Shown in pieces: positions 1 through 64,000 of a DNA stretch of 64,000 nt (positions are counted from its first letter, which is position 1; the number at the start of each line of letters is the position of its first letter). The position numbers and the translations under genes are program-made. The notes below the pieces were generated by a model that saw only the letters and a list, made by a program, of their open reading frames with translations, had not been told where the DNA came from and made no database searches. The DNA is from Bacteroidetes bacterium HLUCCA01 (lineage in GTDB: Bacteria; Bacteroidota; Rhodothermia; Balneolales; HLUCCA01). Where the stretch lies: assembly GCA_001314545.1 (NCBI GenBank), contig LIHN01000004.1, forward strand, positions 62,001 to 126,000, read 5' to 3'.

Positions 1-5
1 TCTAC

Positions 6-32
6 AAAAATACCCCGATTTGGGGTATTTTT
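6..32. promoter_or_regulatory. Perfect 11-bp inverted repeat (aaaaatacccc-gattt-ggggtattttt) immediately before the GbsR-like gene; either a terminator of the upstream gene or an operator
   Basis: Inverted repeat read directly; A-tract on one side and T-tract on the other. Confidence 0.55.
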
Positions 33-42
33 GTCTGAGTAC

Positions 43-636
43 ATGGAACAAAAACAAAAAGCATATCAGGAGGCCCTTGAACAGTTTCTGCTGTTGTGGG
101 GGGAAATGGCACCGGCCTGGGGCATTAATAAAACTATGGCCCAGATCCACGCCCTGCTGTATGCCGAAGAAGATCCCATGGACACCGACACGATCATGGC
201 CACCCTCGATATCAGTCGGGGAAATGCCAATATGAACCTGCGCAAGCTCATCGAATGGGGGCTTGTGAGCAAGCACCAGCAGCAGGGGAGTCGTAAAGAG
301 TACTTCGCCGCGGAAAAAGATGTCTGGGTCATCGCTTCCATCATCATCCAGGAACGGCAGTACCGTGAACTCGTACCGGTTAAACAGCACCTTATTGAAT
401 GCCTGCAGCTGCTGGAAGTAGAAGAAAACACGGATCAGTCGGGCGATGCCGACACGGCCGTGTTTCGTGAGCGCATCGAAGATTTTATCAAGGTACTGGA
501 TCTGTTCGAAGAGTTTTCCGCGGCCCTGCTGCCCTATGTGGAAAGTAAAAAACTGGGCTCCCTGAAGACCCTGCTCAAACTGGCCAAGGCCCCGCGCAGG
601 GTACTGGATTCGTTCAACAAAGACAAAAAATCATGA
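43..636 (+). CDS. GbsR/MarR-like winged-helix transcriptional regulator
   Basis: ORF 31..636; the 31 start is TTG, ATG at 43 is likelier; wHTH region 'TMATLDISRGNANMNLRKLIEWGLVSK' typical of the GbsR family. Confidence 0.8.
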   Translation: MEQKQKAYQEALEQFLLLWGEMAPAWGINKTMAQIHALLYAEEDPMDTDTIMATLDISRGNANMNLRKLIEWGLVSKHQQQGSRKEYFAAEKDVWVIASIIIQERQYRELVPVKQHLIECLQLLEVEENTDQSGDADTAVFRERIEDFIKVLDLFEEFSAALLPYVESKKLGSLKTLLKLAKAPRRVLDSFNKDKKS

Positions 637-998
637 AATCTACGGTTGAAAAAGGTAAATGGGCCGAAGATCACGCCTGCCGGTTTCTGGAAGATTCAGG
701 GTACAGAGTCCTGGACCGCAATTACCGCTTTATGAAGGCCGAGGTCGATATTGTTGCCTTCATCCCGAATGAAATTGTCTTTGTGGAGGTGCGTTCCCTG
801 CAGAAAACGCTGTTTGGCCGACCGGAAGAAACCATCAGCGACAAGAAAAAGCAACTGCTGTACGAAGGTGCGGAGGCCTGGCTTTATGAGCGTAAAATGG
901 ACGGAGCCCGGATCCGCTTTGACGTGATCAGTGTGATTGGTGATTATAACGACGAAAATCCTGAAATAGACCACTTCAAAAACGCTTTTTGGCTGTAG
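633..998 (+). CDS. yraN: YraN family (UPF0102) endonuclease-like protein
   Basis: 'GKWAEDHACRFLEDSGYRVLDRNYR...EVDIVAF...FVEVR' restriction endonuclease-like fold signature of UPF0102; overlaps upstream stop by 4 bp. Confidence 0.88.
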   Translation: MKSTVEKGKWAEDHACRFLEDSGYRVLDRNYRFMKAEVDIVAFIPNEIVFVEVRSLQKTLFGRPEETISDKKKQLLYEGAEAWLYERKMDGARIRFDVISVIGDYNDENPEIDHFKNAFWL

Positions 999-1054
999 GA
1001 TGGTAGATTAACAGTATCAGAACACCTATTTTGAGAAATTAACCTCACCCGCCT

Positions 1055-1360
1055 ATGCTGAAAATGAATCCGGTCTGGAATCCGCTGCGCTGGAAAAAAT
1101 CGTTTCTTGTGTCCATGCTTGCCTTTTTTCTGGTGATCTGGTTCGGCTTTTTCGATACCTACAGTGTGTGGACCCGTATTCAGCTGGAGCGTGAAAAACG
1201 AAGCCTTTTACAAAAAACCGAACAACTGGTGCATGATACCGCCTTACTCAGGGAGCGTATTGAGGCCCTCGAAAATGATCCGGCCCTGCTGGAACGCATC
1301 GCACGGGAAGAGTATGGCATGCGAAAACCGGGTGAAACCATATACCGCATCCGGGAATAA
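1055..1360 (+). CDS. FtsB/DivIC-type septum formation initiator
   Basis: Short single-TM plus coiled-coil protein ending 'RIAREEYGMRKPGETIYRI'. Confidence 0.85.
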   Translation: MLKMNPVWNPLRWKKSFLVSMLAFFLVIWFGFFDTYSVWTRIQLEREKRSLLQKTEQLVHDTALLRERIEALENDPALLERIAREEYGMRKPGETIYRIRE

Positions 1361-1383
1361 ATAACCTATTAGCCTGTACAACT

Positions 1384-2337
1384 ATGGTAACTATTGGAAT
1401 TGATCTGGGGGGAACCAACATCAAAGGCGCCCTGATTGACAGCAAGCTGGGCATACTTTACTCATTTTCTATTGAAACGGAGGCCGACCAGGGTAAGGAT
1501 CACGTTATTGGTCGTGTTGCCGAAGCCATTCAGATGGCCAAGGCAAAAGCCGAGGGTGAAATTTACGGCGTGGGAATCGGCTCGCCCGGCGTCATCTCCT
1601 ACGACCGTACCACCGTATCGGTGCCGCCCAACTTCCCGGGGTGGGAAAAAGAAAACCTCGCCGAAATTCTCCGGGAAAAAACGGAGCTTGACTGCTTCGT
1701 AGACAACGATGCCAACCTAATGGCCCTGGGGTCATCCCGTTTCGGGATAGGCAAACAGTTCGACAGTTTCATCATGATTACCCTGGGTACGGGTGTGGGC
1801 GGAGGTATCATTTATCAGCGCAAACTGTACCGGGGTGTTACCGGAGGAGCTGCTGAACTGGGGCATGTCATTATTGATACCAACGGCCCAGATTCACTGA
1901 GTCCGGCGCGGGGGGGCATCGAGGCCTATCTGGGTCAGCGCTTTCTGAGCCGGCTGGCCTGGGAGGAGATTCGCAAACGCACTGACAACCCCCTGTATGA
2001 GCAGTTTTCTGGCGATCCTGCCAGGCTGGAGCCGGTTCATCTTGTGCGCGAAGCCGATAAAGGCAACGCACTGGCGATTGAGCTGCTGCGCAAGGCAGGA
2101 GAAAAACTCGGCATCGCCATGGTGAATTATGTGCACGTGCTGGATATCCGCAAAATTGTGGTCAGCGGCGGTGTTGCCAAGGCCGGAGAATACATTCTGG
2201 GTCCGGCCCGTGAAATGGCTATGAAACGGCTGCTGGAACCATTCCGGACCGATTTTGAAATCGTGTATGAGTCGCTGGGCAATGACGCTGCGGTTCTGGG
2301 TGCCGGAAGCCTGCCGCTCGAGCACAACAACATTTAA
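1384..2337 (+). CDS. ROK family sugar kinase (glucokinase-like)
   Basis: 'GIDLGGTNIKGAL', 'TLGTGVGGGII', 'GAAELGHVII'. Confidence 0.9.
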   Translation: MVTIGIDLGGTNIKGALIDSKLGILYSFSIETEADQGKDHVIGRVAEAIQMAKAKAEGEIYGVGIGSPGVISYDRTTVSVPPNFPGWEKENLAEILREKTELDCFVDNDANLMALGSSRFGIGKQFDSFIMITLGTGVGGGIIYQRKLYRGVTGGAAELGHVIIDTNGPDSLSPARGGIEAYLGQRFLSRLAWEEIRKRTDNPLYEQFSGDPARLEPVHLVREADKGNALAIELLRKAGEKLGIAMVNYVHVLDIRKIVVSGGVAKAGEYILGPAREMAMKRLLEPFRTDFEIVYESLGNDAAVLGAGSLPLEHNNI

Positions 2338-2351
2338 CGGATCGCTGTTGC

Positions 2352-4991
2352 ATGAAGGAATGCCGGCCGGCAGGAAAGCAGTTACTCATCGTTTGGTTAT
2401 GCCTCCTGCTGGCCGGCAGCACTGCGTACGCGCAGCAACGTGAACAGGGCGCAGAGGGGGAGAACGGACTGACAACGCAGTCAAATGAAGAAGGCTCCGG
2501 CTCCGCTCTTGTGCGCTTCTCAGCACGCGACTCCCTGACTTTTCAGCTTCGTGGCTCCCGTGAAGCCCGGCTTTTCGGAAACGCCCGCGTCAGCCACACC
2601 GCTGGCGAACTGACCTCCGGTCGTATTACACTGAACCTGGATGAAACCACCATGAGTGCACAGGCCCTCACCCCCGGAGATACCCTCTCCGAGCCTGTGC
2701 TGGAGCGGGAAGGAGACCGCATCCGATCGCAGCGCATCTTGTTCAATTATGAAACCGAAAAAGGCAAGTTCGATGTAGCCCGTGTGCGCATGGACGAGGC
2801 CAGCGTGACCGGTAATCAGGTAAAACGCGTGGCCCCCCACGTCATCTTCATACGCGAGGGCATCTACTCCACCTGCGACCTCGACCATCCGCACTACTAT
2901 ATCCAGGCTGACCGGATGAAAATTGTGGACGAAGACGAAATCTTTTTCACCCGGGCCCGGCTCTACATCCTGGACATTCCCTATCCGCTGGTATTCCCCT
3001 TCGGACTGATTCCCTCCCAGATGCGCCAGAAACGCTCCGGTCTGCTGGAACCCAGCTACGTCTTTCAAGACCAGCGCGACCGCGGACTGGGCGTGCAGAA
3101 CCTCGGCTGGTTTCAGTATTTCAATGACAATATCACCAGCACCCTGCGCGGTGATATCTTCACGTCCGGAACCTTCCTGATTGACTCGCGCACCCAGTAC
3201 AACTATCAGAACCGCTACCGGGGTTCGGTTACCCTCAGCTACTCCCGGGACCGCGGACTGGAACCCACCGATCCCGATTTCTCCAAAAACACCCAGCAGC
3301 TCCTGCAGATCAACCACCAGCAAACTATTTCACCCTACGCCAGTTTCAACACCGATCTGACCCTGAGAACCAGCCAGTTCTACAACCGTAACTCCTATGA
3401 TATTGATGACCGGGCCAACACCAGTACCACCAGCCGTATCTCCTACAACTACCGGCACCCCGACGGGCTTTACACCCTGGGTGCCAACATCTCCCAAACC
3501 CAGAACTTCCGTGACAACTCGGTAAGCCTTCAGGGTCCCACCGTGAATTTCTCCCTCCGACGGCAGACCCCCTTTCAACCCGCCGTACGCCGTACCAACC
3601 CCAAATGGTACGAATCGTTTTCCTACGGCTACAATAATCGTTTCAACTCCCGCTTCAGTTTTAATCCCCTGGACGGAACCGACTCGGAAATCTCCTGGAT
3701 TGAGGCCCTTTTACGTCCATCCAAATACCGGGAAGCAACCGGCGACAACGGGTACATCGATGTAGGCTTCATTCAGTCGGCCGATGCGACCTCACAACTG
3801 CTCCCGAGCGATTATATCAACCTGACGGCAACCGTGCGCTACAATGAATACTGGTACCCGCAGACCATCCGCAGGGTATTCGATCCCCGGCAAAACCGGG
3901 TAACGGAGGAAATCGAGCGGGGATTTGCCACGGCCCGGGACTTCAACACCTCCCTTTCACTGGGAACCACCATTTATGGTACCTCCACCGCACAATTCCG
4001 CACACTGGAAGGATTCCGGCATACCATGCGCCCATCGGTAAGCTATAACTACCGGCCCGACTTCTCCTCTGATTTCTGGGGGTTTTACCGCTCCGTACCT
4101 ACAGACACCCTTGGAAATACCCAGCGATACTCCATCTTTCAGCGCGGTGTTTTCGGCGGTCCCGGTGCCGGTGAACAGCAGGCCATTGCCTTCTCGCTAG
4201 ATAACGTCTTTGAAACCAAACAGGTCAAACGCGACTCTACCGGTCGGCGGAATGAGCAGATCATCAGAATCATTGACAACCTCAGGGCCAGTGTTGCCTA
4301 TAACTTCGCTGCGGAACAGTTCAATTTGAGTCCCCTGCAATTGAATATGAATTCGCGCGTATTGCCGGATATCAGTTTCAACGCCAGTGCCACCATGAAC
4401 TTTTATGACACCGACTCCACCGGGAGGGCCGTTCCCCAATACCTGTGGGACAATGGTAACGGTTTTGCCAGGCTGACCAACTTCCGGTTCAGTGCCAGCA
4501 CCCAGTTTTCTCCGGGGCAACGCTCGCAGATTCAACCCTATCAATACCGCAATCCGCGCTACTATGACCCCTTTGACCAGAGCGAATTCCGATTATTCGA
4601 CGAAACGTTCAACGATTACCCGGTTCAGCCGCTGGATGTAGCCTGGGCCCTCAACCTGAGTTTCAGCTACAGCTGGCAACGCGTCAACAATGACACCCGC
4701 AAAAGCGCCATTCTGAATGCCAACAACATCCGCATCAGACTAACTCCGGAATGGGAGTTCACCACCTCACTGGGGTATGATTTCATCGAACAAAACCTGA
4801 CACCTACCCGGTTCAGCGTGCGGCGCAACCTGCACTGCTGGAACATGTCGTTTGACTGGAATCCATTTGGCGATTTTCAGTACTACCTGTTCCGTCTGAG
4901 TGTAACAGACACCCAGATTCAGGGCCTCATGCAGATGCTGCCGGGCTTGAATAATCTGGACCGGAGCAGCTCTCCTATCAATCGCAGATAA
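2352..4991 (+). CDS. LPS-assembly protein LptD-like (OstA-like N-terminus plus beta-barrel)
   Basis: N-terminal OstA-like region, 'STCDLDHPHYYIQADRMKI...IPYPLVFPFGLIP' signature, long beta-barrel C-terminus. Confidence 0.85.
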   Translation: MKECRPAGKQLLIVWLCLLLAGSTAYAQQREQGAEGENGLTTQSNEEGSGSALVRFSARDSLTFQLRGSREARLFGNARVSHTAGELTSGRITLNLDETTMSAQALTPGDTLSEPVLEREGDRIRSQRILFNYETEKGKFDVARVRMDEASVTGNQVKRVAPHVIFIREGIYSTCDLDHPHYYIQADRMKIVDEDEIFFTRARLYILDIPYPLVFPFGLIPSQMRQKRSGLLEPSYVFQDQRDRGLGVQNLGWFQYFNDNITSTLRGDIFTSGTFLIDSRTQYNYQNRYRGSVTLSYSRDRGLEPTDPDFSKNTQQLLQINHQQTISPYASFNTDLTLRTSQFYNRNSYDIDDRANTSTTSRISYNYRHPDGLYTLGANISQTQNFRDNSVSLQGPTVNFSLRRQTPFQPAVRRTNPKWYESFSYGYNNRFNSRFSFNPLDGTDSEISWIEALLRPSKYREATGDNGYIDVGFIQSADATSQLLPSDYINLTATVRYNEYWYPQTIRRVFDPRQNRVTEEIERGFATARDFNTSLSLGTTIYGTSTAQFRTLEGFRHTMRPSVSYNYRPDFSSDFWGFYRSVPTDTLGNTQRYSIFQRGVFGGPGAGEQQAIAFSLDNVFETKQVKRDSTGRRNEQIIRIIDNLRASVAYNFAAEQFNLSPLQLNMNSRVLPDISFNASATMNFYDTDSTGRAVPQYLWDNGNGFARLTNFRFSASTQFSPGQRSQIQPYQYRNPRYYDPFDQSEFRLFDETFNDYPVQPLDVAWALNLSFSYSWQRVNNDTRKSAILNANNIRIRLTPEWEFTTSLGYDFIEQNLTPTRFSVRRNLHCWNMSFDWNPFGDFQYYLFRLSVTDTQIQGLMQMLPGLNNLDRSSSPINRR

Positions 4992-5239
4992 GCCGGTTAT
5001 CCATTATATTTTCGTAAAAGCTCAGAAATAAATTGCTTTTGTATTAAAAAAGCGGTCTTTTATAGTAGGTGATGCTCTGCGGAGCTGGTTATATCAACAG
5101 TAGTGGATGTTGATTTTTTTACAGGCATATTGCAAACAGGCCCCCAAAGGGCGCTGATAATCCTTATATTTAATGAGTCTAAGGAAGCAGTACACGATCT
5201 GTCTCGCTAATCGCGCATTTTATTTAACAGGAAGCTCCA

Positions 5240-5818
5240 TTGATGGGAGACTTAACACACGAAGAACTCAAAAAGCAGCAGGATTTCAGGGCTGAGATGA
5301 TCCCCCATCTCGATGCGTTGTATAATTTTGCGCTTAGACTTACGACGGATCCGACCGACGCTGAAGACCTTGTACAGGATACGATAGTCAAGGCATTCCG
5401 TTTTTTTAACAGCTATGAGAAAGGTACCAATGCCAAAGCATGGCTTTTCCGTATTCTGAAAAATTCCTACATCAACAATTACCGCAAAAAGTCCAAGCAA
5501 CCCCATCAGGTTGACTATGACGAGGTGTCTACCTACTACGAAACCGTACGCAGCGAACAATCTGACACTACGGACATGGAAGACATCATGTACCGGGAAA
5601 TGCTGGATGATCAGGTGACCCGGGCGCTGGAACGACTGCCGGAAGATTTCCGGACCGTTGTTCTGCTTTGCGATGTAGAAGGATTTACCTACGAGGAAAT
5701 AGCCAATATGCTGGATGTACCCATCGGTACCATCCGGTCACGACTGCACCGCGGACGAAATCTGCTGCGTACGGCATTGGTTGAATACGCCGACAAGAAA
5801 GGCTATAACCTGGATTGA
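5240..5818 (+). CDS. ECF-type RNA polymerase sigma factor
   Basis: Sigma70 region 2 'DAEDLVQDTIVKAFRFF' and region 4 'YEEIANMLDVPIGTIRSRLHRGR'. Confidence 0.92.
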   Translation: MMGDLTHEELKKQQDFRAEMIPHLDALYNFALRLTTDPTDAEDLVQDTIVKAFRFFNSYEKGTNAKAWLFRILKNSYINNYRKKSKQPHQVDYDEVSTYYETVRSEQSDTTDMEDIMYREMLDDQVTRALERLPEDFRTVVLLCDVEGFTYEEIANMLDVPIGTIRSRLHRGRNLLRTALVEYADKKGYNLD

Positions 5819-5898
5819 TCTCATGCACTGACTACCCGGTAGTCAGGCTGCTCTATGATTTCACCGGCCCGTCACGAAGCATAGCCCGGTTATAATCC

Positions 5899-7239
5899 CT
5901 ACTGCTCATCCGCCAGTATAACAGCCCGGTTTGAACGGTTCGGCGCATACCCCAGTGCATCGTAGGCCGCATGGGAAAGCTTAATCCCCGACTCGACCAT
6001 ACGATCGTTAATCAGCACAAAAATCCCTTTGCCATTTTCCGGATGCTGAACAAAGACCACGCTGCCAAGCGGAAGGCGGTTGTGCGAGGCCGTATAACCC
6101 GTAGGATTGTACAAGTCGCCGCTGGTTGTGGACCGACCGCGGTCGGTGTCTGCATACCGGAATACCGGTTCATCGCTCAGGCTTTCCGACTGGCGCGTAT
6201 CCGTGACCTCCGCTGCCCTGTACGGGTTCTCGTAGGTAATGTCCGGCGGCAAGAGTACCACCAGCTGCTGACCCTGACGCAGCGTGCTTAAATCGAAATC
6301 CGGATTCAGCGCCTGCAGCTCAGATTCATTCATAGAAAATCGCTCCAGTAATGCGCTCAGACGATCGCCCCGGCGAACTTCGTAGGTAGTAAATCTTCCC
6401 TGGGGTGTTGACTGTTCAGTGCCCTCTCCAACGGAAGGTAACCCTTGTGGCCTGCGGATCATGAGAACCTGCCCAACAGCGAGTCGGTCACTGCGCAGTT
6501 GATTCAGTTCACGGAGCTCAGCACTGCTGATACCAAATCTGCGTGCGATTTGCGATATGGTGTCGCCGGAACGAACCACGTAGTACGCTGAACTGACAGG
6601 ACCAAACCGGATTGCCTCTCCGTCTTGCAGCGGAACCGTTGCAGAAACCGAGTCGACCTCGGTAATAATCAGCTCTTCTGTTGAAATAGCATCAATGGTA
6701 TCGGTAATTACCAGACCGGAATCCGCATCGGTGCTGTCGGGACTCGTTTCTTCACCCTCCGGCGATGGTGGAGCTGCAGCCTGCTCCTCGGTCACATTCT
6801 GGGTGGATTCCAGGATTTCGAGTACCTGACCGACCTCGATGAGGTTGGATGTCAGATTGTTCCAGTTTCGTACCTCAGCAACCGTTACCCCGTACCGTCG
6901 GGATATGCTGAAGAGCGTTTCCCCGGCGCCTACCCGGTGAAGGACACGTTCGGCCGGCCTGTCGCCCGGGGTAACTTCTGCCGGGCGCTGCACCTGCTCT
7001 CCGGCCGGTGCACTCACTATGAGTCGTTGACCAACGCTGATGGTGTTCCCGGAAAGCCCGTTCCAGCGGCGGATGTCCTCCACAGATACGTCATACATCC
7101 GCGAGATACGATACAGGGTCTCGCCGGCCTGAACAACGTGTACATCCCGCTGACCCGACGACTGGGCCTGCGTCAGCGAAGGCATCGCCATGAAGATCAT
7201 AAGGATAAGGGTTCCGAGAAGGATAAAATTTCGTTTCAT
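5899..7239 (-). CDS. Multi-LysM protein with RlpA-like double-psi beta-barrel C-terminus
   Basis: Four LysM-like repeats ('VQAGETLYRISRMYDVSVEDIRRWNGL' etc.); C-terminal 'GDLYNPTGYTASHNRLPLGSVVFVQ...VLINDR'. Confidence 0.85.
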   Translation of the reverse strand: MKRNFILLGTLILMIFMAMPSLTQAQSSGQRDVHVVQAGETLYRISRMYDVSVEDIRRWNGLSGNTISVGQRLIVSAPAGEQVQRPAEVTPGDRPAERVLHRVGAGETLFSISRRYGVTVAEVRNWNNLTSNLIEVGQVLEILESTQNVTEEQAAAPPSPEGEETSPDSTDADSGLVITDTIDAISTEELIITEVDSVSATVPLQDGEAIRFGPVSSAYYVVRSGDTISQIARRFGISSAELRELNQLRSDRLAVGQVLMIRRPQGLPSVGEGTEQSTPQGRFTTYEVRRGDRLSALLERFSMNESELQALNPDFDLSTLRQGQQLVVLLPPDITYENPYRAAEVTDTRQSESLSDEPVFRYADTDRGRSTTSGDLYNPTGYTASHNRLPLGSVVFVQHPENGKGIFVLINDRMVESGIKLSHAAYDALGYAPNRSNRAVILADEQ

Positions 7240-7248
7240 AAGGGTAGT

Positions 7249-7572
7249 TTAATCGTTCCAGCCCAGTTCCAGCTCGCTGACAGCCTGTCTGAGTTCTGAA
7301 GCCGCATGCGCATCACTGAGGCGCGAGGCGCATGCGATGCCGGTTTCATACACGCCGCGGGCCTCGTCTTCACGATCCATTTCCTGCAGCAGCTTACCAA
7401 GATGGTAGTAGGCGCCAACATAGTCGGGATCCCGCTTGAGCAGGGTTTGAAAGGTATTGAGCGCGGCTTCGTTATCGCCCGCTTTTCTGTATTCCATGGC
7501 CAGAGCAAAGCGGGTGAACCCGTCATTCTCATCCATTTTCAGGAAGGATTTGAGCTGTTCAATCTTGTCCAC
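7249..7572 (-). CDS. Tetratricopeptide repeat protein
   Basis: 'AMEYRKAGDNEAALNTFQTLLKRDPDYVGAYYHLGKLLQEM' TPR pattern. Confidence 0.8.
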   Translation of the reverse strand: MDKIEQLKSFLKMDENDGFTRFALAMEYRKAGDNEAALNTFQTLLKRDPDYVGAYYHLGKLLQEMDREDEARGVYETGIACASRLSDAHAASELRQAVSELELGWND

Positions 7573-7614
7573 GTTGTAATTTGTTTTAGAGGTAGTAACG
7601 CCGGGACCGCGCCT

Positions 7615-8793
7615 TTATGGTGCAGGATAGCGCTGGAGGATTTCTTCGAGGGAATCGCCGCCGAATTTTTCCAGAAAGGCGTTGGCCAGTACCGGGGCAA
7701 TCACGTTTTCAATCACCACCACGGCGCGGGGCAGTGCACAGACATCGGAACGTTCGTAGCGGGTATCAATTTCCTCGAGGGTGTCGATGTCAACCGTTTT
7801 CAAGGGTTTGAGCATGGTGGGAATGGGCTTCATGATGCCACGGATAATCAGCGGCATACCGGTGGTCATCCCCCCCTCCAGTCCGCCCGCGCGATTGGTA
7901 CGACGGGTATAGGTGGTTCCGTCATGGGTGATTTCATCGTGAACCTCGGAGCCGGGTAAACCGCCGGCTTCAAATCCGAGTCCGAATTCAATGCCCTTCA
8001 TGGCCTGAGTGCCCATAATGGCCTGGGCCAGAAGCCCGTCAAGCTTGCGGTCCCAGTGGACGTAGCTGCCGAGTCCGGCCGGAAGTCCGGTTACAATAAT
8101 TTCGTACACACCCCCCAGGGAGGACCCGGCCTTGCGGTATTTTTTGATTTCCTCTACCATCTCATCCGTCAGACTGGCATCCAGACAGCGCACCTCGGAT
8201 TCATCGGCGGAGGTGAACAGGTGCTCGGCACCCTTCTCTGCATAGGGATCGGCCGTAGCACGAACATGGTCCCAGTTGCGGTAACCCGCCCCCCCGATGC
8301 GAAGTACGTGCCCGCCGATTTCAATACCGACCTCCTTGAGCAATTTGCGGGCAACGGCGCCACAGGCTACACGCATCCCGGTTTCACGCGCGCTGGAGCG
8401 CTCAATAACCGGTCGAATGTCACCGAAGCGGTATTTCTGATTACCAACGAGGTCGGCGTGACCCGGTCTGGGCAGGGTAATGCGTTCAACGCCTTCTCCA
8501 TCACCTTCAACCGACATGACAACCGGCCAGTTGGCCTCGTCTTTTTCATAGGCACGGTTAACCAGCGACATCGCGATGGGCCCTCCGGAGGTCTTTCCGA
8601 AACGGATACCTGAGTGAATGCGGGGAATATCTTTTTCCCAGGCCATCCGGCCGCCTCTGCCGTAGCCCTGCTGTCGGCGGGCCAGGTGAAGGGCAATATC
8701 GTCAATGGTAATGGGTACACCTGCTGGCATACCTTCAACAATACCGGTGAGTTCAGGTCCGTGCGACTCGCCGGAAGTGAGGTAACGTATCAT
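7615..8793 (-). CDS. aroC: Chorismate synthase
   Basis: 'TSGESHGPELTGIVEGMPAGVPI', 'RPGHADLVGNQKY', 'SSARETGMRVACGAVA'. Confidence 0.95.
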   Translation of the reverse strand: MIRYLTSGESHGPELTGIVEGMPAGVPITIDDIALHLARRQQGYGRGGRMAWEKDIPRIHSGIRFGKTSGGPIAMSLVNRAYEKDEANWPVVMSVEGDGEGVERITLPRPGHADLVGNQKYRFGDIRPVIERSSARETGMRVACGAVARKLLKEVGIEIGGHVLRIGGAGYRNWDHVRATADPYAEKGAEHLFTSADESEVRCLDASLTDEMVEEIKKYRKAGSSLGGVYEIIVTGLPAGLGSYVHWDRKLDGLLAQAIMGTQAMKGIEFGLGFEAGGLPGSEVHDEITHDGTTYTRRTNRAGGLEGGMTTGMPLIIRGIMKPIPTMLKPLKTVDIDTLEEIDTRYERSDVCALPRAVVVIENVIAPVLANAFLEKFGGDSLEEILQRYPAP

Positions 8794-8795
8794 GT

Positions 8796-9773
8796 TTATA
8801 ACCGTGTTTGAATCCCTAATTTAAATAAATGGCCCATTTCGCTGTAAGAGTTTCTGCTGAGCTCTATACCAACGCCCTTTACGGTGATACCGACGCCGAA
8901 ACCAAGCCCGGCCAGATCGATGGTACGGTCTGTTTTCAACTCATCCTGCTGATACTGGTTGTAACCGAGCCTGAAATGAAAATTTCTTGAAAACAGAAAC
9001 TCGCCTCCGAGGGTTAAATGACGCAATATGTTGGCTGTAATGTCGGGCGGTTCCTCATCCCCGGGTACACTCATTTCCCAACGGGTCAGGGAGTGTGCGG
9101 TCAGACTGAGGCGCAAGGGCAGGTACTCCAGTTTATGGGTAACTCCGGCCCGCAGGTCGAAGGGCAGATGCTCACGGATACCGTCGTAGGTTGTGAGCTG
9201 GGTGCCCAGGTTGACGAACGAAATTCCAACCGTAGTTTCCGCCTCCGAAAAGCTCAGCAAGACGCCGCCGGATACAGCAATCCCGCTGGAGGTGTAGTCG
9301 CCGTATGAGCTATAGATGAAGTCAACGCCCAGTCCGTACCGAAGATATGGGGTGTAGGTGCGGGCCAAAGCCAGTTTGAATGCCATATCAGAGGCCGTAA
9401 AGCTGCCCTGTGTGTTCCCGGCAAGGTCAATCCGGTCGAACTCTCCGTAATTCATGTAGCGAATTCCGCCGCCGAGCGTGCCCAGACCCTCAATATGCCA
9501 GGCCCCCGATACCGCCCCGATACTGCTTTCTGCCAGGTAGCGCGACCATGTGGCAGAAAACTGCCCTGACTCTGACGCGCTCAGATAGGCCGGATTGTTA
9601 TGCAGCTGGGCAGGTCCGGCGTCCGGGAGGGATACAGGCATGCCCCCCAATGCGGCCGACTGGGCTGAAACAGGGATATTCAGAAACCGGTACACTGCCT
9701 TGGATCCGTACTGCGCCACGCTCAGCCGGGGCATGCTCAGTACAGCCAGTATAAGCAGTAGTGCTATTTTCAC
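8796..9773 (-). CDS. PorQ/PorV-like outer-membrane barrel protein
   Basis: 'YRFLNIPVSAQSAALGGMPVSLPDAGPAQLHNNPAYL' plus amphipathic beta pattern. Confidence 0.72.
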   Translation of the reverse strand: MKIALLLILAVLSMPRLSVAQYGSKAVYRFLNIPVSAQSAALGGMPVSLPDAGPAQLHNNPAYLSASESGQFSATWSRYLAESSIGAVSGAWHIEGLGTLGGGIRYMNYGEFDRIDLAGNTQGSFTASDMAFKLALARTYTPYLRYGLGVDFIYSSYGDYTSSGIAVSGGVLLSFSEAETTVGISFVNLGTQLTTYDGIREHLPFDLRAGVTHKLEYLPLRLSLTAHSLTRWEMSVPGDEEPPDITANILRHLTLGGEFLFSRNFHFRLGYNQYQQDELKTDRTIDLAGLGFGVGITVKGVGIELSRNSYSEMGHLFKLGIQTRL

Positions 9774-9904
9774 GGGTTCCCGGTTAGGATTGTCGTTATA
9801 TTCAGGGTAAATTGTAAGATTAAAATATAGCAGAAAAAAACGTCCGAAATATCACGAATATCCCTGGTTGGACCACCCAAAAACGCTGAATTCATCACAA
9901 TTTA

Positions 9905-10642
9905 ATGCAGCTTTTCCTTGAAATAGGCCGTTACAGCCGCCTGCTCTACGAAGCTATCCGATCTGCATCGGAGTTCAAGACCTATAGGAAGAATCTGTTC
10001 AGCGAAATGGTTAAAACCGGTACCGACTCCCTTGGTATTGTTTCCGTTGCCGGCTTTTTCACCGGTGCGGTACTGACTATACAGACTTCCTATCAGTTTA
10101 CCTCCGCACTGGTTCCGAAGTCGACCATAGGTGCCATCACCTCCCAATCCATGATTATTGAGCTGGCTGCCGTAATCAGCGGACTGGTGCTGGCAGGCAG
10201 GGTTGGGGCACGTATCGCCACCGAACTGGGCAATATGCGGGTTTCAGAGCAGATTGATGCCCTGGAGTCTATGGGATTTAACTCGGTCACCTTTCTGGTT
10301 ATCCCCCGCGTCATAGCTGGTATCCTGATGTTTCCGATTATCTATGTTGCGGCGGCCGTTAGCGGTATTGTTGGCGGGGTTTTGGCCGGACTTATGACCG
10401 GTTCGGTCACCGTACACGAGTTTATGGAAGGTGCCCGGCTGTATTTCTTCCCGTGGGATGTGGCCTTTGGCGTAATCAAGTCCTTTGTTTTTGGATTTGT
10501 TATCACGTCGATCTCCTGCTATCAGGGATATTTTGCCAGCGGTGGTGCGGAAGGGGTGGGGTACGCAACCACGCGGGCAACGGTACTCAGTTGTATCTAT
10601 GTGCTACTGTCCAGTTTCCTATTGGCAGCCATCCTGTTATGA
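9905..10642 (+). CDS. mlaE: MlaE-type phospholipid ABC transporter permease
   Basis: 'FFTGAVLTIQTSYQ', 'ELAAVISGLVLAGRVGARIATELGNMRVSEQIDALE'. Confidence 0.92.
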   Translation: MQLFLEIGRYSRLLYEAIRSASEFKTYRKNLFSEMVKTGTDSLGIVSVAGFFTGAVLTIQTSYQFTSALVPKSTIGAITSQSMIIELAAVISGLVLAGRVGARIATELGNMRVSEQIDALESMGFNSVTFLVIPRVIAGILMFPIIYVAAAVSGIVGGVLAGLMTGSVTVHEFMEGARLYFFPWDVAFGVIKSFVFGFVITSISCYQGYFASGGAEGVGYATTRATVLSCIYVLLSSFLLAAILL

Positions 10643-11373
10643 TAGAAATTCAGAATCTGAAGAAATCGTTTGGCGGCAACCTGGTCTGGGAAGGTGTAGA
10701 CCTGACCATCCATGACGGAACCACCGTTGCCATCGTCGGGAAGTCAGGCTGCGGGAAGTCGGTTTTGCTGAAGCACCTTAATGCACTGCTGTTTCCTGAT
10801 GAAGGACAGGTACTTATAGACGGAAGAAATATTTTTGACCTGAGTTATGTCGACCTCCGCATAGTTCGCCAGAAGTTCGGCGTACTGTTTCAGGGGGCCG
10901 CACTGTTTGACTCCATATCGGCCTATGAGAACGTAGCCTTCCCGCTTCGCTATTTTACGTCCAAAAACGAGCAGGAAATCCGTGATCGGGTAATGGCGTG
11001 TCTGGAGCTGGTAAACCTTGGTAAAATCGGCGATAAGGGAACTTCCGAGCTGTCAGGGGGTATGCGTAAGCGCGTAGGACTGGCCCGCGCCATTGTGCTT
11101 GAACCTGAATACCTTTTGTATGACGAGCCCACCTCCGGACTGGATCCGGAGACCTCCGATGAAATCAACGATCTGATTATACACATGACCAAAAACCTGA
11201 GCATTACTTCGGTTGTGATATCCCATGACATGCACAGTGTATTGCGTGTAGCCGAGTATGTTGCTTTTCTGGATGAGCAAAAGCTCAGCTGGCAAGGCAC
11301 GATTGACGAATTACGGGTCTCTGACCATAAACGCCTGATGGAATTCACCCGGGCAAGCGAGTATCAGATTTAA
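10639..11373 (+). CDS. mlaF: MlaF-type ABC transporter ATPase (ORF track 10453 start is too long)
   Basis: Walker A 'GKSGCGKSVLLK', signature 'LSGGMRKRVGLARA', Walker B 'YLLYDEPTSGLDP'; ATG at 10639 overlaps mlaE stop (ATGA). Confidence 0.92.
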   Translation: MIEIQNLKKSFGGNLVWEGVDLTIHDGTTVAIVGKSGCGKSVLLKHLNALLFPDEGQVLIDGRNIFDLSYVDLRIVRQKFGVLFQGAALFDSISAYENVAFPLRYFTSKNEQEIRDRVMACLELVNLGKIGDKGTSELSGGMRKRVGLARAIVLEPEYLLYDEPTSGLDPETSDEINDLIIHMTKNLSITSVVISHDMHSVLRVAEYVAFLDEQKLSWQGTIDELRVSDHKRLMEFTRASEYQI

Positions 11374-11442
11374 CGTTATGAGAGCACACGCTGTATACAA
11401 CAAACGGCTTTACGTACGCACAGGGCAGGTTTCACGGCCCGG

Positions 11443-12408
11443 TTGCTGCAGTCTGCCACGAAATACACAGGAGACTACACTTTGAGACTAGGCAATGAAC
11501 TGAAAATCGGAATCACCATCGTAGTTGCCGTACTCGTTGGTTTTGCGGGTTTCCGGATAATGAAAGACTCGCCCATATTCCGGCTTGGCACGGTGTATTA
11601 TGTCAGCTACGAAAAAGTGGACGGCTTGTCTGTAGGAACCGCTGTTCTGGTAAGCGGTATCAAAATCGGGTCGGTTCAGCAGCTGCAACTACTGCCCTCA
11701 GACAGTGTGCGGGTTATGCTTAATCTGACCATTCCGGAAGGACTGCCCGGCGGCTCTGTAGCCGTTATCCGGTCTGTCGATCTGCTGGGGAGCAAAGCCA
11801 TTGAAATCCGACGGGGTTTTGGTGATCCCATACCCTATGGAGGCGAACTTGAAGGAAGCTTCGATGAGGGTATGTTCGGTGATCTGGCCGAACGCGGCGA
11901 CGAAATATCGACCAATGTATCGGCCTCAACACAGACGCTCAATAACATTCTGTCTGAGGTAGAATCGATGTTGCGGGAAGGGCTCCGCGCCGACATTGAG
12001 GCCGGAACAGGCAACCTCGAACGTGCCACACGGGAAGCGGGCGACCTCATTACAGAAAGCAGGGAAGATATTGCCTCCAGCCTTGACCACCTGAATCAAA
12101 TGCTGGCCAACCTGGAAGACCTGACTTCCGAGGAACGGGGAGAAATACAACGCACCATCGCCAACCTGGAAGCAACATCCGAAGAACTCAAAACCATGTC
12201 GGAATCGCTCACCACGGTCAGCGCACAACTTGCTGAAATACTGGAAAAAATCAACAACGGTGAGGGTACCCTGGGCAAGCTGGTCAACGATCCGCAACTT
12301 TATAACAACCTGGATTCACTCAGCGTGAATCTGAATACAATGGTCAAAGATCTCAACGAAAACCCCAGACACTTCCTTCGTCACCTCAGACTTGTGGATA
12401 TATTCTGA
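11443..12408 (+). CDS. mlaD: MlaD-type MCE-domain substrate-binding protein
   Basis: 'NELKIGITIVVAVLVGFAGFR', MCE region 'VSYEKVDGLSVGTAVLVSGIKIGSV', long coiled coil. Confidence 0.88.
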   Translation: MLQSATKYTGDYTLRLGNELKIGITIVVAVLVGFAGFRIMKDSPIFRLGTVYYVSYEKVDGLSVGTAVLVSGIKIGSVQQLQLLPSDSVRVMLNLTIPEGLPGGSVAVIRSVDLLGSKAIEIRRGFGDPIPYGGELEGSFDEGMFGDLAERGDEISTNVSASTQTLNNILSEVESMLREGLRADIEAGTGNLERATREAGDLITESREDIASSLDHLNQMLANLEDLTSEERGEIQRTIANLEATSEELKTMSESLTTVSAQLAEILEKINNGEGTLGKLVNDPQLYNNLDSLSVNLNTMVKDLNENPRHFLRHLRLVDIF

Positions 12409-12641
12409 GGCTTGCCGGCCGCAGTTCCGGTACCATCCGGCAGGCTAACCATTCTCCGCTTCGAAGGCATACGTTCGTAATTATTGACAGGCGAAAGAAC
12501 GCGGCAGTCACGCCCTCCTTACTTTTTCGGTCTGCTTTGAGATTCAGGCCAAAGCCCCGTATATTTCGAGGCTAAAACCTTAATTTTCCGTTACACTCTG
12601 GTAGCGATTTTTTATTCATTTAAACTGATACAGGATTTTAA

Positions 12642-14723
12642 ATGGCTTTGATGGAAAGACTGAGAAACAGTACGAAGGTCATCTTCTGGATACTGATTCT
12701 CTCATTTGGTCTTCTTTGGGGACTTGCGGATACCGGTGCTATTGACGCCATCATGATTGGTCCCCGTTCACTGGCTGAGGTCAACGGTCGTGCAATTACC
12801 GCCGAGGAGTACAATGCCCGCGTGAACGCTTATACACAGCAGTACCAGGATCAGACGGGTGACGCACCTACGCTGGAAATGCGTGCATCCTATGACCGTA
12901 TTGCATGGGATGAGCTGGTTCTTGAACGTATCATCGAAAGTGAAATGGAACGCCTCGGTATCACGGTAACGGACGACGAAATTGTTGAGATGATTACCGG
13001 TCCGAATCCACATCCCATGGTAGCACAGTACTTTACCCGTGAAGACGGAACCATCGACCGGCTTGCCATGCAGACTGCCATCGAAGATCAGGAAAATGCA
13101 TCTATCTGGCTGAACATCGAAGCGCAGCTCCGCGAGCAACGTAGTCGTGAAAAGCTGAACACCTACATTCAAAGCTCACTTCGGGTTACAGATTCTGAAG
13201 TTGAACAGGAATTCGTTCGCGAAAATTCGGTGGCCAGTGTGCAGTTTGTCCGCTTTCCGTACGCTTCCGTCAGCGAAGATGAACTCACCGTGACCGATAG
13301 TGAAATCAACAGCTATTACCGCGCCAACCGCAACCAGTTTGAGCAAGACAAGTCGTGGCGTTTCAGTTTTGTGTCATACTCCAAGTTGCCCACGGCCCAG
13401 GATACCGCCCGGGCGATTCAGGAAGTGGCTGATCTCAGAGCCGATTTTGCGCAGGCATCCAACGACTCCCTCTTTATTCGTGACTACTTCTCGGATCGCC
13501 CTTACTTTGGTGACTGGCTTAACCCATCCGAAGTCAACTGGTTCCTCGCCGATGCTATTGCCCTAAACGATGGTGAAGTAACCGAACCTGTTATCCATGA
13601 TAACCTGGTCAGCATCGCAAAACGTACGGAGAGCCGGGCCGGAAATGAAACCTTTACACGTGTTCGCAAAATTCAGCTGAATTTCAACGATGCGAACCGG
13701 GCTGAACAGCTTGCCGCTGCACGAGATATCGTTGCCCGCATTGGCAGCGGTGCCTCATTTGAGTCGATTGCCCGGGTCAATTCCGCACATGCTTCCGCCT
13801 CCCGGGGTGGTGAACTGGGTTACATCGCGCGGGATGAATACCCGACCGCCGTTTCCAACGCCGTTTTCAACACGCGCGTCGGCAATGTGACCCAACCCCT
13901 GGAAGACGGTGACCGCTTTCTGATATTTCAGATTGTTGACCGATCCAACCGTGAAGTACGCATCGCGCAGTTTTCACGGATTATCGACGCCGAAGGCGGT
14001 GGAACCGTTAGCGCCATGCGTGAAGAAGCTGTAGATTTCCGCGAGTATGCAGACCTTGACGGTTTTACCTCCGAGGCTGAACGTCGCAACCTTGATGTGG
14101 GTGAGGGGTTTGCCACCAAAGACACGCCATTCATCACCGGCATAGGTCAAAGCCAGATCCTGCTGAACGAATTGGAAAGTATCGATCGACGCAATACACT
14201 CACGGATGTCATTGAACTCGATGAGCAGTTCATTGTGGTCTACGTCACCGAAATTATTGAAGCCGGACCTCAACCGCTGGATGAAGTTCGTGCTCAGATT
14301 GAAAATACCCTTCGCACGGAAAAACGCAAGCAAATTACCCGGGAGCGTGTTGAGCAACTCCTCGCTTCCAACCCAACGCTTGAAGGTCTTGCCGCAGCCG
14401 ATGGCAAAGACGTGCAATCGGTCAGCTCGCTTCGACTCTCATCCAACACCCTGCCCGGCGCAGGCCGTGAACCTTTGGTTGTGGGCGCTGCTTTCGGAGC
14501 AGAACTAAATGCCGTTTCTCCTGTTATTGCCGGTGAAAATGCTGCTTTTGTTTTGATGGTTACCGAGCGTACTGAACCGGATGTAAGTCAGATGCCGGCT
14601 TCCTTCAGAACACAGACGAGAGACCGCCTTCAGATGGAAAAAACCCAGGCTTTCCAGCAAGTCTGGATTGAACGACTCCGCGAGGATGCTGATATCAACG
14701 ATTTCAGACGATTCTACATGTAA
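12642..14723 (+). CDS. PpiD/SurA-like peptidylprolyl isomerase
   Basis: N-terminal TM 'LRNSTKVIFWILILSFGLLWG', SurA_N-like region, parvulin motif 'IGSGASFESIARVNSAHASASRGGELGYIARDE'. Confidence 0.88.
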   Translation: MALMERLRNSTKVIFWILILSFGLLWGLADTGAIDAIMIGPRSLAEVNGRAITAEEYNARVNAYTQQYQDQTGDAPTLEMRASYDRIAWDELVLERIIESEMERLGITVTDDEIVEMITGPNPHPMVAQYFTREDGTIDRLAMQTAIEDQENASIWLNIEAQLREQRSREKLNTYIQSSLRVTDSEVEQEFVRENSVASVQFVRFPYASVSEDELTVTDSEINSYYRANRNQFEQDKSWRFSFVSYSKLPTAQDTARAIQEVADLRADFAQASNDSLFIRDYFSDRPYFGDWLNPSEVNWFLADAIALNDGEVTEPVIHDNLVSIAKRTESRAGNETFTRVRKIQLNFNDANRAEQLAAARDIVARIGSGASFESIARVNSAHASASRGGELGYIARDEYPTAVSNAVFNTRVGNVTQPLEDGDRFLIFQIVDRSNREVRIAQFSRIIDAEGGGTVSAMREEAVDFREYADLDGFTSEAERRNLDVGEGFATKDTPFITGIGQSQILLNELESIDRRNTLTDVIELDEQFIVVYVTEIIEAGPQPLDEVRAQIENTLRTEKRKQITRERVEQLLASNPTLEGLAAADGKDVQSVSSLRLSSNTLPGAGREPLVVGAAFGAELNAVSPVIAGENAAFVLMVTERTEPDVSQMPASFRTQTRDRLQMEKTQAFQQVWIERLREDADINDFRRFYM

Positions 14724-14753
14724 AATCTGCTTCCTCAGCGCAAACTTATTCTC

Positions 14754-14791
14754 AATAGGCATTACTCACTGCGGGTAATGCCTATTTTTTT
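14754..14791 (+). terminator. Rho-independent terminator after ppiD-like gene
   Basis: aataggcattac / gtaatgcctatt stem followed by T-run. Confidence 0.8.
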
Positions 14792-14895
14792 GCCCGTATA
14801 AAAGGTCACCTGCGGCATAATGCTTTAAGCCCGAGCCGAATTTGCGTACCTTATATGCGCATCCCGAAATCCGCTTGAATTGGTATCAAAAATCC

Positions 14896-16044
14896 ATGAC
14901 CCGAAATTCTACCCCTTTTAGCAAAGAAGACGAAAAGTGGATGAAAAAGGCCCTCAAACTGGCCGAAAAAGGTCGTGGTTATGTGAGTCCCAATCCACTG
15001 GTAGGATGTATCATCGTCTCCGCCGATGGCAGCCCCCTCGGTAAGGGGTATCACGAACGCTACGGCAAGGCCCATGCGGAAATCAACGCCCTGAACCGCG
15101 TCCGCAATGAGCATGATCTCATCGATGCCACCGTATATGTCACCCTGGAACCCTGCTCTCATTATGGGAAAACACCACCCTGTGCCCTCGCACTCTCTGA
15201 ATTGCCCATAAAACGTGTAGTAGTGGCCATGGAAGATCCCAACCCCCGGGTAGCTGGCAGAGGTATACAGATGCTTCGCAACAACGGCATACAGGTCGAC
15301 ATCGGTCTGCTGGAAGAAGAAGCCGCACAGCAAAATGAGTTCTTCATCCACCATATCACAACCCGGCGACCATTCGTCATGCTCAAAATAGCACAGACGT
15401 TAGACGGATATACCGCAGCACAGGACGGAGATTCGCAGTGGATCAGCTCGAAGGAGTCCCGCACGCGGGTCCATCAATGGCGAAGTATCTACGATGCCGT
15501 CATGATTGGCAGAACGACCGCACTCCTGGACAACCCCAGGCTAACGGTACGTCACATCGAAGGGCGTCAGCCGGCCCGTATCATTGTAGACGGTCCGGGC
15601 GAACTGCCTGAACATCTCAACCTGTTCAACGACCAATATGTAGACAAAACGTACCGCATTACCTACAACCGGGCATTGCAGGGTCCTGCCGGAGACGCTA
15701 CCACCGAAGAAATGCTGCGCCTGATGCAGCCTCACGCCTATCAGGGCAACATCGTGCAGGTATCACGGCATGAAGGCCATGCCGACCTTGATCTCGCCCT
15801 GGCCAGACTCGGTGAGCTGGATATTGCCTCCGTTATGGTTGAGTCCGGCGGCACATTGGCCACCGCCCTGCTAAAACAGGGACTCGTTGACAAAGTACAG
15901 CTGTTCATCGCGCCCAAACTCCTCGGTGGCGGCAAACGATCAATCCTTGGTCTGGGAATTGAGCGCATGAACGAAATTGTACCATTCCGAAAAACCCACT
16001 GGGAACCATGCGGCGAGGATATGCTCTTCACCGGTTATCTCTAA
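14896..16044 (+). CDS. ribD: Bifunctional diaminohydroxyphosphoribosylaminopyrimidine deaminase / uracil reductase
   Basis: 'GKAHAEINAL', 'YVTLEPCSHYGKTPPC', RibD C-terminal 'LKIAQTLDGYTAAQDGDSQWIS'; start ATG 14896 preferred over 14842. Confidence 0.93.
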   Translation: MTRNSTPFSKEDEKWMKKALKLAEKGRGYVSPNPLVGCIIVSADGSPLGKGYHERYGKAHAEINALNRVRNEHDLIDATVYVTLEPCSHYGKTPPCALALSELPIKRVVVAMEDPNPRVAGRGIQMLRNNGIQVDIGLLEEEAAQQNEFFIHHITTRRPFVMLKIAQTLDGYTAAQDGDSQWISSKESRTRVHQWRSIYDAVMIGRTTALLDNPRLTVRHIEGRQPARIIVDGPGELPEHLNLFNDQYVDKTYRITYNRALQGPAGDATTEEMLRLMQPHAYQGNIVQVSRHEGHADLDLALARLGELDIASVMVESGGTLATALLKQGLVDKVQLFIAPKLLGGGKRSILGLGIERMNEIVPFRKTHWEPCGEDMLFTGYL

Positions 16045-16062
16045 CATTTAATGGATTGAATT

Positions 16063-16662
16063 ATGTTTACAGGTATTATTGAAGACTTAGGAGAAGTCAT
16101 TGAAGCCAAATCAGTTAATGGCGGAATGGTCATGAAATTCAGCTGTCAGTTCGCCGGCGAACTATCCGTTGATGACAGTGTTTCTGTTAACGGCGTTTGC
16201 CAGACCGTTGTAGCGTGCGATGAATCCACTTTCACCACCCAGCTTGTTGAGGAAACCCTTCGCAAAACCAGCTTCGGTCAGCGAAAACCCGGCGACAAAG
16301 TCAACCTGGAGCGTTCGCTAACTTTCGACCAGCGACTCGACGGACACGTAGTTCAGGGACATGTTGACACCGTGGGTACCGTTAAAGAGGTTCTTCAGGA
16401 AGAAACCGGATGGTTATATACCATTGCTTTTCCCGATGAATATGCAGATTACATTGTAGGTCGGGGAAGTATTGCACTGGATGGAATCAGCCTGACCGTT
16501 GCGCGGGATGAAAGAACCGACTTCACCGTTGCCATTATTCCCTTCACCTATGAGCATACCAATATGCACACGCTTAAACCCGGGGATCAGGTGAATCTGG
16601 AGTTCGATATTCTGGGCAAGTATGTGCTTCGTTATCTGAAAAACCGCGAAGGCAATACCTAG
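16063..16662 (+). CDS. ribE: Riboflavin synthase alpha subunit
   Basis: 'MFTGIIEDLGEV', two lumazine-binding repeats ('VNGVCQTV', 'LDGISLTV'). Confidence 0.93.
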   Translation: MFTGIIEDLGEVIEAKSVNGGMVMKFSCQFAGELSVDDSVSVNGVCQTVVACDESTFTTQLVEETLRKTSFGQRKPGDKVNLERSLTFDQRLDGHVVQGHVDTVGTVKEVLQEETGWLYTIAFPDEYADYIVGRGSIALDGISLTVARDERTDFTVAIIPFTYEHTNMHTLKPGDQVNLEFDILGKYVLRYLKNREGNT

Positions 16663-16804
16663 ATACTGCGGCTACAGAGGACCCGCACCTGAGCCATCGT
16701 TTGAAAATCGACACCGATGTGTCAGATACTTTGTGTTTATGGGACTTTGCACTCGCTCAGTCCGGCTTCGCTCCATGACTGATACCACGATGGGCCGGAC
16801 TGTA

Positions 16805-18124
16805 TTAAAACAAGACACCGTTTTCAGCAGCTGATCCGGGTAGTGTAATACGAAAAACGGTACCCTCGCCCGGCTCAGAACGGTGTACGGCAATTTTACC
16901 ACCGTGATAATCCTCAATTATACGACGTGTAAGGCTCAGGCCCAGACCCCATCCTCGCTTTTTTGTACTGTACCCCGGTGTAAATACTTCCTCAAACCTT
17001 CTGCGCTCAATGCCTTTGCCGGAGTCTTCCACTTCAATAATCAACTGATTAGCCTCAATAAAGGAACGGATATTGACAAACGGTTCCTCGCACGTACTGT
17101 CAATGGCATCCAGCGCGTTTTTCATCAGGTTTTCCACCGCCCATGAAAAAAGATCCGGATTCAGGGCAATTTTGATATCGCTGCGGATATCCCGTCGTAC
17201 CGCTACCTCTTTGCCGATTTTTGGCAATCGCTTCTCCATATAATCGATCACCTGAACCAAAACCGGTTCTACACGATGCGGCTTGAGTTCGGGCGTCGAT
17301 CCGATTTTGTTGAACCGGTCTGCTACATGCTGTAATCGGCGAATATCCTCCTCCAGTTCCATCGTAATGCCGATGGTTTCCTTATCGGCGGCTGTGGAAC
17401 GCAGCAGTTCTGTCCAGCCCATCATACTTGACAATGGCGTACCGAGCTGGTGTGCCGCTTCTTTTGCCATACCAACCCATAGATTGGATTGTTCCGTTTT
17501 TCGGATGTTGCTCAGATTTAAATAAAGTAAACCCATGAAAACCGTGAGCAGACCAAACTGAACAAACGGGAAAAAGCGGAGGCTTTGCACTACCCCGCTT
17601 TGACCAAAATAGGCATACTGGTACTGGGCCGCTCCGCTGGTATCAAAAACCATGATGGTTATGGGTTGATTCAACGAGGCAAATTCTTCTACCAGCGAGG
17701 GGTTTAAATCGCGGGTTTCAATGTTGCGATGATGCAGGATGGTACCAAGTGAATCCGTTACAATAGAAGGTATTTCGAAGAGATTTTTGATAATTAATTC
17801 GTTGGCAACAAACTCGAGTCCTTCATTTGCAAGATCCGCATCTGCCCTTTCCAGGTTTCGCAGCAATCGGGTGCGCTGCGACTCCGACAACCCGCTGTGC
17901 CGTTCTACAATGCGGGTTACCTCACGCAGACCCTCCCGTGTTTCAGGATTGTGTTGCCGGTTATTGTACTCTATAGCCTTTGCCCAAAGTTCTACATTTA
18001 TGCGCTCCTGATTGATGATGTTGCGCATAACAAACTGCGTGTAGAAAAGTGAAGCCGTTGCTATGGCGGCCAGCATAATGACCGAAAAGATTTTCCGTCG
18101 GTTGGTCAGGAAGAAGATGTTCAT
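16805..18124 (-). CDS. Membrane sensor histidine kinase (orphan; no adjacent response regulator)
   Basis: H-box 'AKEAAHQLGTPLSSMMGW', N-box 'NLMKNALDAI', G-box 'GWGLGLSLTRRIIEDYHGG'. Confidence 0.9.
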   Translation of the reverse strand: MNIFFLTNRRKIFSVIMLAAIATASLFYTQFVMRNIINQERINVELWAKAIEYNNRQHNPETREGLREVTRIVERHSGLSESQRTRLLRNLERADADLANEGLEFVANELIIKNLFEIPSIVTDSLGTILHHRNIETRDLNPSLVEEFASLNQPITIMVFDTSGAAQYQYAYFGQSGVVQSLRFFPFVQFGLLTVFMGLLYLNLSNIRKTEQSNLWVGMAKEAAHQLGTPLSSMMGWTELLRSTAADKETIGITMELEEDIRRLQHVADRFNKIGSTPELKPHRVEPVLVQVIDYMEKRLPKIGKEVAVRRDIRSDIKIALNPDLFSWAVENLMKNALDAIDSTCEEPFVNIRSFIEANQLIIEVEDSGKGIERRRFEEVFTPGYSTKKRGWGLGLSLTRRIIEDYHGGKIAVHRSEPGEGTVFRITLPGSAAENGVLF

Positions 18125-18143
18125 GGTTCAGCAGTGTTGATAT

Positions 18144-18181
18144 AAAAAAACCCTGTCACGTAATATAACGGAACAGGGTTT
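18144..18181 (-). terminator. Rho-independent terminator for the clpX transcript
   Basis: Minus strand aaaccctgt / acagggttt stem with T-run. Confidence 0.75.
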
Positions 18182-18210
18182 AAACTAAATCAACAGTTTG
18201 AGCCTGGTGC

Positions 18211-18450
18211 TGCAGACAACCTGGTTGAAAAGCAGACCGGTTAGAATCCGACATCCGGCCTGCGGGTTCAACCCTTGATGTAGCCAGACCGGTAGTAAAC
18301 AGCCGCGCAGTCTTACAGGTTCAACCCTTAATGTAGCCAGGCTGGATAGAAGCAGACGACCCAACTTCACGATTCAACCCTTGATGTAGCCAGACCCATG
18401 AAAAACTCACAGCCATCTGCGGGTTCAACCCTTCAATATCACCGGGCTGG
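18211..18450 (-). repeat. Degenerate direct-repeat array, about 53-bp period, 4 clear plus 1 degraded copy, between clpX stop and its terminator
   Basis: 'ttcaaccc' cores at 18267, 18320, 18373, 18424; conserved core ttcaacccttgatgtagccagacc. Confidence 0.75.
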
Positions 18451-18489
18451 TACGCCAGAAAAGAAGCGTCGTCAACAGGGATTAGCTTG

Positions 18490-19746
18490 TCAGGCAGAAG
18501 CTTTACGTTTCTCAAAAATGGGTGATGCGCCTTCTTCTATGGTCTCACGGGTGATAATACAACGCTCGATGTTGCTGCTGGAGGGCAGCTGAAACATGAT
18601 ATCCAGCATAGATTTCTCAATGATGGACTTGAGTCCGCGGGCGCCGGTTTTCCGGGTTCGAGCCTGCTTGACGATAGCTTTCAGCGCATCTTCCTCAAAC
18701 TCCAGTTCAACACCTTCCATGCGGAAAAGTCGCTTATACTGCTTGACAAGCGCATTTTTCGGTCGTGATAGAATATCAATCATCGCTTTTTCATCCAGCT
18801 CATGCAAACCGGTTATAACCGGCAAGCGACCAATAAGCTCGGGTATCAGGCCAAACTTTTGTAAATCACCCGGTTCTACATAAAGGAAGATTTCCGGATC
18901 ATTTTTGTCGTAGCGTGTGGTCAGCTGACTCTGAAAACCAATCGCTGTAGTAGACATCCGCCGCGCCACAATTTCACTCAACCCGTCGAATGCACCGCCG
19001 CATATAAACAAAATGTTCTTGGTGTTAATCTGGATGAAGCTTTGTTCCGGGTGCTTTCTTCCGCCTTTGGGTGGCACATTGGCTACGGTTCCTTCCAGAA
19101 TCTTGAGCAATGCCTGCTGTACACCTTCCCCGCTTACATCCCGGGTAATAGAAGCATTATCGCCTTTGCGGGTAATTTTATCGATTTCATCGATGTAAAT
19201 AATACCGCGTTCCGCCTTCTCAACATTGTAATCAGCGGCCTGAAGCAACGCCGTGAGTATACTTTCAACATCCTCACCAACATACCCTGCCTCGGTTAAG
19301 GCCGTTGCATCGGTTATACAGAACGGCACATCGATGATACGGGCCAGGGTTTTGGCCAGCAGCGTTTTGCCGCTGCCTGTTGGACCCAGCAACATAATGT
19401 TGCTCTTTTCAATCTCAACATCTTCATTGGGGTCCTCGGAGGAAGCATCTGCACTGATGCGCTTGTAGTGGTTGTAAACCGCAACAGACAGCGCTTTCTT
19501 GGCGGCTTCCTGGCCGATAACGTATTCATCAAGGCGATCCATAATTTCAACCGGCTTGAGAACCGGCTTGTAATTTGCCGCCCGCTTTGAAGCACGGTTG
19601 GCAAGATCGCTTTTTACAATTCCGGTTGCATCGGCTACACAGTGATTGCAGATATACACACTGGGACCGGCAACCATGCTGTCCACTTCCGTACTGGAAC
19701 GGCCGCAGAAAGAGCAGAAAATCTTGCCTTTATTACGTTCACTCAT
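18490..19746 (-). CDS. clpX: ATP-dependent Clp protease ATP-binding subunit ClpX
   Basis: Zinc finger 'CSFCGRS...CNHC', Walker A '[11 protein letters not shown]', '[11 protein letters not shown]'. Confidence 0.97.
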
Positions 19747-19758
19747 AAAAAAATTCCG

Positions 19759-20421
19759 TTATTCTGCAGAAGAGGGGCGAACCGAGCGGGTCAGCACCTT
19801 ATCCACGACACCATATTCAACGGCTTCCTCGGCCGACATCCACTTGTTTCGGTCTGAATCAGTTACAATTTCTTCCAATGTCTTACCGGAATGATCGGCC
19901 AGAATCTGACTCAGGGACGTTTTAAGCCGCAATATCTCACGGGCTTCAATTTCTATATCACTGGCCTGACCCTGAACACCACCAAGCGGCTGGTGAATCA
20001 TCACACGTGAGTTTGGAAGTACCGCACGCTTTCCTTTCGCACCGGCCGTAAGCAACACCGCACCCATAGAAGCCGCCATCCCGATACAGGTAGTTGCAAC
20101 ATCGCACTTGATGTACTGCATGGTATCATAGATAGCCATACCGGAGCTTACTACACCACCAGGCGAGTTGATGTACAGGTTGATATCCTTTTCCGGGTCT
20201 TCCGACTCGAGGAACAACAGCTGGGCAACAATGGTTGAAGCCACGGCATCATTGATTCCCGTTCCGAGAATAATAATGCGGTCTTTAAGCAGTCGGGAGT
20301 AGATGTCGTAGGCCCGCTCTCCACGGCTGGAGGTCTCAATGACCATGGGAATAAGGCTGTTGGTCACCTCGCTGTGCGAAGCACCGGTCAGATCGTACAG
20401 TGGTTGCTTGGTTTGGCTCAT
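19759..20421 (-). CDS. clpP: ATP-dependent Clp protease proteolytic subunit
   Basis: 'INSPGG', '[11 protein letters not shown]', 'MIHQPLGG'. Confidence 0.97.
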
Positions 20422-20439
20422 GGTATCCTGATAAAATCG

Positions 20440-21708
20440 TTATTTGTTGCGGTTCTGGTAGGCTTCCTTGTCAAGTTCGTTAACCCCGATTTCGTTCGCA
20501 AGTTTATCAAAGAGTTTTTGCGAACGCAGGTTTTGACGAAGGTTTTCCAGCTGCTCGGTTGATGATGCATAAAACTGCTTGATCATGTCCACAGTGAGTC
20601 CGTATTTAGCGGCCTCAGCCTGCATGAAATTGTCGGCATCTTCGGGAGTAATTTCAAGTTCGGGATTTTTCTCCATCAAAGCATCCATAATGAACATCCA
20701 TTTCGATTCATTTCGGGCGCGCTCGTACGAGGCATTCCGGAATTCATCCATATCGAAGTCTTCAGGCAGCTTGTCTTTGGCCCGTTGCTTGTAATCCTCG
20801 TAATACTGATTTACCATCAGGTCAATCATGCTCTCAGGTACTTCAAAATCGTGGGCTTTGACCAGGGCTTCAGCGATGGCTTCCTTGAACAGATCCCGTG
20901 ATGTATCATCGAAGTAATTCTGTATACGCGATTTCAGGTAGGTACGGTATTCATCCTCGGTAGAAGCCTCATCGCGGGTGGCTTCTTTGATAAAGGCTTC
21001 ATTCAGCTCGGCCCTGGTGAGCTTCTGGTGCGACTTCACCGTGATTTTGTACTTATGTGTGTGGTCGCCGTGCTCCATGGTCACCTCCGCAGTCTCGCCG
21101 GGCTTCACACCCAGAAGGTCCTTTCGGAGGCTTTCATTGTCGGGCTCGCTCAAATCAATTTCCTGATCGGTTTCAATGCCGGTATCATGTGCGTGATCGT
21201 CCAGTGGCTGCACATCGGCCGTAATCTTGGAGTTTTCCTCAATGGGATCCTGTGAATCTTCGTAACTGCCGGCGCGAACCAGGGCGTATTCAATTTCCTT
21301 TTCAATCTCATCGTCAGAAACATCATGCACCAGCTTGTCGGCTTTGAGTGTACCCACATCGGCCAGCTCAAACTCGGGCCTTACACCTACCTTGAAGGTA
21401 ACCTCGAGCTCGTCGTTTTCCCACTTCATATCGGTGATTTTGGGCTCACCTACAGGCTTGTGCTCGGTAACAATCTGCTCACGGTAGGTCTCCTGAATGA
21501 AATCGTTGATCTCATCGGCCTCCACTTCCTTTCCGAAACGCTTCTTGATAAGCTGCATGGGCGCTTGTCCTACACGAAAACCGGGGATGTTGGCTTTCTT
21601 GCGGATGTTTTTGAGCGCTTTTTCAAACCGGGGCGCCAGATCTTCCCGCGTTGCTGAAACAATAATATTTTTGTCGACTGAAGTGAGCGATTCTACGGTA
21701 ATTTTCAC
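20440..21708 (-). CDS. tig: Trigger factor
   Basis: 'IPGFRVGQAPMQLIKKRFGKEV' N-terminal ribosome-binding motif; PPIase and C-terminal domains; upstream of clpP. Confidence 0.93.
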   Translation of the reverse strand: MKITVESLTSVDKNIIVSATREDLAPRFEKALKNIRKKANIPGFRVGQAPMQLIKKRFGKEVEADEINDFIQETYREQIVTEHKPVGEPKITDMKWENDELEVTFKVGVRPEFELADVGTLKADKLVHDVSDDEIEKEIEYALVRAGSYEDSQDPIEENSKITADVQPLDDHAHDTGIETDQEIDLSEPDNESLRKDLLGVKPGETAEVTMEHGDHTHKYKITVKSHQKLTRAELNEAFIKEATRDEASTEDEYRTYLKSRIQNYFDDTSRDLFKEAIAEALVKAHDFEVPESMIDLMVNQYYEDYKQRAKDKLPEDFDMDEFRNASYERARNESKWMFIMDALMEKNPELEITPEDADNFMQAEAAKYGLTVDMIKQFYASSTEQLENLRQNLRSQKLFDKLANEIGVNELDKEAYQNRNK

Positions 21709-21728
21709 AGTAGTTTGTTTTGGATAAT

Positions 21729-21751
21729 AAAAAGGGAGCTGATTAACTCCC
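21729..21751 (-). terminator. Small terminator between tRNA-Leu and tig
   Basis: Minus strand GGGAGTT-AATC-AGCTCCC followed by TTTTTATT. Confidence 0.6.
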
Positions 21752-21772
21752 TGTACTGAATTTAGATCGGAG

Positions 21773-21856
21773 TGCGAGAGAGGGGACTCGAACCCCTACA
21801 CCGGTTAAGGCACTAGATCCTAAATCTAGCGTGTCTACCAATTTCACCACTCTCGC
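21773..21856 (-). tRNA. tRNA-Leu, anticodon UAG
   Basis: Minus strand GCGAGAGTGGTGAAATTGGTAGACACGCTAGATTTAGGATCTAG...GGTTCGAGTCCCCTCTCTCGCA folds as a cloverleaf with long variable arm; anticodon loop TTTAGGA. Confidence 0.95.
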
Positions 21857-21956
21857 AAGAAACCTCTTCCGGCTAGCCATGGCTGACTACCGGAGAGCTT
21901 AGAAAAATACGATATATTATGCTAAACTTCAATGATATCGACGCCAGCATAACCCT

Positions 21957-22451
21957 ATGACTACAACATCCATAGAACTTCGATTGGTCTATATCACAAC
22001 CGGCTCGCTGGTTGAGGCCCGGCACATTGGCAATACCCTGGTTGAAGAGCGATTGGCGGCCTGTGCCAATATTTTCCCTCAGATGGAATCCGTTTATCGG
22101 TGGAAAAACGAACTACAGCACGATCAGGAAGTAGTTTTGATTGCCAAAACGGACCTGAAGCTGGTAGATCGACTTACCGAACGGGTGAAAGAGCTTCATT
22201 CCTATGAGTGCCCCTGTGTGGTAGCTCTGCCTGCTGATGGCGGTAATCCGGACTACTACGCCTGGCTGGCCGGCGAGATTGAGGCGGGCGACTCCCGGGA
22301 AGCCCTCAACGCCGGAAACCGCACTGATGACAACGCAACAGCCAACATGGAGTCCGACTCCGGAACCGGCAGCACGCAAACCCGAACGGATTCCCTGCCA
22401 ACGTCTCGTGGACAAACCGGTCCTGTCAGGGGTGATGGAAATAACGATTAG
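21957..22451 (+). CDS. CutA-like divalent cation tolerance protein with low-complexity C-terminal extension
   Basis: 'VYITTGSLVEARHIGNTLVEERLAACANIFPQMESVYRWKNELQHDQEVVLIAKT' CutA core; about 50 aa Asn/Thr/Asp/Ser-rich tail. Confidence 0.88.
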   Translation: MTTTSIELRLVYITTGSLVEARHIGNTLVEERLAACANIFPQMESVYRWKNELQHDQEVVLIAKTDLKLVDRLTERVKELHSYECPCVVALPADGGNPDYYAWLAGEIEAGDSREALNAGNRTDDNATANMESDSGTGSTQTRTDSLPTSRGQTGPVRGDGNND

Positions 22452-22463
22452 CCCGGGTTTGCC

Positions 22464-23441
22464 ATGCCAACGCAGCCTGCATCCACCCATCCCGACAGGA
22501 GGCCCTTTGGCTGTATCCTGAATCCGGGGGCCAACCGCAACCGGGCCACCCGTAACGCTGAAATTGTTCGCACCTTTCTGGATGCACATTTCCCCGGATC
22601 CAGAATGTTTATCAGCGCCGGAAAAGGCGATATAAGTGCCCTCGCCATGGAAATTTCCCGGTCTTATGGGCGAATTCTGATTTGCGGGGGCGATGGATCC
22701 ATCAACGAAACGGTGCAGACTGCCATGTACACCGGAGCGGAAGTCGGCATCATCCCTATGGGGTCGGGCAACGATTTTGTGAAAACCCCCGGTATTTCAC
22801 GTGATGTAAACATCGCCCTGAAACAACTGCTCGGTGCAACCTGCATCCGTACCGATGTGCTGCAATACAAGGCAATAACCGAACACGGAACATCACAGGG
22901 GATAGTCGTGAATACGCTCGGACTTGGCTTCGACGGTCGTGCCAATGCTGAGGCGACCCGGATGCGCAGCCTGAAAGGCCCTCTGATGTACGCCATTGCG
23001 GCGCTGAAAGCAGGATTTGCATCCCGGCCGGTCCCGGCAAAAATTACTGTTGCCGAAAACGGCAGGCAGCGTTCATACGAAGGATCCATCCTTATGCTTG
23101 CCCTGGCCAACGGACGTGTGGAAGGGGGTAATTTCAGGATTTGTCCGGAGGCGGATATCACTGACGGACTTTTCAACACGGTGATGGTCCCGGAAATTGG
23201 CCGGCTCACACTCTTTACACGCCTGCCCCTTTTTCTGGTCGGACTACAGCACCTCACACAGATTGTCTCGTACGGCACCGCAACCCAACTGCATATCCAG
23301 CTCGAAACGCCGCTTCCGATGCATGTTGACGGGGAGCAAATCGGCAACGAAATAGCGTCGCTAACGGCCGAAATCCGTCCCGGTGCTCTTCATTTGCTGG
23401 TCCCTGCAGGCTTTGCGAAGATGCACAATCCAGGCCACTGA
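22464..23441 (+). CDS. Diacylglycerol/lipid kinase family protein (YegS-like)
   Basis: 'ILICGGDGSINETVQTA', 'GIIPMGSGNDFVKT', 'VNTLGLGFDGRANAE'. Confidence 0.88.
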   Translation: MPTQPASTHPDRRPFGCILNPGANRNRATRNAEIVRTFLDAHFPGSRMFISAGKGDISALAMEISRSYGRILICGGDGSINETVQTAMYTGAEVGIIPMGSGNDFVKTPGISRDVNIALKQLLGATCIRTDVLQYKAITEHGTSQGIVVNTLGLGFDGRANAEATRMRSLKGPLMYAIAALKAGFASRPVPAKITVAENGRQRSYEGSILMLALANGRVEGGNFRICPEADITDGLFNTVMVPEIGRLTLFTRLPLFLVGLQHLTQIVSYGTATQLHIQLETPLPMHVDGEQIGNEIASLTAEIRPGALHLLVPAGFAKMHNPGH

Positions 23442-24266
23442 CCCGGTCAGAATAGCCAGTATCCCAACGGTTCCCAGCAGCCCTCCCTCGAAACCAAAGG
23501 CTCCGCCCGCCAGGATGTCTTCATGGATACTGTGTGTAATCAAAAGGCTGTTGGTTGCCGCCAGACCGCTCACAGGTACGCCCACCACACCTCCCTGTAC
23601 AAAATTCCAGGCAAAATGAATTCCAATGGGCATGGCAAGTCGGCCGGTTGCCAGAAACGGAACACCCAGCATGACGCCGGCGAGGGTTACGTTGATTATT
23701 CCGAGCAGGGTCGCATTGGGGTTACCGGCATGCACCAGGCCGAACAAAACCGAAATAGCAAGTATGGAAAGTGCCGCTGGCCAGAAAGCACCCTTGAGCC
23801 GCTTGCCCCGCAAGCCCTCATACAGGTTCAGGTTCAGATAGCCACGGAAAAGCAGCTCCTCGTAGTAACCAACCCCGGCCATCATAATCAGGTAACCCAA
23901 CCAGCCAGCCCAGAACCCCGGATTTCCTACCCAGCCATAACCGGTTACCTGATAGAGCGATAGATTAAGTGATATAATAAAAAGTATAGCGATGGTACCC
24001 CCGCCGAGCAACACTCCGATGCCAAGTTCCTTCCACCATATTGCGTCCGGCTGCAAACCATATCCTGAAAAGCGGCGCTTGTCTACATAGCGGCCGAACA
24101 AATACAGCAGGGCCGTGGAGGCGAGCGAAATAACCACTGCTGAAGCAGCGCCGAATGGTACAAAGGCTGTAATTGTGATTAGCAGAAGGATTGCAAAGGC
24201 CATGAACAGTACAATCCGCCAGGGCGACCTGATCCGGTTTTCTTCCTGGTTTTGGAATACCTGCAT
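23361..24266 (-). CDS. CPBP-family intramembrane metalloprotease
   Basis: 'YYEELLFRGYLNLN' (EExxxR), 'FGLVHAGN', 'IHFAWNF'; ATG 24266 preferred over 24350. Confidence 0.86.
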   Translation of the reverse strand: MQVFQNQEENRIRSPWRIVLFMAFAILLLITITAFVPFGAASAVVISLASTALLYLFGRYVDKRRFSGYGLQPDAIWWKELGIGVLLGGGTIAILFIISLNLSLYQVTGYGWVGNPGFWAGWLGYLIMMAGVGYYEELLFRGYLNLNLYEGLRGKRLKGAFWPAALSILAISVLFGLVHAGNPNATLLGIINVTLAGVMLGVPFLATGRLAMPIGIHFAWNFVQGGVVGVPVSGLAATNSLLITHSIHEDILAGGAFGFEGGLLGTVGILAILTGSVAWIVHLRKACRDQQMKSTGTDFGR

Positions 24267-24361
24267 GGTAAAAACTATTTTCTGCCGGAGATGCGTTATT
24301 ATTGCTGAGGTTGGTAACCAATATACCAATTTGAAGTAACCACCGCGCAATACACAGAACT

Positions 24362-25006
24362 ATGCTTACCCGCTTTGCCCTTCACAGTCCGCTCTCTGAC
24401 ATACAAACTGCGTTCAGCGTAAACCACGTTGCCAAAGAACCGGTACTACCCCGATACAATGTGTCCATCGGTCAGGACATACCGGTTATTTTCCCGGGTC
24501 ATGCCCGCGATATAACGCTGTCGGTTGCAACCTGGGGCAACGCACCGGTTACGGAAGCATCTTCGGGTTGGAGCGAACTCCTGAAAAAATATCCTGAAAA
24601 GCGGCGCAGCTTCCTTCGACAACGCTGTATTTTGCCCGTAAACGGTTTTTTTGGCTGGAAAAGGCTCAGCGATACAGTCGCTATACCTTTTTATTTCCGG
24701 TTATTATCGGCCCCAATTTTTGCCGTGGCAGGTGTCTACAGCCTGGATGAAGAGCAACAAACGCTGGGGGTTACCAGCCTCAATGTTTCGGCCAATACCC
24801 TGATTGAACCACTCGAAGCAACGATGCCCGCTATAATCCAACCTGACGATGTTGAGGCGTGGCTGAACCCCATGTTAGGCGATGAGGAAGCTATTGCGGC
24901 TATGCTGCAGCCCCACAAAACATCGGATATGTCGGGCTACCGGGTTGGAAATGCCGTAAACAGTCCCCATATCGATGAGGTAGCTGTAATTGATCCGGTT
25001 GTCTGA
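24362..25006 (+). CDS. SRAP/YedK/HMCES-family protein, apparently catalytically degenerate
   Basis: 'RYNVSIGQDIPVIFPG', 'RCILPVNGFFGWKR', 'YRVGNAVNSP' align with SRAP family; N-terminus MLTRF instead of MCGRF. Confidence 0.75.
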   Translation: MLTRFALHSPLSDIQTAFSVNHVAKEPVLPRYNVSIGQDIPVIFPGHARDITLSVATWGNAPVTEASSGWSELLKKYPEKRRSFLRQRCILPVNGFFGWKRLSDTVAIPFYFRLLSAPIFAVAGVYSLDEEQQTLGVTSLNVSANTLIEPLEATMPAIIQPDDVEAWLNPMLGDEEAIAAMLQPHKTSDMSGYRVGNAVNSPHIDEVAVIDPVV

Positions 25007-25014
25007 GCTGCATA

Positions 25015-25884
25015 TCAGAAAAGGTAGTCTTTGCCTTCGCGGGCCAGCTGAATAGAAACAAACCGGTGCGCATATTCGCTTAATTGAATAGCCCTATCGC
25101 TGAGTACGCTGTCGGTTGCCGTGGGATCATGATGGGTAAGGAAAAGGTTTTTGACACCCGCTTCCGCAGCCATTTCTGTGGCATCTTCCCAGGCTGAATG
25201 TCCCCAGTTACGTCGGTTTGGATACATTTCCAGGGTGTAGTTGCTATCGTGTATCAGGATGTCGGCATCGCGGCAAAACGCAATAAGCTGATTGCGGAAA
25301 TCCCGGTTCCCGGCGAGGTGTTCGGGAACCAGTTCATTATCCGGGGCATAGATAACCGTCAGCCCCTGCGATTCGATTTTATATATGGCCGTAGCCACCG
25401 GGTGATTGGCAAGCATAAAACTAACCGAAAAACCATTGTAATCCTGCCTGCCCGGCGACTGCGTCACGTAATCAATGTGTGCATTGAGCATATCGGCTGT
25501 GACCGGAAAATGGGTGGGGGTCAGCTGACCGGTGAGAACCTGCTTGCAATCACCGCTTTCCTGCTCGGGCATATGGATTCGAACCACGTTGGAAGCGTCA
25601 TAAATGGGCTTGAAAAAAGGAAATCCCTGAATATGATCCCAGTGGGCATGGGTGATAAAAATATGTCCTTTTTTCTGAATCCCTTCTTCCTCAAGATAAA
25701 CGCCGAGTGGCCGTATTCCCGACCCGCTGTCAAGTATCAGATATTCGTCCTGACCGGCAAAACAGAGCTGAACACAGGAGGTATTGCCTCCATAAAGCAT
25801 ATTTTCAGGCTCCGGACAAGGAATTGAGCCTCTTACTCCCCAGAAGCGAAGCTTAAGCCTAGTTTTAGAACCGGCATGTAACAT
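25015..25884 (-). CDS. MBL-fold metallo-hydrolase (cyclic phosphodiesterase-like)
   Basis: 'LRFWGVRGSIPCPEPENMLYGGNTSCV', 'ITHAHWDHIQG', 'LILDSGSG'. Confidence 0.88.
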   Translation of the reverse strand: MLHAGSKTRLKLRFWGVRGSIPCPEPENMLYGGNTSCVQLCFAGQDEYLILDSGSGIRPLGVYLEEEGIQKKGHIFITHAHWDHIQGFPFFKPIYDASNVVRIHMPEQESGDCKQVLTGQLTPTHFPVTADMLNAHIDYVTQSPGRQDYNGFSVSFMLANHPVATAIYKIESQGLTVIYAPDNELVPEHLAGNRDFRNQLIAFCRDADILIHDSNYTLEMYPNRRNWGHSAWEDATEMAAEAGVKNLFLTHHDPTATDSVLSDRAIQLSEYAHRFVSIQLAREGKDYLF

Positions 25885-26040
25885 GTTGGCCAGGTACAGG
25901 TTAATAATATCAGAAAGTTCCCGTGTTTCGGGTGTTATCGACAGCGCGACTAAACCGATTAACTGAAACTATGCCGGCAGGCGATTGTTTCCGCTCAATA
26001 TCAACTCTTCAACCAGCTTCCACGCACACTAAGATCCTGG

Positions 26041-27774
26041 CTATTCGGTACGGTCCCCCTTCTGAAGGTCGTCGATTTCCCGTTTAACTTTTTCCATTTC
26101 AGCCTGTTTGGCATCCAGCTGTGACTGAGCCTGATCAATTTTGAGCTGAAGGTCTTCCCTGAGTGCAAGTCCGCTTTTATTCGGCTTGATATAGGTTTTC
26201 GTGTCCTCGTACTGAAGGATGGTTTCGTTGATTTTATCGGCCTCTTTACGGAGTCGGAACAGTTCATTCTGGAGTTGTTTGCCTTCGGGCACGGATCCGC
26301 CCCCGGAGGACCTTCCCCCGCCATACGAACCGGAAGAGGCACCCTTACCCGAGCTGCGCAGATTTTTAAAGAACAGGTCGCAGGCTGCTCGATATTCATC
26401 CCAGACTTTGTTTTTGAACTTAATGGGTACAAAACCAATTTCACTGAATTCCTGCTGCATCGCCTTAACCTGAGTAAGCGCCTCCTCCATATCCTCCGCG
26501 CCGGCCAGGTTCTCGATTTTCTCTACGATGTCCCGTTTACGCTGCAGATTTTCCTTTTGCTCCTGGCGTAGTTGCTTGAAATGCCCGCGACGCTGCTTCT
26601 GCAGGGAATCAATGGCTTTTTTGAAACGCTTCCAGACCGTTTTGGTCTTACGTTTAGGCACCGGTCCAAGATTATTCCACTCGTTGTAAAGCTGCTCAAT
26701 CACATCACGTTTTGTGATACTATCTTCCTCCCCGGCGAGCGCCTCAGCTTTTTCGCACAACGCCATTTTGGCCTCGAGGTTCTCCTGCTCACGGGCACGG
26801 ATTTCATCGATGTTTTCATCGCGTACGACGTCAAATTTCTCAAAAATTTCCTTGAAACGGGCCCAGAGCTCATCACTCTGCTCCTTGGGAACCGGCCCGC
26901 TGTCTCGCCAGCGTCTGTGCAGAATATTCATCTCTTTGGAAGCAACGGCAAGGTCAGTTTCTTCAATAACCTCACGGGCCTTGGCAATGATAGCTTCACG
27001 CGCTTTGATATTCTTATCCAGTTCAGCCCTGAATGCCGCATTGAACTCAAGCTTTTTGGCAGTGTACGCGTCCCGGGTAGCTTTGTACTGCTCCCAGACC
27101 TCGTCGGCTCTTTCTTTGGCAACCCGTCCAATTTTTTTCCACTGGGCAGCCAGGTCCTCAATTTGCTGGTCGAGGCCGTCCCAATCGGAGGTATCGGCAC
27201 CGGCGGATGCAGCAATGGCTTTCAGCTTGTCAAGTACAGCCAGCTTGCCGAGCAGGTTCTCTTCTTCCTTTTCCCGGATTTTGACCAGGTGTTCAACTTT
27301 GTGTTTCTCGAATTCTTCGAGGAGGGCATTAAAGCGAGGACCTTGCGTCTCTGCTTCCGGGGGCAGCGGACGGATGTCTTCAAACTTTCGCTGGATGGAG
27401 GCCACTTCATTGAATTGTCCCCATTTCTTTTGCTCAACCAGATCAGAAAGCCGTTTAATCAGATTTTCACGCTTCTCAAGGTTTGCAGCCTTTCGTTCAT
27501 TTTGCCGCTCATAATAGGCTTTTCGGGCCTCATTAAACTCCTTCTGTGCTTCAAGAATACCAGCATAGAGCGTTTTTTTCTCCTCCTCATCAATAGCAGG
27601 ACCTTCGCTCCATTTTAGTCGGAGATTCTCAAATTCCATGGCACCGAGCTGCCAGTCGGTCATAGACTTAAGTTCCCCGGCTTTTTTAAGCAGGTCAGTA
27701 TAGTAGGTGGGCTGGCTATTTTCTTGATCGGACGGTTGCTGCTCAGCACCCTCCAACGGCTCTTTTTCTTCCAA
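26041..27774 (-). CDS. DUF349 repeat protein
   Basis: Repeated 'LxxQWKKIGRVAKE..DEVWEQYKATRD', 'LHRRWRDSGPVPKEQSDELWARFKEIFEKFD', 'WNNLGPVPKRKTKTVWKRFKKAID'. Confidence 0.88.
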   Translation of the reverse strand: MEEKEPLEGAEQQPSDQENSQPTYYTDLLKKAGELKSMTDWQLGAMEFENLRLKWSEGPAIDEEEKKTLYAGILEAQKEFNEARKAYYERQNERKAANLEKRENLIKRLSDLVEQKKWGQFNEVASIQRKFEDIRPLPPEAETQGPRFNALLEEFEKHKVEHLVKIREKEEENLLGKLAVLDKLKAIAASAGADTSDWDGLDQQIEDLAAQWKKIGRVAKERADEVWEQYKATRDAYTAKKLEFNAAFRAELDKNIKAREAIIAKAREVIEETDLAVASKEMNILHRRWRDSGPVPKEQSDELWARFKEIFEKFDVVRDENIDEIRAREQENLEAKMALCEKAEALAGEEDSITKRDVIEQLYNEWNNLGPVPKRKTKTVWKRFKKAIDSLQKQRRGHFKQLRQEQKENLQRKRDIVEKIENLAGAEDMEEALTQVKAMQQEFSEIGFVPIKFKNKVWDEYRAACDLFFKNLRSSGKGASSGSYGGGRSSGGGSVPEGKQLQNELFRLRKEADKINETILQYEDTKTYIKPNKSGLALREDLQLKIDQAQSQLDAKQAEMEKVKREIDDLQKGDRTE

Positions 27775-27957
27775 AAGACACTCCTTCGACGGGTTTAATC
27801 GTTTCGAGACGGTAAATAATTGTAATTAGATTAGCTAAGTTACCTTATAGAGGCATTTCTTGCAAAAATTACACGCCATTTTCGGGTGTTTTTTGTATGA
27901 AATTATTGATTAATGACAGATTACACTTTTAACAACCGGTTTTTCTGCGAGTGAAGG

Positions 27958-28180
27958 TTCGTTTCCGGGTCCGTTATGTGTTTTAAAATGGGAAAGATGG
28001 CAGAAGCTACAGGTATCTCAGGCTCGATTCCGGGGTGCAGATATATTTCTACATCGGAAGGATGAGAATAGCTGCAGGTGTTACGGATTCATTTCCGGGT
28101 CTGGTATATGTTTTAATATCGGAAGGATGCGGATAGCTGCAGGTGTCACGGGTTCATCTGGGAGGCCAGTATGTGCAACG
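27958..28180. repeat. Imperfect direct repeat, about 65-bp period, about 3.5 copies
   Basis: Units beginning near 27958, 28024, 28088, 28153; shared 'tttccgggtc..gtatatgtttt..atcggaaggatg.ggatagctgcaggtgt.acggg'. Confidence 0.75.
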
Positions 28181-28940
28181 ATAGCTTACGTGGAATGAAG
28201 CGCTGAAATATCGCCAGCACCTTGAGAAGCAAACTCGTTGGCACAAAAGGCTGGTTCTTCCGCAAGGCTTTCATCGCCGTATCAACCACTTCGCGGACCG
28301 ACTGTATCCCCCGGGTGGCAGCACTTTTCGCGGGGTCGTACCCGGAAACTTCAAAAAACTCGGTGTCTACCGGACCGGGACACAGGGTAACCATGCGCAC
28401 ACCGGTATTCAGGTACTCTTTCCAGAGTGCCTCCGTCAGGCTGAGCACATAGGCTTTGGTGGCAGCATACACGGAGAAGTAGGGGATGGGCGTAACGCCG
28501 GCCATGGAGGCCACATTCAGTACGCCGCCGTAACCTCGCTGACGCATAGCGGGTGCCAGGGCACGCGTCAATGTTGTCAGGGCCATCATATTCAGATACA
28601 TCATGTCTTCATACAACGAGGGCTCAGCGGCTTCAAAAGCCCCCTGGTAACCAAAGCCGGCATTGTTGATCAGGATATCAACCTGCATATCCATTTCCTT
28701 AAGGCCCTCGAGCAGGGACTGAACCCCATCAGGCCCGGAAAGGTCGGATGGAAGAACAAGTACGGAAACGGCAAAGCGATCCCTTAGCTCGGCTGCAAGT
28801 GCCTCAAGACGGTCGACCCGCCGGGCTGTCAGAATTAGCTGCGCGCCTTCACGGGCAAAGGCGTGGGCAAAACCCACGCCTATTCCCGAGGATGCACCGG
28901 TAATCAGCACTTGTTTTGATTTGAAATCAAGTGGTTTCAG
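28146..28940 (-). CDS. Short-chain dehydrogenase/reductase; likely CTG start at 28940
   Basis: 'LKPLDFKSKQVLITGASSGIG', 'INNAGFGYQG', 'YAATKAYVLSL'; AGGAG Shine-Dalgarno 9 nt before CTG. Confidence 0.85.
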   Translation of the reverse strand: MKPLDFKSKQVLITGASSGIGVGFAHAFAREGAQLILTARRVDRLEALAAELRDRFAVSVLVLPSDLSGPDGVQSLLEGLKEMDMQVDILINNAGFGYQGAFEAAEPSLYEDMMYLNMMALTTLTRALAPAMRQRGYGGVLNVASMAGVTPIPYFSVYAATKAYVLSLTEALWKEYLNTGVRMVTLCPGPVDTEFFEVSGYDPAKSAATRGIQSVREVVDTAMKALRKNQPFVPTSLLLKVLAIFQRFIPRKLSLHILASQMNP

Positions 28941-28943
28941 GGC

Positions 28944-29780
28944 CTATTTCTCCTGGTATACATGGATTTCACGCTGCGGAAACGGTATAGAGATACCATT
29001 GGCATCGAATTGTTCTTTCACTTTCTTGGTCACATCCCATTTTACATCCCAGAAATCAGCCGAAAGGGTCCATGGCCTGGCTGAAATATCAACGGAGCTG
29101 TCCCCCAGATTGCTGATGACTACCTGCGGAGCAGGATCCTTGAGGACACGCTCATCCTCTTCAAGTATTTTCTTGACGATTTCCAGGGCTTTGTCCATGT
29201 CATCACTGTAGCCGATACCGAAGGTCAAGTCGTGTTTTCTGGTTGGGTTTATAGAGTAGTTGGTAACGTCTGAGCCCCAGATACTTCCGTTTGGTATATT
29301 TATATGAATTCCGTCAAAGGTTTTCATAATGGTGGTGAATATTCCAATTTCTTCGATGGTCCCGGACTTTCCGGCAACGGTGACAGCGTCGTCCACTTTG
29401 AAAGGACGGAAGATGAGCAACATTACTCCGGCAGCAACATTGCTCAGCGTGCCCTGAAGGGCCAGGCCAATGGCCAGAGTAGCAGCACCTAAAACTGCGA
29501 TAATCGAGGCCGTTTGTACGCCGAATTTCCCAAGAACGGCCAGGGCTGTGATAATTAATATCAGCGTCCGGACCACCTGCCGGGCAAAGTGGGAAATCGT
29601 CTTGTCAATTTTACCCGATTTCTGGGTCAGCTTGTAGACTTTTCCACTAAGCCATTTGGCGGCAATCCAGCCTGCAAAAAGGATCAGCAGTGCTCCGAGC
29701 AGGTTCAAGCCATGCTCGATAATGAGCGGCAACAGGTCGGTTACCAGTTGTTCGGTGTCTTCAATCATTGCTAAGTCCAT
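28944..29780 (-). CDS. MscS-type mechanosensitive ion channel
   Basis: 'VLGAATLAIGLALQGTLSNVAAGVMLLIFRPFKVDDAV', 'INIPNGSIW'. Confidence 0.92.
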   Translation of the reverse strand: MDLAMIEDTEQLVTDLLPLIIEHGLNLLGALLILFAGWIAAKWLSGKVYKLTQKSGKIDKTISHFARQVVRTLILIITALAVLGKFGVQTASIIAVLGAATLAIGLALQGTLSNVAAGVMLLIFRPFKVDDAVTVAGKSGTIEEIGIFTTIMKTFDGIHINIPNGSIWGSDVTNYSINPTRKHDLTFGIGYSDDMDKALEIVKKILEEDERVLKDPAPQVVISNLGDSSVDISARPWTLSADFWDVKWDVTKKVKEQFDANGISIPFPQREIHVYQEK

Positions 29781-29854
29781 TATTTTCTTCCTGATAGATT
29801 ACGGGTTTACAAAATTGGATGGTCAAAGTAGGTGTAGCAGCACACTAATACAAT

Positions 29855-30607
29855 TTACTTTTTATAATGTTGGATCACTCTTCGCAAATCCGATGGCCAG
29901 TCTGCCTCAAATTCCATCGTTTTGCCGTTTTTGGGGTGCTGAAGTTCGAGCCTCCAGGAGTGCAGGGCCTGCCGGTCTATCTGCTCCTCTGCCAGTTCTT
30001 CCGGAGCATAATGGCGGTCGCCTACCAGCGGGTGACCGTACTCGGCGAACTGTACCCGTATTTGATTTTTCAACCCGGTATCCAGATTTATCTGCACGAG
30101 GGTGGTTTCGGCATACCGTTCGAGCACCTTGAAGGTGAGTCGTGCCATGGCCCCTTCCGGGTCCTCAGGATCTACAACAACGTTTCGAAATCCTTCACTA
30201 ACCTTTTTCATGTAATGGATGAGCTCGCCCTCGTCTACGGGAATTACACCCCTGACCAGTGACAAGTAGGTTCGTTTTGGCGTGTGCGACAGAAACTGTC
30301 GTACCAGGTCTTTGTGTGCAGCGCTGTTTTTGGCAAAAACTACCAATCCTGATGTAAACCGGTCAATACGGTGTACCGTGATGGCTTTTTCGTTATGTAC
30401 ACTCAGCTCTTCATTGAGTGCCTCCAGCAAATTGGCCGACTGCATCCCGGGGATGGGCACACTTAGGAGGCCGGATGGTTTGCTTGCTACCAGAAAATCA
30501 TTGTCTTCATACACAATGCTGATTTGACGGTCGCGCTTGCTGCGCATGGGAGGCTTTCGTCCTCCGCGTTTCAGGTAACGTTTGGGCTTGTTGTTTTTAG
30601 GACTCAT
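29855..30607 (-). CDS. RluA-family RNA pseudouridine synthase
   Basis: 'TVHRIDRFTSGLVVFAKN' catalytic motif, 'LDTGLKNQIRVQFAEYGHPLVGDRHY'. Confidence 0.9.
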   Translation of the reverse strand: MSPKNNKPKRYLKRGGRKPPMRSKRDRQISIVYEDNDFLVASKPSGLLSVPIPGMQSANLLEALNEELSVHNEKAITVHRIDRFTSGLVVFAKNSAAHKDLVRQFLSHTPKRTYLSLVRGVIPVDEGELIHYMKKVSEGFRNVVVDPEDPEGAMARLTFKVLERYAETTLVQINLDTGLKNQIRVQFAEYGHPLVGDRHYAPEELAEEQIDRQALHSWRLELQHPKNGKTMEFEADWPSDLRRVIQHYKK

Positions 30608-30613
30608 GTTCTC

Positions 30614-31165
30614 TCAAAGTTTCATTTGGTCGAGTTCCCGCAGAAATCGCTGGCTTTCAATATCGTCAGGAAATTTGGATATACAATTGAAAAGCACGGT
30701 TTTGGCCTCGGCAATGCGGTCCAGTTTAACCAGTGTGGCAGCGAAGTTCTGCAGTACATCCGGGGTTTCACCGCCGATGCGTATGCTGCGTTCTACTACA
30801 ATTCGTGCGTCTTCATGCAATCCCAGCGCGTCCAGGGAAATAAATAATTCATTCAGCAAACCCACATGTTCAGGCCACACCTTGAGGGCTTTACGGTACA
30901 TTTCCACCGCTTTTTCATGGTAATCAAGCAACTGACATACCGAACCGAGCATGAACCGTACGTAGGCCTGGTCTTCCCCGGTAGTCTCTTTTTCATAACG
31001 AAGGAGGTCGTCTCCGATGTGTCTGAGACCGGTGCCTGCTTTTTTTATTTTATGGGGTTCAGTCTGGGGGTCGGCCGACTCCATGATCTCGTTCAGGTCT
31101 ACAATTTTTTCGGATAACTCGAGGAGGGTTTCTTTAAGTTCCGGCATAGTTTGAGGTGTTTTCAT
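30614..31165 (-). CDS. TPR-like protein of unknown function
   Basis: Helical repeats 'VCQLLDYHEKAVEMYRKALKVWPEH'. Confidence 0.7.
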   Translation of the reverse strand: MKTPQTMPELKETLLELSEKIVDLNEIMESADPQTEPHKIKKAGTGLRHIGDDLLRYEKETTGEDQAYVRFMLGSVCQLLDYHEKAVEMYRKALKVWPEHVGLLNELFISLDALGLHEDARIVVERSIRIGGETPDVLQNFAATLVKLDRIAEAKTVLFNCISKFPDDIESQRFLRELDQMKL

Positions 31166-31189
31166 CCTGTTTGGGTCCTGTCCGGGTCC

Positions 31190-34100
31190 TCAGTTCTGTA
31201 TAACAGAAACCTGGAAGTCGCGCACGACGGTTTCGCAGGGGGTGTCTGCCATGATGAATGCGGTCAGGGTAACTGTATAGTTTCCGGGCTGGCTGTACCG
31301 GTGCCGAACGCGCTGGCCGGCAGCGGTGGTTCCATCGCCAAACTCCCAGAAAAACCGAAGGTCAACGTCAGATGCTGCCAGCGTTGGTGAGGCGTCAAAG
31401 ACCATGATAGTGTTGTTTTCATCCATACGGTGTTCACGGGGAACTTCCGCAAGGATGCGGGGCACGGGGTACGCTTCGAATCGGGTATCCAGCAGGATAT
31501 CGCCGGACTTCCGGGTCAGCACCAGGTGCTGTCGACCCTGGTTATCGAAGGAAATTTCAGAGGACTGTGCCGTTGTGAGGAGTTCTTCGTTGAGCCGGGT
31601 TTCAAATTGATGGTGAAACTGCGAAGGCGATACCCCCAATTCAGCGGGAAGGTTCAGGGGCTCGGAGACGCAGTAAATGCCACTTAATCTGGATTCAAGG
31701 GCCGTTATGGTTTCTTCGCGCACGGTTACTGCTTCTGGAGGAGCTGCGGCTTCCGGTTCTGTATCCGGGAGTTCTTCGGCTTCCTCGGCCCGCGCAATTT
31801 CAGCAAGCCGGGCGGCTTCAGCGGCTTCCTCGGCCCGCGCAATTTCGGCAAGCCGGGCGGCTTCAGCAGCTTCCTCGGCCCGCGCAATTTCGGCAAGTCG
31901 GGCGGCTTCAGCGGCTTCCTCGACCCGCGCTATTTCAGCAAGTCGAGCAGCTTCAGCGGCTTCTTCGGCCCGCGCAATTTCGGCAAGTCGGGCAGCTTCA
32001 GCGGCTTCTTCGGCCCGCGCAATTTCGGCAAGTCGGGCGGCTTCAGCGTCGGCAAAAGCCCGGTTGAATTCGAGTGCGGCCAGTACGGGTGAGGGTGCCG
32101 TTTCCACGGGCATATACGCGTCAAAAGGCTGCATCGTTACCCGATCAAGACCTTCCGGAGCCACAGTCCATTCCGGCTGCACCGGCGTGGGGATATCCCC
32201 GGTCTGCTGAGCCTGTTCGGAACGCTGCTGAGTTTCATCTGTTACCCTCTCTTCGTCGGTTGGCTCATCTTCACCATCAGTTTCCTGCGCCTCAGCCTGC
32301 TGCGCTGATTCATCAGCCGTCACCAAAGTGTCTTCACGGGGCAACACTGCTACCGCCGGGGACTCCTCCACCTCCGGTAGTTCGACCACCGCAACGGGTG
32401 CTTCTTCAAGCACACGAACGACTTCATCGACCGACTGTACCGAGGAGAACGTGCCGGAATCATCTACAATTATCAGCCGAACCGTATACTCGCCCGGCGA
32501 ACGGTACCGGTGTTCTGCCGTGGGACCTGCTATCCGGGTACCATCACCCATATACCACTCATAGCTGATGAGCTCTCCGTCAGGGTCAAAGGAATCCAGG
32601 GCGTTCAGTTGCACCGGCTCGTTGTACACAACCCGATTACCGGTAATGACGGGAACCGGCGGAGTGTTAACCCGCACATAAAGTGAATCCCTATCCGTCA
32701 GGCCAAAACTGTCTGTCACCGTAAGATACACATAGTAATCGCCGGGGTCCGCAATGGCCTGTCTTACGGTCATACCTTCCCGAACGGTGCCATCCGGAAA
32801 GGTCCATTCATACCTGACAATCCGTCCCTCGTCTGCGCGCGACCGGTTTCCGTTGAAAACCGGCGGACGATTAGGGGAAATATGTTTGTCGGCACCGGCA
32901 TTGGCAACGGGACCGTTACTTACCCTGACTGCGTGCCGTGCGGTTGAGGTAGCATTCTGGGCAAATGAATCATCCGTTACCGTAAGCGTGACGGCCAGAT
33001 TTCGGTCTGAGGTAAGGGCATAGCTCACAACAGGCTCTGAGGAAACGGTCTCCCCGTTCACCTCCCATCGAAACTCCGTTATTTCACCATCCGGATCGGT
33101 AGAAGCCGATGCATCCAGCAGAATGACGTCCCCGTTTTGAGCAGCGTCCGGAGCATTGATGACAGCCAGGGGCGACTCATTCATGCGCACGGTGGCGGTT
33201 GCGGTCTGGGATGCGCAGGGGGAGCCGGAATTATCCGTTACGGTGAGGGTGACGGTAAACTGCCCGGGGCTGCCATAGGTGTGGTCAACCCGCGCGCCGG
33301 TTCCGCTCGTACCGTCGCCAAAATCCCAGTGATAGCGGATGATCTGACCGTCAGGGTCTTCCGAAACCGTTCCATCAAAAACGATGGGTGTGCCTGCAAT
33401 GAACTGACGGTCGCCACCGGCCCAGGCGTATGGTGGCTGGTTCACCCGAAGCGAGTCGTGCAGTAGTACCGATTGTCTTGCACCTTCAAACAGACCACTG
33501 ACCTTCATGGTAAAGGGATGGTAGCCGGGTTCGGTGAATGTTCGTTGTATGGCGGATCCGGTCAGGGTATCAGCATCAAAAATCCACATGGTTTCCGGGT
33601 TCAGGAAATCATCGCCGTTCACAATAACAGACTGAAGCGCGAAAACCTGACAGGATAAAGAGTCGGGGTAGGAAGCTTCGAAGCTGATTCGGGGCGTAGT
33701 GGCGGGCTGGTAATCTGGTATAGGCAGGGGTAGTTTCAGCGGCGTGTTGTCCTCCTGCAGGACCATGAAGCTGAAGGTGTTCACGGTGGTAATGCCGGAA
33801 AAATTGAAGCCAACCTGTTCTATGCCCTGTGGAATTTCAGCGGGGATGTAGGTCCATTCACCGGGAGTCGATACGGGAAGGCGGAGGTCGTCCCGGAAGG
33901 GTATTTTAAGCTGGGACACAGCGTTTCCAAGACCGAATCCGGCCAGTTGAATCTGGGTTTCGGGCTGAACCGGTATGCGTATTTGTCCTTCAAAATCGGT
34001 TTCTGCCGGTGTGCGGAGTGTGAGGTCATAGGCGAACATCCGGACCCCCGTCGGCGGAACCTTGTCGTTGGGGTCGTAGGATAGTACATAATCGAAATAG

Positions 34101-34639
34101 TTGGCGTCATCACCCTGTGTAGCGTAGGCGATGAATGCATAGCGCCGGAATCCATCGGGTGTACTGCTGCCACGATCGGCAGGAAGCTCACCCAGAACCA
34201 TATACCGGCCGTCAAGACGCGGTTCAGCACCAAGGGTTTGATCGTGGATGATATCTTCAGCTGCGAAAGGGTAGCTGGCCATAGAGACCGGCTGCGGAGC
34301 ACCTGCGAGGGAGTCGTGCAGGGAAGCGGCTGTTGGTCCTCCGATGAGCATATACCGGGTTTGGGCGGTGTATCGGGAGCCTTCACGCTGATCCAGATAG
34401 CCGCCGGTATCGGCATCAAAGATGCGCAGGTAAACGGGCTGCGACTCCTCGTGCGGAATGTCGATAAATAGTACCTGGGCGTTGTTGTAGTCACCGCGGG
34501 CGGCGGGAACGTCCGGACCCAGCACCGAGAAGAACAATCCCCGGGCCTGCTGGGCAAGACCAGCCCGGGGCATCATCAACAAAACGCCGGTGAGCAGAAC
34601 CAGAACTGTGGGTAACAGGTCACGGGCGTGAAACTTCAT
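31190..34639 (-). CDS. Large secreted multi-PKD-domain protein with internal coiled-coil repeat
   Basis: Several PKD motifs 'WDFGDGTSGTGARVDHTYGSPGQFTVTLTV', 'WEFGDGTTAAGQRVRHRYSQPGNYTVTLTA'; signal peptide; 15-aa (AEAARLAEIARAEEA) repeats. Confidence 0.85.
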   Translation of the reverse strand: MKFHARDLLPTVLVLLTGVLLMMPRAGLAQQARGLFFSVLGPDVPAARGDYNNAQVLFIDIPHEESQPVYLRIFDADTGGYLDQREGSRYTAQTRYMLIGGPTAASLHDSLAGAPQPVSMASYPFAAEDIIHDQTLGAEPRLDGRYMVLGELPADRGSSTPDGFRRYAFIAYATQGDDANYFDYVLSYDPNDKVPPTGVRMFAYDLTLRTPAETDFEGQIRIPVQPETQIQLAGFGLGNAVSQLKIPFRDDLRLPVSTPGEWTYIPAEIPQGIEQVGFNFSGITTVNTFSFMVLQEDNTPLKLPLPIPDYQPATTPRISFEASYPDSLSCQVFALQSVIVNGDDFLNPETMWIFDADTLTGSAIQRTFTEPGYHPFTMKVSGLFEGARQSVLLHDSLRVNQPPYAWAGGDRQFIAGTPIVFDGTVSEDPDGQIIRYHWDFGDGTSGTGARVDHTYGSPGQFTVTLTVTDNSGSPCASQTATATVRMNESPLAVINAPDAAQNGDVILLDASASTDPDGEITEFRWEVNGETVSSEPVVSYALTSDRNLAVTLTVTDDSFAQNATSTARHAVRVSNGPVANAGADKHISPNRPPVFNGNRSRADEGRIVRYEWTFPDGTVREGMTVRQAIADPGDYYVYLTVTDSFGLTDRDSLYVRVNTPPVPVITGNRVVYNEPVQLNALDSFDPDGELISYEWYMGDGTRIAGPTAEHRYRSPGEYTVRLIIVDDSGTFSSVQSVDEVVRVLEEAPVAVVELPEVEESPAVAVLPREDTLVTADESAQQAEAQETDGEDEPTDEERVTDETQQRSEQAQQTGDIPTPVQPEWTVAPEGLDRVTMQPFDAYMPVETAPSPVLAALEFNRAFADAEAARLAEIARAEEAAEAARLAEIARAEEAAEAARLAEIARVEEAAEAARLAEIARAEEAAEAARLAEIARAEEAAEAARLAEIARAEEAEELPDTEPEAAAPPEAVTVREETITALESRLSGIYCVSEPLNLPAELGVSPSQFHHQFETRLNEELLTTAQSSEISFDNQGRQHLVLTRKSGDILLDTRFEAYPVPRILAEVPREHRMDENNTIMVFDASPTLAASDVDLRFFWEFGDGTTAAGQRVRHRYSQPGNYTVTLTAFIMADTPCETVVRDFQVSVIQN
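31769..32047 (-). repeat. 45-bp coding tandem repeat (about 6 copies) in the PKD protein
   Basis: gcttcagcggcttcctcggcccgcgcaatttcggcaagtcgggcg repeated from 31814 at 45-bp spacing with few substitutions. Confidence 0.92.
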
Positions 34640-34653
34640 AAAGAACCGCTGTA

Positions 34654-35013
34654 TCAGCTAAATTGAGTGTCAATTTCGTGCACTTTCCGCAAAATTGCCC
34701 GGGCATTCTCGTCTTTGTTTTGCATAACACGGTGCTGCAGATTGGTCACGAGATTGGCGCGCGACTCCTCGAAAGCCAGTTCGCGGGCGGCCTTATGATT
34801 GGTGGTACGCAGCAATACGAAGATTTCATCGGCACGTACCACACTGTAAAGGCGGTCTTTGTTGAAGGCATGGGAACGAAGTTCTTCAAACTTGCTGAAT
34901 ACCCGGGGAAAGTCTTCGGTGTTTTCGGCCTTGTCAAGCACCTCTACATCGGAAGCACCTTCTGCGCTGAGCGGTACCCGGCAGATAAAAAAGAAATTGT
35001 CAGTGTATTGCAT
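34654..35013 (-). CDS. Conserved-looking hypothetical protein
   Basis: ORF with probable ATG at 35013 ('MQYTDNFFFICRVPL'); no family recognised. Confidence 0.55.
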   Translation of the reverse strand: MQYTDNFFFICRVPLSAEGASDVEVLDKAENTEDFPRVFSKFEELRSHAFNKDRLYSVVRADEIFVLLRTTNHKAARELAFEESRANLVTNLQHRVMQNKDENARAILRKVHEIDTQFS

Positions 35014-35162
35014 ACAATTGGGTTGTTTCTGGAAATCACTATGGCTTGTAATGCAAATATACGTAAAGCCGGCGCAACTTGGAATCCGATTCACGGGTGT
35101 AGTTTAGGCCACTATTAAAGCTGACCTAAATAATCTGTATATTGTAACGATGTACACAAGGT

Positions 35163-36911
35163 ATGCCATACATAAATTCACCGATTAACTTAGATATTTT
35201 GTCATTTAACGATTTTAAGATAGGCGAGAAGGTCCTGATGGGCCTTACCGACATGGGCTTTGACAAGCCGACGCCTATACAAGAAGAAGCCATCCCCGTA
35301 CTGCTGGATGGCAAAGATATATTAGCCTCAGCTCAGACCGGAACCGGAAAAACTGCGGCCTTCGCCATCCCGCTTATTGAGAAGATCAGCGCCAATCCAA
35401 AACCCGGTATCCGCGCGCTTGTACTGGCTCCAACCCGGGAACTGGCCATTCAGATTGATCAGCAATTCTGGAGCATCGGCTATCACGCCGGTATCAGCAG
35501 CGCCTGCATCTATGGCGGGTCCGACTGGGGGACTCAGGAAAAAGCCATACGCGAGGGTGTTGACATTCTGGTAGCTACTCCGGGCAGGCTGATTGACCAC
35601 ATCAAGGTTTCCTCCGTTGATTTCAGTGCCCTGGAATTTCTGGTACTTGACGAGGCAGACCGTATGCTGGATATGGGCTTTTTACCGGATGTGCGCAGCA
35701 TCATCCACCGTCTGCCCAAGAAGCGTCAATCGCTGCTGTTTTCAGCTACCCTGTCGGGCAGCATCGAAACACTGGCACGTGAAATCACACAGGACCCGGT
35801 ACGAATCAATATCTCCTCATTCAAACCTGCAGAAGGGGTCACCCAACAGGCCTACAAAGTAGCTGAGTCGGGCAAACTGGACCTCATACTGCACCTTGTG
35901 GATCCGAAAACTATTGATTCCGCCATCATCTTTGTATCCACCAAACGTGGCGTAGACGGTCTGGCCCGGGCTCTGCAGAAAAAGGGTGTCAAGGTTGGCT
36001 CCATGCATGGCGACCGTGACCAGAAAGAGCGGGAGGCCACACTGAGCGATTTCTCCAACAGCAGAATCAATGTCATTGTAGCAACCGACGTGATGGCACG
36101 CGGCATCGATGTTACCGGGGTTTCGCATGTGATCAATTATAACGTCCCGCGCGACCTTGATGATTATATCCACCGGATTGGTCGTACGGCACGTGCTGAA
36201 AAGAAAGGAACGGCCATAACGCTGGTCAGTCCGGAAGATGGTCGTTATTTCAGTACCATCAGCAAGGAAATGAGCGATCGCCTGGAGATTGTTGACCTGC
36301 CGGAAGCCCTGGCCGATTATGCCGCTGATGGCGCAGACGGTTCTTCTACCAGACGCACTGCACCACCCCGTGGCGGCAGCAAGGGCAGAAGCAGCAGCCG
36401 ATCCGGCTCAGCTGGCCCGGGCAGGGGCCGACAAAGCAGACGACCCGCACCCGCTTCGGATGCCGGTAGTTCCGGCCAGAGTGGCGACAATACGACCAGA
36501 GCTACTACCAAAAGTAACGACGAAAACGGCAACGCTCAGGAGACATCAGAAAATAAGCCGACAGACGATACCAAACGGACCAGTCGGAGACGGCCGCCCC
36601 GTCGCCGTAAAGAAGACGATGCTCCAGCCGACAGAACTAAACAAAAAAGCCGGAATGACGATAACTCTAGGGATGATGACCGGCGAAAACCATCTTCTGG
36701 CAGAGACTCCCGACGCGGTTCTGAATCCCGCGGGGGCAGAAGCCGAAGCAATGGCGATACGTCCGGCAAAAAACGAACTCCCGTTGATCAGCAACAGCTG
36801 AATCGTATCAAAAGTGTGACGGAACCCTTTGGGAACGACACCAAACCAGCGGAAAACAAGCCTAAAGGCGGTATATGGTCGAAGATAACGTCGATCTTCG
36901 GTAAGGATTAA
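35163..36911 (+). CDS. DEAD-box RNA helicase (RhlE-like) with long basic/RG-rich tail
   Basis: 'ASAQTGTGKTAAF', 'PTRELAIQI', 'VLDEADRMLDMGF', 'FSATLS', 'HRIGRTARA'; C-terminal R/S/K/D-rich region. Confidence 0.93.
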   Translation: MPYINSPINLDILSFNDFKIGEKVLMGLTDMGFDKPTPIQEEAIPVLLDGKDILASAQTGTGKTAAFAIPLIEKISANPKPGIRALVLAPTRELAIQIDQQFWSIGYHAGISSACIYGGSDWGTQEKAIREGVDILVATPGRLIDHIKVSSVDFSALEFLVLDEADRMLDMGFLPDVRSIIHRLPKKRQSLLFSATLSGSIETLAREITQDPVRINISSFKPAEGVTQQAYKVAESGKLDLILHLVDPKTIDSAIIFVSTKRGVDGLARALQKKGVKVGSMHGDRDQKEREATLSDFSNSRINVIVATDVMARGIDVTGVSHVINYNVPRDLDDYIHRIGRTARAEKKGTAITLVSPEDGRYFSTISKEMSDRLEIVDLPEALADYAADGADGSSTRRTAPPRGGSKGRSSSRSGSAGPGRGRQSRRPAPASDAGSSGQSGDNTTRATTKSNDENGNAQETSENKPTDDTKRTSRRRPPRRRKEDDAPADRTKQKSRNDDNSRDDDRRKPSSGRDSRRGSESRGGRSRSNGDTSGKKRTPVDQQQLNRIKSVTEPFGNDTKPAENKPKGGIWSKITSIFGKD

Positions 36912-37125
36912 TGCCAAACACCTGTCTTTCAGGGCTTTTTCTAGCGGTATAATGCGTTGATGCGGTAGTTTTAGTCGTTTTGGAGGTGCCGGCCTTGAGG
37001 AAGCACCAACCTTTTCGATGCCTTGTTTTCAATGCACCAATGCATTGTTTATTATTGGATTGTGTCTTTTTTTAAATGTCTGCTGAGCCTGGTGCCCGTC
37101 AGACATCCAACTCAGTGAATCTACC

Positions 37126-39918
37126 GTGTTTGGTGAAACTCTATTATCCGTATTACCGGTCGCGCTGCTGCAGGCAGTTCCGGCATCGGAATATATACCA
37201 GACCCCTTTGTGACAGGTCTGACCACCGGCATAGCGGTGGTTGCTGTTCTTGCCTCACTGGCGATTAGCATCATTCATCGCAATAAAACGGCACTTTACG
37301 GGCTTGTTTTCATCCTGTTCGCTGGATTGTTCGCCCTTTCTCAGTTGTTTCCCGTGATCTACTCCATAGCGGATCTTCGTGGTATAGCCATCGTGGGAAC
37401 GGGTGTTTCAGCACTTCTTGTGCTGAGTCGCATGAAATTCTATGCCGACAATCCCAAGGGTATTGACATTGCCCTGTTCACCGGGTACCTGCTTTCCGGC
37501 CTTACCCTGTGGGCAGTGTTGCTTCCCGGATTTGGAGTACCGGCCACGGTAGTTTTTACCTACCTGCCCGTTATTGCCTTAATTTGTGTTTCGGCCTGGC
37601 TGTATGCCTATCGTGATGTAAAACATCCTGTCCGTCTCATGGTGGCCGCTGCTGTGGCCACACTCATCCTGATGCTTGTTCAGCATGGATCCGCAACCGG
37701 GCATTATGGTTTTGAGTTGGTTTTCGCAGATCGCGTAGCCCAGGTAATGGCCGGACTCCTGTTACCGCTGTTCGCACTTCTTATCTACATGACCACCTCG
37801 AGGGATGCCGGTACCAGCAAAGACGCCGGCAGCCCATCCGGCGATGAGCTCACAAAGCTCCAAAATATGGATCGCCTCAAAGACGAGTACGTTGCCATGG
37901 TTGCCCATGAAATCAGGACACCGCTTGCGGGGATAACGGGCATCACAGAGCTGCTGATTGAGGGCGCCGAGGGGGAATTATCAAAAGATGTGGTCAAAAA
38001 TCTGGAATTGATTTCAGGCAGCAGCAAACGTCTCACCTACTTGCTCAACGAACTTCTGGATATTTCACGCATCCAGGAAAACCTGCTCGACTACAATCCA
38101 CGGCCGGTACACCTGCGGTCGGCCGTCAACCGTGTAATAGCCCTGCAGTTCAGCAAGGCCAGTTCCAAAGGCGTTGAGTTACGCAATCAGATTCCAAAAA
38201 CCGCACCCAATGTCTATGCCGATCCGGATAAACTGGAACAGGTCTTGCATAACCTGATCAACAATTCGGTCAAGTTTACCGAAGACGGGTACGTTGCCAT
38301 TGACGCCGATGTTCAGGATGGACGCGTGGTGATTACCATCGAAGATACCGGAAACGGGTTATCCAAGGAGCACATGGACCGCATCATGGCCTCCTTCGAT
38401 GAAGATCTTACCAAACCCGTGCCAAGTCAGACCGGATCCGGGCTCGGACTAAAGATAACCAACAAGCTCGTTCGGCTGATGGGCGGAGAGCTGACGATGG
38501 AGTCGGCCCAGGGCTTTGGTTCCTACTTCGGATTTTCCGTGCCTGTTACCGAGGACGACGCCGATGTGGATGAAACCTATGAAAACTACTCGATTACCCG
38601 CCGGGCACCCTCGGCTCCGCTGACCCGGCTTGTTCCGCATCGCAACGCACATATCAGCGATAAGTTCAGGGTCATGATTGTAGACGATGAACCCGTCAAC
38701 ATCAAGGTACTCACGGCCCAGTTGAGCCGGGCAGGCTATGATGTAGTAAGTTTCCATCACGGCAGGGATGCGCTGGACTATCTGAGCGTTGAAAAAATTC
38801 CGGATCTCATTTTGCTGGACGTAATGATGCCCAACCTGAATGGTTTTGAGGTGTGTAAAATCATACGTGAAGAATATACCCAAACGGAGCTGCCGGTCAT
38901 CCTGCTTACGGCCAAAAGTCAGACCACCGATGTACTTCAGGGGTTCAAGTACGGTGCCAACGATTACATCGCCAAGCCCATTGCCAAAGACGAACTTCTG
39001 GCACGTATTAAAACGCATATGGAGCTGAGTAAAATCAACCATGCATTCAGCCGGTTTGTGCCGCATGAGTTTTTACGGTTTCTGGGCTATGAAAGCATAC
39101 TGGACATCAAGCTGGGCGACCAGGTGCAGAAAAATATGGCGGTCATGTTCATTGACATCAAAGACTTCACCCGTCTTTCTGAGAATATGAGTCCGAAGGA
39201 GTCGTTTGATTTCATCAACACCTTCCTGGGCGTGGTCAGTCCGCTGATTCGCCGGAGCGGTGGATTCATCGACAAGTTCATCGGTGATGCTATCATGGCG
39301 TTGTTCCCGGGCGGTGCGGATGATGCCCTCGGTTCAGCCGTTCTGATTTCGGATGAACTCAAAAAACTCAACGAAGAACGCAAAAGGCTGGACCTTGAGC
39401 CTATTCACATCGGTACCGGGTTGCATTCGGGTGACCTGATGCTGGGTATGATTGGTGAAGAGCTTCGCATGGAAGGGACGGTAATTTCCGATGTGGTGAA
39501 TACCGCATCACGGCTTGAAGGATTAACCAAAGTATTTGACAGCAACGTAATCATCAGTTCGGATATACTGGACGCGCTGTCGTACTCCAATTTGTATCAC
39601 TTCCGATATCTGGGCAAAACACGCGTTAAGGGGAAAAATAATATACTTGACGTCTATGGGGTAATTGAAGCGGATGACCCGCTGAAAATTAAATTTGAAA
39701 AAGCCTCGGCCGAAGCATTTGAAGCGGGTATCAAGGAGTTTTACGAGAAGAACTTTACCCGGGCGAGCGTGCATTTTAATGAAGTCTTGAAAAACCACCC
39801 GGCTGATAAGGCCGCAAGTATCTTCCTGAAACGATCGGCCCATCTGATGGTTACCGGGGTTCCGGATACCTGGAGCGGCGTTGATGAGGGAACGTATATT
39901 ATTGAGCAGAACCAATAA
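37126..39918 (+). CDS. Multi-TM hybrid histidine kinase-response regulator-class III nucleotide cyclase
   Basis: GTG start; about 7 hydrophobic segments; H-box 'HEIRTPLAGI', HATPase 'GSGLGLKITNKLVRLMGGE', REC 'MIVDDEPVN...ILLDVMMP...KPIAKDE', cyclase 'AVMFIDIKDFTRLSE...GGFIDKFIGDAIMALF...VVNTASRLEG'. Confidence 0.9.
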   Translation: MFGETLLSVLPVALLQAVPASEYIPDPFVTGLTTGIAVVAVLASLAISIIHRNKTALYGLVFILFAGLFALSQLFPVIYSIADLRGIAIVGTGVSALLVLSRMKFYADNPKGIDIALFTGYLLSGLTLWAVLLPGFGVPATVVFTYLPVIALICVSAWLYAYRDVKHPVRLMVAAAVATLILMLVQHGSATGHYGFELVFADRVAQVMAGLLLPLFALLIYMTTSRDAGTSKDAGSPSGDELTKLQNMDRLKDEYVAMVAHEIRTPLAGITGITELLIEGAEGELSKDVVKNLELISGSSKRLTYLLNELLDISRIQENLLDYNPRPVHLRSAVNRVIALQFSKASSKGVELRNQIPKTAPNVYADPDKLEQVLHNLINNSVKFTEDGYVAIDADVQDGRVVITIEDTGNGLSKEHMDRIMASFDEDLTKPVPSQTGSGLGLKITNKLVRLMGGELTMESAQGFGSYFGFSVPVTEDDADVDETYENYSITRRAPSAPLTRLVPHRNAHISDKFRVMIVDDEPVNIKVLTAQLSRAGYDVVSFHHGRDALDYLSVEKIPDLILLDVMMPNLNGFEVCKIIREEYTQTELPVILLTAKSQTTDVLQGFKYGANDYIAKPIAKDELLARIKTHMELSKINHAFSRFVPHEFLRFLGYESILDIKLGDQVQKNMAVMFIDIKDFTRLSENMSPKESFDFINTFLGVVSPLIRRSGGFIDKFIGDAIMALFPGGADDALGSAVLISDELKKLNEERKRLDLEPIHIGTGLHSGDLMLGMIGEELRMEGTVISDVVNTASRLEGLTKVFDSNVIISSDILDALSYSNLYHFRYLGKTRVKGKNNILDVYGVIEADDPLKIKFEKASAEAFEAGIKEFYEKNFTRASVHFNEVLKNHPADKAASIFLKRSAHLMVTGVPDTWSGVDEGTYIIEQNQ

Positions 39919-40178
39919 GACTGAGTCGGCAGATCATAAGACCTGTGCCTGAGCGTGGCAGCCTGTCAACAGACAATGGCACAGAAATATATTAATCCCG
40001 ACACAGCGATGTTTCACGAAGTAAACTATCGGCGCTGGACTGTAAAAACGGGTTAAATCTCAAATTTGACAGAATAATCTTCGTTCCGGGGGGTTGAAGT
40101 CATACTAAGACGCTGCCCCTGTTTTTAGGAAAAGCAGATACGGTTCAGCATTAACTGTCAAAAAGAAGGAGTTTTTTT

Positions 40179-40619
40179 ATGAAAAAGAATATGTTCATCA
40201 GTACGGCTTTAATACTTGGAGTACTGGTTTTTTCGGCAACAGGTGCTGTTGCACAGATTGTTGAACAACAACCCGAAGCGCAGGGTGAAACTGTGATTGA
40301 TGTGATTAACAGCAGTGAAAATCATACGGTAATGGCATCATTACTACAGGAAACAGAATTGGATGCTACGCTCAGACAGGGACCGTCTTTCACAGTACTG
40401 GCACCCACAGATGAAGCCTTTGCAGAATTAGGGGATGCTGTTACAGAATTACAGGCTAATCCCGAGCAATTGCAGCAAGTCCTTCTGAATCACCTGTTCC
40501 AGGGGGCTGCAAGCGCTGAAGAAGTTCAGGAAGCTCTGGATGTGAACGTAGAAACCGGTGACCTTCCGGCTTCCAACGGGGTAGTACACTCAATTGACAG
40601 TGTAATACTGGAGCGATAA
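40179..40619 (+). CDS. Secreted single FAS1 (fasciclin) domain protein, short form
   Basis: Signal peptide; 'FTVLAPTDEAFAEL', 'LLNHLF', 'ASNGVVHSIDSVIL'. Confidence 0.87.
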   Translation: MKKNMFISTALILGVLVFSATGAVAQIVEQQPEAQGETVIDVINSSENHTVMASLLQETELDATLRQGPSFTVLAPTDEAFAELGDAVTELQANPEQLQQVLLNHLFQGAASAEEVQEALDVNVETGDLPASNGVVHSIDSVILER

Positions 40620-40652
40620 ATCACCCCGGTTTCAAATCTATTTCATGACCGA

Positions 40653-40688
40653 GGGCTGTCTGCAATTTAATAGCAGGCAGCCCTTTTA
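40653..40688 (+). terminator. Rho-independent terminator after FAS1 gene
   Basis: gggctgtctgc / gcaggcagccc stem followed by TTTTATA. Confidence 0.75.
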
Positions 40689-40905
40689 TATTGTACAAAT
40701 AGCTATGTACAACCGAACAAAATCTTAAATCGTTCAAATGAACATAAAACATTTATAACATTAGATTTACGCAAAAAAATGGAACGCTGGAAGCGGTACC
40801 ATAGTTATTGGACTTTAACAGCTTAATATGCTGTTCAAGTCAATGGTGTATCATCCAGGTAGCACTTACATACACCCAAAAATCAATGGTCTAAACAATT
40901 CAACT

Positions 40906-41757
40906 ATGAATAACTTAGGTAATGCTACGTTCGAAAACTATGTAGGTCTGACCGGATATTCGGAGATGGCCTACCAGATGTCAGCACACGTGCTGACGCT
41001 GGGCTATGCTATCATGCTGGCCTCCCTGCTGTACTTCATCCTCACTATAAAAACCGTTTCTCCCAAATACCGGATATCTTCGGTATTGTCGGTAGTGGTT
41101 ATGGTATCAGCAGCCTTGCTGCTCTTCGTTCAGGCCAATAACTGGACCTCATCCATGGTATTTGATGCCGGTACAAACCGTTACATGCTTGGCGATGGCA
41201 ACGATTTGTTCAACAACGGATACCGCTATCTGAACTGGCTCATCGACGTTCCGATGCTGCTTTTCCAGATTCTCTTTGTGGTAACCCTGAAACGAAGCAG
41301 CTTCTCATCGGTTCGTAACGGCTTCTGGTTCTCCGGTGTAGCCATGATTGTAACCGGATACATCGGTCAATACTACGAGGTAACCAATCCAACCCTGTTC
41401 TTTATCTGGGGTGCTATCTCTACGGTGTTCTTCTTCCATATCCTCTATCTGATGAAAAAGGTTATCGATGAAGGAAAAGAAGGTGTTCCGCCGAAAGCAG
41501 CCAAGTATCTGGGCACCATCTGGACACTCTTCCTGGTCTCATGGATGCTGTACCCGGGTGCATATCTGATGCCTTACCTGTTCAGTTTCAGTCTTGAGCC
41601 TGCCCTCAGCGAAACCGCTGTAGTTGCCCGCCACATCACCTATACCGTAGCTGATGTTGCCTCCAAGGTAATCTATGGTATCTTCCTTACGCTGACAGCT
41701 CAGGAACTGAGTAACGCCGAAGGATTTGACTACGATAAACTCGATACCGTAAGCTGA
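40906..41757 (+). CDS. Light-driven sodium-pump rhodopsin (NDQ / KR2-like NaR)
   Basis: Helix C 'RYLNWLIDVPMLLFQ' gives N110-D114-Q121 (KR2 N112-D116-Q123); Schiff-base Lys in 'VADVASKVIYG'; N-terminus 'MNNLGNATFENYVGLTGYSEMAYQ'; ATG 40906 preferred over 40828. Confidence 0.95.
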   Translation: MNNLGNATFENYVGLTGYSEMAYQMSAHVLTLGYAIMLASLLYFILTIKTVSPKYRISSVLSVVVMVSAALLLFVQANNWTSSMVFDAGTNRYMLGDGNDLFNNGYRYLNWLIDVPMLLFQILFVVTLKRSSFSSVRNGFWFSGVAMIVTGYIGQYYEVTNPTLFFIWGAISTVFFFHILYLMKKVIDEGKEGVPPKAAKYLGTIWTLFLVSWMLYPGAYLMPYLFSFSLEPALSETAVVARHITYTVADVASKVIYGIFLTLTAQELSNAEGFDYDKLDTVS

Positions 41758-41787
41758 TCCGAAAGTAAGGTATGAAGTAACGTATAG

Positions 41788-41831
41788 ACCCCGTGCGGTG
41801 TTTTTCCGAAAGGTACTGCATGGGGTTTTTT
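41788..41831 (+). terminator. Rho-independent terminator after the rhodopsin gene
   Basis: accccgtgcggt / actgcatggggt 12-bp stem (2 G-U) followed by TTTTTT. Confidence 0.8.
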
Positions 41832-41848
41832 ATGCAAAAGAGGTAGCT

Positions 41849-42109
41849 ATGTCTTATTTAAAAAAATGGAAACGACACGCAATTATTGGTGTAACGCTCA
41901 TCGGAACCGGCATAAATCTGATTGCCGAGGCCACCATCATAAAATCCAGAACACCTGAGTTTTATGAGATGAGTACACTGGGACACATGGCATTGTGGTT
42001 CTGGATCGGGTTATTTGGTCTGGCAGCAGTGAATGCCGGCGTATCTTTTATGGGCGATGCAGTCAAAAACCGGACGCTGCACGAACTTAAAAACCCGGAC
42101 GGAGAGTAG
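41849..42109 (+). CDS. Small (86 aa) predicted two-TM membrane protein directly downstream of the rhodopsin
   Basis: ATG 41849 'MSYLKKWKRHAIIGVTLIGTGINLIAEATIIKSR...MALWFWIGLFGLAAVNAGVSFMGDAV'; RBS-like aagaggtag. Confidence 0.75.
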   Translation: MSYLKKWKRHAIIGVTLIGTGINLIAEATIIKSRTPEFYEMSTLGHMALWFWIGLFGLAAVNAGVSFMGDAVKNRTLHELKNPDGE

Positions 42110-42258
42110 CCTTCACGATTGCAAAATAAGTGCTTGCTGCAGGGGACAGGCAACCTCGCGCCTCGTTCAAATATTCCAGCCTGAGAACCAAGTTCATGCC
42201 TGCTAACTCACAGCTCGTTTGTAGTTTGCGGGCACTACATCGGTAGACGTTAGCCCGA

Positions 42259-42723
42259 TCAGGGTTCGTTTGTGGTGATAACGAATACAATCAACGGGTC
42301 GCTGCCTGTGTTTACAATGGAGTGAAACCCCGGACCCTGTACACTGGTAACACTACCCCTGCGCACCTCCTGCTCTCGCACTACCTGCTTAGTGGCTCCA
42401 TCCATATCGCGGTAAATACCCTCTCCATGTACAACGCAGTAAATTTCCTGCTCCTTACGCGGACCATGGGTGTGAAAACCGGCACTTGTTCCACGGCCCG
42501 GCAGAACCATGTAACATCCAATGCGGTTATTGACAAGCTCGTCCTCAGCAAACAACTGCAGCAGATACACAACACCCTCGCCCCCGTACATGGGCTCGCG
42601 TTTATCTACGCGTACCACACTGCGTACTTCCCGACCAAACGGAGTTACGGTAAGATCGATGAAGCCGGAAACCATATCCATGATTTCACGGCGTTCATCG
42701 CCTTTAAGAACGGTGTTTTTCAT
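42259..42723 (-). CDS. Cupin-fold protein
   Basis: 'GFHTHGPRKEQEIYCVVHGEGIYRDMDG' and 'VTSVQGPGFHSIVNTGSDPLIVFVIT' cupin motifs; overlaps upstream gene by 4 bp. Confidence 0.8.
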   Translation of the reverse strand: MKNTVLKGDERREIMDMVSGFIDLTVTPFGREVRSVVRVDKREPMYGGEGVVYLLQLFAEDELVNNRIGCYMVLPGRGTSAGFHTHGPRKEQEIYCVVHGEGIYRDMDGATKQVVREQEVRRGSVTSVQGPGFHSIVNTGSDPLIVFVITTNEP

Positions 42724-43616
42724 GGGAGGTTGCCAAACTCAGCCCAGGATCCCTCGTACGGCCTGACCGAGTCGTACCCCATAAGCCGAAGTGCAAAGTA
42801 GGCGTGAGAACCCCGTACATTGGTGTGGCAGTGCGGAATCACGTTTTTATCCGGGGTTATGCCCAACGAGGCGTAGATATCACGGATTTCCTCATACGAC
42901 CGGAAGTAGGGGATCTCCCCATCCTGTAATACTTCCTTCCATTCCAGATGAACGGCACCGGGAATGTGGCCACCTTTTGCAGCGCGTACATCCGTTCCTT
43001 CAAACTCTTCGGCTGAACGAACGTCAAAAATGATGGTGTTCGGGTCTTCAACAGCGGCCAGAACAGCCGTTACGTCACATACCCGGTCTTCCTGAACATT
43101 GGCCGTGTAGGTGCCGGACATCGGGGTACCGGGTTGCTCTGCGGTTACTTCCATAGCAGCGGCAGACCAGGCTTTCATACCGCCATCCAGTAAGGCAACA
43201 TATCCTTCATGACCGAAGTACTCCAGCGCGTAGAAAAGTCGGGCGGCACCCAGGTTATCACCCTCATCGTAAATAAGGATACGGGAGTCGTTATGCAGTC
43301 CAATCTCGCGCATCATCTGTTGAAATGCCTGCGGGCCCACCAGGAAAAATTCGACGGCAGCATCCGGGTCATTCAAGGTGCTGCGCGAATGAAAATACAC
43401 GGCGCCCGGAATCCGCGATGCCGCATAGGCAGAGTCAGAGGTTCGGGTGTCAATGACGATGGTATTGTCCTGAAGCATCTGGACGGCAAATTGCTCTGCA
43501 GTGAGCAGAAGCTCAGCGTTGGGATACGTGTCGGGCTCGGGCGGCGTTTGCGGCCGGGACTGGCAGCCCATCCATAGCATCGGGATGAATGCCAGTAACA
43601 GAAAGTTTTTTTTCAT
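42720..43616 (-). CDS. Two-domain rhodanese sulfurtransferase, probable lipoprotein
   Basis: Lipobox 'LWMGCQ'; rhodanese domains; catalytic loop 'HCHTNVRGSHAYFAL'; ATG at 43616. Confidence 0.88.
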   Translation of the reverse strand: MKKNFLLLAFIPMLWMGCQSRPQTPPEPDTYPNAELLLTAEQFAVQMLQDNTIVIDTRTSDSAYAASRIPGAVYFHSRSTLNDPDAAVEFFLVGPQAFQQMMREIGLHNDSRILIYDEGDNLGAARLFYALEYFGHEGYVALLDGGMKAWSAAAMEVTAEQPGTPMSGTYTANVQEDRVCDVTAVLAAVEDPNTIIFDVRSAEEFEGTDVRAAKGGHIPGAVHLEWKEVLQDGEIPYFRSYEEIRDIYASLGITPDKNVIPHCHTNVRGSHAYFALRLMGYDSVRPYEGSWAEFGNLP

Positions 43617-43776
43617 GGTCTGTGTCGTTATTTCGGGTTGACAGGTTATATCGAAAGGTGTTTTGCACGCATACCGTTCACGGTAGCAAACTTTGACAAA
43701 TAGATACTTGCAATTAACCGGCAATGTGCCGTGTTTACGATGTTTACTGTAACCTACATAATAAATTTGATTTCGG

Positions 43777-45480
43777 ATGGCTGCAAATTATCTGAACGGC
43801 TCCTACCGTATGCTGAAAACCGTTGTTTTGGGAATGACGGGAATTTTTTTGTTACTGTCAGCAGATCCGGCTGACGCCCAGTTCCGCAGTCCGAATGATG
43901 TGGATACCACACCCGGCAGCTCCGAACCGGCGGCAACGTCGGCCGAGTTCGGCTTTTCAACGGCTTACCGCAGCGAGCTGGTACGGCAGATCATCCCCCA
44001 TCTGAACCATCCCGAGTTCGAAAATGCCTGGTGGGGTATTCATGTACGCGATCTTCGCAGCGGAGCTACGGTGTTCAGCCGCTACGCCAATAAAGGGTTC
44101 ATGCCTGCCTCGAATACCAAATTGTATACCACGGCCGCCGGACTCGAACTGCTGGGACCGGAGTATCACTATCACACCCGGCTGTGGAAAATGGGGTCGG
44201 TTGAAGACGGTGTCTTCCGGGGTTCGTTGATTGTTGAGGGAAGTGGGGATCCAACTATCAGCGGCCGGTTTAACGATGGCGATCGTACCGAGGTCATGCG
44301 TAAATGGGCTGAAGAGCTCAAGGCGCAGGGTATAACCCGCATCGAGGGAAATATCATCGGTGATGACAGCCTGTTTGACGATGTGAGGCTGGGCAGGGCC
44401 TGGAGCTGGGACTACACCAGTTATTGGTATGCCGCAGAGATGGGCGCCCTCAGTTTCAATGACAATACCATTGATGTGGTCATGGTGGGACAGCAGCCCG
44501 GGGAGCCTGCTGCCATAACCTGGGAGCCTTTTGAGACCAATTATGTTCAAATCATCAACGAAACTACCACTGTGCCACGGAACGAGAGCCGGCGGTCCGG
44601 TTACGACCGTGAATGGATGAGCAACACCATCCGGATCAGTAATGAGATTCCTGCGGGTGATACAGTCCGTTATTCACCCAGTATCACCAATCCGGCGCTG
44701 TATTTCGTACACGTGATGAGTGAAGAGTTCGAGCGGCAGGGCATTTCCGTAGAAGCCGATTTGTATGATAGTCGTGGCCTGGGGCTCGTTCCTGATTACC
44801 GCAGTCAGGCCGAGGTTGCCGCTGTGCATGTATCACCATCGCTTGGTGAAATCATCTACATCCTTAATCAGCGTTCTCAGAATTTCTATGCAGAAAACCT
44901 GCTAAAAACAATCGGGGCCTACTACAAGCGCATGCTTACCAATAACCCGGATCTGGATTTAATGATAGGAAGCAGTCCCAGACTCTTTGCCGGACAAGAG
45001 TTTGGACCGGAATATTATATGGAACCCGTTGCCGCTTCAGCCGGTGATGGTCATGATGCAGCGTGGTTCGTATATGGCGCAGCCGGGGTAGACACAACCA
45101 AACTGCGTTTGGCCGATGGTTCGGGATTATCCAGGGTTAATGTGGTTACGCCACAGATGACTACGGCCTTATTGCAATTTATGTGGAATCATCCGGATCC
45201 TGCAATTCGCGATGCGTTTCTGGCGTCTTTGCCTCGTCCGGGTGAGGAAATCGGCACCATAACCAACCTGTTCCGAAACGGGGCAGCACGCGAGACGGTC
45301 ATGGCCAAAACCGGCACCATTGGCATGGCCCGGGCGCTCAGCGGCTACGTACGTGCGGCTGACGGAACGCCGCTGGCATTTTCCATTATGGTGAACCATC
45401 ACACGGAGAGCAACACCATCGCAAACAGAATTATAGAAAACGTTGTCAATACCCTGGCTTCGTTTGAGGCAGGTCGCTGA
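43777..45480 (+). CDS. dacB: D-alanyl-D-alanine carboxypeptidase/endopeptidase (PBP4 family)
   Basis: SxxK 'ASNTKLYTTAAGLELLG', SxN 'RSQNFYAENLLK', KTG 'MAKTGTIGMARALSGYV'. Confidence 0.9.
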   Translation: MAANYLNGSYRMLKTVVLGMTGIFLLLSADPADAQFRSPNDVDTTPGSSEPAATSAEFGFSTAYRSELVRQIIPHLNHPEFENAWWGIHVRDLRSGATVFSRYANKGFMPASNTKLYTTAAGLELLGPEYHYHTRLWKMGSVEDGVFRGSLIVEGSGDPTISGRFNDGDRTEVMRKWAEELKAQGITRIEGNIIGDDSLFDDVRLGRAWSWDYTSYWYAAEMGALSFNDNTIDVVMVGQQPGEPAAITWEPFETNYVQIINETTTVPRNESRRSGYDREWMSNTIRISNEIPAGDTVRYSPSITNPALYFVHVMSEEFERQGISVEADLYDSRGLGLVPDYRSQAEVAAVHVSPSLGEIIYILNQRSQNFYAENLLKTIGAYYKRMLTNNPDLDLMIGSSPRLFAGQEFGPEYYMEPVAASAGDGHDAAWFVYGAAGVDTTKLRLADGSGLSRVNVVTPQMTTALLQFMWNHPDPAIRDAFLASLPRPGEEIGTITNLFRNGAARETVMAKTGTIGMARALSGYVRAADGTPLAFSIMVNHHTESNTIANRIIENVVNTLASFEAGR

Positions 45481-45497
45481 CAGACGGGTGCACATCC

Positions 45498-46280
45498 ATG
45501 ATACAAATCCGTCAGTTGCACAAAAGTTATGGCTCCAAGTCTGTTCTGACGGATGTTAACGTAGACCTGCATCCCGGCACGGTGTATGGTTTATTGGGCA
45601 ACAATGGAACGGGGAAGTCGACCCTGCTGAACATTCTGCTGGATTTAATACCGGCGAATCAGGGTATGGTTGAAATTTTCGGAATGCGTTATCCGAATGA
45701 TACCCTGAACATTCGCGCAATTTTGGGGGTTTTGCCTGAAAAAGAGCTTATCCATGCCGAACTAACAGCCTATGAGCAGCTGCAGCTGTCTGCCATGCTC
45801 TATGGTATTCCTCCGACGGAACAGGAAGCGCGAATCACATCTCTTTTTGAGTATTTTTTTGACTCAATAACTGATTTACACAAAGTTTGCGGTTCTTTTT
45901 CAACCGGAATGCGCAAAAAAGTGGGCATCATCGGGGCTCTGCTCCACAAACCCCGGATTCTGGTGCTGGATGAGCCCTTTTCCGGACTTGATCCCGGCTC
46001 ATCGATAATTTTGATCGATTTTCTCAAAAACTACCTCTCGGGCGACCGAATTGGTATTATTTCATCGCATAACCTCTCTTACATTGAACAACTGGCCACG
46101 CACATTGGGGTGCTGCACAATCGCAGGTTACTTTTTAACGGCACAAAAGACTCCTTTTTAACCGAAGGGGCGGGCATGCTGGACCGACGCCTGTCTGCAC
46201 TGCTCCAACAAGAACCTAAGTCCAGTGCAGGCATTGGGTGGCTGTTATCTTCTGAAAACTCCAAAAGCACGTTAGAATGA
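45498..46280 (+). CDS. ABC transporter ATP-binding protein
   Basis: Walker A 'GNNGTGKSTLL', signature 'FSTGMRKKVGII', Walker B 'ILVLDEPFSGLDP'. Confidence 0.9.
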   Translation: MIQIRQLHKSYGSKSVLTDVNVDLHPGTVYGLLGNNGTGKSTLLNILLDLIPANQGMVEIFGMRYPNDTLNIRAILGVLPEKELIHAELTAYEQLQLSAMLYGIPPTEQEARITSLFEYFFDSITDLHKVCGSFSTGMRKKVGIIGALLHKPRILVLDEPFSGLDPGSSIILIDFLKNYLSGDRIGIISSHNLSYIEQLATHIGVLHNRRLLFNGTKDSFLTEGAGMLDRRLSALLQQEPKSSAGIGWLLSSENSKSTLE

Positions 46281-47689
46281 GCACGACGCTGACACAGACA
46301 CTGCTCTTTCTAACCAGGGTCAGGCTTCGTGCCATTTTCTTCTGTGATCGGGCATTTTTGTGGAATCTGGCTCGTTTTGTCTTGCTGCTGTTTGTGCTTG
46401 CCGCCGGATGGTTTTATGGATACCTCTACGATGCGGTTATGAACAACCCTGAAATCACCTGGCGCATGTCACGCATGGATGCCGGAATTCATGCTATCGG
46501 GGTTAGTGTGGTTATATTGCTGAATTACGTTCCTTCTTTCCGACCACGTTCAGCGTATTTGCATGCCGTTTACCCTGTTTCGGAGCGATTCCGAACGGTA
46601 GTTAACCTATATGGAGACCAGCTCACAATTTTATATGGGTATGTCATAATTTTTATTGCCATGATGATTGTGGGCGGAAGTTCATTCAATCTTTGGAGCG
46701 GTCTTAATGCCCTGCTCTTTCTGGCGGCAATTATTGTTACAGAACGATGTGTTAAGGTTGTCATTGAAAAACACATACCACAGCTCCCGTTATATCTTGC
46801 GGGTATTGCCTTATTTGCGGGAAGCCTGCTGTACTACCTGGCCATCGGAATACCGGAGCACCTGGAAGCCTATCGTCAGCCAATACAGTCGCTCTGGCTT
46901 GGATCCACTTTTTTTGCAGCGACCCTCTTCTATTTTTATCTGTCGGCTGCCGCCGGTGAAACGAGGTCCAGACGGGTAACCGAAGAACGTGCAAAAAAGC
47001 AGTTTACCGGAACGGTTTCGTTTATACTGACCCTGTATCTGAGGCGTAAGGCTACCGTAGTCACGCTTTTTATGCTGGTTGTCAGCAAACTGTTAATGGG
47101 CGCTTACGGGTATGTGATGCTCAGTTCCCGGCAGGATGAGTTTAGTGGCATGATGGAATATTACATTCTGACCCTTCTGTTACCCATTATCCCGTTTTCA
47201 TACGTGCATAACAACTTCGCCGGATTCTTTCGGGAGAGCTGGGTGCAGTTTATCCTGATGTCAGGTCAAAGAAGGCTCCTGTTCAGGGTTTGGATGGGTT
47301 CGCTTTTGCCCATTTTGGTACTGGATATCTTCCTGGCGTTCAGCATTTTAGGGATATTGGGCTTATTAAGTCCGTTAACCTTTGTCTACTACGCCCTGTC
47401 TGTCAGCCTATTCATCCCCCTGGGCATGATTTCCAGCCTGCATCATCCCCGCTACGTAGAACGGTTTTTTACCGTCCGCAATATGGCCAATTTCAGGAAC
47501 AATTCATCTGGCCTATACCTATTGCTCTTCTTTGCTCTGGCGCTGCTGCTGGCTCTGGCCATGTATGCGGAAATGCTGCTGTATCTCATCATTCCGGTAC
47601 TGCTCCTGAGTACCTACCTGCTTTTCCTGATCAGCAGATTTTATGAAAAAAAACGCTACGATTTGTATCTGCGCTTATATGAAGAGTAA
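46277..47689 (+). CDS. Multi-pass membrane protein, presumed ABC permease partner
   Basis: Overlaps ATPase stop by 4 bp; many hydrophobic segments; no family recognised. Confidence 0.65.
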   Translation: MSTTLTQTLLFLTRVRLRAIFFCDRAFLWNLARFVLLLFVLAAGWFYGYLYDAVMNNPEITWRMSRMDAGIHAIGVSVVILLNYVPSFRPRSAYLHAVYPVSERFRTVVNLYGDQLTILYGYVIIFIAMMIVGGSSFNLWSGLNALLFLAAIIVTERCVKVVIEKHIPQLPLYLAGIALFAGSLLYYLAIGIPEHLEAYRQPIQSLWLGSTFFAATLFYFYLSAAAGETRSRRVTEERAKKQFTGTVSFILTLYLRRKATVVTLFMLVVSKLLMGAYGYVMLSSRQDEFSGMMEYYILTLLLPIIPFSYVHNNFAGFFRESWVQFILMSGQRRLLFRVWMGSLLPILVLDIFLAFSILGILGLLSPLTFVYYALSVSLFIPLGMISSLHHPRYVERFFTVRNMANFRNNSSGLYLLLFFALALLLALAMYAEMLLYLIIPVLLLSTYLLFLISRFYEKKRYDLYLRLYEE

Positions 47690-47786
47690 AAGATTTACAT
47701 CATTTGTTGCTTGTATGAATTAGTTTCTACAGTACGATGAACGTAAGGGCACATCGTTAGCGTAACTCTTAACAACCACAAAAATC

Positions 47787-48683
47787 ATGCGTGTATTCAT
47801 TTCTTTGCTGCTTATCTGGCTGACTCTGGGCTGTAAGGGGTCCGATAGTGGCGACCGTTCGATGGATGATCTGCGAACATCCATTCAGGAAGTCATCGAT
47901 AACATCAACGGCAGCATAGCCGTTGCCTATGTGAATCTGGATCATCCCGGTGATACCCTGTACATCAACGCCGACAGAATGTACCACGCAGCCAGCACGA
48001 TGAAAACGCCGGTTATGATTGAGGCTTACCGTCAGGCATACGATGGAGGTATTACCATAATGGACTCCGTATATGTACATAATGAGTTTAAAAGCATCGT
48101 AGACGGAAGCCTGTACAGTATAGACCGACAGCGCGACAGCGGGTCTGACTTTCATGATCAGATTGGCTCGTATGTTCCGATGCGCGATGTCATTTATAAT
48201 ATGACCATACTCAGCGGAAATCTGGCAACAAACCTGGTCATAGATATCGTTGGTGCGGAACATGTAATGCGAACCATGCGGGAATTGGGCGCCGACAATA
48301 TTGAGGTACTGCGTGGTGTTGAGGATATGCTTGCATTTCAGAATGGGATGAATAACAGAACCAGCGCCCGGGATCTGGCTATATTATTTGAACATCTGGC
48401 CAGAGGCAGCGCCGTGTCGCCTGAAATGGATGGTGATATGATTGCCATTCTGAAAGACCAGGAGTTCCGTAGTATGATACCTGCCGGACTCCCGGATAAC
48501 GCGGTAGTAGCACATAAAACCGGATCTATTACGGGCATAAACCACGACTCAGGTATTGTATATCTCCCCGATGGCCGGTCTTACGTACTTGTTATCCTCA
48601 CCGGTGATCTTGAAAATAACGAAGACGGTATTCAGGCAGGTGCTGAAATCTCTCGCATCATTTATGAATGGATGCAGTCGTAG
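47787..48683 (+). CDS. Class A beta-lactamase-like serine hydrolase, probable lipoprotein
   Basis: Lipobox 'LTLGC'; SxxK 'ASTMKTPVMIEAYR'; 'SGN'; 'HKTGSITG'. Confidence 0.83.
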   Translation: MRVFISLLLIWLTLGCKGSDSGDRSMDDLRTSIQEVIDNINGSIAVAYVNLDHPGDTLYINADRMYHAASTMKTPVMIEAYRQAYDGGITIMDSVYVHNEFKSIVDGSLYSIDRQRDSGSDFHDQIGSYVPMRDVIYNMTILSGNLATNLVIDIVGAEHVMRTMRELGADNIEVLRGVEDMLAFQNGMNNRTSARDLAILFEHLARGSAVSPEMDGDMIAILKDQEFRSMIPAGLPDNAVVAHKTGSITGINHDSGIVYLPDGRSYVLVILTGDLENNEDGIQAGAEISRIIYEWMQS

Positions 48684-48917
48684 TAACGAAAAGTCTCACA
48701 GAACCCAACGTGTCTTCTATGAGCCATATTGGCTGTGTGGAATCGCCGGTTCGATGATACAACCCGGTACGCTTTGTGCTTATTTGCCGGGGAAACACCG
48801 TTAAATTGGGTGCAGGGTTAGCCGTACCTCAATGTGCACCCTGCAAACAAGCCTTTAAGCGTATATATAAATGGGGGTTCGTACATACTGCACTCCAGCG
48901 TACATGCTTGCGCACAT

Positions 48918-48956
48918 AAAAAAGGGCTGACCTGCCATGTGGCGGGTCAGACCTTT
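48918..48956 (-). terminator. Bidirectional-type terminator after susD
   Basis: gggctgacctgcc-atgt-ggcgggtcagacc, A6 on one side and T3 on the other. Confidence 0.8.
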
Positions 48957-49010
48957 AGTGTAGTCGGAGTACACCGCGTTAAGCGGTGCACCCACATTTA
49001 AACGCGTAAA

Positions 49011-50468
49011 TCAGGGAGTATCCCAGAAAATACGATCCAGCATGGTTCGCTCAGGCATTTGAGCCGAGTTACGCTGTACTTCGGAGTCCGGATAGCGGAC
49101 ACGACGCAGGAACTCACCATTCAGAGCCGGGTTGTGATTGGCCGGCAGCTGGAAATTGGTGTAACCATAATCGAAACGACGGGCATCATTCCAGGTCTCA
49201 GGAAGAAGGAATGTAGCAACGTATTTTTCTTTCATGATTTTGTCTAACCCGAAACTGGCAAGATCTGAAACTGCAGCCTCAGCCCAGTAAGCATCGATAT
49301 CGGCCTGAGGCACACCCAGTTTTTCCATGTGAGCACGGATACCGGCTTCGTAAGCTGCAAAAGCCGCAGGTGTATTGCCATCGCGGAAGTTAACTTCGGC
49401 TTCAATGAACTTCATCTCGGCATACGTGGCAATCTGCAGGGGAGCAGTAGGCTCAGAAGCATACCAGCTTCCCACCGCCAGTACTGCACGGGCATTGGCT
49501 TCAGGAGCATCACCGCGACCCTCACCGTTGCGCACGCCAACATACTCACCAATTCGGTCACCCGCCGTAGCAGGAGCCGTGATGAAATCAATACGCGGAT
49601 CAACCACACCGTAGGTAGTACCATTGAGCTGATCTACAAAATGCTCAGATAACCATCCGCCCAGGAGCAGGCCTGCATTATTTACAGCCAGACGATACCA
49701 GGGATTCTCAGCATCCGTTCCCTGACCTTCAAAGAAGCTCATCTGGAAGTCGTCATCGTTGCTGCGGAATGCATTACCCAGTGCCGAACGAATTGCATTC
49801 GGATCGTAGGACGGCAACTTGCTGTAATGATTCAGAAACCGTGCACGCAGTGCGTTAGCAGTACGAATCCAGGCCTCAGCATCACCGTTATAGATGTAGT
49901 CATCTCCGCCCACTTCACGATCACCGGCAGGACCTGACAAATCGGCTATTCCCTCAGCCAGCAACGAGAGCATTTCGTCATAAATTTCAGACGAGCTGTC
50001 ATACGATGGATTCAGGGTTTCTCCGAATAGTGCTTCAGAGTAGGGTACATCACCGTACATGCTGACCAGCAAAGACAGATTATAAGCAGTGAGGATTTTA
50101 CCAATACCTGCATAGTGAGGTGAATTGGTTTCTCCAGCCAGAGTAATCATATCGGCAGCGTCACCCAGAACGCCATAGGCCGTGCTCCATGCTGTTTCAT
50201 AGGAAACGTTGTCATGGGTGTCAGCGGATCCGCTGGGGTTGGGCGAAGCAAACTGCTGAACAAAGAACGACGTCGTTCCTGCCACTCGGTTCGTATTACG
50301 AGCCGATTCAAGTGTTACCCTTGCCATGAGGCCGTTAATCGGCGCCTCCGTAGGACTGTTAGGGTTCTCATTGATATCCAGGAAATCGTCACAACTGACG
50401 AAAACCAGGGATGTCATCACAAGCACAAGTGCTGTTTTGATCGAAAATTTCATAGTCTTTTTCCTCAC
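49011..50468 (-). CDS. SusD/RagB-family outer-membrane lipoprotein
   Basis: Lipobox 'LVFVSCDDFLDINENPNSPTEA'; helical SusD-like body; directly downstream of SusC-like gene. Confidence 0.9.
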   Translation of the reverse strand: MRKKTMKFSIKTALVLVMTSLVFVSCDDFLDINENPNSPTEAPINGLMARVTLESARNTNRVAGTTSFFVQQFASPNPSGSADTHDNVSYETAWSTAYGVLGDAADMITLAGETNSPHYAGIGKILTAYNLSLLVSMYGDVPYSEALFGETLNPSYDSSSEIYDEMLSLLAEGIADLSGPAGDREVGGDDYIYNGDAEAWIRTANALRARFLNHYSKLPSYDPNAIRSALGNAFRSNDDDFQMSFFEGQGTDAENPWYRLAVNNAGLLLGGWLSEHFVDQLNGTTYGVVDPRIDFITAPATAGDRIGEYVGVRNGEGRGDAPEANARAVLAVGSWYASEPTAPLQIATYAEMKFIEAEVNFRDGNTPAAFAAYEAGIRAHMEKLGVPQADIDAYWAEAAVSDLASFGLDKIMKEKYVATFLLPETWNDARRFDYGYTNFQLPANHNPALNGEFLRRVRYPDSEVQRNSAQMPERTMLDRIFWDTP

Positions 50469-50471
50469 TTA

Positions 50472-53400
50472 TTAGAACGAGAAGTTTAAGGAGAACATCA
50501 GGCTGCGTGTGCCCGGGTAGGCCAGATCAGGGAAAGCAATCAGGTTGCTTCCGGAACTGGTGAATGCCTCTGGGTCATATTGCGACCAGGGTGACCACAG
50601 CAGAAGGTTGTTCGCTGTTACACCGGCACGAATTGATTTCATGGGCAGTGTGCTGATATCCTGACGGGTAAGTGTGTAACCAACACCGATGGTTCTGAGC
50701 TTAATGTAGGAAGCATCCTCAACCGACTCCTCATTGGAAAGGCGGTAGGTATTTCTATGGTACCCTGCTCCATAATCACGTCCGGTCTCCGGGTCTACTC
50801 CAATACCCAGCCAAACTTCCTGAGTATTGGGAGTACCGTCGGCCAGAACTCCGTCAAACACAACACGGTCGTTTCGGTTCAGCGTCTTCTCGGTATGACC
50901 GAAAGACGCATCCCATTGATCCAGACGGTTGTACTTATCGACGCCCATGACAATGTCAAAGTTCATGGTGAAATCGAAGTTTTTGTACTGGAACTGGTTT
51001 CCGATGTTCATTGTCCAGTCAGGGAGAGCATCGCCAATTATCTTATACTCAGTATCAATGACGGGGAATCCATTTTCACCGATAACGAGCGGACGGTCTT
51101 TTTCCACAACTTGTGGATCTGCAGGTGACTCACCGGGAGCATAGTACCGCAGATAGCTGGTACCCCAGATCGCACCGTAGGACTGACCAACAACCAACTG
51201 CTGGCGCGGTTGGTAAATGTATGCACCACCCGTTCCGAGTAGTACGGCATCTACCCCATCAAGGATAGCTTTCACTTCATTACGGTTGCGTGTAAAGTTG
51301 GAGGTAATATCCCATCGGAAATCACGGGTATTGAAGGCCGTGAAACGACCGGTAACTTCAATACCGCGGTTTTCAATGTCTCCGGCATTGGCCGCCAGCT
51401 GTGAGTATCCGGTTGCTACCGATACCGGAACACGGATAATCATGTCTTTAGAATTGGACTGATACAGCGCTACATCCAAAGCAATTCGGTCTTCCAGGAA
51501 GCGGAAGTCAAGACCCAGCTCATTGGAGAACGTACGCTCTGGCTTCAGATCCGGTGACGCCAGGGTTGCACCTCGTGTAAACGCACGCTGACCACCTATC
51601 GGGGTTGGCGAAACATACACGGAACTGAGCAGGTATGGAGGAGCATCTTTACCTACCTCTCCGTACGAGATCCGGGCCTTACCGAAAGTAAACCACTCGG
51701 GCAGATCCATAAGGTCAGAATAAACCACACTCAGGTTTACCGATGGATAGAAGAAGGAGCGGTTTTCTTTGTCAAGCGTTGACGTCCAGTCGTTACGACC
51801 CGTCAGGTTCAGATAAACAATGTCTCTCCAGCCAAAGTTAACATCCGCATAGGCACCCACAAGGCGGCGCTCGGACAGTGACTGACCAATCACAAAGTTC
51901 TGGGTATTGGAGAATACCGTAAACTGTGGGATTTCAAAGATCTCACCACGGGCACGTACGGTTTTGATCTGACGGTCAAACACATCGTTACCAACACGAC
52001 CTTCAAAGGTGATATCCTCAGTCAGGTTGGTCTGAAAACGAAGCGACACGTTGGAGGTAAGATCGCGTGCGTTGATTCGGTTTTCCTCGCGGAAACCGTC
52101 ACTCCAGAAGAATGTCTCCGTGGGCAGACCGGTTGGACCAGGTTCAATTTCTGTTCGCTCGTCACTGTATGTGTCAATACCAATTCGGTAATCCAGTGCC
52201 AGCCATTCCGTAAGGTCAAGGGTAGCATTAATGTTACCGATAATACGGTTTACATTGTCTTCGTACGTGTTATTGTACGCATCAAACAGCGGGTTACGAC
52301 CGGTTCCGAGACCTGTTTCACTGTCAGAGCGATGTCGGCCATCCTCAAACTCGTAATTCCGTACATCCGCACTGGTATTCCAGTAGGAAAGTCGTTCCAT
52401 GAAGTTAATGAATGGAATACGGCTTCCGCCCGAATTGATGTAGTTAACTGAAGCACCAACGCTCAGTGCACCGGTTTGAGCTGTACCATTCAGACGGAAT
52501 GAAGTACGGTTCCAGGTATTGTTTGGAATAACCCCTTCATTACGACTGTCTGATATGGACGTGTAGAACGTGGTATTCGGAGTACCACCCGACACGTTGA
52601 TCGAGTTGTTGATACCGACACCGGTCTGCATGGCGTTTTCCCAGTTGTTGTAATACGTGAAACCAGGGTTGTCAGCAAACGGAGCTCCCCAGGCAGGCCA
52701 GAAGCCATTGGGGTCAAATACGGTACCACCAAAACCCGGGCCATAAACACCCTGGTACTCAGGCATATTTACAATATCTTCACGGGCAATACTGTGTGAG
52801 AAGTTCACCTGCACCTCACCAGCCTGTCCCTGCTTGGTGGTAATAATAACTGCACCGTTGGCAGCACGTACCCCGTAGAGCGCCGTAGCAGGAGCACTTC
52901 GGAGGATGGTTACACTGGCAATATCTTCAGGAGCAATATCAATCGCCCGGTTCGACATACCGCGTGGTCGGCCGGTCGACTCGATGGTTTCGTTACTGAT
53001 AGGCACCCCGTCAACTACAAACAGCGGCTGGTTGTCAGCGCCCGGATCCAGGGAGGTAAATCCACGGATGAAGATGGCAGAACCCTGTCCGGCTCCACCA
53101 CCGGTTCGGTTAATCTGAACACCGGCAACCTGTCCCTGCAGCGTATTCAGCAGGTTGGTAGCCCCCGTACGGGCGAGGTCATCACCGCCCACATCCTGAA
53201 TGGCATACCCCAAAGCTCGCCGCTCGCGTTCAATTCCGAATGCGGTCACAACCACATCGTCAAATTGAGCAACCTCCGGCTCCATAGCTACATCTACCTG
53301 TGTTCTTCCATCTATGGTTACACGAAGCGTGCGGTAACCGATATAGCTGAAAAGAAGTGCATTCTCGCCCGGACGTACAGTCAGGGTATAATCACCGTCG

Positions 53401-53582
53401 AGGTCGGTAATTTCACCGCGTGCTGTACCTTCAATAAGGATACTCACGCCAACCAGTGGCTCTCCTGTCTCAGCATCTGTTACGCGTCCGGAAACGGTAA
53501 CATCCTGAGCATGGAGCTGCTGTGCGAACAGCAACATAGAGAGCACAAACAGTATTTGTTTGAATTTCATAGTTCTCCACAT
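50472..53582 (-). CDS. SusC/RagA TonB-linked outer-membrane receptor
   Basis: CarboxypepD_reg-like N-terminus 'VTVSGRVTDAETGEPLVGVSILIEGT', plug 'LLNTLQGQVAGVQINRTGG', beta-barrel ending 'SLNFSF'. Confidence 0.94.
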   Translation of the reverse strand: MWRTMKFKQILFVLSMLLFAQQLHAQDVTVSGRVTDAETGEPLVGVSILIEGTARGEITDLDGDYTLTVRPGENALLFSYIGYRTLRVTIDGRTQVDVAMEPEVAQFDDVVVTAFGIERERRALGYAIQDVGGDDLARTGATNLLNTLQGQVAGVQINRTGGGAGQGSAIFIRGFTSLDPGADNQPLFVVDGVPISNETIESTGRPRGMSNRAIDIAPEDIASVTILRSAPATALYGVRAANGAVIITTKQGQAGEVQVNFSHSIAREDIVNMPEYQGVYGPGFGGTVFDPNGFWPAWGAPFADNPGFTYYNNWENAMQTGVGINNSINVSGGTPNTTFYTSISDSRNEGVIPNNTWNRTSFRLNGTAQTGALSVGASVNYINSGGSRIPFINFMERLSYWNTSADVRNYEFEDGRHRSDSETGLGTGRNPLFDAYNNTYEDNVNRIIGNINATLDLTEWLALDYRIGIDTYSDERTEIEPGPTGLPTETFFWSDGFREENRINARDLTSNVSLRFQTNLTEDITFEGRVGNDVFDRQIKTVRARGEIFEIPQFTVFSNTQNFVIGQSLSERRLVGAYADVNFGWRDIVYLNLTGRNDWTSTLDKENRSFFYPSVNLSVVYSDLMDLPEWFTFGKARISYGEVGKDAPPYLLSSVYVSPTPIGGQRAFTRGATLASPDLKPERTFSNELGLDFRFLEDRIALDVALYQSNSKDMIIRVPVSVATGYSQLAANAGDIENRGIEVTGRFTAFNTRDFRWDITSNFTRNRNEVKAILDGVDAVLLGTGGAYIYQPRQQLVVGQSYGAIWGTSYLRYYAPGESPADPQVVEKDRPLVIGENGFPVIDTEYKIIGDALPDWTMNIGNQFQYKNFDFTMNFDIVMGVDKYNRLDQWDASFGHTEKTLNRNDRVVFDGVLADGTPNTQEVWLGIGVDPETGRDYGAGYHRNTYRLSNEESVEDASYIKLRTIGVGYTLTRQDISTLPMKSIRAGVTANNLLLWSPWSQYDPEAFTSSGSNLIAFPDLAYPGTRSLMFSLNFSF

Positions 53583-53794
53583 TTAGTTTACGATACGTTG
53601 TATGACTAATCTATCTACTGACGTCGTGGATATGAGAAAAGCGATGATATTTGATTTACTCATGCGACGACAACCCTAAAGAAAGCGATATAAACGCAAA
53701 ATTGAAAGACAAAACCTTTTACATACTATTCAAATGAAGGTTTTTTACATTAAATACATCAATTTATTCACATAAACACTTATTATTTACCGTT

Positions 53795-55495
53795 ATGTTC
53801 GTGTCTAAACGCCTCTATTGGCTGATTCTACCGTTTATTTTTCTGCTCAGTTGTGCACGTTATGATTACGATATTATTATTGAAAACGGTACCGTATACG
53901 ACGGATCCGGAAGTCCCGGCCTGATTACAGACCTGGCCATCAAAAACGATACCATCGCATTCATCGGTCAGATAGACCCCGAACTAACGGCCCGGACACG
54001 AATTGATGCTACCGGCAAAGCCGTTACCCCGGGATTTATCAACATGCTCAGCTGGGGCGCCAACAACCTGCTGCGTGACGGTCGGTCGATGAGCGACATC
54101 AAACAGGGCGTTACCCTTGAACTGTTTGGTGAAGGCACCAGTATGGGACCGTACAACGATACCACCTACGCCCGCCGGGCTGAACGCGCCCGGGAAAACG
54201 GCGGACCGGTCTGGCGAACCCTGGGCGAATTCCTCCAGCTCCTGGAAGACCAGGGCGTCTCAACCAACGTCGGCTCTTTTGTTGGCGCCTCTACCATCCG
54301 CAGATACACCCTGGGTGAAGACAACGTGGCACCCACACCCGGGCAGCTCAATGAAATGCGCGAACTCGTTCGCGAAGCTATGCTGGAAGGAGCCATGGGA
54401 CTGGGAACAGCACTGATTTACACCCCGGGCGTGTTCGCATCTATCGATGAACTGGTTGCCCTCAACGAAATCGTGGCTGAATACGACGGTATGTACACCT
54501 CCCACATCCGCAGTGAGGGCGACCGCTTCGAGGAGGCCGTTCAGGAGGTTATTGAAATTGCAGAACGGACCGGCGTCAACGCCCACATCCACCACCTGAA
54601 AGCAGCAGGCGAATACAACTGGCACAAACTCGACAGCGTCATCGCCATTATTGAAGACGCCCGATCACGCGGACTGGAGGTACATACCAGTATGTATAAC
54701 TACATCGCAGCAGCAACCGGTTTCACGGCATTCATGCCTCCTTGGTCGCGCGATGGGGGCAATGAAGCCTGGTTTGAGCGCTTGCGCGATCCCGAGACAC
54801 GGGCACGCATCGTGAACGAAATAAAAACGGTCACCGGTGAATTTGAAAACTTTTACCTGATGGCCGGCTCACCGGAAAACATCATCACCGTCAGTTTCCA
54901 AAATCCGGACCTGCGCCATTATACCGGCCGCTCCCTGGCCTCCATCGCCGAAGAGCGGGGTACCGATCCGGTTGAAACCGCCATCGACCTCATCCTTGAA
55001 GATCAGAGCCGGGTTGGAACGGTTTACTTCCTGATGTCAGAAGAGAACGTCAAGCGGCAATTGCAACTGCCGTGGATGACCTTCGGAAGCGACTCCGGAA
55101 CCATGGCCGCTGAGGGGGAAACGCTGGAAAGAAACCCGCATCCGCGTGCTTATGGCAACTTCGCCCGATTACTGGGTAAATACGTGCGCGATGAACAGGT
55201 TATTCCGATGGAAGAGGCCATCCATAAACTCACCGGAATGGCGGCGATGAACCTGCGGCTGACCGACCGCGGTTTTCTGCGCGAGGGGTATTTTGCCGAC
55301 GTGGTGATCTTCGATCCGGCTACCATACAGGATCATGCCACCTTTGAGAACCCGCATCAATACGCAACCGGTGTTGAGCACGTATTTGTGAACGGGGGAC
55401 ATGTAATCCGTGACGGAGAACACACCGGTGCGATGCCCGGGCGATTTGTGAAAGGTCCGGGCGCTGCGCGCGGTCAACAGGCAGCTGTATTCTGA
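53795..55495 (+). CDS. Amidohydrolase, D-aminoacylase / N-acyl-D-amino-acid deacylase-like
   Basis: 'IIENGTVYDGSGSPGLITDLAIKNDTIAFIG', 'FGSDSGTMAAEG...HPRAYGNFARLLGKYVRDE', 'ADVVIFDP'; probable lipoprotein 'LLSCARYDYD'. Confidence 0.85.
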   Translation: MFVSKRLYWLILPFIFLLSCARYDYDIIIENGTVYDGSGSPGLITDLAIKNDTIAFIGQIDPELTARTRIDATGKAVTPGFINMLSWGANNLLRDGRSMSDIKQGVTLELFGEGTSMGPYNDTTYARRAERARENGGPVWRTLGEFLQLLEDQGVSTNVGSFVGASTIRRYTLGEDNVAPTPGQLNEMRELVREAMLEGAMGLGTALIYTPGVFASIDELVALNEIVAEYDGMYTSHIRSEGDRFEEAVQEVIEIAERTGVNAHIHHLKAAGEYNWHKLDSVIAIIEDARSRGLEVHTSMYNYIAAATGFTAFMPPWSRDGGNEAWFERLRDPETRARIVNEIKTVTGEFENFYLMAGSPENIITVSFQNPDLRHYTGRSLASIAEERGTDPVETAIDLILEDQSRVGTVYFLMSEENVKRQLQLPWMTFGSDSGTMAAEGETLERNPHPRAYGNFARLLGKYVRDEQVIPMEEAIHKLTGMAAMNLRLTDRGFLREGYFADVVIFDPATIQDHATFENPHQYATGVEHVFVNGGHVIRDGEHTGAMPGRFVKGPGAARGQQAAVF

Positions 55496-55634
55496 AATGT
55501 GGAGGGCAACCGATGAACCCGTTGCCCGTTGCGTGGGTAACAAGCGAACTACTAAATCCGGTGTGCCACGCTGGGTCAACGTGCAAATCGATGAGCGCCT
55601 GTGCAATGCACGGTCAGCAGGTATCTTTTAGAGC

Positions 55635-57197
55635 TTATTTAATATTCTCACGGGGAAACACCACTTTGGAGTCGCTTATTTCATTGAAACGGATTTCGTA
55701 CAAATCCTTTCGGCGATCGCGTAGCGGAGTAACCGTTCCGTAATGGCGTGCACGGCGCAGCTGCTCCAGGTCCACATCGGCAATAACGACCATTTCCGCA
55801 TTTTCTTCGGAAACCGCCGCAACCCCGTCGCGCGCGAACGGGAAGTCAGACGGGGTGAGGATGGCTGCCTGGCCGTACTGAATATCCATATTCGGGATGG
55901 AGGGTATGTTTCCGGTTGTTCCGGCGATGGCAACATAAATCTGATTCTCTATAGCTCTGGCCTGGGCACACACGCGAACCCGCGTATATCCATGTCGCTC
56001 ATCGGTGCAGTAGGGAACAAACAGAATCTGGGCACCCATCTCGGTTACCCTGCGGGCGAGTTCGGGAAACTCTACATCGTAGCAGATATTGATGGCCACC
56101 TTGCCGCGGTCCGTGTCAAAGACTTTAGGCTCGGAGCCCGGCTGAACGCCCCACCAGCGCCGCTCACTGGGTGTAATGTGAATTTTGTGCTGACTCTCCA
56201 TCGTTCCGTCGCGTCGGAACAGAAACGACACGTTGTACACGCGATCATTTTCCATGGTAAAATGCGAACCCCCGATGATGTTCACATTGTACTTAATCGC
56301 CATTCTGTTGAAGAAGTCGAGGTAGTCATCGGTGAAACGGGTAAGCTCCCGTGCGGCAAGGCCCGGGCGTTCTTCTTTGACGAAACTCAGCAGCTGTACC
56401 GTGAGCAGCTCGGGGAGCAACACAAAATCCGACTTATAATCGCTGGCAACATCGATAAAATACTCCACCTGCTCAGCAAACTGCTCAAAATTGGCAATCT
56501 TCCGCATTTTATACTGCACACAGCATATTCGCGCGGGTTGTGAGGAGATTTTTCGCTTGGGAGCCTCGTGGCGATACTCCAGGTTCACCCACTCCATCAG
56601 CGTGGCATAGCCGCGTGAGTCTTCATCTTCACGAAGGTAATTTTTTATGATTCGCTTGATGATAAACGCATTCTTCAGCTGAAAAGTGAGTACCGGATCA
56701 TAGATTTTCTTGTCCATCACCTCACGGACATACTGGTAGATGTCCATTTTATCGGCATACTTATGGTAATTGGGCAACCTGCCGCCAATCAGAATTCGCT
56801 TGAGATTTTTCTTGACCGCCAGGTCTTTGCGTGCTTCGTAAAGCCTCCGGCCGAATTTCATATCCCGGTAGCCGGGATCCACCATGACTTCTATACCATA
56901 GAGTGTATCACCTTCGGAATCATGATTGCGGATGAAACCCTTGTCTGCAATTTCATCCCATGAGTGCGTATCCGAGTACTCATCAAGGTCCAGTATAAGG
57001 GCGCTGGAGGAAGCCACCAGCTTGCCGTCAAAAAAAATACCCATCTGACCTTCCTGGAACTCGAAAAGCTGCGACTCAAACATCTCCAGTGTGGTGGCTT
57101 CCATATCACCAAAACAGCGCCGCTGCAGATCAAGCAGGGCTTCATGGTCGTCAAGGGTGAGTACGCGCAGTTCTATGGTGTGGTTTTGATGATCCAT
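55635..57197 (-). CDS. GNAT acetyltransferase / carbon-nitrogen hydrolase (nitrilase) fusion
   Basis: N-terminal GNAT region; C-terminal nitrilase with E ('LLPELLT'), K ('SQHKIHITPSERRWWG'), C ('INICYDVEFPELAR'); ATG at 57197. Confidence 0.9.
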   Translation of the reverse strand: MDHQNHTIELRVLTLDDHEALLDLQRRCFGDMEATTLEMFESQLFEFQEGQMGIFFDGKLVASSSALILDLDEYSDTHSWDEIADKGFIRNHDSEGDTLYGIEVMVDPGYRDMKFGRRLYEARKDLAVKKNLKRILIGGRLPNYHKYADKMDIYQYVREVMDKKIYDPVLTFQLKNAFIIKRIIKNYLREDEDSRGYATLMEWVNLEYRHEAPKRKISSQPARICCVQYKMRKIANFEQFAEQVEYFIDVASDYKSDFVLLPELLTVQLLSFVKEERPGLAARELTRFTDDYLDFFNRMAIKYNVNIIGGSHFTMENDRVYNVSFLFRRDGTMESQHKIHITPSERRWWGVQPGSEPKVFDTDRGKVAINICYDVEFPELARRVTEMGAQILFVPYCTDERHGYTRVRVCAQARAIENQIYVAIAGTTGNIPSIPNMDIQYGQAAILTPSDFPFARDGVAAVSEENAEMVVIADVDLEQLRRARHYGTVTPLRDRRKDLYEIRFNEISDSKVVFPRENIK

Positions 57198-57310
57198 GTA
57201 ATGGGAAAAATGTTTGATTGTATGGACGCAAATATAGCCATAATTGCCCAAAATAGCCGGAATGATGTAATTGGTGCGAAAGCGCCTTATCTTATGCAGG
57301 CAAATTAAAC

Positions 57311-57426
57311 CGTCAGGCGAGGACGTCAGGCGAGGACGTCAGGCGAGGACGTCAGGCGAGGACGTCAGGCGAGGCACGCGATGTAGGCCCGGCGAGGCAC
57401 GCGATGTAGGCCCGGCGAGCTACGCG
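57311..57426. repeat. Compound tandem repeat: 13-bp unit x4-5 followed by 23-bp unit x2.5
   Basis: cgtcaggcgagga at 57311, 57324, 57337, 57350 and 57363 (partial); ggcgaggcacgcgatgtaggccc at 57368 and 57391, partial at 57414. Confidence 0.95.
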
Positions 57427-57576
57427 AACAAATGAAGCGATTATCCGCTGACACCATCGATTCATTAACACCTGACACTGATTTTGTTCACCGAAAACAG
57501 CTGATGACCGGTTTAACAAGCCCCGACCAACCCTTGCCCGATCCCAACATTTCAGTACATCCATATTCAAAATAAC

Positions 57577-58095
57577 ATGACCACACGCTATCAGGACACC
57601 AGCCCCGTCTCAACCGACCCGTCTCAAAAAACCGTGGCCGCATCGCGCGTCCGCATGAATGAACTGGTAATGCCCAATGACACCAATCAGCTGGGCAACC
57701 TCATGGGCGGACGCCTGCTTCACCTGATGGATATCTGCTCGGCTATTTCGGCCCAACGCCACTGCAACCGCAATGTAGTGACGGTTTCGGTTGACAGTGT
57801 AGAGTTCCGTGAGGCTATCCGACTGGGCGAAGTGGTGGTAATTGAAGGTGAAATAACCCGGGCTTTCAATACATCCATGGAAGTCGCCATTCAGGTTTGG
57901 GCCGAAAACCTCCGCGCCGGAACCCGTCGGCTCTGCACCACTTCCTACTACACCTTCGTGGCCGTTGACGCCGATGGGAACACCGTTCCGGTTCCCCCAA
58001 TCATCGCCGAAACTGAATTCGAGAAAAAACGTTTCGAGGAAGCCACAGAACGCCGACGTATACGCCTCGAAATGTCGAAAAAAAGCAATATCTGA
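57577..58095 (+). CDS. Acyl-CoA thioesterase (hotdog fold, YciA/BFIT-like)
   Basis: 'MNELVMPNDTNQLGNLMGGRLLHLMDICSAISAQRHCNRNVVTVSVDSVEFREAIRLGEVV'. Confidence 0.9.
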   Translation: MTTRYQDTSPVSTDPSQKTVAASRVRMNELVMPNDTNQLGNLMGGRLLHLMDICSAISAQRHCNRNVVTVSVDSVEFREAIRLGEVVVIEGEITRAFNTSMEVAIQVWAENLRAGTRRLCTTSYYTFVAVDADGNTVPVPPIIAETEFEKKRFEEATERRRIRLEMSKKSNI

Positions 58096-58296
58096 CCGGC
58101 TCTCTACCCAATTACAGCACAGTACCACCCTCGGTACCCAACCAGTAACCTCGTTTTTTTTAAGGAACCTGCCCGACAGAGAGGAACCATTCCCGCCCTC
58201 CAAAAATAAATCAAACATTTTTAAAAGATTGGAAGCGCTTTTCTGATAGAAATTGTATATTTGTAATGTTCTAGTAATTACCCTAACATCCCTAAC

Positions 58297-58333
58297 ACAA
58301 AAGGCGACCTGGTGAAACAGCTCGCCTTTTTTT
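58297..58333 (+). terminator. Rho-independent terminator
   Basis: aaaaggcga ... tcgccttttttt stem-loop with T-run. Confidence 0.7.
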
Positions 58334-58412
58334 ATGCGCACCGGTCCCGCTTTTTATCCGACCGCCTCATCCGGGACATCCCTAATGCTGTAAAACCTCC
58401 GTATATTTAAGG

Positions 58413-59318
58413 ATGGACGCAAAAAAACGATACTTATTCAAAGACCGGCTGGTCAAAGGAATCACCACTGACGGCCACTTCCGGGTTTCAGTTGTTAAAA
58501 CCACCGAGGTGGTCCGGACCGCGCAATCCAACCATACACTCTCCCCGCTGGCCACGGTGTTACTGGGCAGAACCCTGACCGGAGCCCTGTTGCTGGCCTC
58601 CGACCTCAAAGGCGAAGAGCGCATCCGGCTGCAGCTCCAGGGTAACGGTCCCATAGAAACCATCATCGCTGAAGCCAACGCAGTAGGAGAGGCCCGCGGA
58701 TATGTACACAATCCCCACGCCGAACTCGATTTCAGCAGCGATAATCCACAGATCGGCGACGGTCTGGGAATAGGACTGTTCACGTTTTCCAAAACCCTGT
58801 ACAACGAAGCCCAGCCAATTACCGGCACCGTTGAACTGAAAAGCGGCAACATCGCCGAAGATATCGCATTCTACCTGTTTCAGTCGGAACAAATTCCCTC
58901 AGCTATCACCCTGGATGTAGGCCTTGATGAGGCAGGGCAAGTTACCCATGCCGGTGGCATCCTGATTCAGGCCCTGCCCGGTGCACCGGAAGATCAGATA
59001 GAACAGCTCGAGGGCAACCTGCAGCAGCTCATCCCTCTTGCGGGGCATTTTGCCAATGACGAATACATCGATGAACTGATGGAAAAAGTACTCTATCCCT
59101 TTGAAAGCAAAGAGCTTAACCGGGTTCCGGTACATTTTTTCTGCCGTTGCACGAAAGACCGTTTTACCGATGCGCTGGCACTGTTGAATCTGCACGACCT
59201 GGAAGCCATGAAAGACGCTGATCAGGAGCTGGTTTGTCATTACTGCTCCAGGAAGTATGTGATACCTTCAGCAGAGATTCGGCAGATTGTCAAGGATATG
59301 CGCACCAAAATGAACTGA
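58413..59318 (+). CDS. hslO: Hsp33 redox-regulated chaperone
   Basis: C-terminal 'FFCRCTKDRF...LVCHYCSRKY' (CxC...CxxC). Confidence 0.94.
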   Translation: MDAKKRYLFKDRLVKGITTDGHFRVSVVKTTEVVRTAQSNHTLSPLATVLLGRTLTGALLLASDLKGEERIRLQLQGNGPIETIIAEANAVGEARGYVHNPHAELDFSSDNPQIGDGLGIGLFTFSKTLYNEAQPITGTVELKSGNIAEDIAFYLFQSEQIPSAITLDVGLDEAGQVTHAGGILIQALPGAPEDQIEQLEGNLQQLIPLAGHFANDEYIDELMEKVLYPFESKELNRVPVHFFCRCTKDRFTDALALLNLHDLEAMKDADQELVCHYCSRKYVIPSAEIRQIVKDMRTKMN

Positions 59319-59360
59319 TGCGCTGGTTGCAGAGGTAGAAATCACAGCAGGCTAACGCAC

Positions 59361-59807
59361 TCAGGTGGCAAACGAGGAGCCACACCCGCAGGTATCGGTA
59401 GCTTGTGGATTCTCAAAAGTAAATCCACGGGCATCCAGTCCATCGCGAAAATCGACTACGGTACCGCTCAGGTACATGAGATGGCGTTTGTCTACAATTA
59501 CCTGTATTCCCTCACGCTCAATCTGTATGTCAAAATTATTTTTGTGGTCGAATCCCAACACATAACTCATCCCTGAACAGCCGCCCCCCTTTACTCCAAC
59601 ACGCAGGTACTGATCATCAGGCGTAGCCTCGTCCTGCCTGATTTTGCGTACCTGACGTGCTGCACGTTCGGTAAGCAATACCGCCTTATCCACATCGTCA
59701 AACGACATGAAGTCGGGTTCTTGCGACGTTGATGCAGCTGCGGGCGAGGTTTCAAGTTCATCATCTTCACCCAGGATATCGGCAATGGTTTTATCTAAAT
59801 TATCCAA
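59361..59807 (-). CDS. A-type iron-sulfur cluster carrier (IscA/ErpA/HesB)
   Basis: 'LRVGVKGGGCSGMSYVLGF' and C-terminal 'DTCGCGSSF'; N-terminal extension of about 40 aa. Confidence 0.9.
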   Translation of the reverse strand: MDNLDKTIADILGEDDELETSPAAASTSQEPDFMSFDDVDKAVLLTERAARQVRKIRQDEATPDDQYLRVGVKGGGCSGMSYVLGFDHKNNFDIQIEREGIQVIVDKRHLMYLSGTVVDFRDGLDARGFTFENPQATDTCGCGSSFAT

Positions 59808-60090
59808 AATGCTCAGATTCGTGTGTTTCGTTGTTCCAGGTTTAAACGGATACGCCCTCCGTATCGTTTACTCATTCTAAATAAAGATACGAAAATGCCC
59901 GGATTTGCTCAATGCATGAGATTTTTGGCCTCCCAATGCGAATTCAACACCAATCATGCGTGCACGCAGCGTGTTCATCCTCAGGAAAGCCGGCCACCCC
60001 GCAGCATAACGGCTCAACACGATCATGCCATAGCGGTCGCTGCCGATTGCCACAGTGGAACGAACCGGCAAAAGGCGGTGCTGCGGCTCA

Positions 60091-60762
60091 CTAAACCGGC
60101 TCAGCGGTCAGCGTGAAATATTCCTTCTGCTCGTGGTTGAAAAGCCGCAGAATACCGGCACTCACCAGGCTAACCAGAATACGGCTTGCTCTCCTTGGCG
60201 AAATATTCACCAAATTAGAAAACTCCTTGACCGTAATGCGCTCATACTCGTTTAAATATCGGAAGAGTCGCTGTTCATTGGGACCGTACTCAAAGGTGAT
60301 TCCGCTGGTTGACGTAGTATTCCGGAGTACCTGTTCCACCTCCCTGCTGGCCTGCAAACTTTTATCTTTTTCACGGATAAACACCTGCCTGCGGCCTTCC
60401 TGCTCTACATACACCGGCTTGACCTCGGCCTCTTTGACCTTCACAATGATGACATCCCGGTCTTTATAGGTAACAGTTTCAACAACCGTATCCAGAGGGG
60501 GCACACAGCAGTAATTTATCGCCTTGTCCAGAAGAAAATCCTGCTCATAGTAACTCTCCACGCCCAGAATACGCTTGTCATCATCAACTCCGATGAGCAG
60601 GGTTCCCCCGCGGGTGTTGGCAAACGCAGCCAGTTCACGTGCTATCTTCTCCGGCGATGAGATAATCCGTTTGAATTCCAGATAGGTGCCCTCACCGGTT
60701 TTAACCAGACGCTTGAGGTCCCCAACCGACATTTGAGAAGGAACAGGAGGCGTGAAGTTCAT
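60091..60762 (-). CDS. AlbA_2/Schlafen-like ATP-binding domain protein with C-terminal winged-helix-like region
   Basis: 'EGTYLEFKRIISSPEKIARELAAFANTRGGTLLIGVDDDKRILGV'. Confidence 0.85.
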   Translation of the reverse strand: MNFTPPVPSQMSVGDLKRLVKTGEGTYLEFKRIISSPEKIARELAAFANTRGGTLLIGVDDDKRILGVESYYEQDFLLDKAINYCCVPPLDTVVETVTYKDRDVIIVKVKEAEVKPVYVEQEGRRQVFIREKDKSLQASREVEQVLRNTTSTSGITFEYGPNEQRLFRYLNEYERITVKEFSNLVNISPRRASRILVSLVSAGILRLFNHEQKEYFTLTAEPV

Positions 60763-60977
60763 AACGCTGCACGATGTAAGTAAAATGGGTTACCGTGCCG
60801 CTGGCAATACGACCGCAAAAGGCACCCGTGGAAATGGCGGTAAGACTACGCATCCCGCCGTGCAATTATGCAGAAACAACGATTGACACATCCATCTTCG
60901 TTCAGTTAATCCTCATTTTCTGCTCCTTACATACGGTCAAAGTAAGCAAACGTACTGTTCGGGTAAAGCACCGTATG

Positions 60978-61985
60978 TTAAATCAATATTTCTTCCTTGG
61001 ATTCACGGGTCATCAGCTCAAACATGGCCTGCATCGGTTCTTTTTCTTCAAACAGTACCCGGTAAACCATCTCTGTAATCGGCATTTCAATACCCAGATG
61101 CCGACTCCATTCGTAAACGGAACGTGTAGTTTTTACGCCCTCGGCAATCATGCTCATCCGCTTGCGGATATCCTGCAGCTTTTCACCCTTGCCGATATGA
61201 AAACCCACATAGCGGTTTCTGCTATGTTCGCTGGTACAGGTAACAATGAGATCACCCACACCTGCAAGACCGGAGAACGTATCCTGTGAGGCTCCCAGCC
61301 GGGTGCCCAGCCGTTTTATTTCGAGCAGTCCACGGGTCAGCAGTGCCGCCTTGGCATTGTCCCCAAGGTCGGCTCCGTCTACAATGCCGGCAGCTATAGC
61401 CATAATATTTTTCACCGCAGCAGCAACTTCAACACCCATTACATCGTGGTTCACATAAACACGGAACATGGGTGTCATGAATGTTTCCTGAATGATGCGG
61501 GCGGTTGCACGTGAATTGGCCGCCGAAACCACCACCGTTGGCTTGCCACGGGCCACCTCCTCTGCGTGGCTCGGACCGCTGAGCGTGCCGATATGGTCTT
61601 CAATAATAACGTCCCGAAACACCTCGGTGAGCACCTGGGTCATCGTCATAAACGATTGTTTTTCAATTCCCTTCGAAACCGTTACCACCAGTTCATTGCC
61701 GCTCAGATACGATTTCGTTCGCTCTGCAATTTCCCGCATCGTGTGGGATGGTGTGGCAAAGACCAGCATATCACGACCGGATGCAGCCCTGCTGAAATCT
61801 GAGGTTGCCTCCATACTGGGAGGCAGGTCGAGGTCGGGCAGATAGGTTGGATTGTGGTGTCGGGTGTTGACAGCCTCGGCAATTTCAGGCTCCCGGGCCC
61901 ACAATAGTACCTCATGACCTTTACTTTGCAACACTACCGATAAGGCCGTGCCCCAGCTCCCTGCACCGATTACGGATATCTTCAC
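60978..61985 (-). CDS. gpsA: Glycerol-3-phosphate dehydrogenase [NAD(P)+]
   Basis: 'ISVIGAGSWGTALSVVL', 'GPSHAEEVARG', 'KNIMAIAAGI'; GTG start overlapping plsY stop. Confidence 0.95.
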   Translation of the reverse strand: MKISVIGAGSWGTALSVVLQSKGHEVLLWAREPEIAEAVNTRHHNPTYLPDLDLPPSMEATSDFSRAASGRDMLVFATPSHTMREIAERTKSYLSGNELVVTVSKGIEKQSFMTMTQVLTEVFRDVIIEDHIGTLSGPSHAEEVARGKPTVVVSAANSRATARIIQETFMTPMFRVYVNHDVMGVEVAAAVKNIMAIAAGIVDGADLGDNAKAALLTRGLLEIKRLGTRLGASQDTFSGLAGVGDLIVTCTSEHSRNRYVGFHIGKGEKLQDIRKRMSMIAEGVKTTRSVYEWSRHLGIEMPITEMVYRVLFEEKEPMQAMFELMTRESKEEILI

Positions 61986-62677
61986 TACGATTGCTCCTCG
62001 TTTAGTTTACCCTTGGCCGGTGCAAACGACTTAATCCGGTTTTCATTCCCCTCGATGAGGCGTTTGATGTTACCGTGATGCTTGACCACAATGGTGAGGG
62101 CAATAACCGTACTGATAACCATCAGGCTTCCATCAATTTCAGTGTAACCAAAAGCATAGCGCAGGCTGATCAGGAAAATGGGGTAGCTGATGGACGCAAC
62201 TATGGATGCCAGGGAAACATACCTGCTGCTGAACAATACAATAAGAAAGATGATTATGGCGAGGGATATGGAAATGGGTTCTATGCCGTACAGCATTCCG
62301 GCTGCCGTTATTACACCTTTCCCGCCTTTGAACCCGGCATACAGCGGATACATGTGCCCGAGTACGGCCGAGAGCCCTGCCACTACACGGACCGATGCGT
62401 CGATTTCCCAGACACCGAAGAGAACCTCCGGCATCTCACCCAGGGCAAATCCAAGCTGACTGATATAGAAAGCAGCCACAAAACCCTTCCCCAGATCAAC
62501 CAGTGCAACAACGGATCCGGCCTTCCAGCCAAGAACACGAAACGTGTTGGTAGCCCCTGCATTTCCGCTTCCGTGGTCCCGTATATCAACGCCTTTGGTC
62601 AGTTTTCCGATCCAGACCGACGAGGGTATGGATCCAATCAGATAACTTAAAACAATGATGACGATGAATGAGAGCAA
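61985..62677 (-). CDS. plsY: Glycerol-3-phosphate acyltransferase PlsY
   Basis: 'YLIGSIPSSVWIGK', 'DIRDHGSGNAGATNTFRVLG', 'GFKGGKGVITA'. Confidence 0.95.
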   Translation of the reverse strand: MLSFIVIIVLSYLIGSIPSSVWIGKLTKGVDIRDHGSGNAGATNTFRVLGWKAGSVVALVDLGKGFVAAFYISQLGFALGEMPEVLFGVWEIDASVRVVAGLSAVLGHMYPLYAGFKGGKGVITAAGMLYGIEPISISLAIIIFLIVLFSSRYVSLASIVASISYPIFLISLRYAFGYTEIDGSLMVISTVIALTIVVKHHGNIKRLIEGNENRIKSFAPAKGKLNEEQS

Positions 62678-62788
62678 AGCGGATCCTTTTCGTTCTACTG
62701 ATGATGGTTTAAATGTGCAGTAAATTCTGTACCAATTATACGGAATTTTCCTGACATCCGTCAGTAGCCGGCAGGGCAGGTACTTGTG

Positions 62789-63679
62789 TTACAGGTGCCG
62801 TTCGGCGTGGTAGGATGAGCGTACAAGCGGACCACTTTCCACATGCTCAATGCCCTTAGCTTCACCAATCCGCTTATATTCAGCAAAAACATCAGGATGA
62901 ATCCACTCTTTAACGGGGAGGTGCATCTTGGTAGGCTGCATGTATTGTCCGATGGTGAGCACATCCACACCCGCTTCAACCACATCGTCCATCAGCTGGT
63001 ATACTTCGTCTCTGGTCTCACCCAGACCTACCATGATACCGGTTTTGGTTCGCAGGCCCTGGTCTTTGCATCGACGCAGAAGCTCCAGTGAACGATGGTA
63101 CTTGGCCTGTGGCCGTACAATGCGGTACAGGGACGGGACGGTTTCCAGGTTGTGATTCAGAACCTCCGGTCGGGCGTCTACAACAATCTGCAACGCTTCC
63201 CAGACTCCACGGAAATCAGGAATGAGTACTTCAATAGTTACTCCTTCAATTTCTTCACGCAATCGTTTCAGCGTTTCTGCAAATATGGGTGCTCCGCCGT
63301 CTTTTCGCTCATCACGGTTCACGGAGGTAATCACCACGTGCTTGAGATTCATAAGCCGGGCGGCCTTGGCCACACGGTTGGGCTCGTCCCAGTCAAGACC
63401 CTGTACCGGTCGACCCGTTTTAATGGCACAAAACCCGCATGAACGGGTACATACATCGCCCAGAATCATAAAAGTAGCCGTGCCGGCACCCCAGCACTCA
63501 CCCATATTCGGGCACCGGGCTTCACCGCAGACCGTATTAAGCTTGTAATCACGGATGATATCGGCCACCTCGCGAAAGGTTTTGCCGGTGGGAAGCTTGA
63601 CCCGCAGCCAGTCCGGCCGGCGGGATGTTTCTTTAGTTTGGGAGGGTATTACGTCGAGTTCTTTAATCATAGTTAACAA
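62789..63679 (-). CDS. lipA: Lipoyl synthase
   Basis: '[13 protein letters not shown]', '[10 protein letters not shown]' radical SAM motif, 'GLGETRDEV'. Confidence 0.96.
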
Positions 63680-63690
63680 ATATACGGAAT

Positions 63691-64000
63691 TTAGTGGGAT
63701 GTGGGCAGGGCAGGCCGACCTTCTTTGCGAATGATAACCGCCCCGAAAAGGTCCTGGAAATGATGGAGGATGCGATCTTTGACTTCTTCTTCATCAACTG
63801 GACGACCAAGTTGCTCTGACAGACTCGTAACGGCCTTATCGGTAATACCACAGGGTACAATGTGGCCGAAATAGTCGAGGCTGGTATTTACGTTGAGCGC
63901 GAAACCGTGCATGGTGACCCAGCGGGAACAGCGTATCCCGAAGGCACAGATTTTGGCGTCACCCACCCAGACTCCGGTCAGTTTATCGATACGCCCCGCT
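63691..64000 (-). CDS. lipB: Lipoyl(octanoyl) transferase, C-terminal part (truncated by window end)
   Basis: '[35 protein letters not shown]'; reading frame stays open to 64000. Confidence 0.93.

Follow-up and report, generated by a model that had tools for sequence, protein, structure and literature searches.

The rhodopsin gene described here raises the question of which ion its product moves in the light, and whether its host could supply the chromophore. The window, the whole 64,000-nt stretch of DNA that was analysed, lies on contig C8 of a 3.37-Mb genome (22 contigs, 98% complete) that contains a single PF01036 match. Two features define the gene.

40906..41757, + strand: NDQ rhodopsin (KR2 type, Subgroup 1), 283 aa, with R107, N110, D114, Q121, D250 and K254.
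40828..40905, + strand: 26 codons by which the mechanical ORF extends upstream in frame, probably outside the protein; its frame is not conserved in the related loci L002 and L085.

The 40906-41757 ORF was intact and its product opened with MNNLGNATFENYVGL. A residue check located N110, D114, Q121, D250 and the Schiff-base K254, and the preliminary description of this DNA had given the ORF, its frame and the positions of the motif, Asp and Lys exactly as we found them. It had also held that the 26 aa translated from 40828 look non-native, in agreement with L002 and L085 (92% identical to the window protein), where just 4 codons upstream of the shared MNNLGNATFENYVG start are open in this frame. 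Because the extension is not conserved in these loci, 40906 is the likely true start of the rhodopsin gene. The sole Pfam match of the protein was PF01036 (Bac_rhodopsin; E = 3.7e-47, profile positions 2-222 of 224), which spans the seven-helix domain and, together with the Schiff-base K254, identified a type-1 rhodopsin. A phmmer search against the PDB returned 8JH0 (IaNaR) as the best match (E = 6e-129), followed by KR2 entries (E = 6e-111); chloride pumps (~1e-46) and then proton pumps matched more weakly.

The RNDQDK set of residues by which NaRs are recognized (PMC11006869) was complete in the window protein, as R107, N110, D114, Q121, D250 and K254. An alignment of 116 NDQ rows extended the comparison with KR2 (Krokinobacter eikastus, PDB 4XTL and others), to which the window protein is 66% identical. 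Retained were KR2 E11, H30, S64, S70, L74, L75, Q78, N81 and D102, the last belonging to the inter-protomer Na+ site, as well as Y108, R109, N112, W113, D116, Q123, Q157, E160, G171, W215, Y218, P219, R243, D251, S254 and K255, so that each KR2 residue examined beside the Schiff base and in the release gate was kept. The window protein differed from KR2 at N61, F86, T87, S253 and G263, which are S59, M84, V85, A252 and T262, respectively; all five substitutions occur elsewhere among the NDQ rows, and those at N61, F86, T87 and G263 are common among NDQ proteins. Within the NDQ family, KR2-like Subgroup 1 has Leu or Ile at KR2 L74 with D102 present, and ErNaR-like Subgroup 2 has Glu at L74 (PMC11006869). 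The window protein carries L72 and D100 at these two positions, which places it in Subgroup 1; the Glu of Subgroup 2 was not found at L72. Gly171 of DDR2 and KR2 is a small residue that opens the retinal ring and is proposed to admit a carotenoid; DDR2 bound salinixanthin, and efficient energy transfer to retinal was not detected (PMC10026069). The window protein has the corresponding G169, but this is not distinctive because Gly is invariant at this position (116/116 NDQ rows).

The nearest structures, IaNaR and KR2, are solved light-driven Na+ pumps. IaNaR comes from Indibacter alkaliphilus and pumps Na+ (PMC10679507), even if record 8JH0 bears the name xanthorhodopsin; it is ~75% identical to the window protein, in which Asp250 is numbered alike and the proposed release-gate cluster of E10, E158 (IaNaR E159) and R242 is present, and the two proteins differ by one-residue gaps in two loops and at the site of KR2 S253, where the window protein has Ala252. 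Closer in taxonomy is CYPRO_0974, the NDQ opsin of 'Candidatus Cyclonatronum proteinivorum' strain Omega (Balneolaeota), whose washed cells showed light-induced, Na+-dependent alkalinization, that is, light-dependent Na+ export in cells (PMC6243061). We take the single opsin of genome G014 (L096) to be CYPRO_0974. Like the window protein, it is an NDQ opsin from the order Balneolales and the only opsin of its genome, and the two are 69.5% identical; unlike the window organism, its host belongs to another family, and Na+ export, demonstrated in cells there, is presumed for the window protein. A putative sodium-pumping rhodopsin was also reported from the soda-lake draft genome T5-Br10_B2g13 (PMC4766312), an uncultured relative whose opsin (L018) is 78% identical to the window protein. 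NDQ pumps of Balneolales are already in print (PMC6243061, PMC4766312), and the window gene is a new sequence in a known, functionally tested group, an ordinary member of the KR2 family. It contributes one well-supported NDQ pump, from a Balneolales family other than that of Cyclonatronum, and leaves the view of how such pumps work unchanged.

The window protein is almost certainly a KR2-type light-driven outward Na+ pump, its photocycle, ion, direction of transport and expression being judged by analogy with KR2, IaNaR and the Cyclonatronum pump. The photocycle steps considered here are those of the KR2 literature. They have also been described for IaNaR (PMC10679507), and from these two descriptions and the conserved residues we infer the corresponding steps in the window protein. 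Light would isomerize the all-trans retinal bound to K254, and the Schiff-base proton would pass to D114. Na+ from the cytoplasm would move past the Schiff base and, in the O state, be held briefly near N110/D250; a swing of R107 would then let Na+ exit outward past this residue, and D114 would give the proton back. In a saline habitat, such Na+ export would generate a sodium motive force. The retinal would be the cell's own, made from beta-carotene via CrtB, CrtI, CrtY and Blh, whose genes lie on other contigs.

KR2-type pumps can move H+ without Na+, as they do in K+-only media (PMC10026069), and their ion use is thus condition-dependent. An NDQ rhodopsin working in its habitat mainly as an H+ pump could be envisaged on this ground, or one working as a light sensor, given the gene for a hybrid histidine kinase-response regulator-cyclase 1 kb upstream with a fasciclin gene between. 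Both versions appear very unlikely: the Na+-transport residues are retained as in the assayed relatives, Omega cells with their 69.5% identical opsin pump Na+ (PMC6243061), and the kinase neighbourhood recurred at a single near-identical locus (L002) and is not general to NDQ loci. Two genes 5' of the opsin, at 37126-39918 (+), the hybrid itself is a 930-aa protein that joins HisKA-HATPase_c, a response-regulator receiver and a guanylate/adenylate cyclase in one chain; a link between it and the opsin was considered and rejected on account of the same restriction to L002. The gene directly 5' of the opsin, at 40179-40619 (+), encodes a small fasciclin-domain protein and adjoins the opsin only in the close relatives L002 and L085.

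The preliminary description had found neither blh nor crt genes in the window and had placed chromophore supply elsewhere in the genome, which is where a genome search for retinal genes located them. The only blh match of the genome (PF15461, E = 1.7e-41) was absent from the window on C8 and lay on contig C3, where the gene overlaps the 3' end of the lycopene cyclase gene crtY (PF05834); a crtB-like gene of the phytoene/squalene synthase family was on contig C7, and the best crtI match, an intact 508-aa frame, on contig C9. A 'TAG inside' flag on crtI was dismissed, the 508-aa frame being open. Judged from gene content, the host of the window NDQ pump carries the genes to make retinal, unlinked to the opsin. 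A non-functional opsin, whether a decaying gene or one left without chromophore, would fit the lack of a linked retinal gene in the window, but this explanation is extremely unlikely for an intact ORF with fully conserved residues in a genome that has an intact crtY-blh pair, crtB and crtI. In many relatives blh adjoins the opsin. Among 61 genomes of the order, 25 had an opsin (21 NDQ, 4 DTE) and 23 had blh, making the NDQ pump common in the order (21/61 sampled genomes). A profile search of the host genome for the NqrB/RnfD family (NQR/Rnf, PF03116) found no member; because of this, the opsin may be one of few primary Na+ exporters of the host, the exporter search having covered PF03116.

Finally, we placed the protein among NDQ, NTQ and DTE rhodopsins, the NTQ and DTE rows coming from the opsins of 13 further genomes and of relatives. 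The helix C string RYLNWLIDVPMLLFQ is the same in the window protein and KR2 in an ungapped alignment, and the NDQ helix-C motif with this identical string was found in 80/80 related loci from public genomes. Identity of the window protein was 65.8-92.6% to NDQ rows, ~37% to NTQ and 18.8-27.8% to DTE. That misalignment of helix C has disguised a Cl- (NTQ) or H+ (DTE) pump as a Na+ pump, conceivable since all these pumps have the seven-helix fold in common, is a negligible prospect against the gap-free match to KR2 and the low identity to NTQ and DTE proteins. A first maximum-likelihood tree put NTQ inside NDQ; given its extreme branch lengths, this was probably a long-branch artefact, and we used the identity bands together with a FastTree tree on a stricter alignment in its place. 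In that tree 69/69 NDQ rows formed one group, although the NDQ node had a modest support value of 0.74, and the window protein joined L002 and L005 inside a Balneolales group. By identity and tree alike, it sits with NDQ and not with NTQ or DTE. The analysis established the sequence and its residues, the placement in the family and the occurrence of pigment genes in the genome, and the reading of the preliminary description, an NDQ-type KR2-like Na+ pump, gains support from the motif, the wider residue set, identity and the tree with NTQ and DTE rows; the alignment it had proposed, against KR2 and proton-pumping rhodopsins, likewise left the protein within NDQ.

Downstream of the rhodopsin gene lie two further features on the same strand.

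41788..41832, + strand: hairpin with TTTTTT after it, probably serving the rhodopsin transcript as an intrinsic terminator, from the fold of 41758-41850.
41849..42109, + strand: tm2, encoding an uncharacterized 86-aa protein with two hydrophobic stretches; candidate associate of the NDQ opsin and retinal genes by co-occurrence and neighbourhood.

The 41758-41850 fold contained a strong hairpin (-29.3 kcal/mol, z -3.4), which a simple consensus scan did not list; a sigma-70 promoter scan gave no match, a result that says little if the host promoter consensus differs. Searches of tm2 against Pfam and NCBIfam gave sub-threshold matches only, with no family above the cut-off. The gene was present in 14/61 Balneolales genomes, all of them NDQ-bearing (14/21 with an NDQ opsin, 0/40 without; Fisher p = 5e-9, without phylogenetic correction). 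At L023, L039, L044/G035 and L053/G060 tm2 stands third after crtY and blh, mostly converging on the opsin; in G029 the order crtY, blh, tm2 recurs on a contig that lacks the opsin, and in Cyclonatronum and several other genomes it stands elsewhere, for example beside a large tRNA-synthetase-like gene. Distant homologues in the class and phylum occur with and without opsins, an opsin being present in 22/28 genomes with tm2 versus 60/398 overall. We suggest, tentatively and as a rather doubtful proposition, that the tm2 family might act together with NDQ Na+-pumping rhodopsins or in supplying them with retinal, roles in assembly, in the transfer of retinal or in salt stability being examples; our low rating reflects that shared ancestry or a common tie to salt could explain the co-occurrence. 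If linked, the tm2 family would be the sole new point of this locus.

Two observations concern other genomes. In genome G016, a blh gene beside a DTE opsin (L091, 2249-3178; also L175) is split by a TAG into 2249-2596 and 2600-3178, possibly as a pseudogene or through sequencing error. The NDQ opsins of L041, L050 and L075 lie on contigs assigned by binning to Gammaproteobacteria, Thalassobius and Verrucomicrobiales, respectively, with crtY also at L041 and L075 and blh also at L075; their occurrence in other taxa reflects either gene transfer or binning errors.
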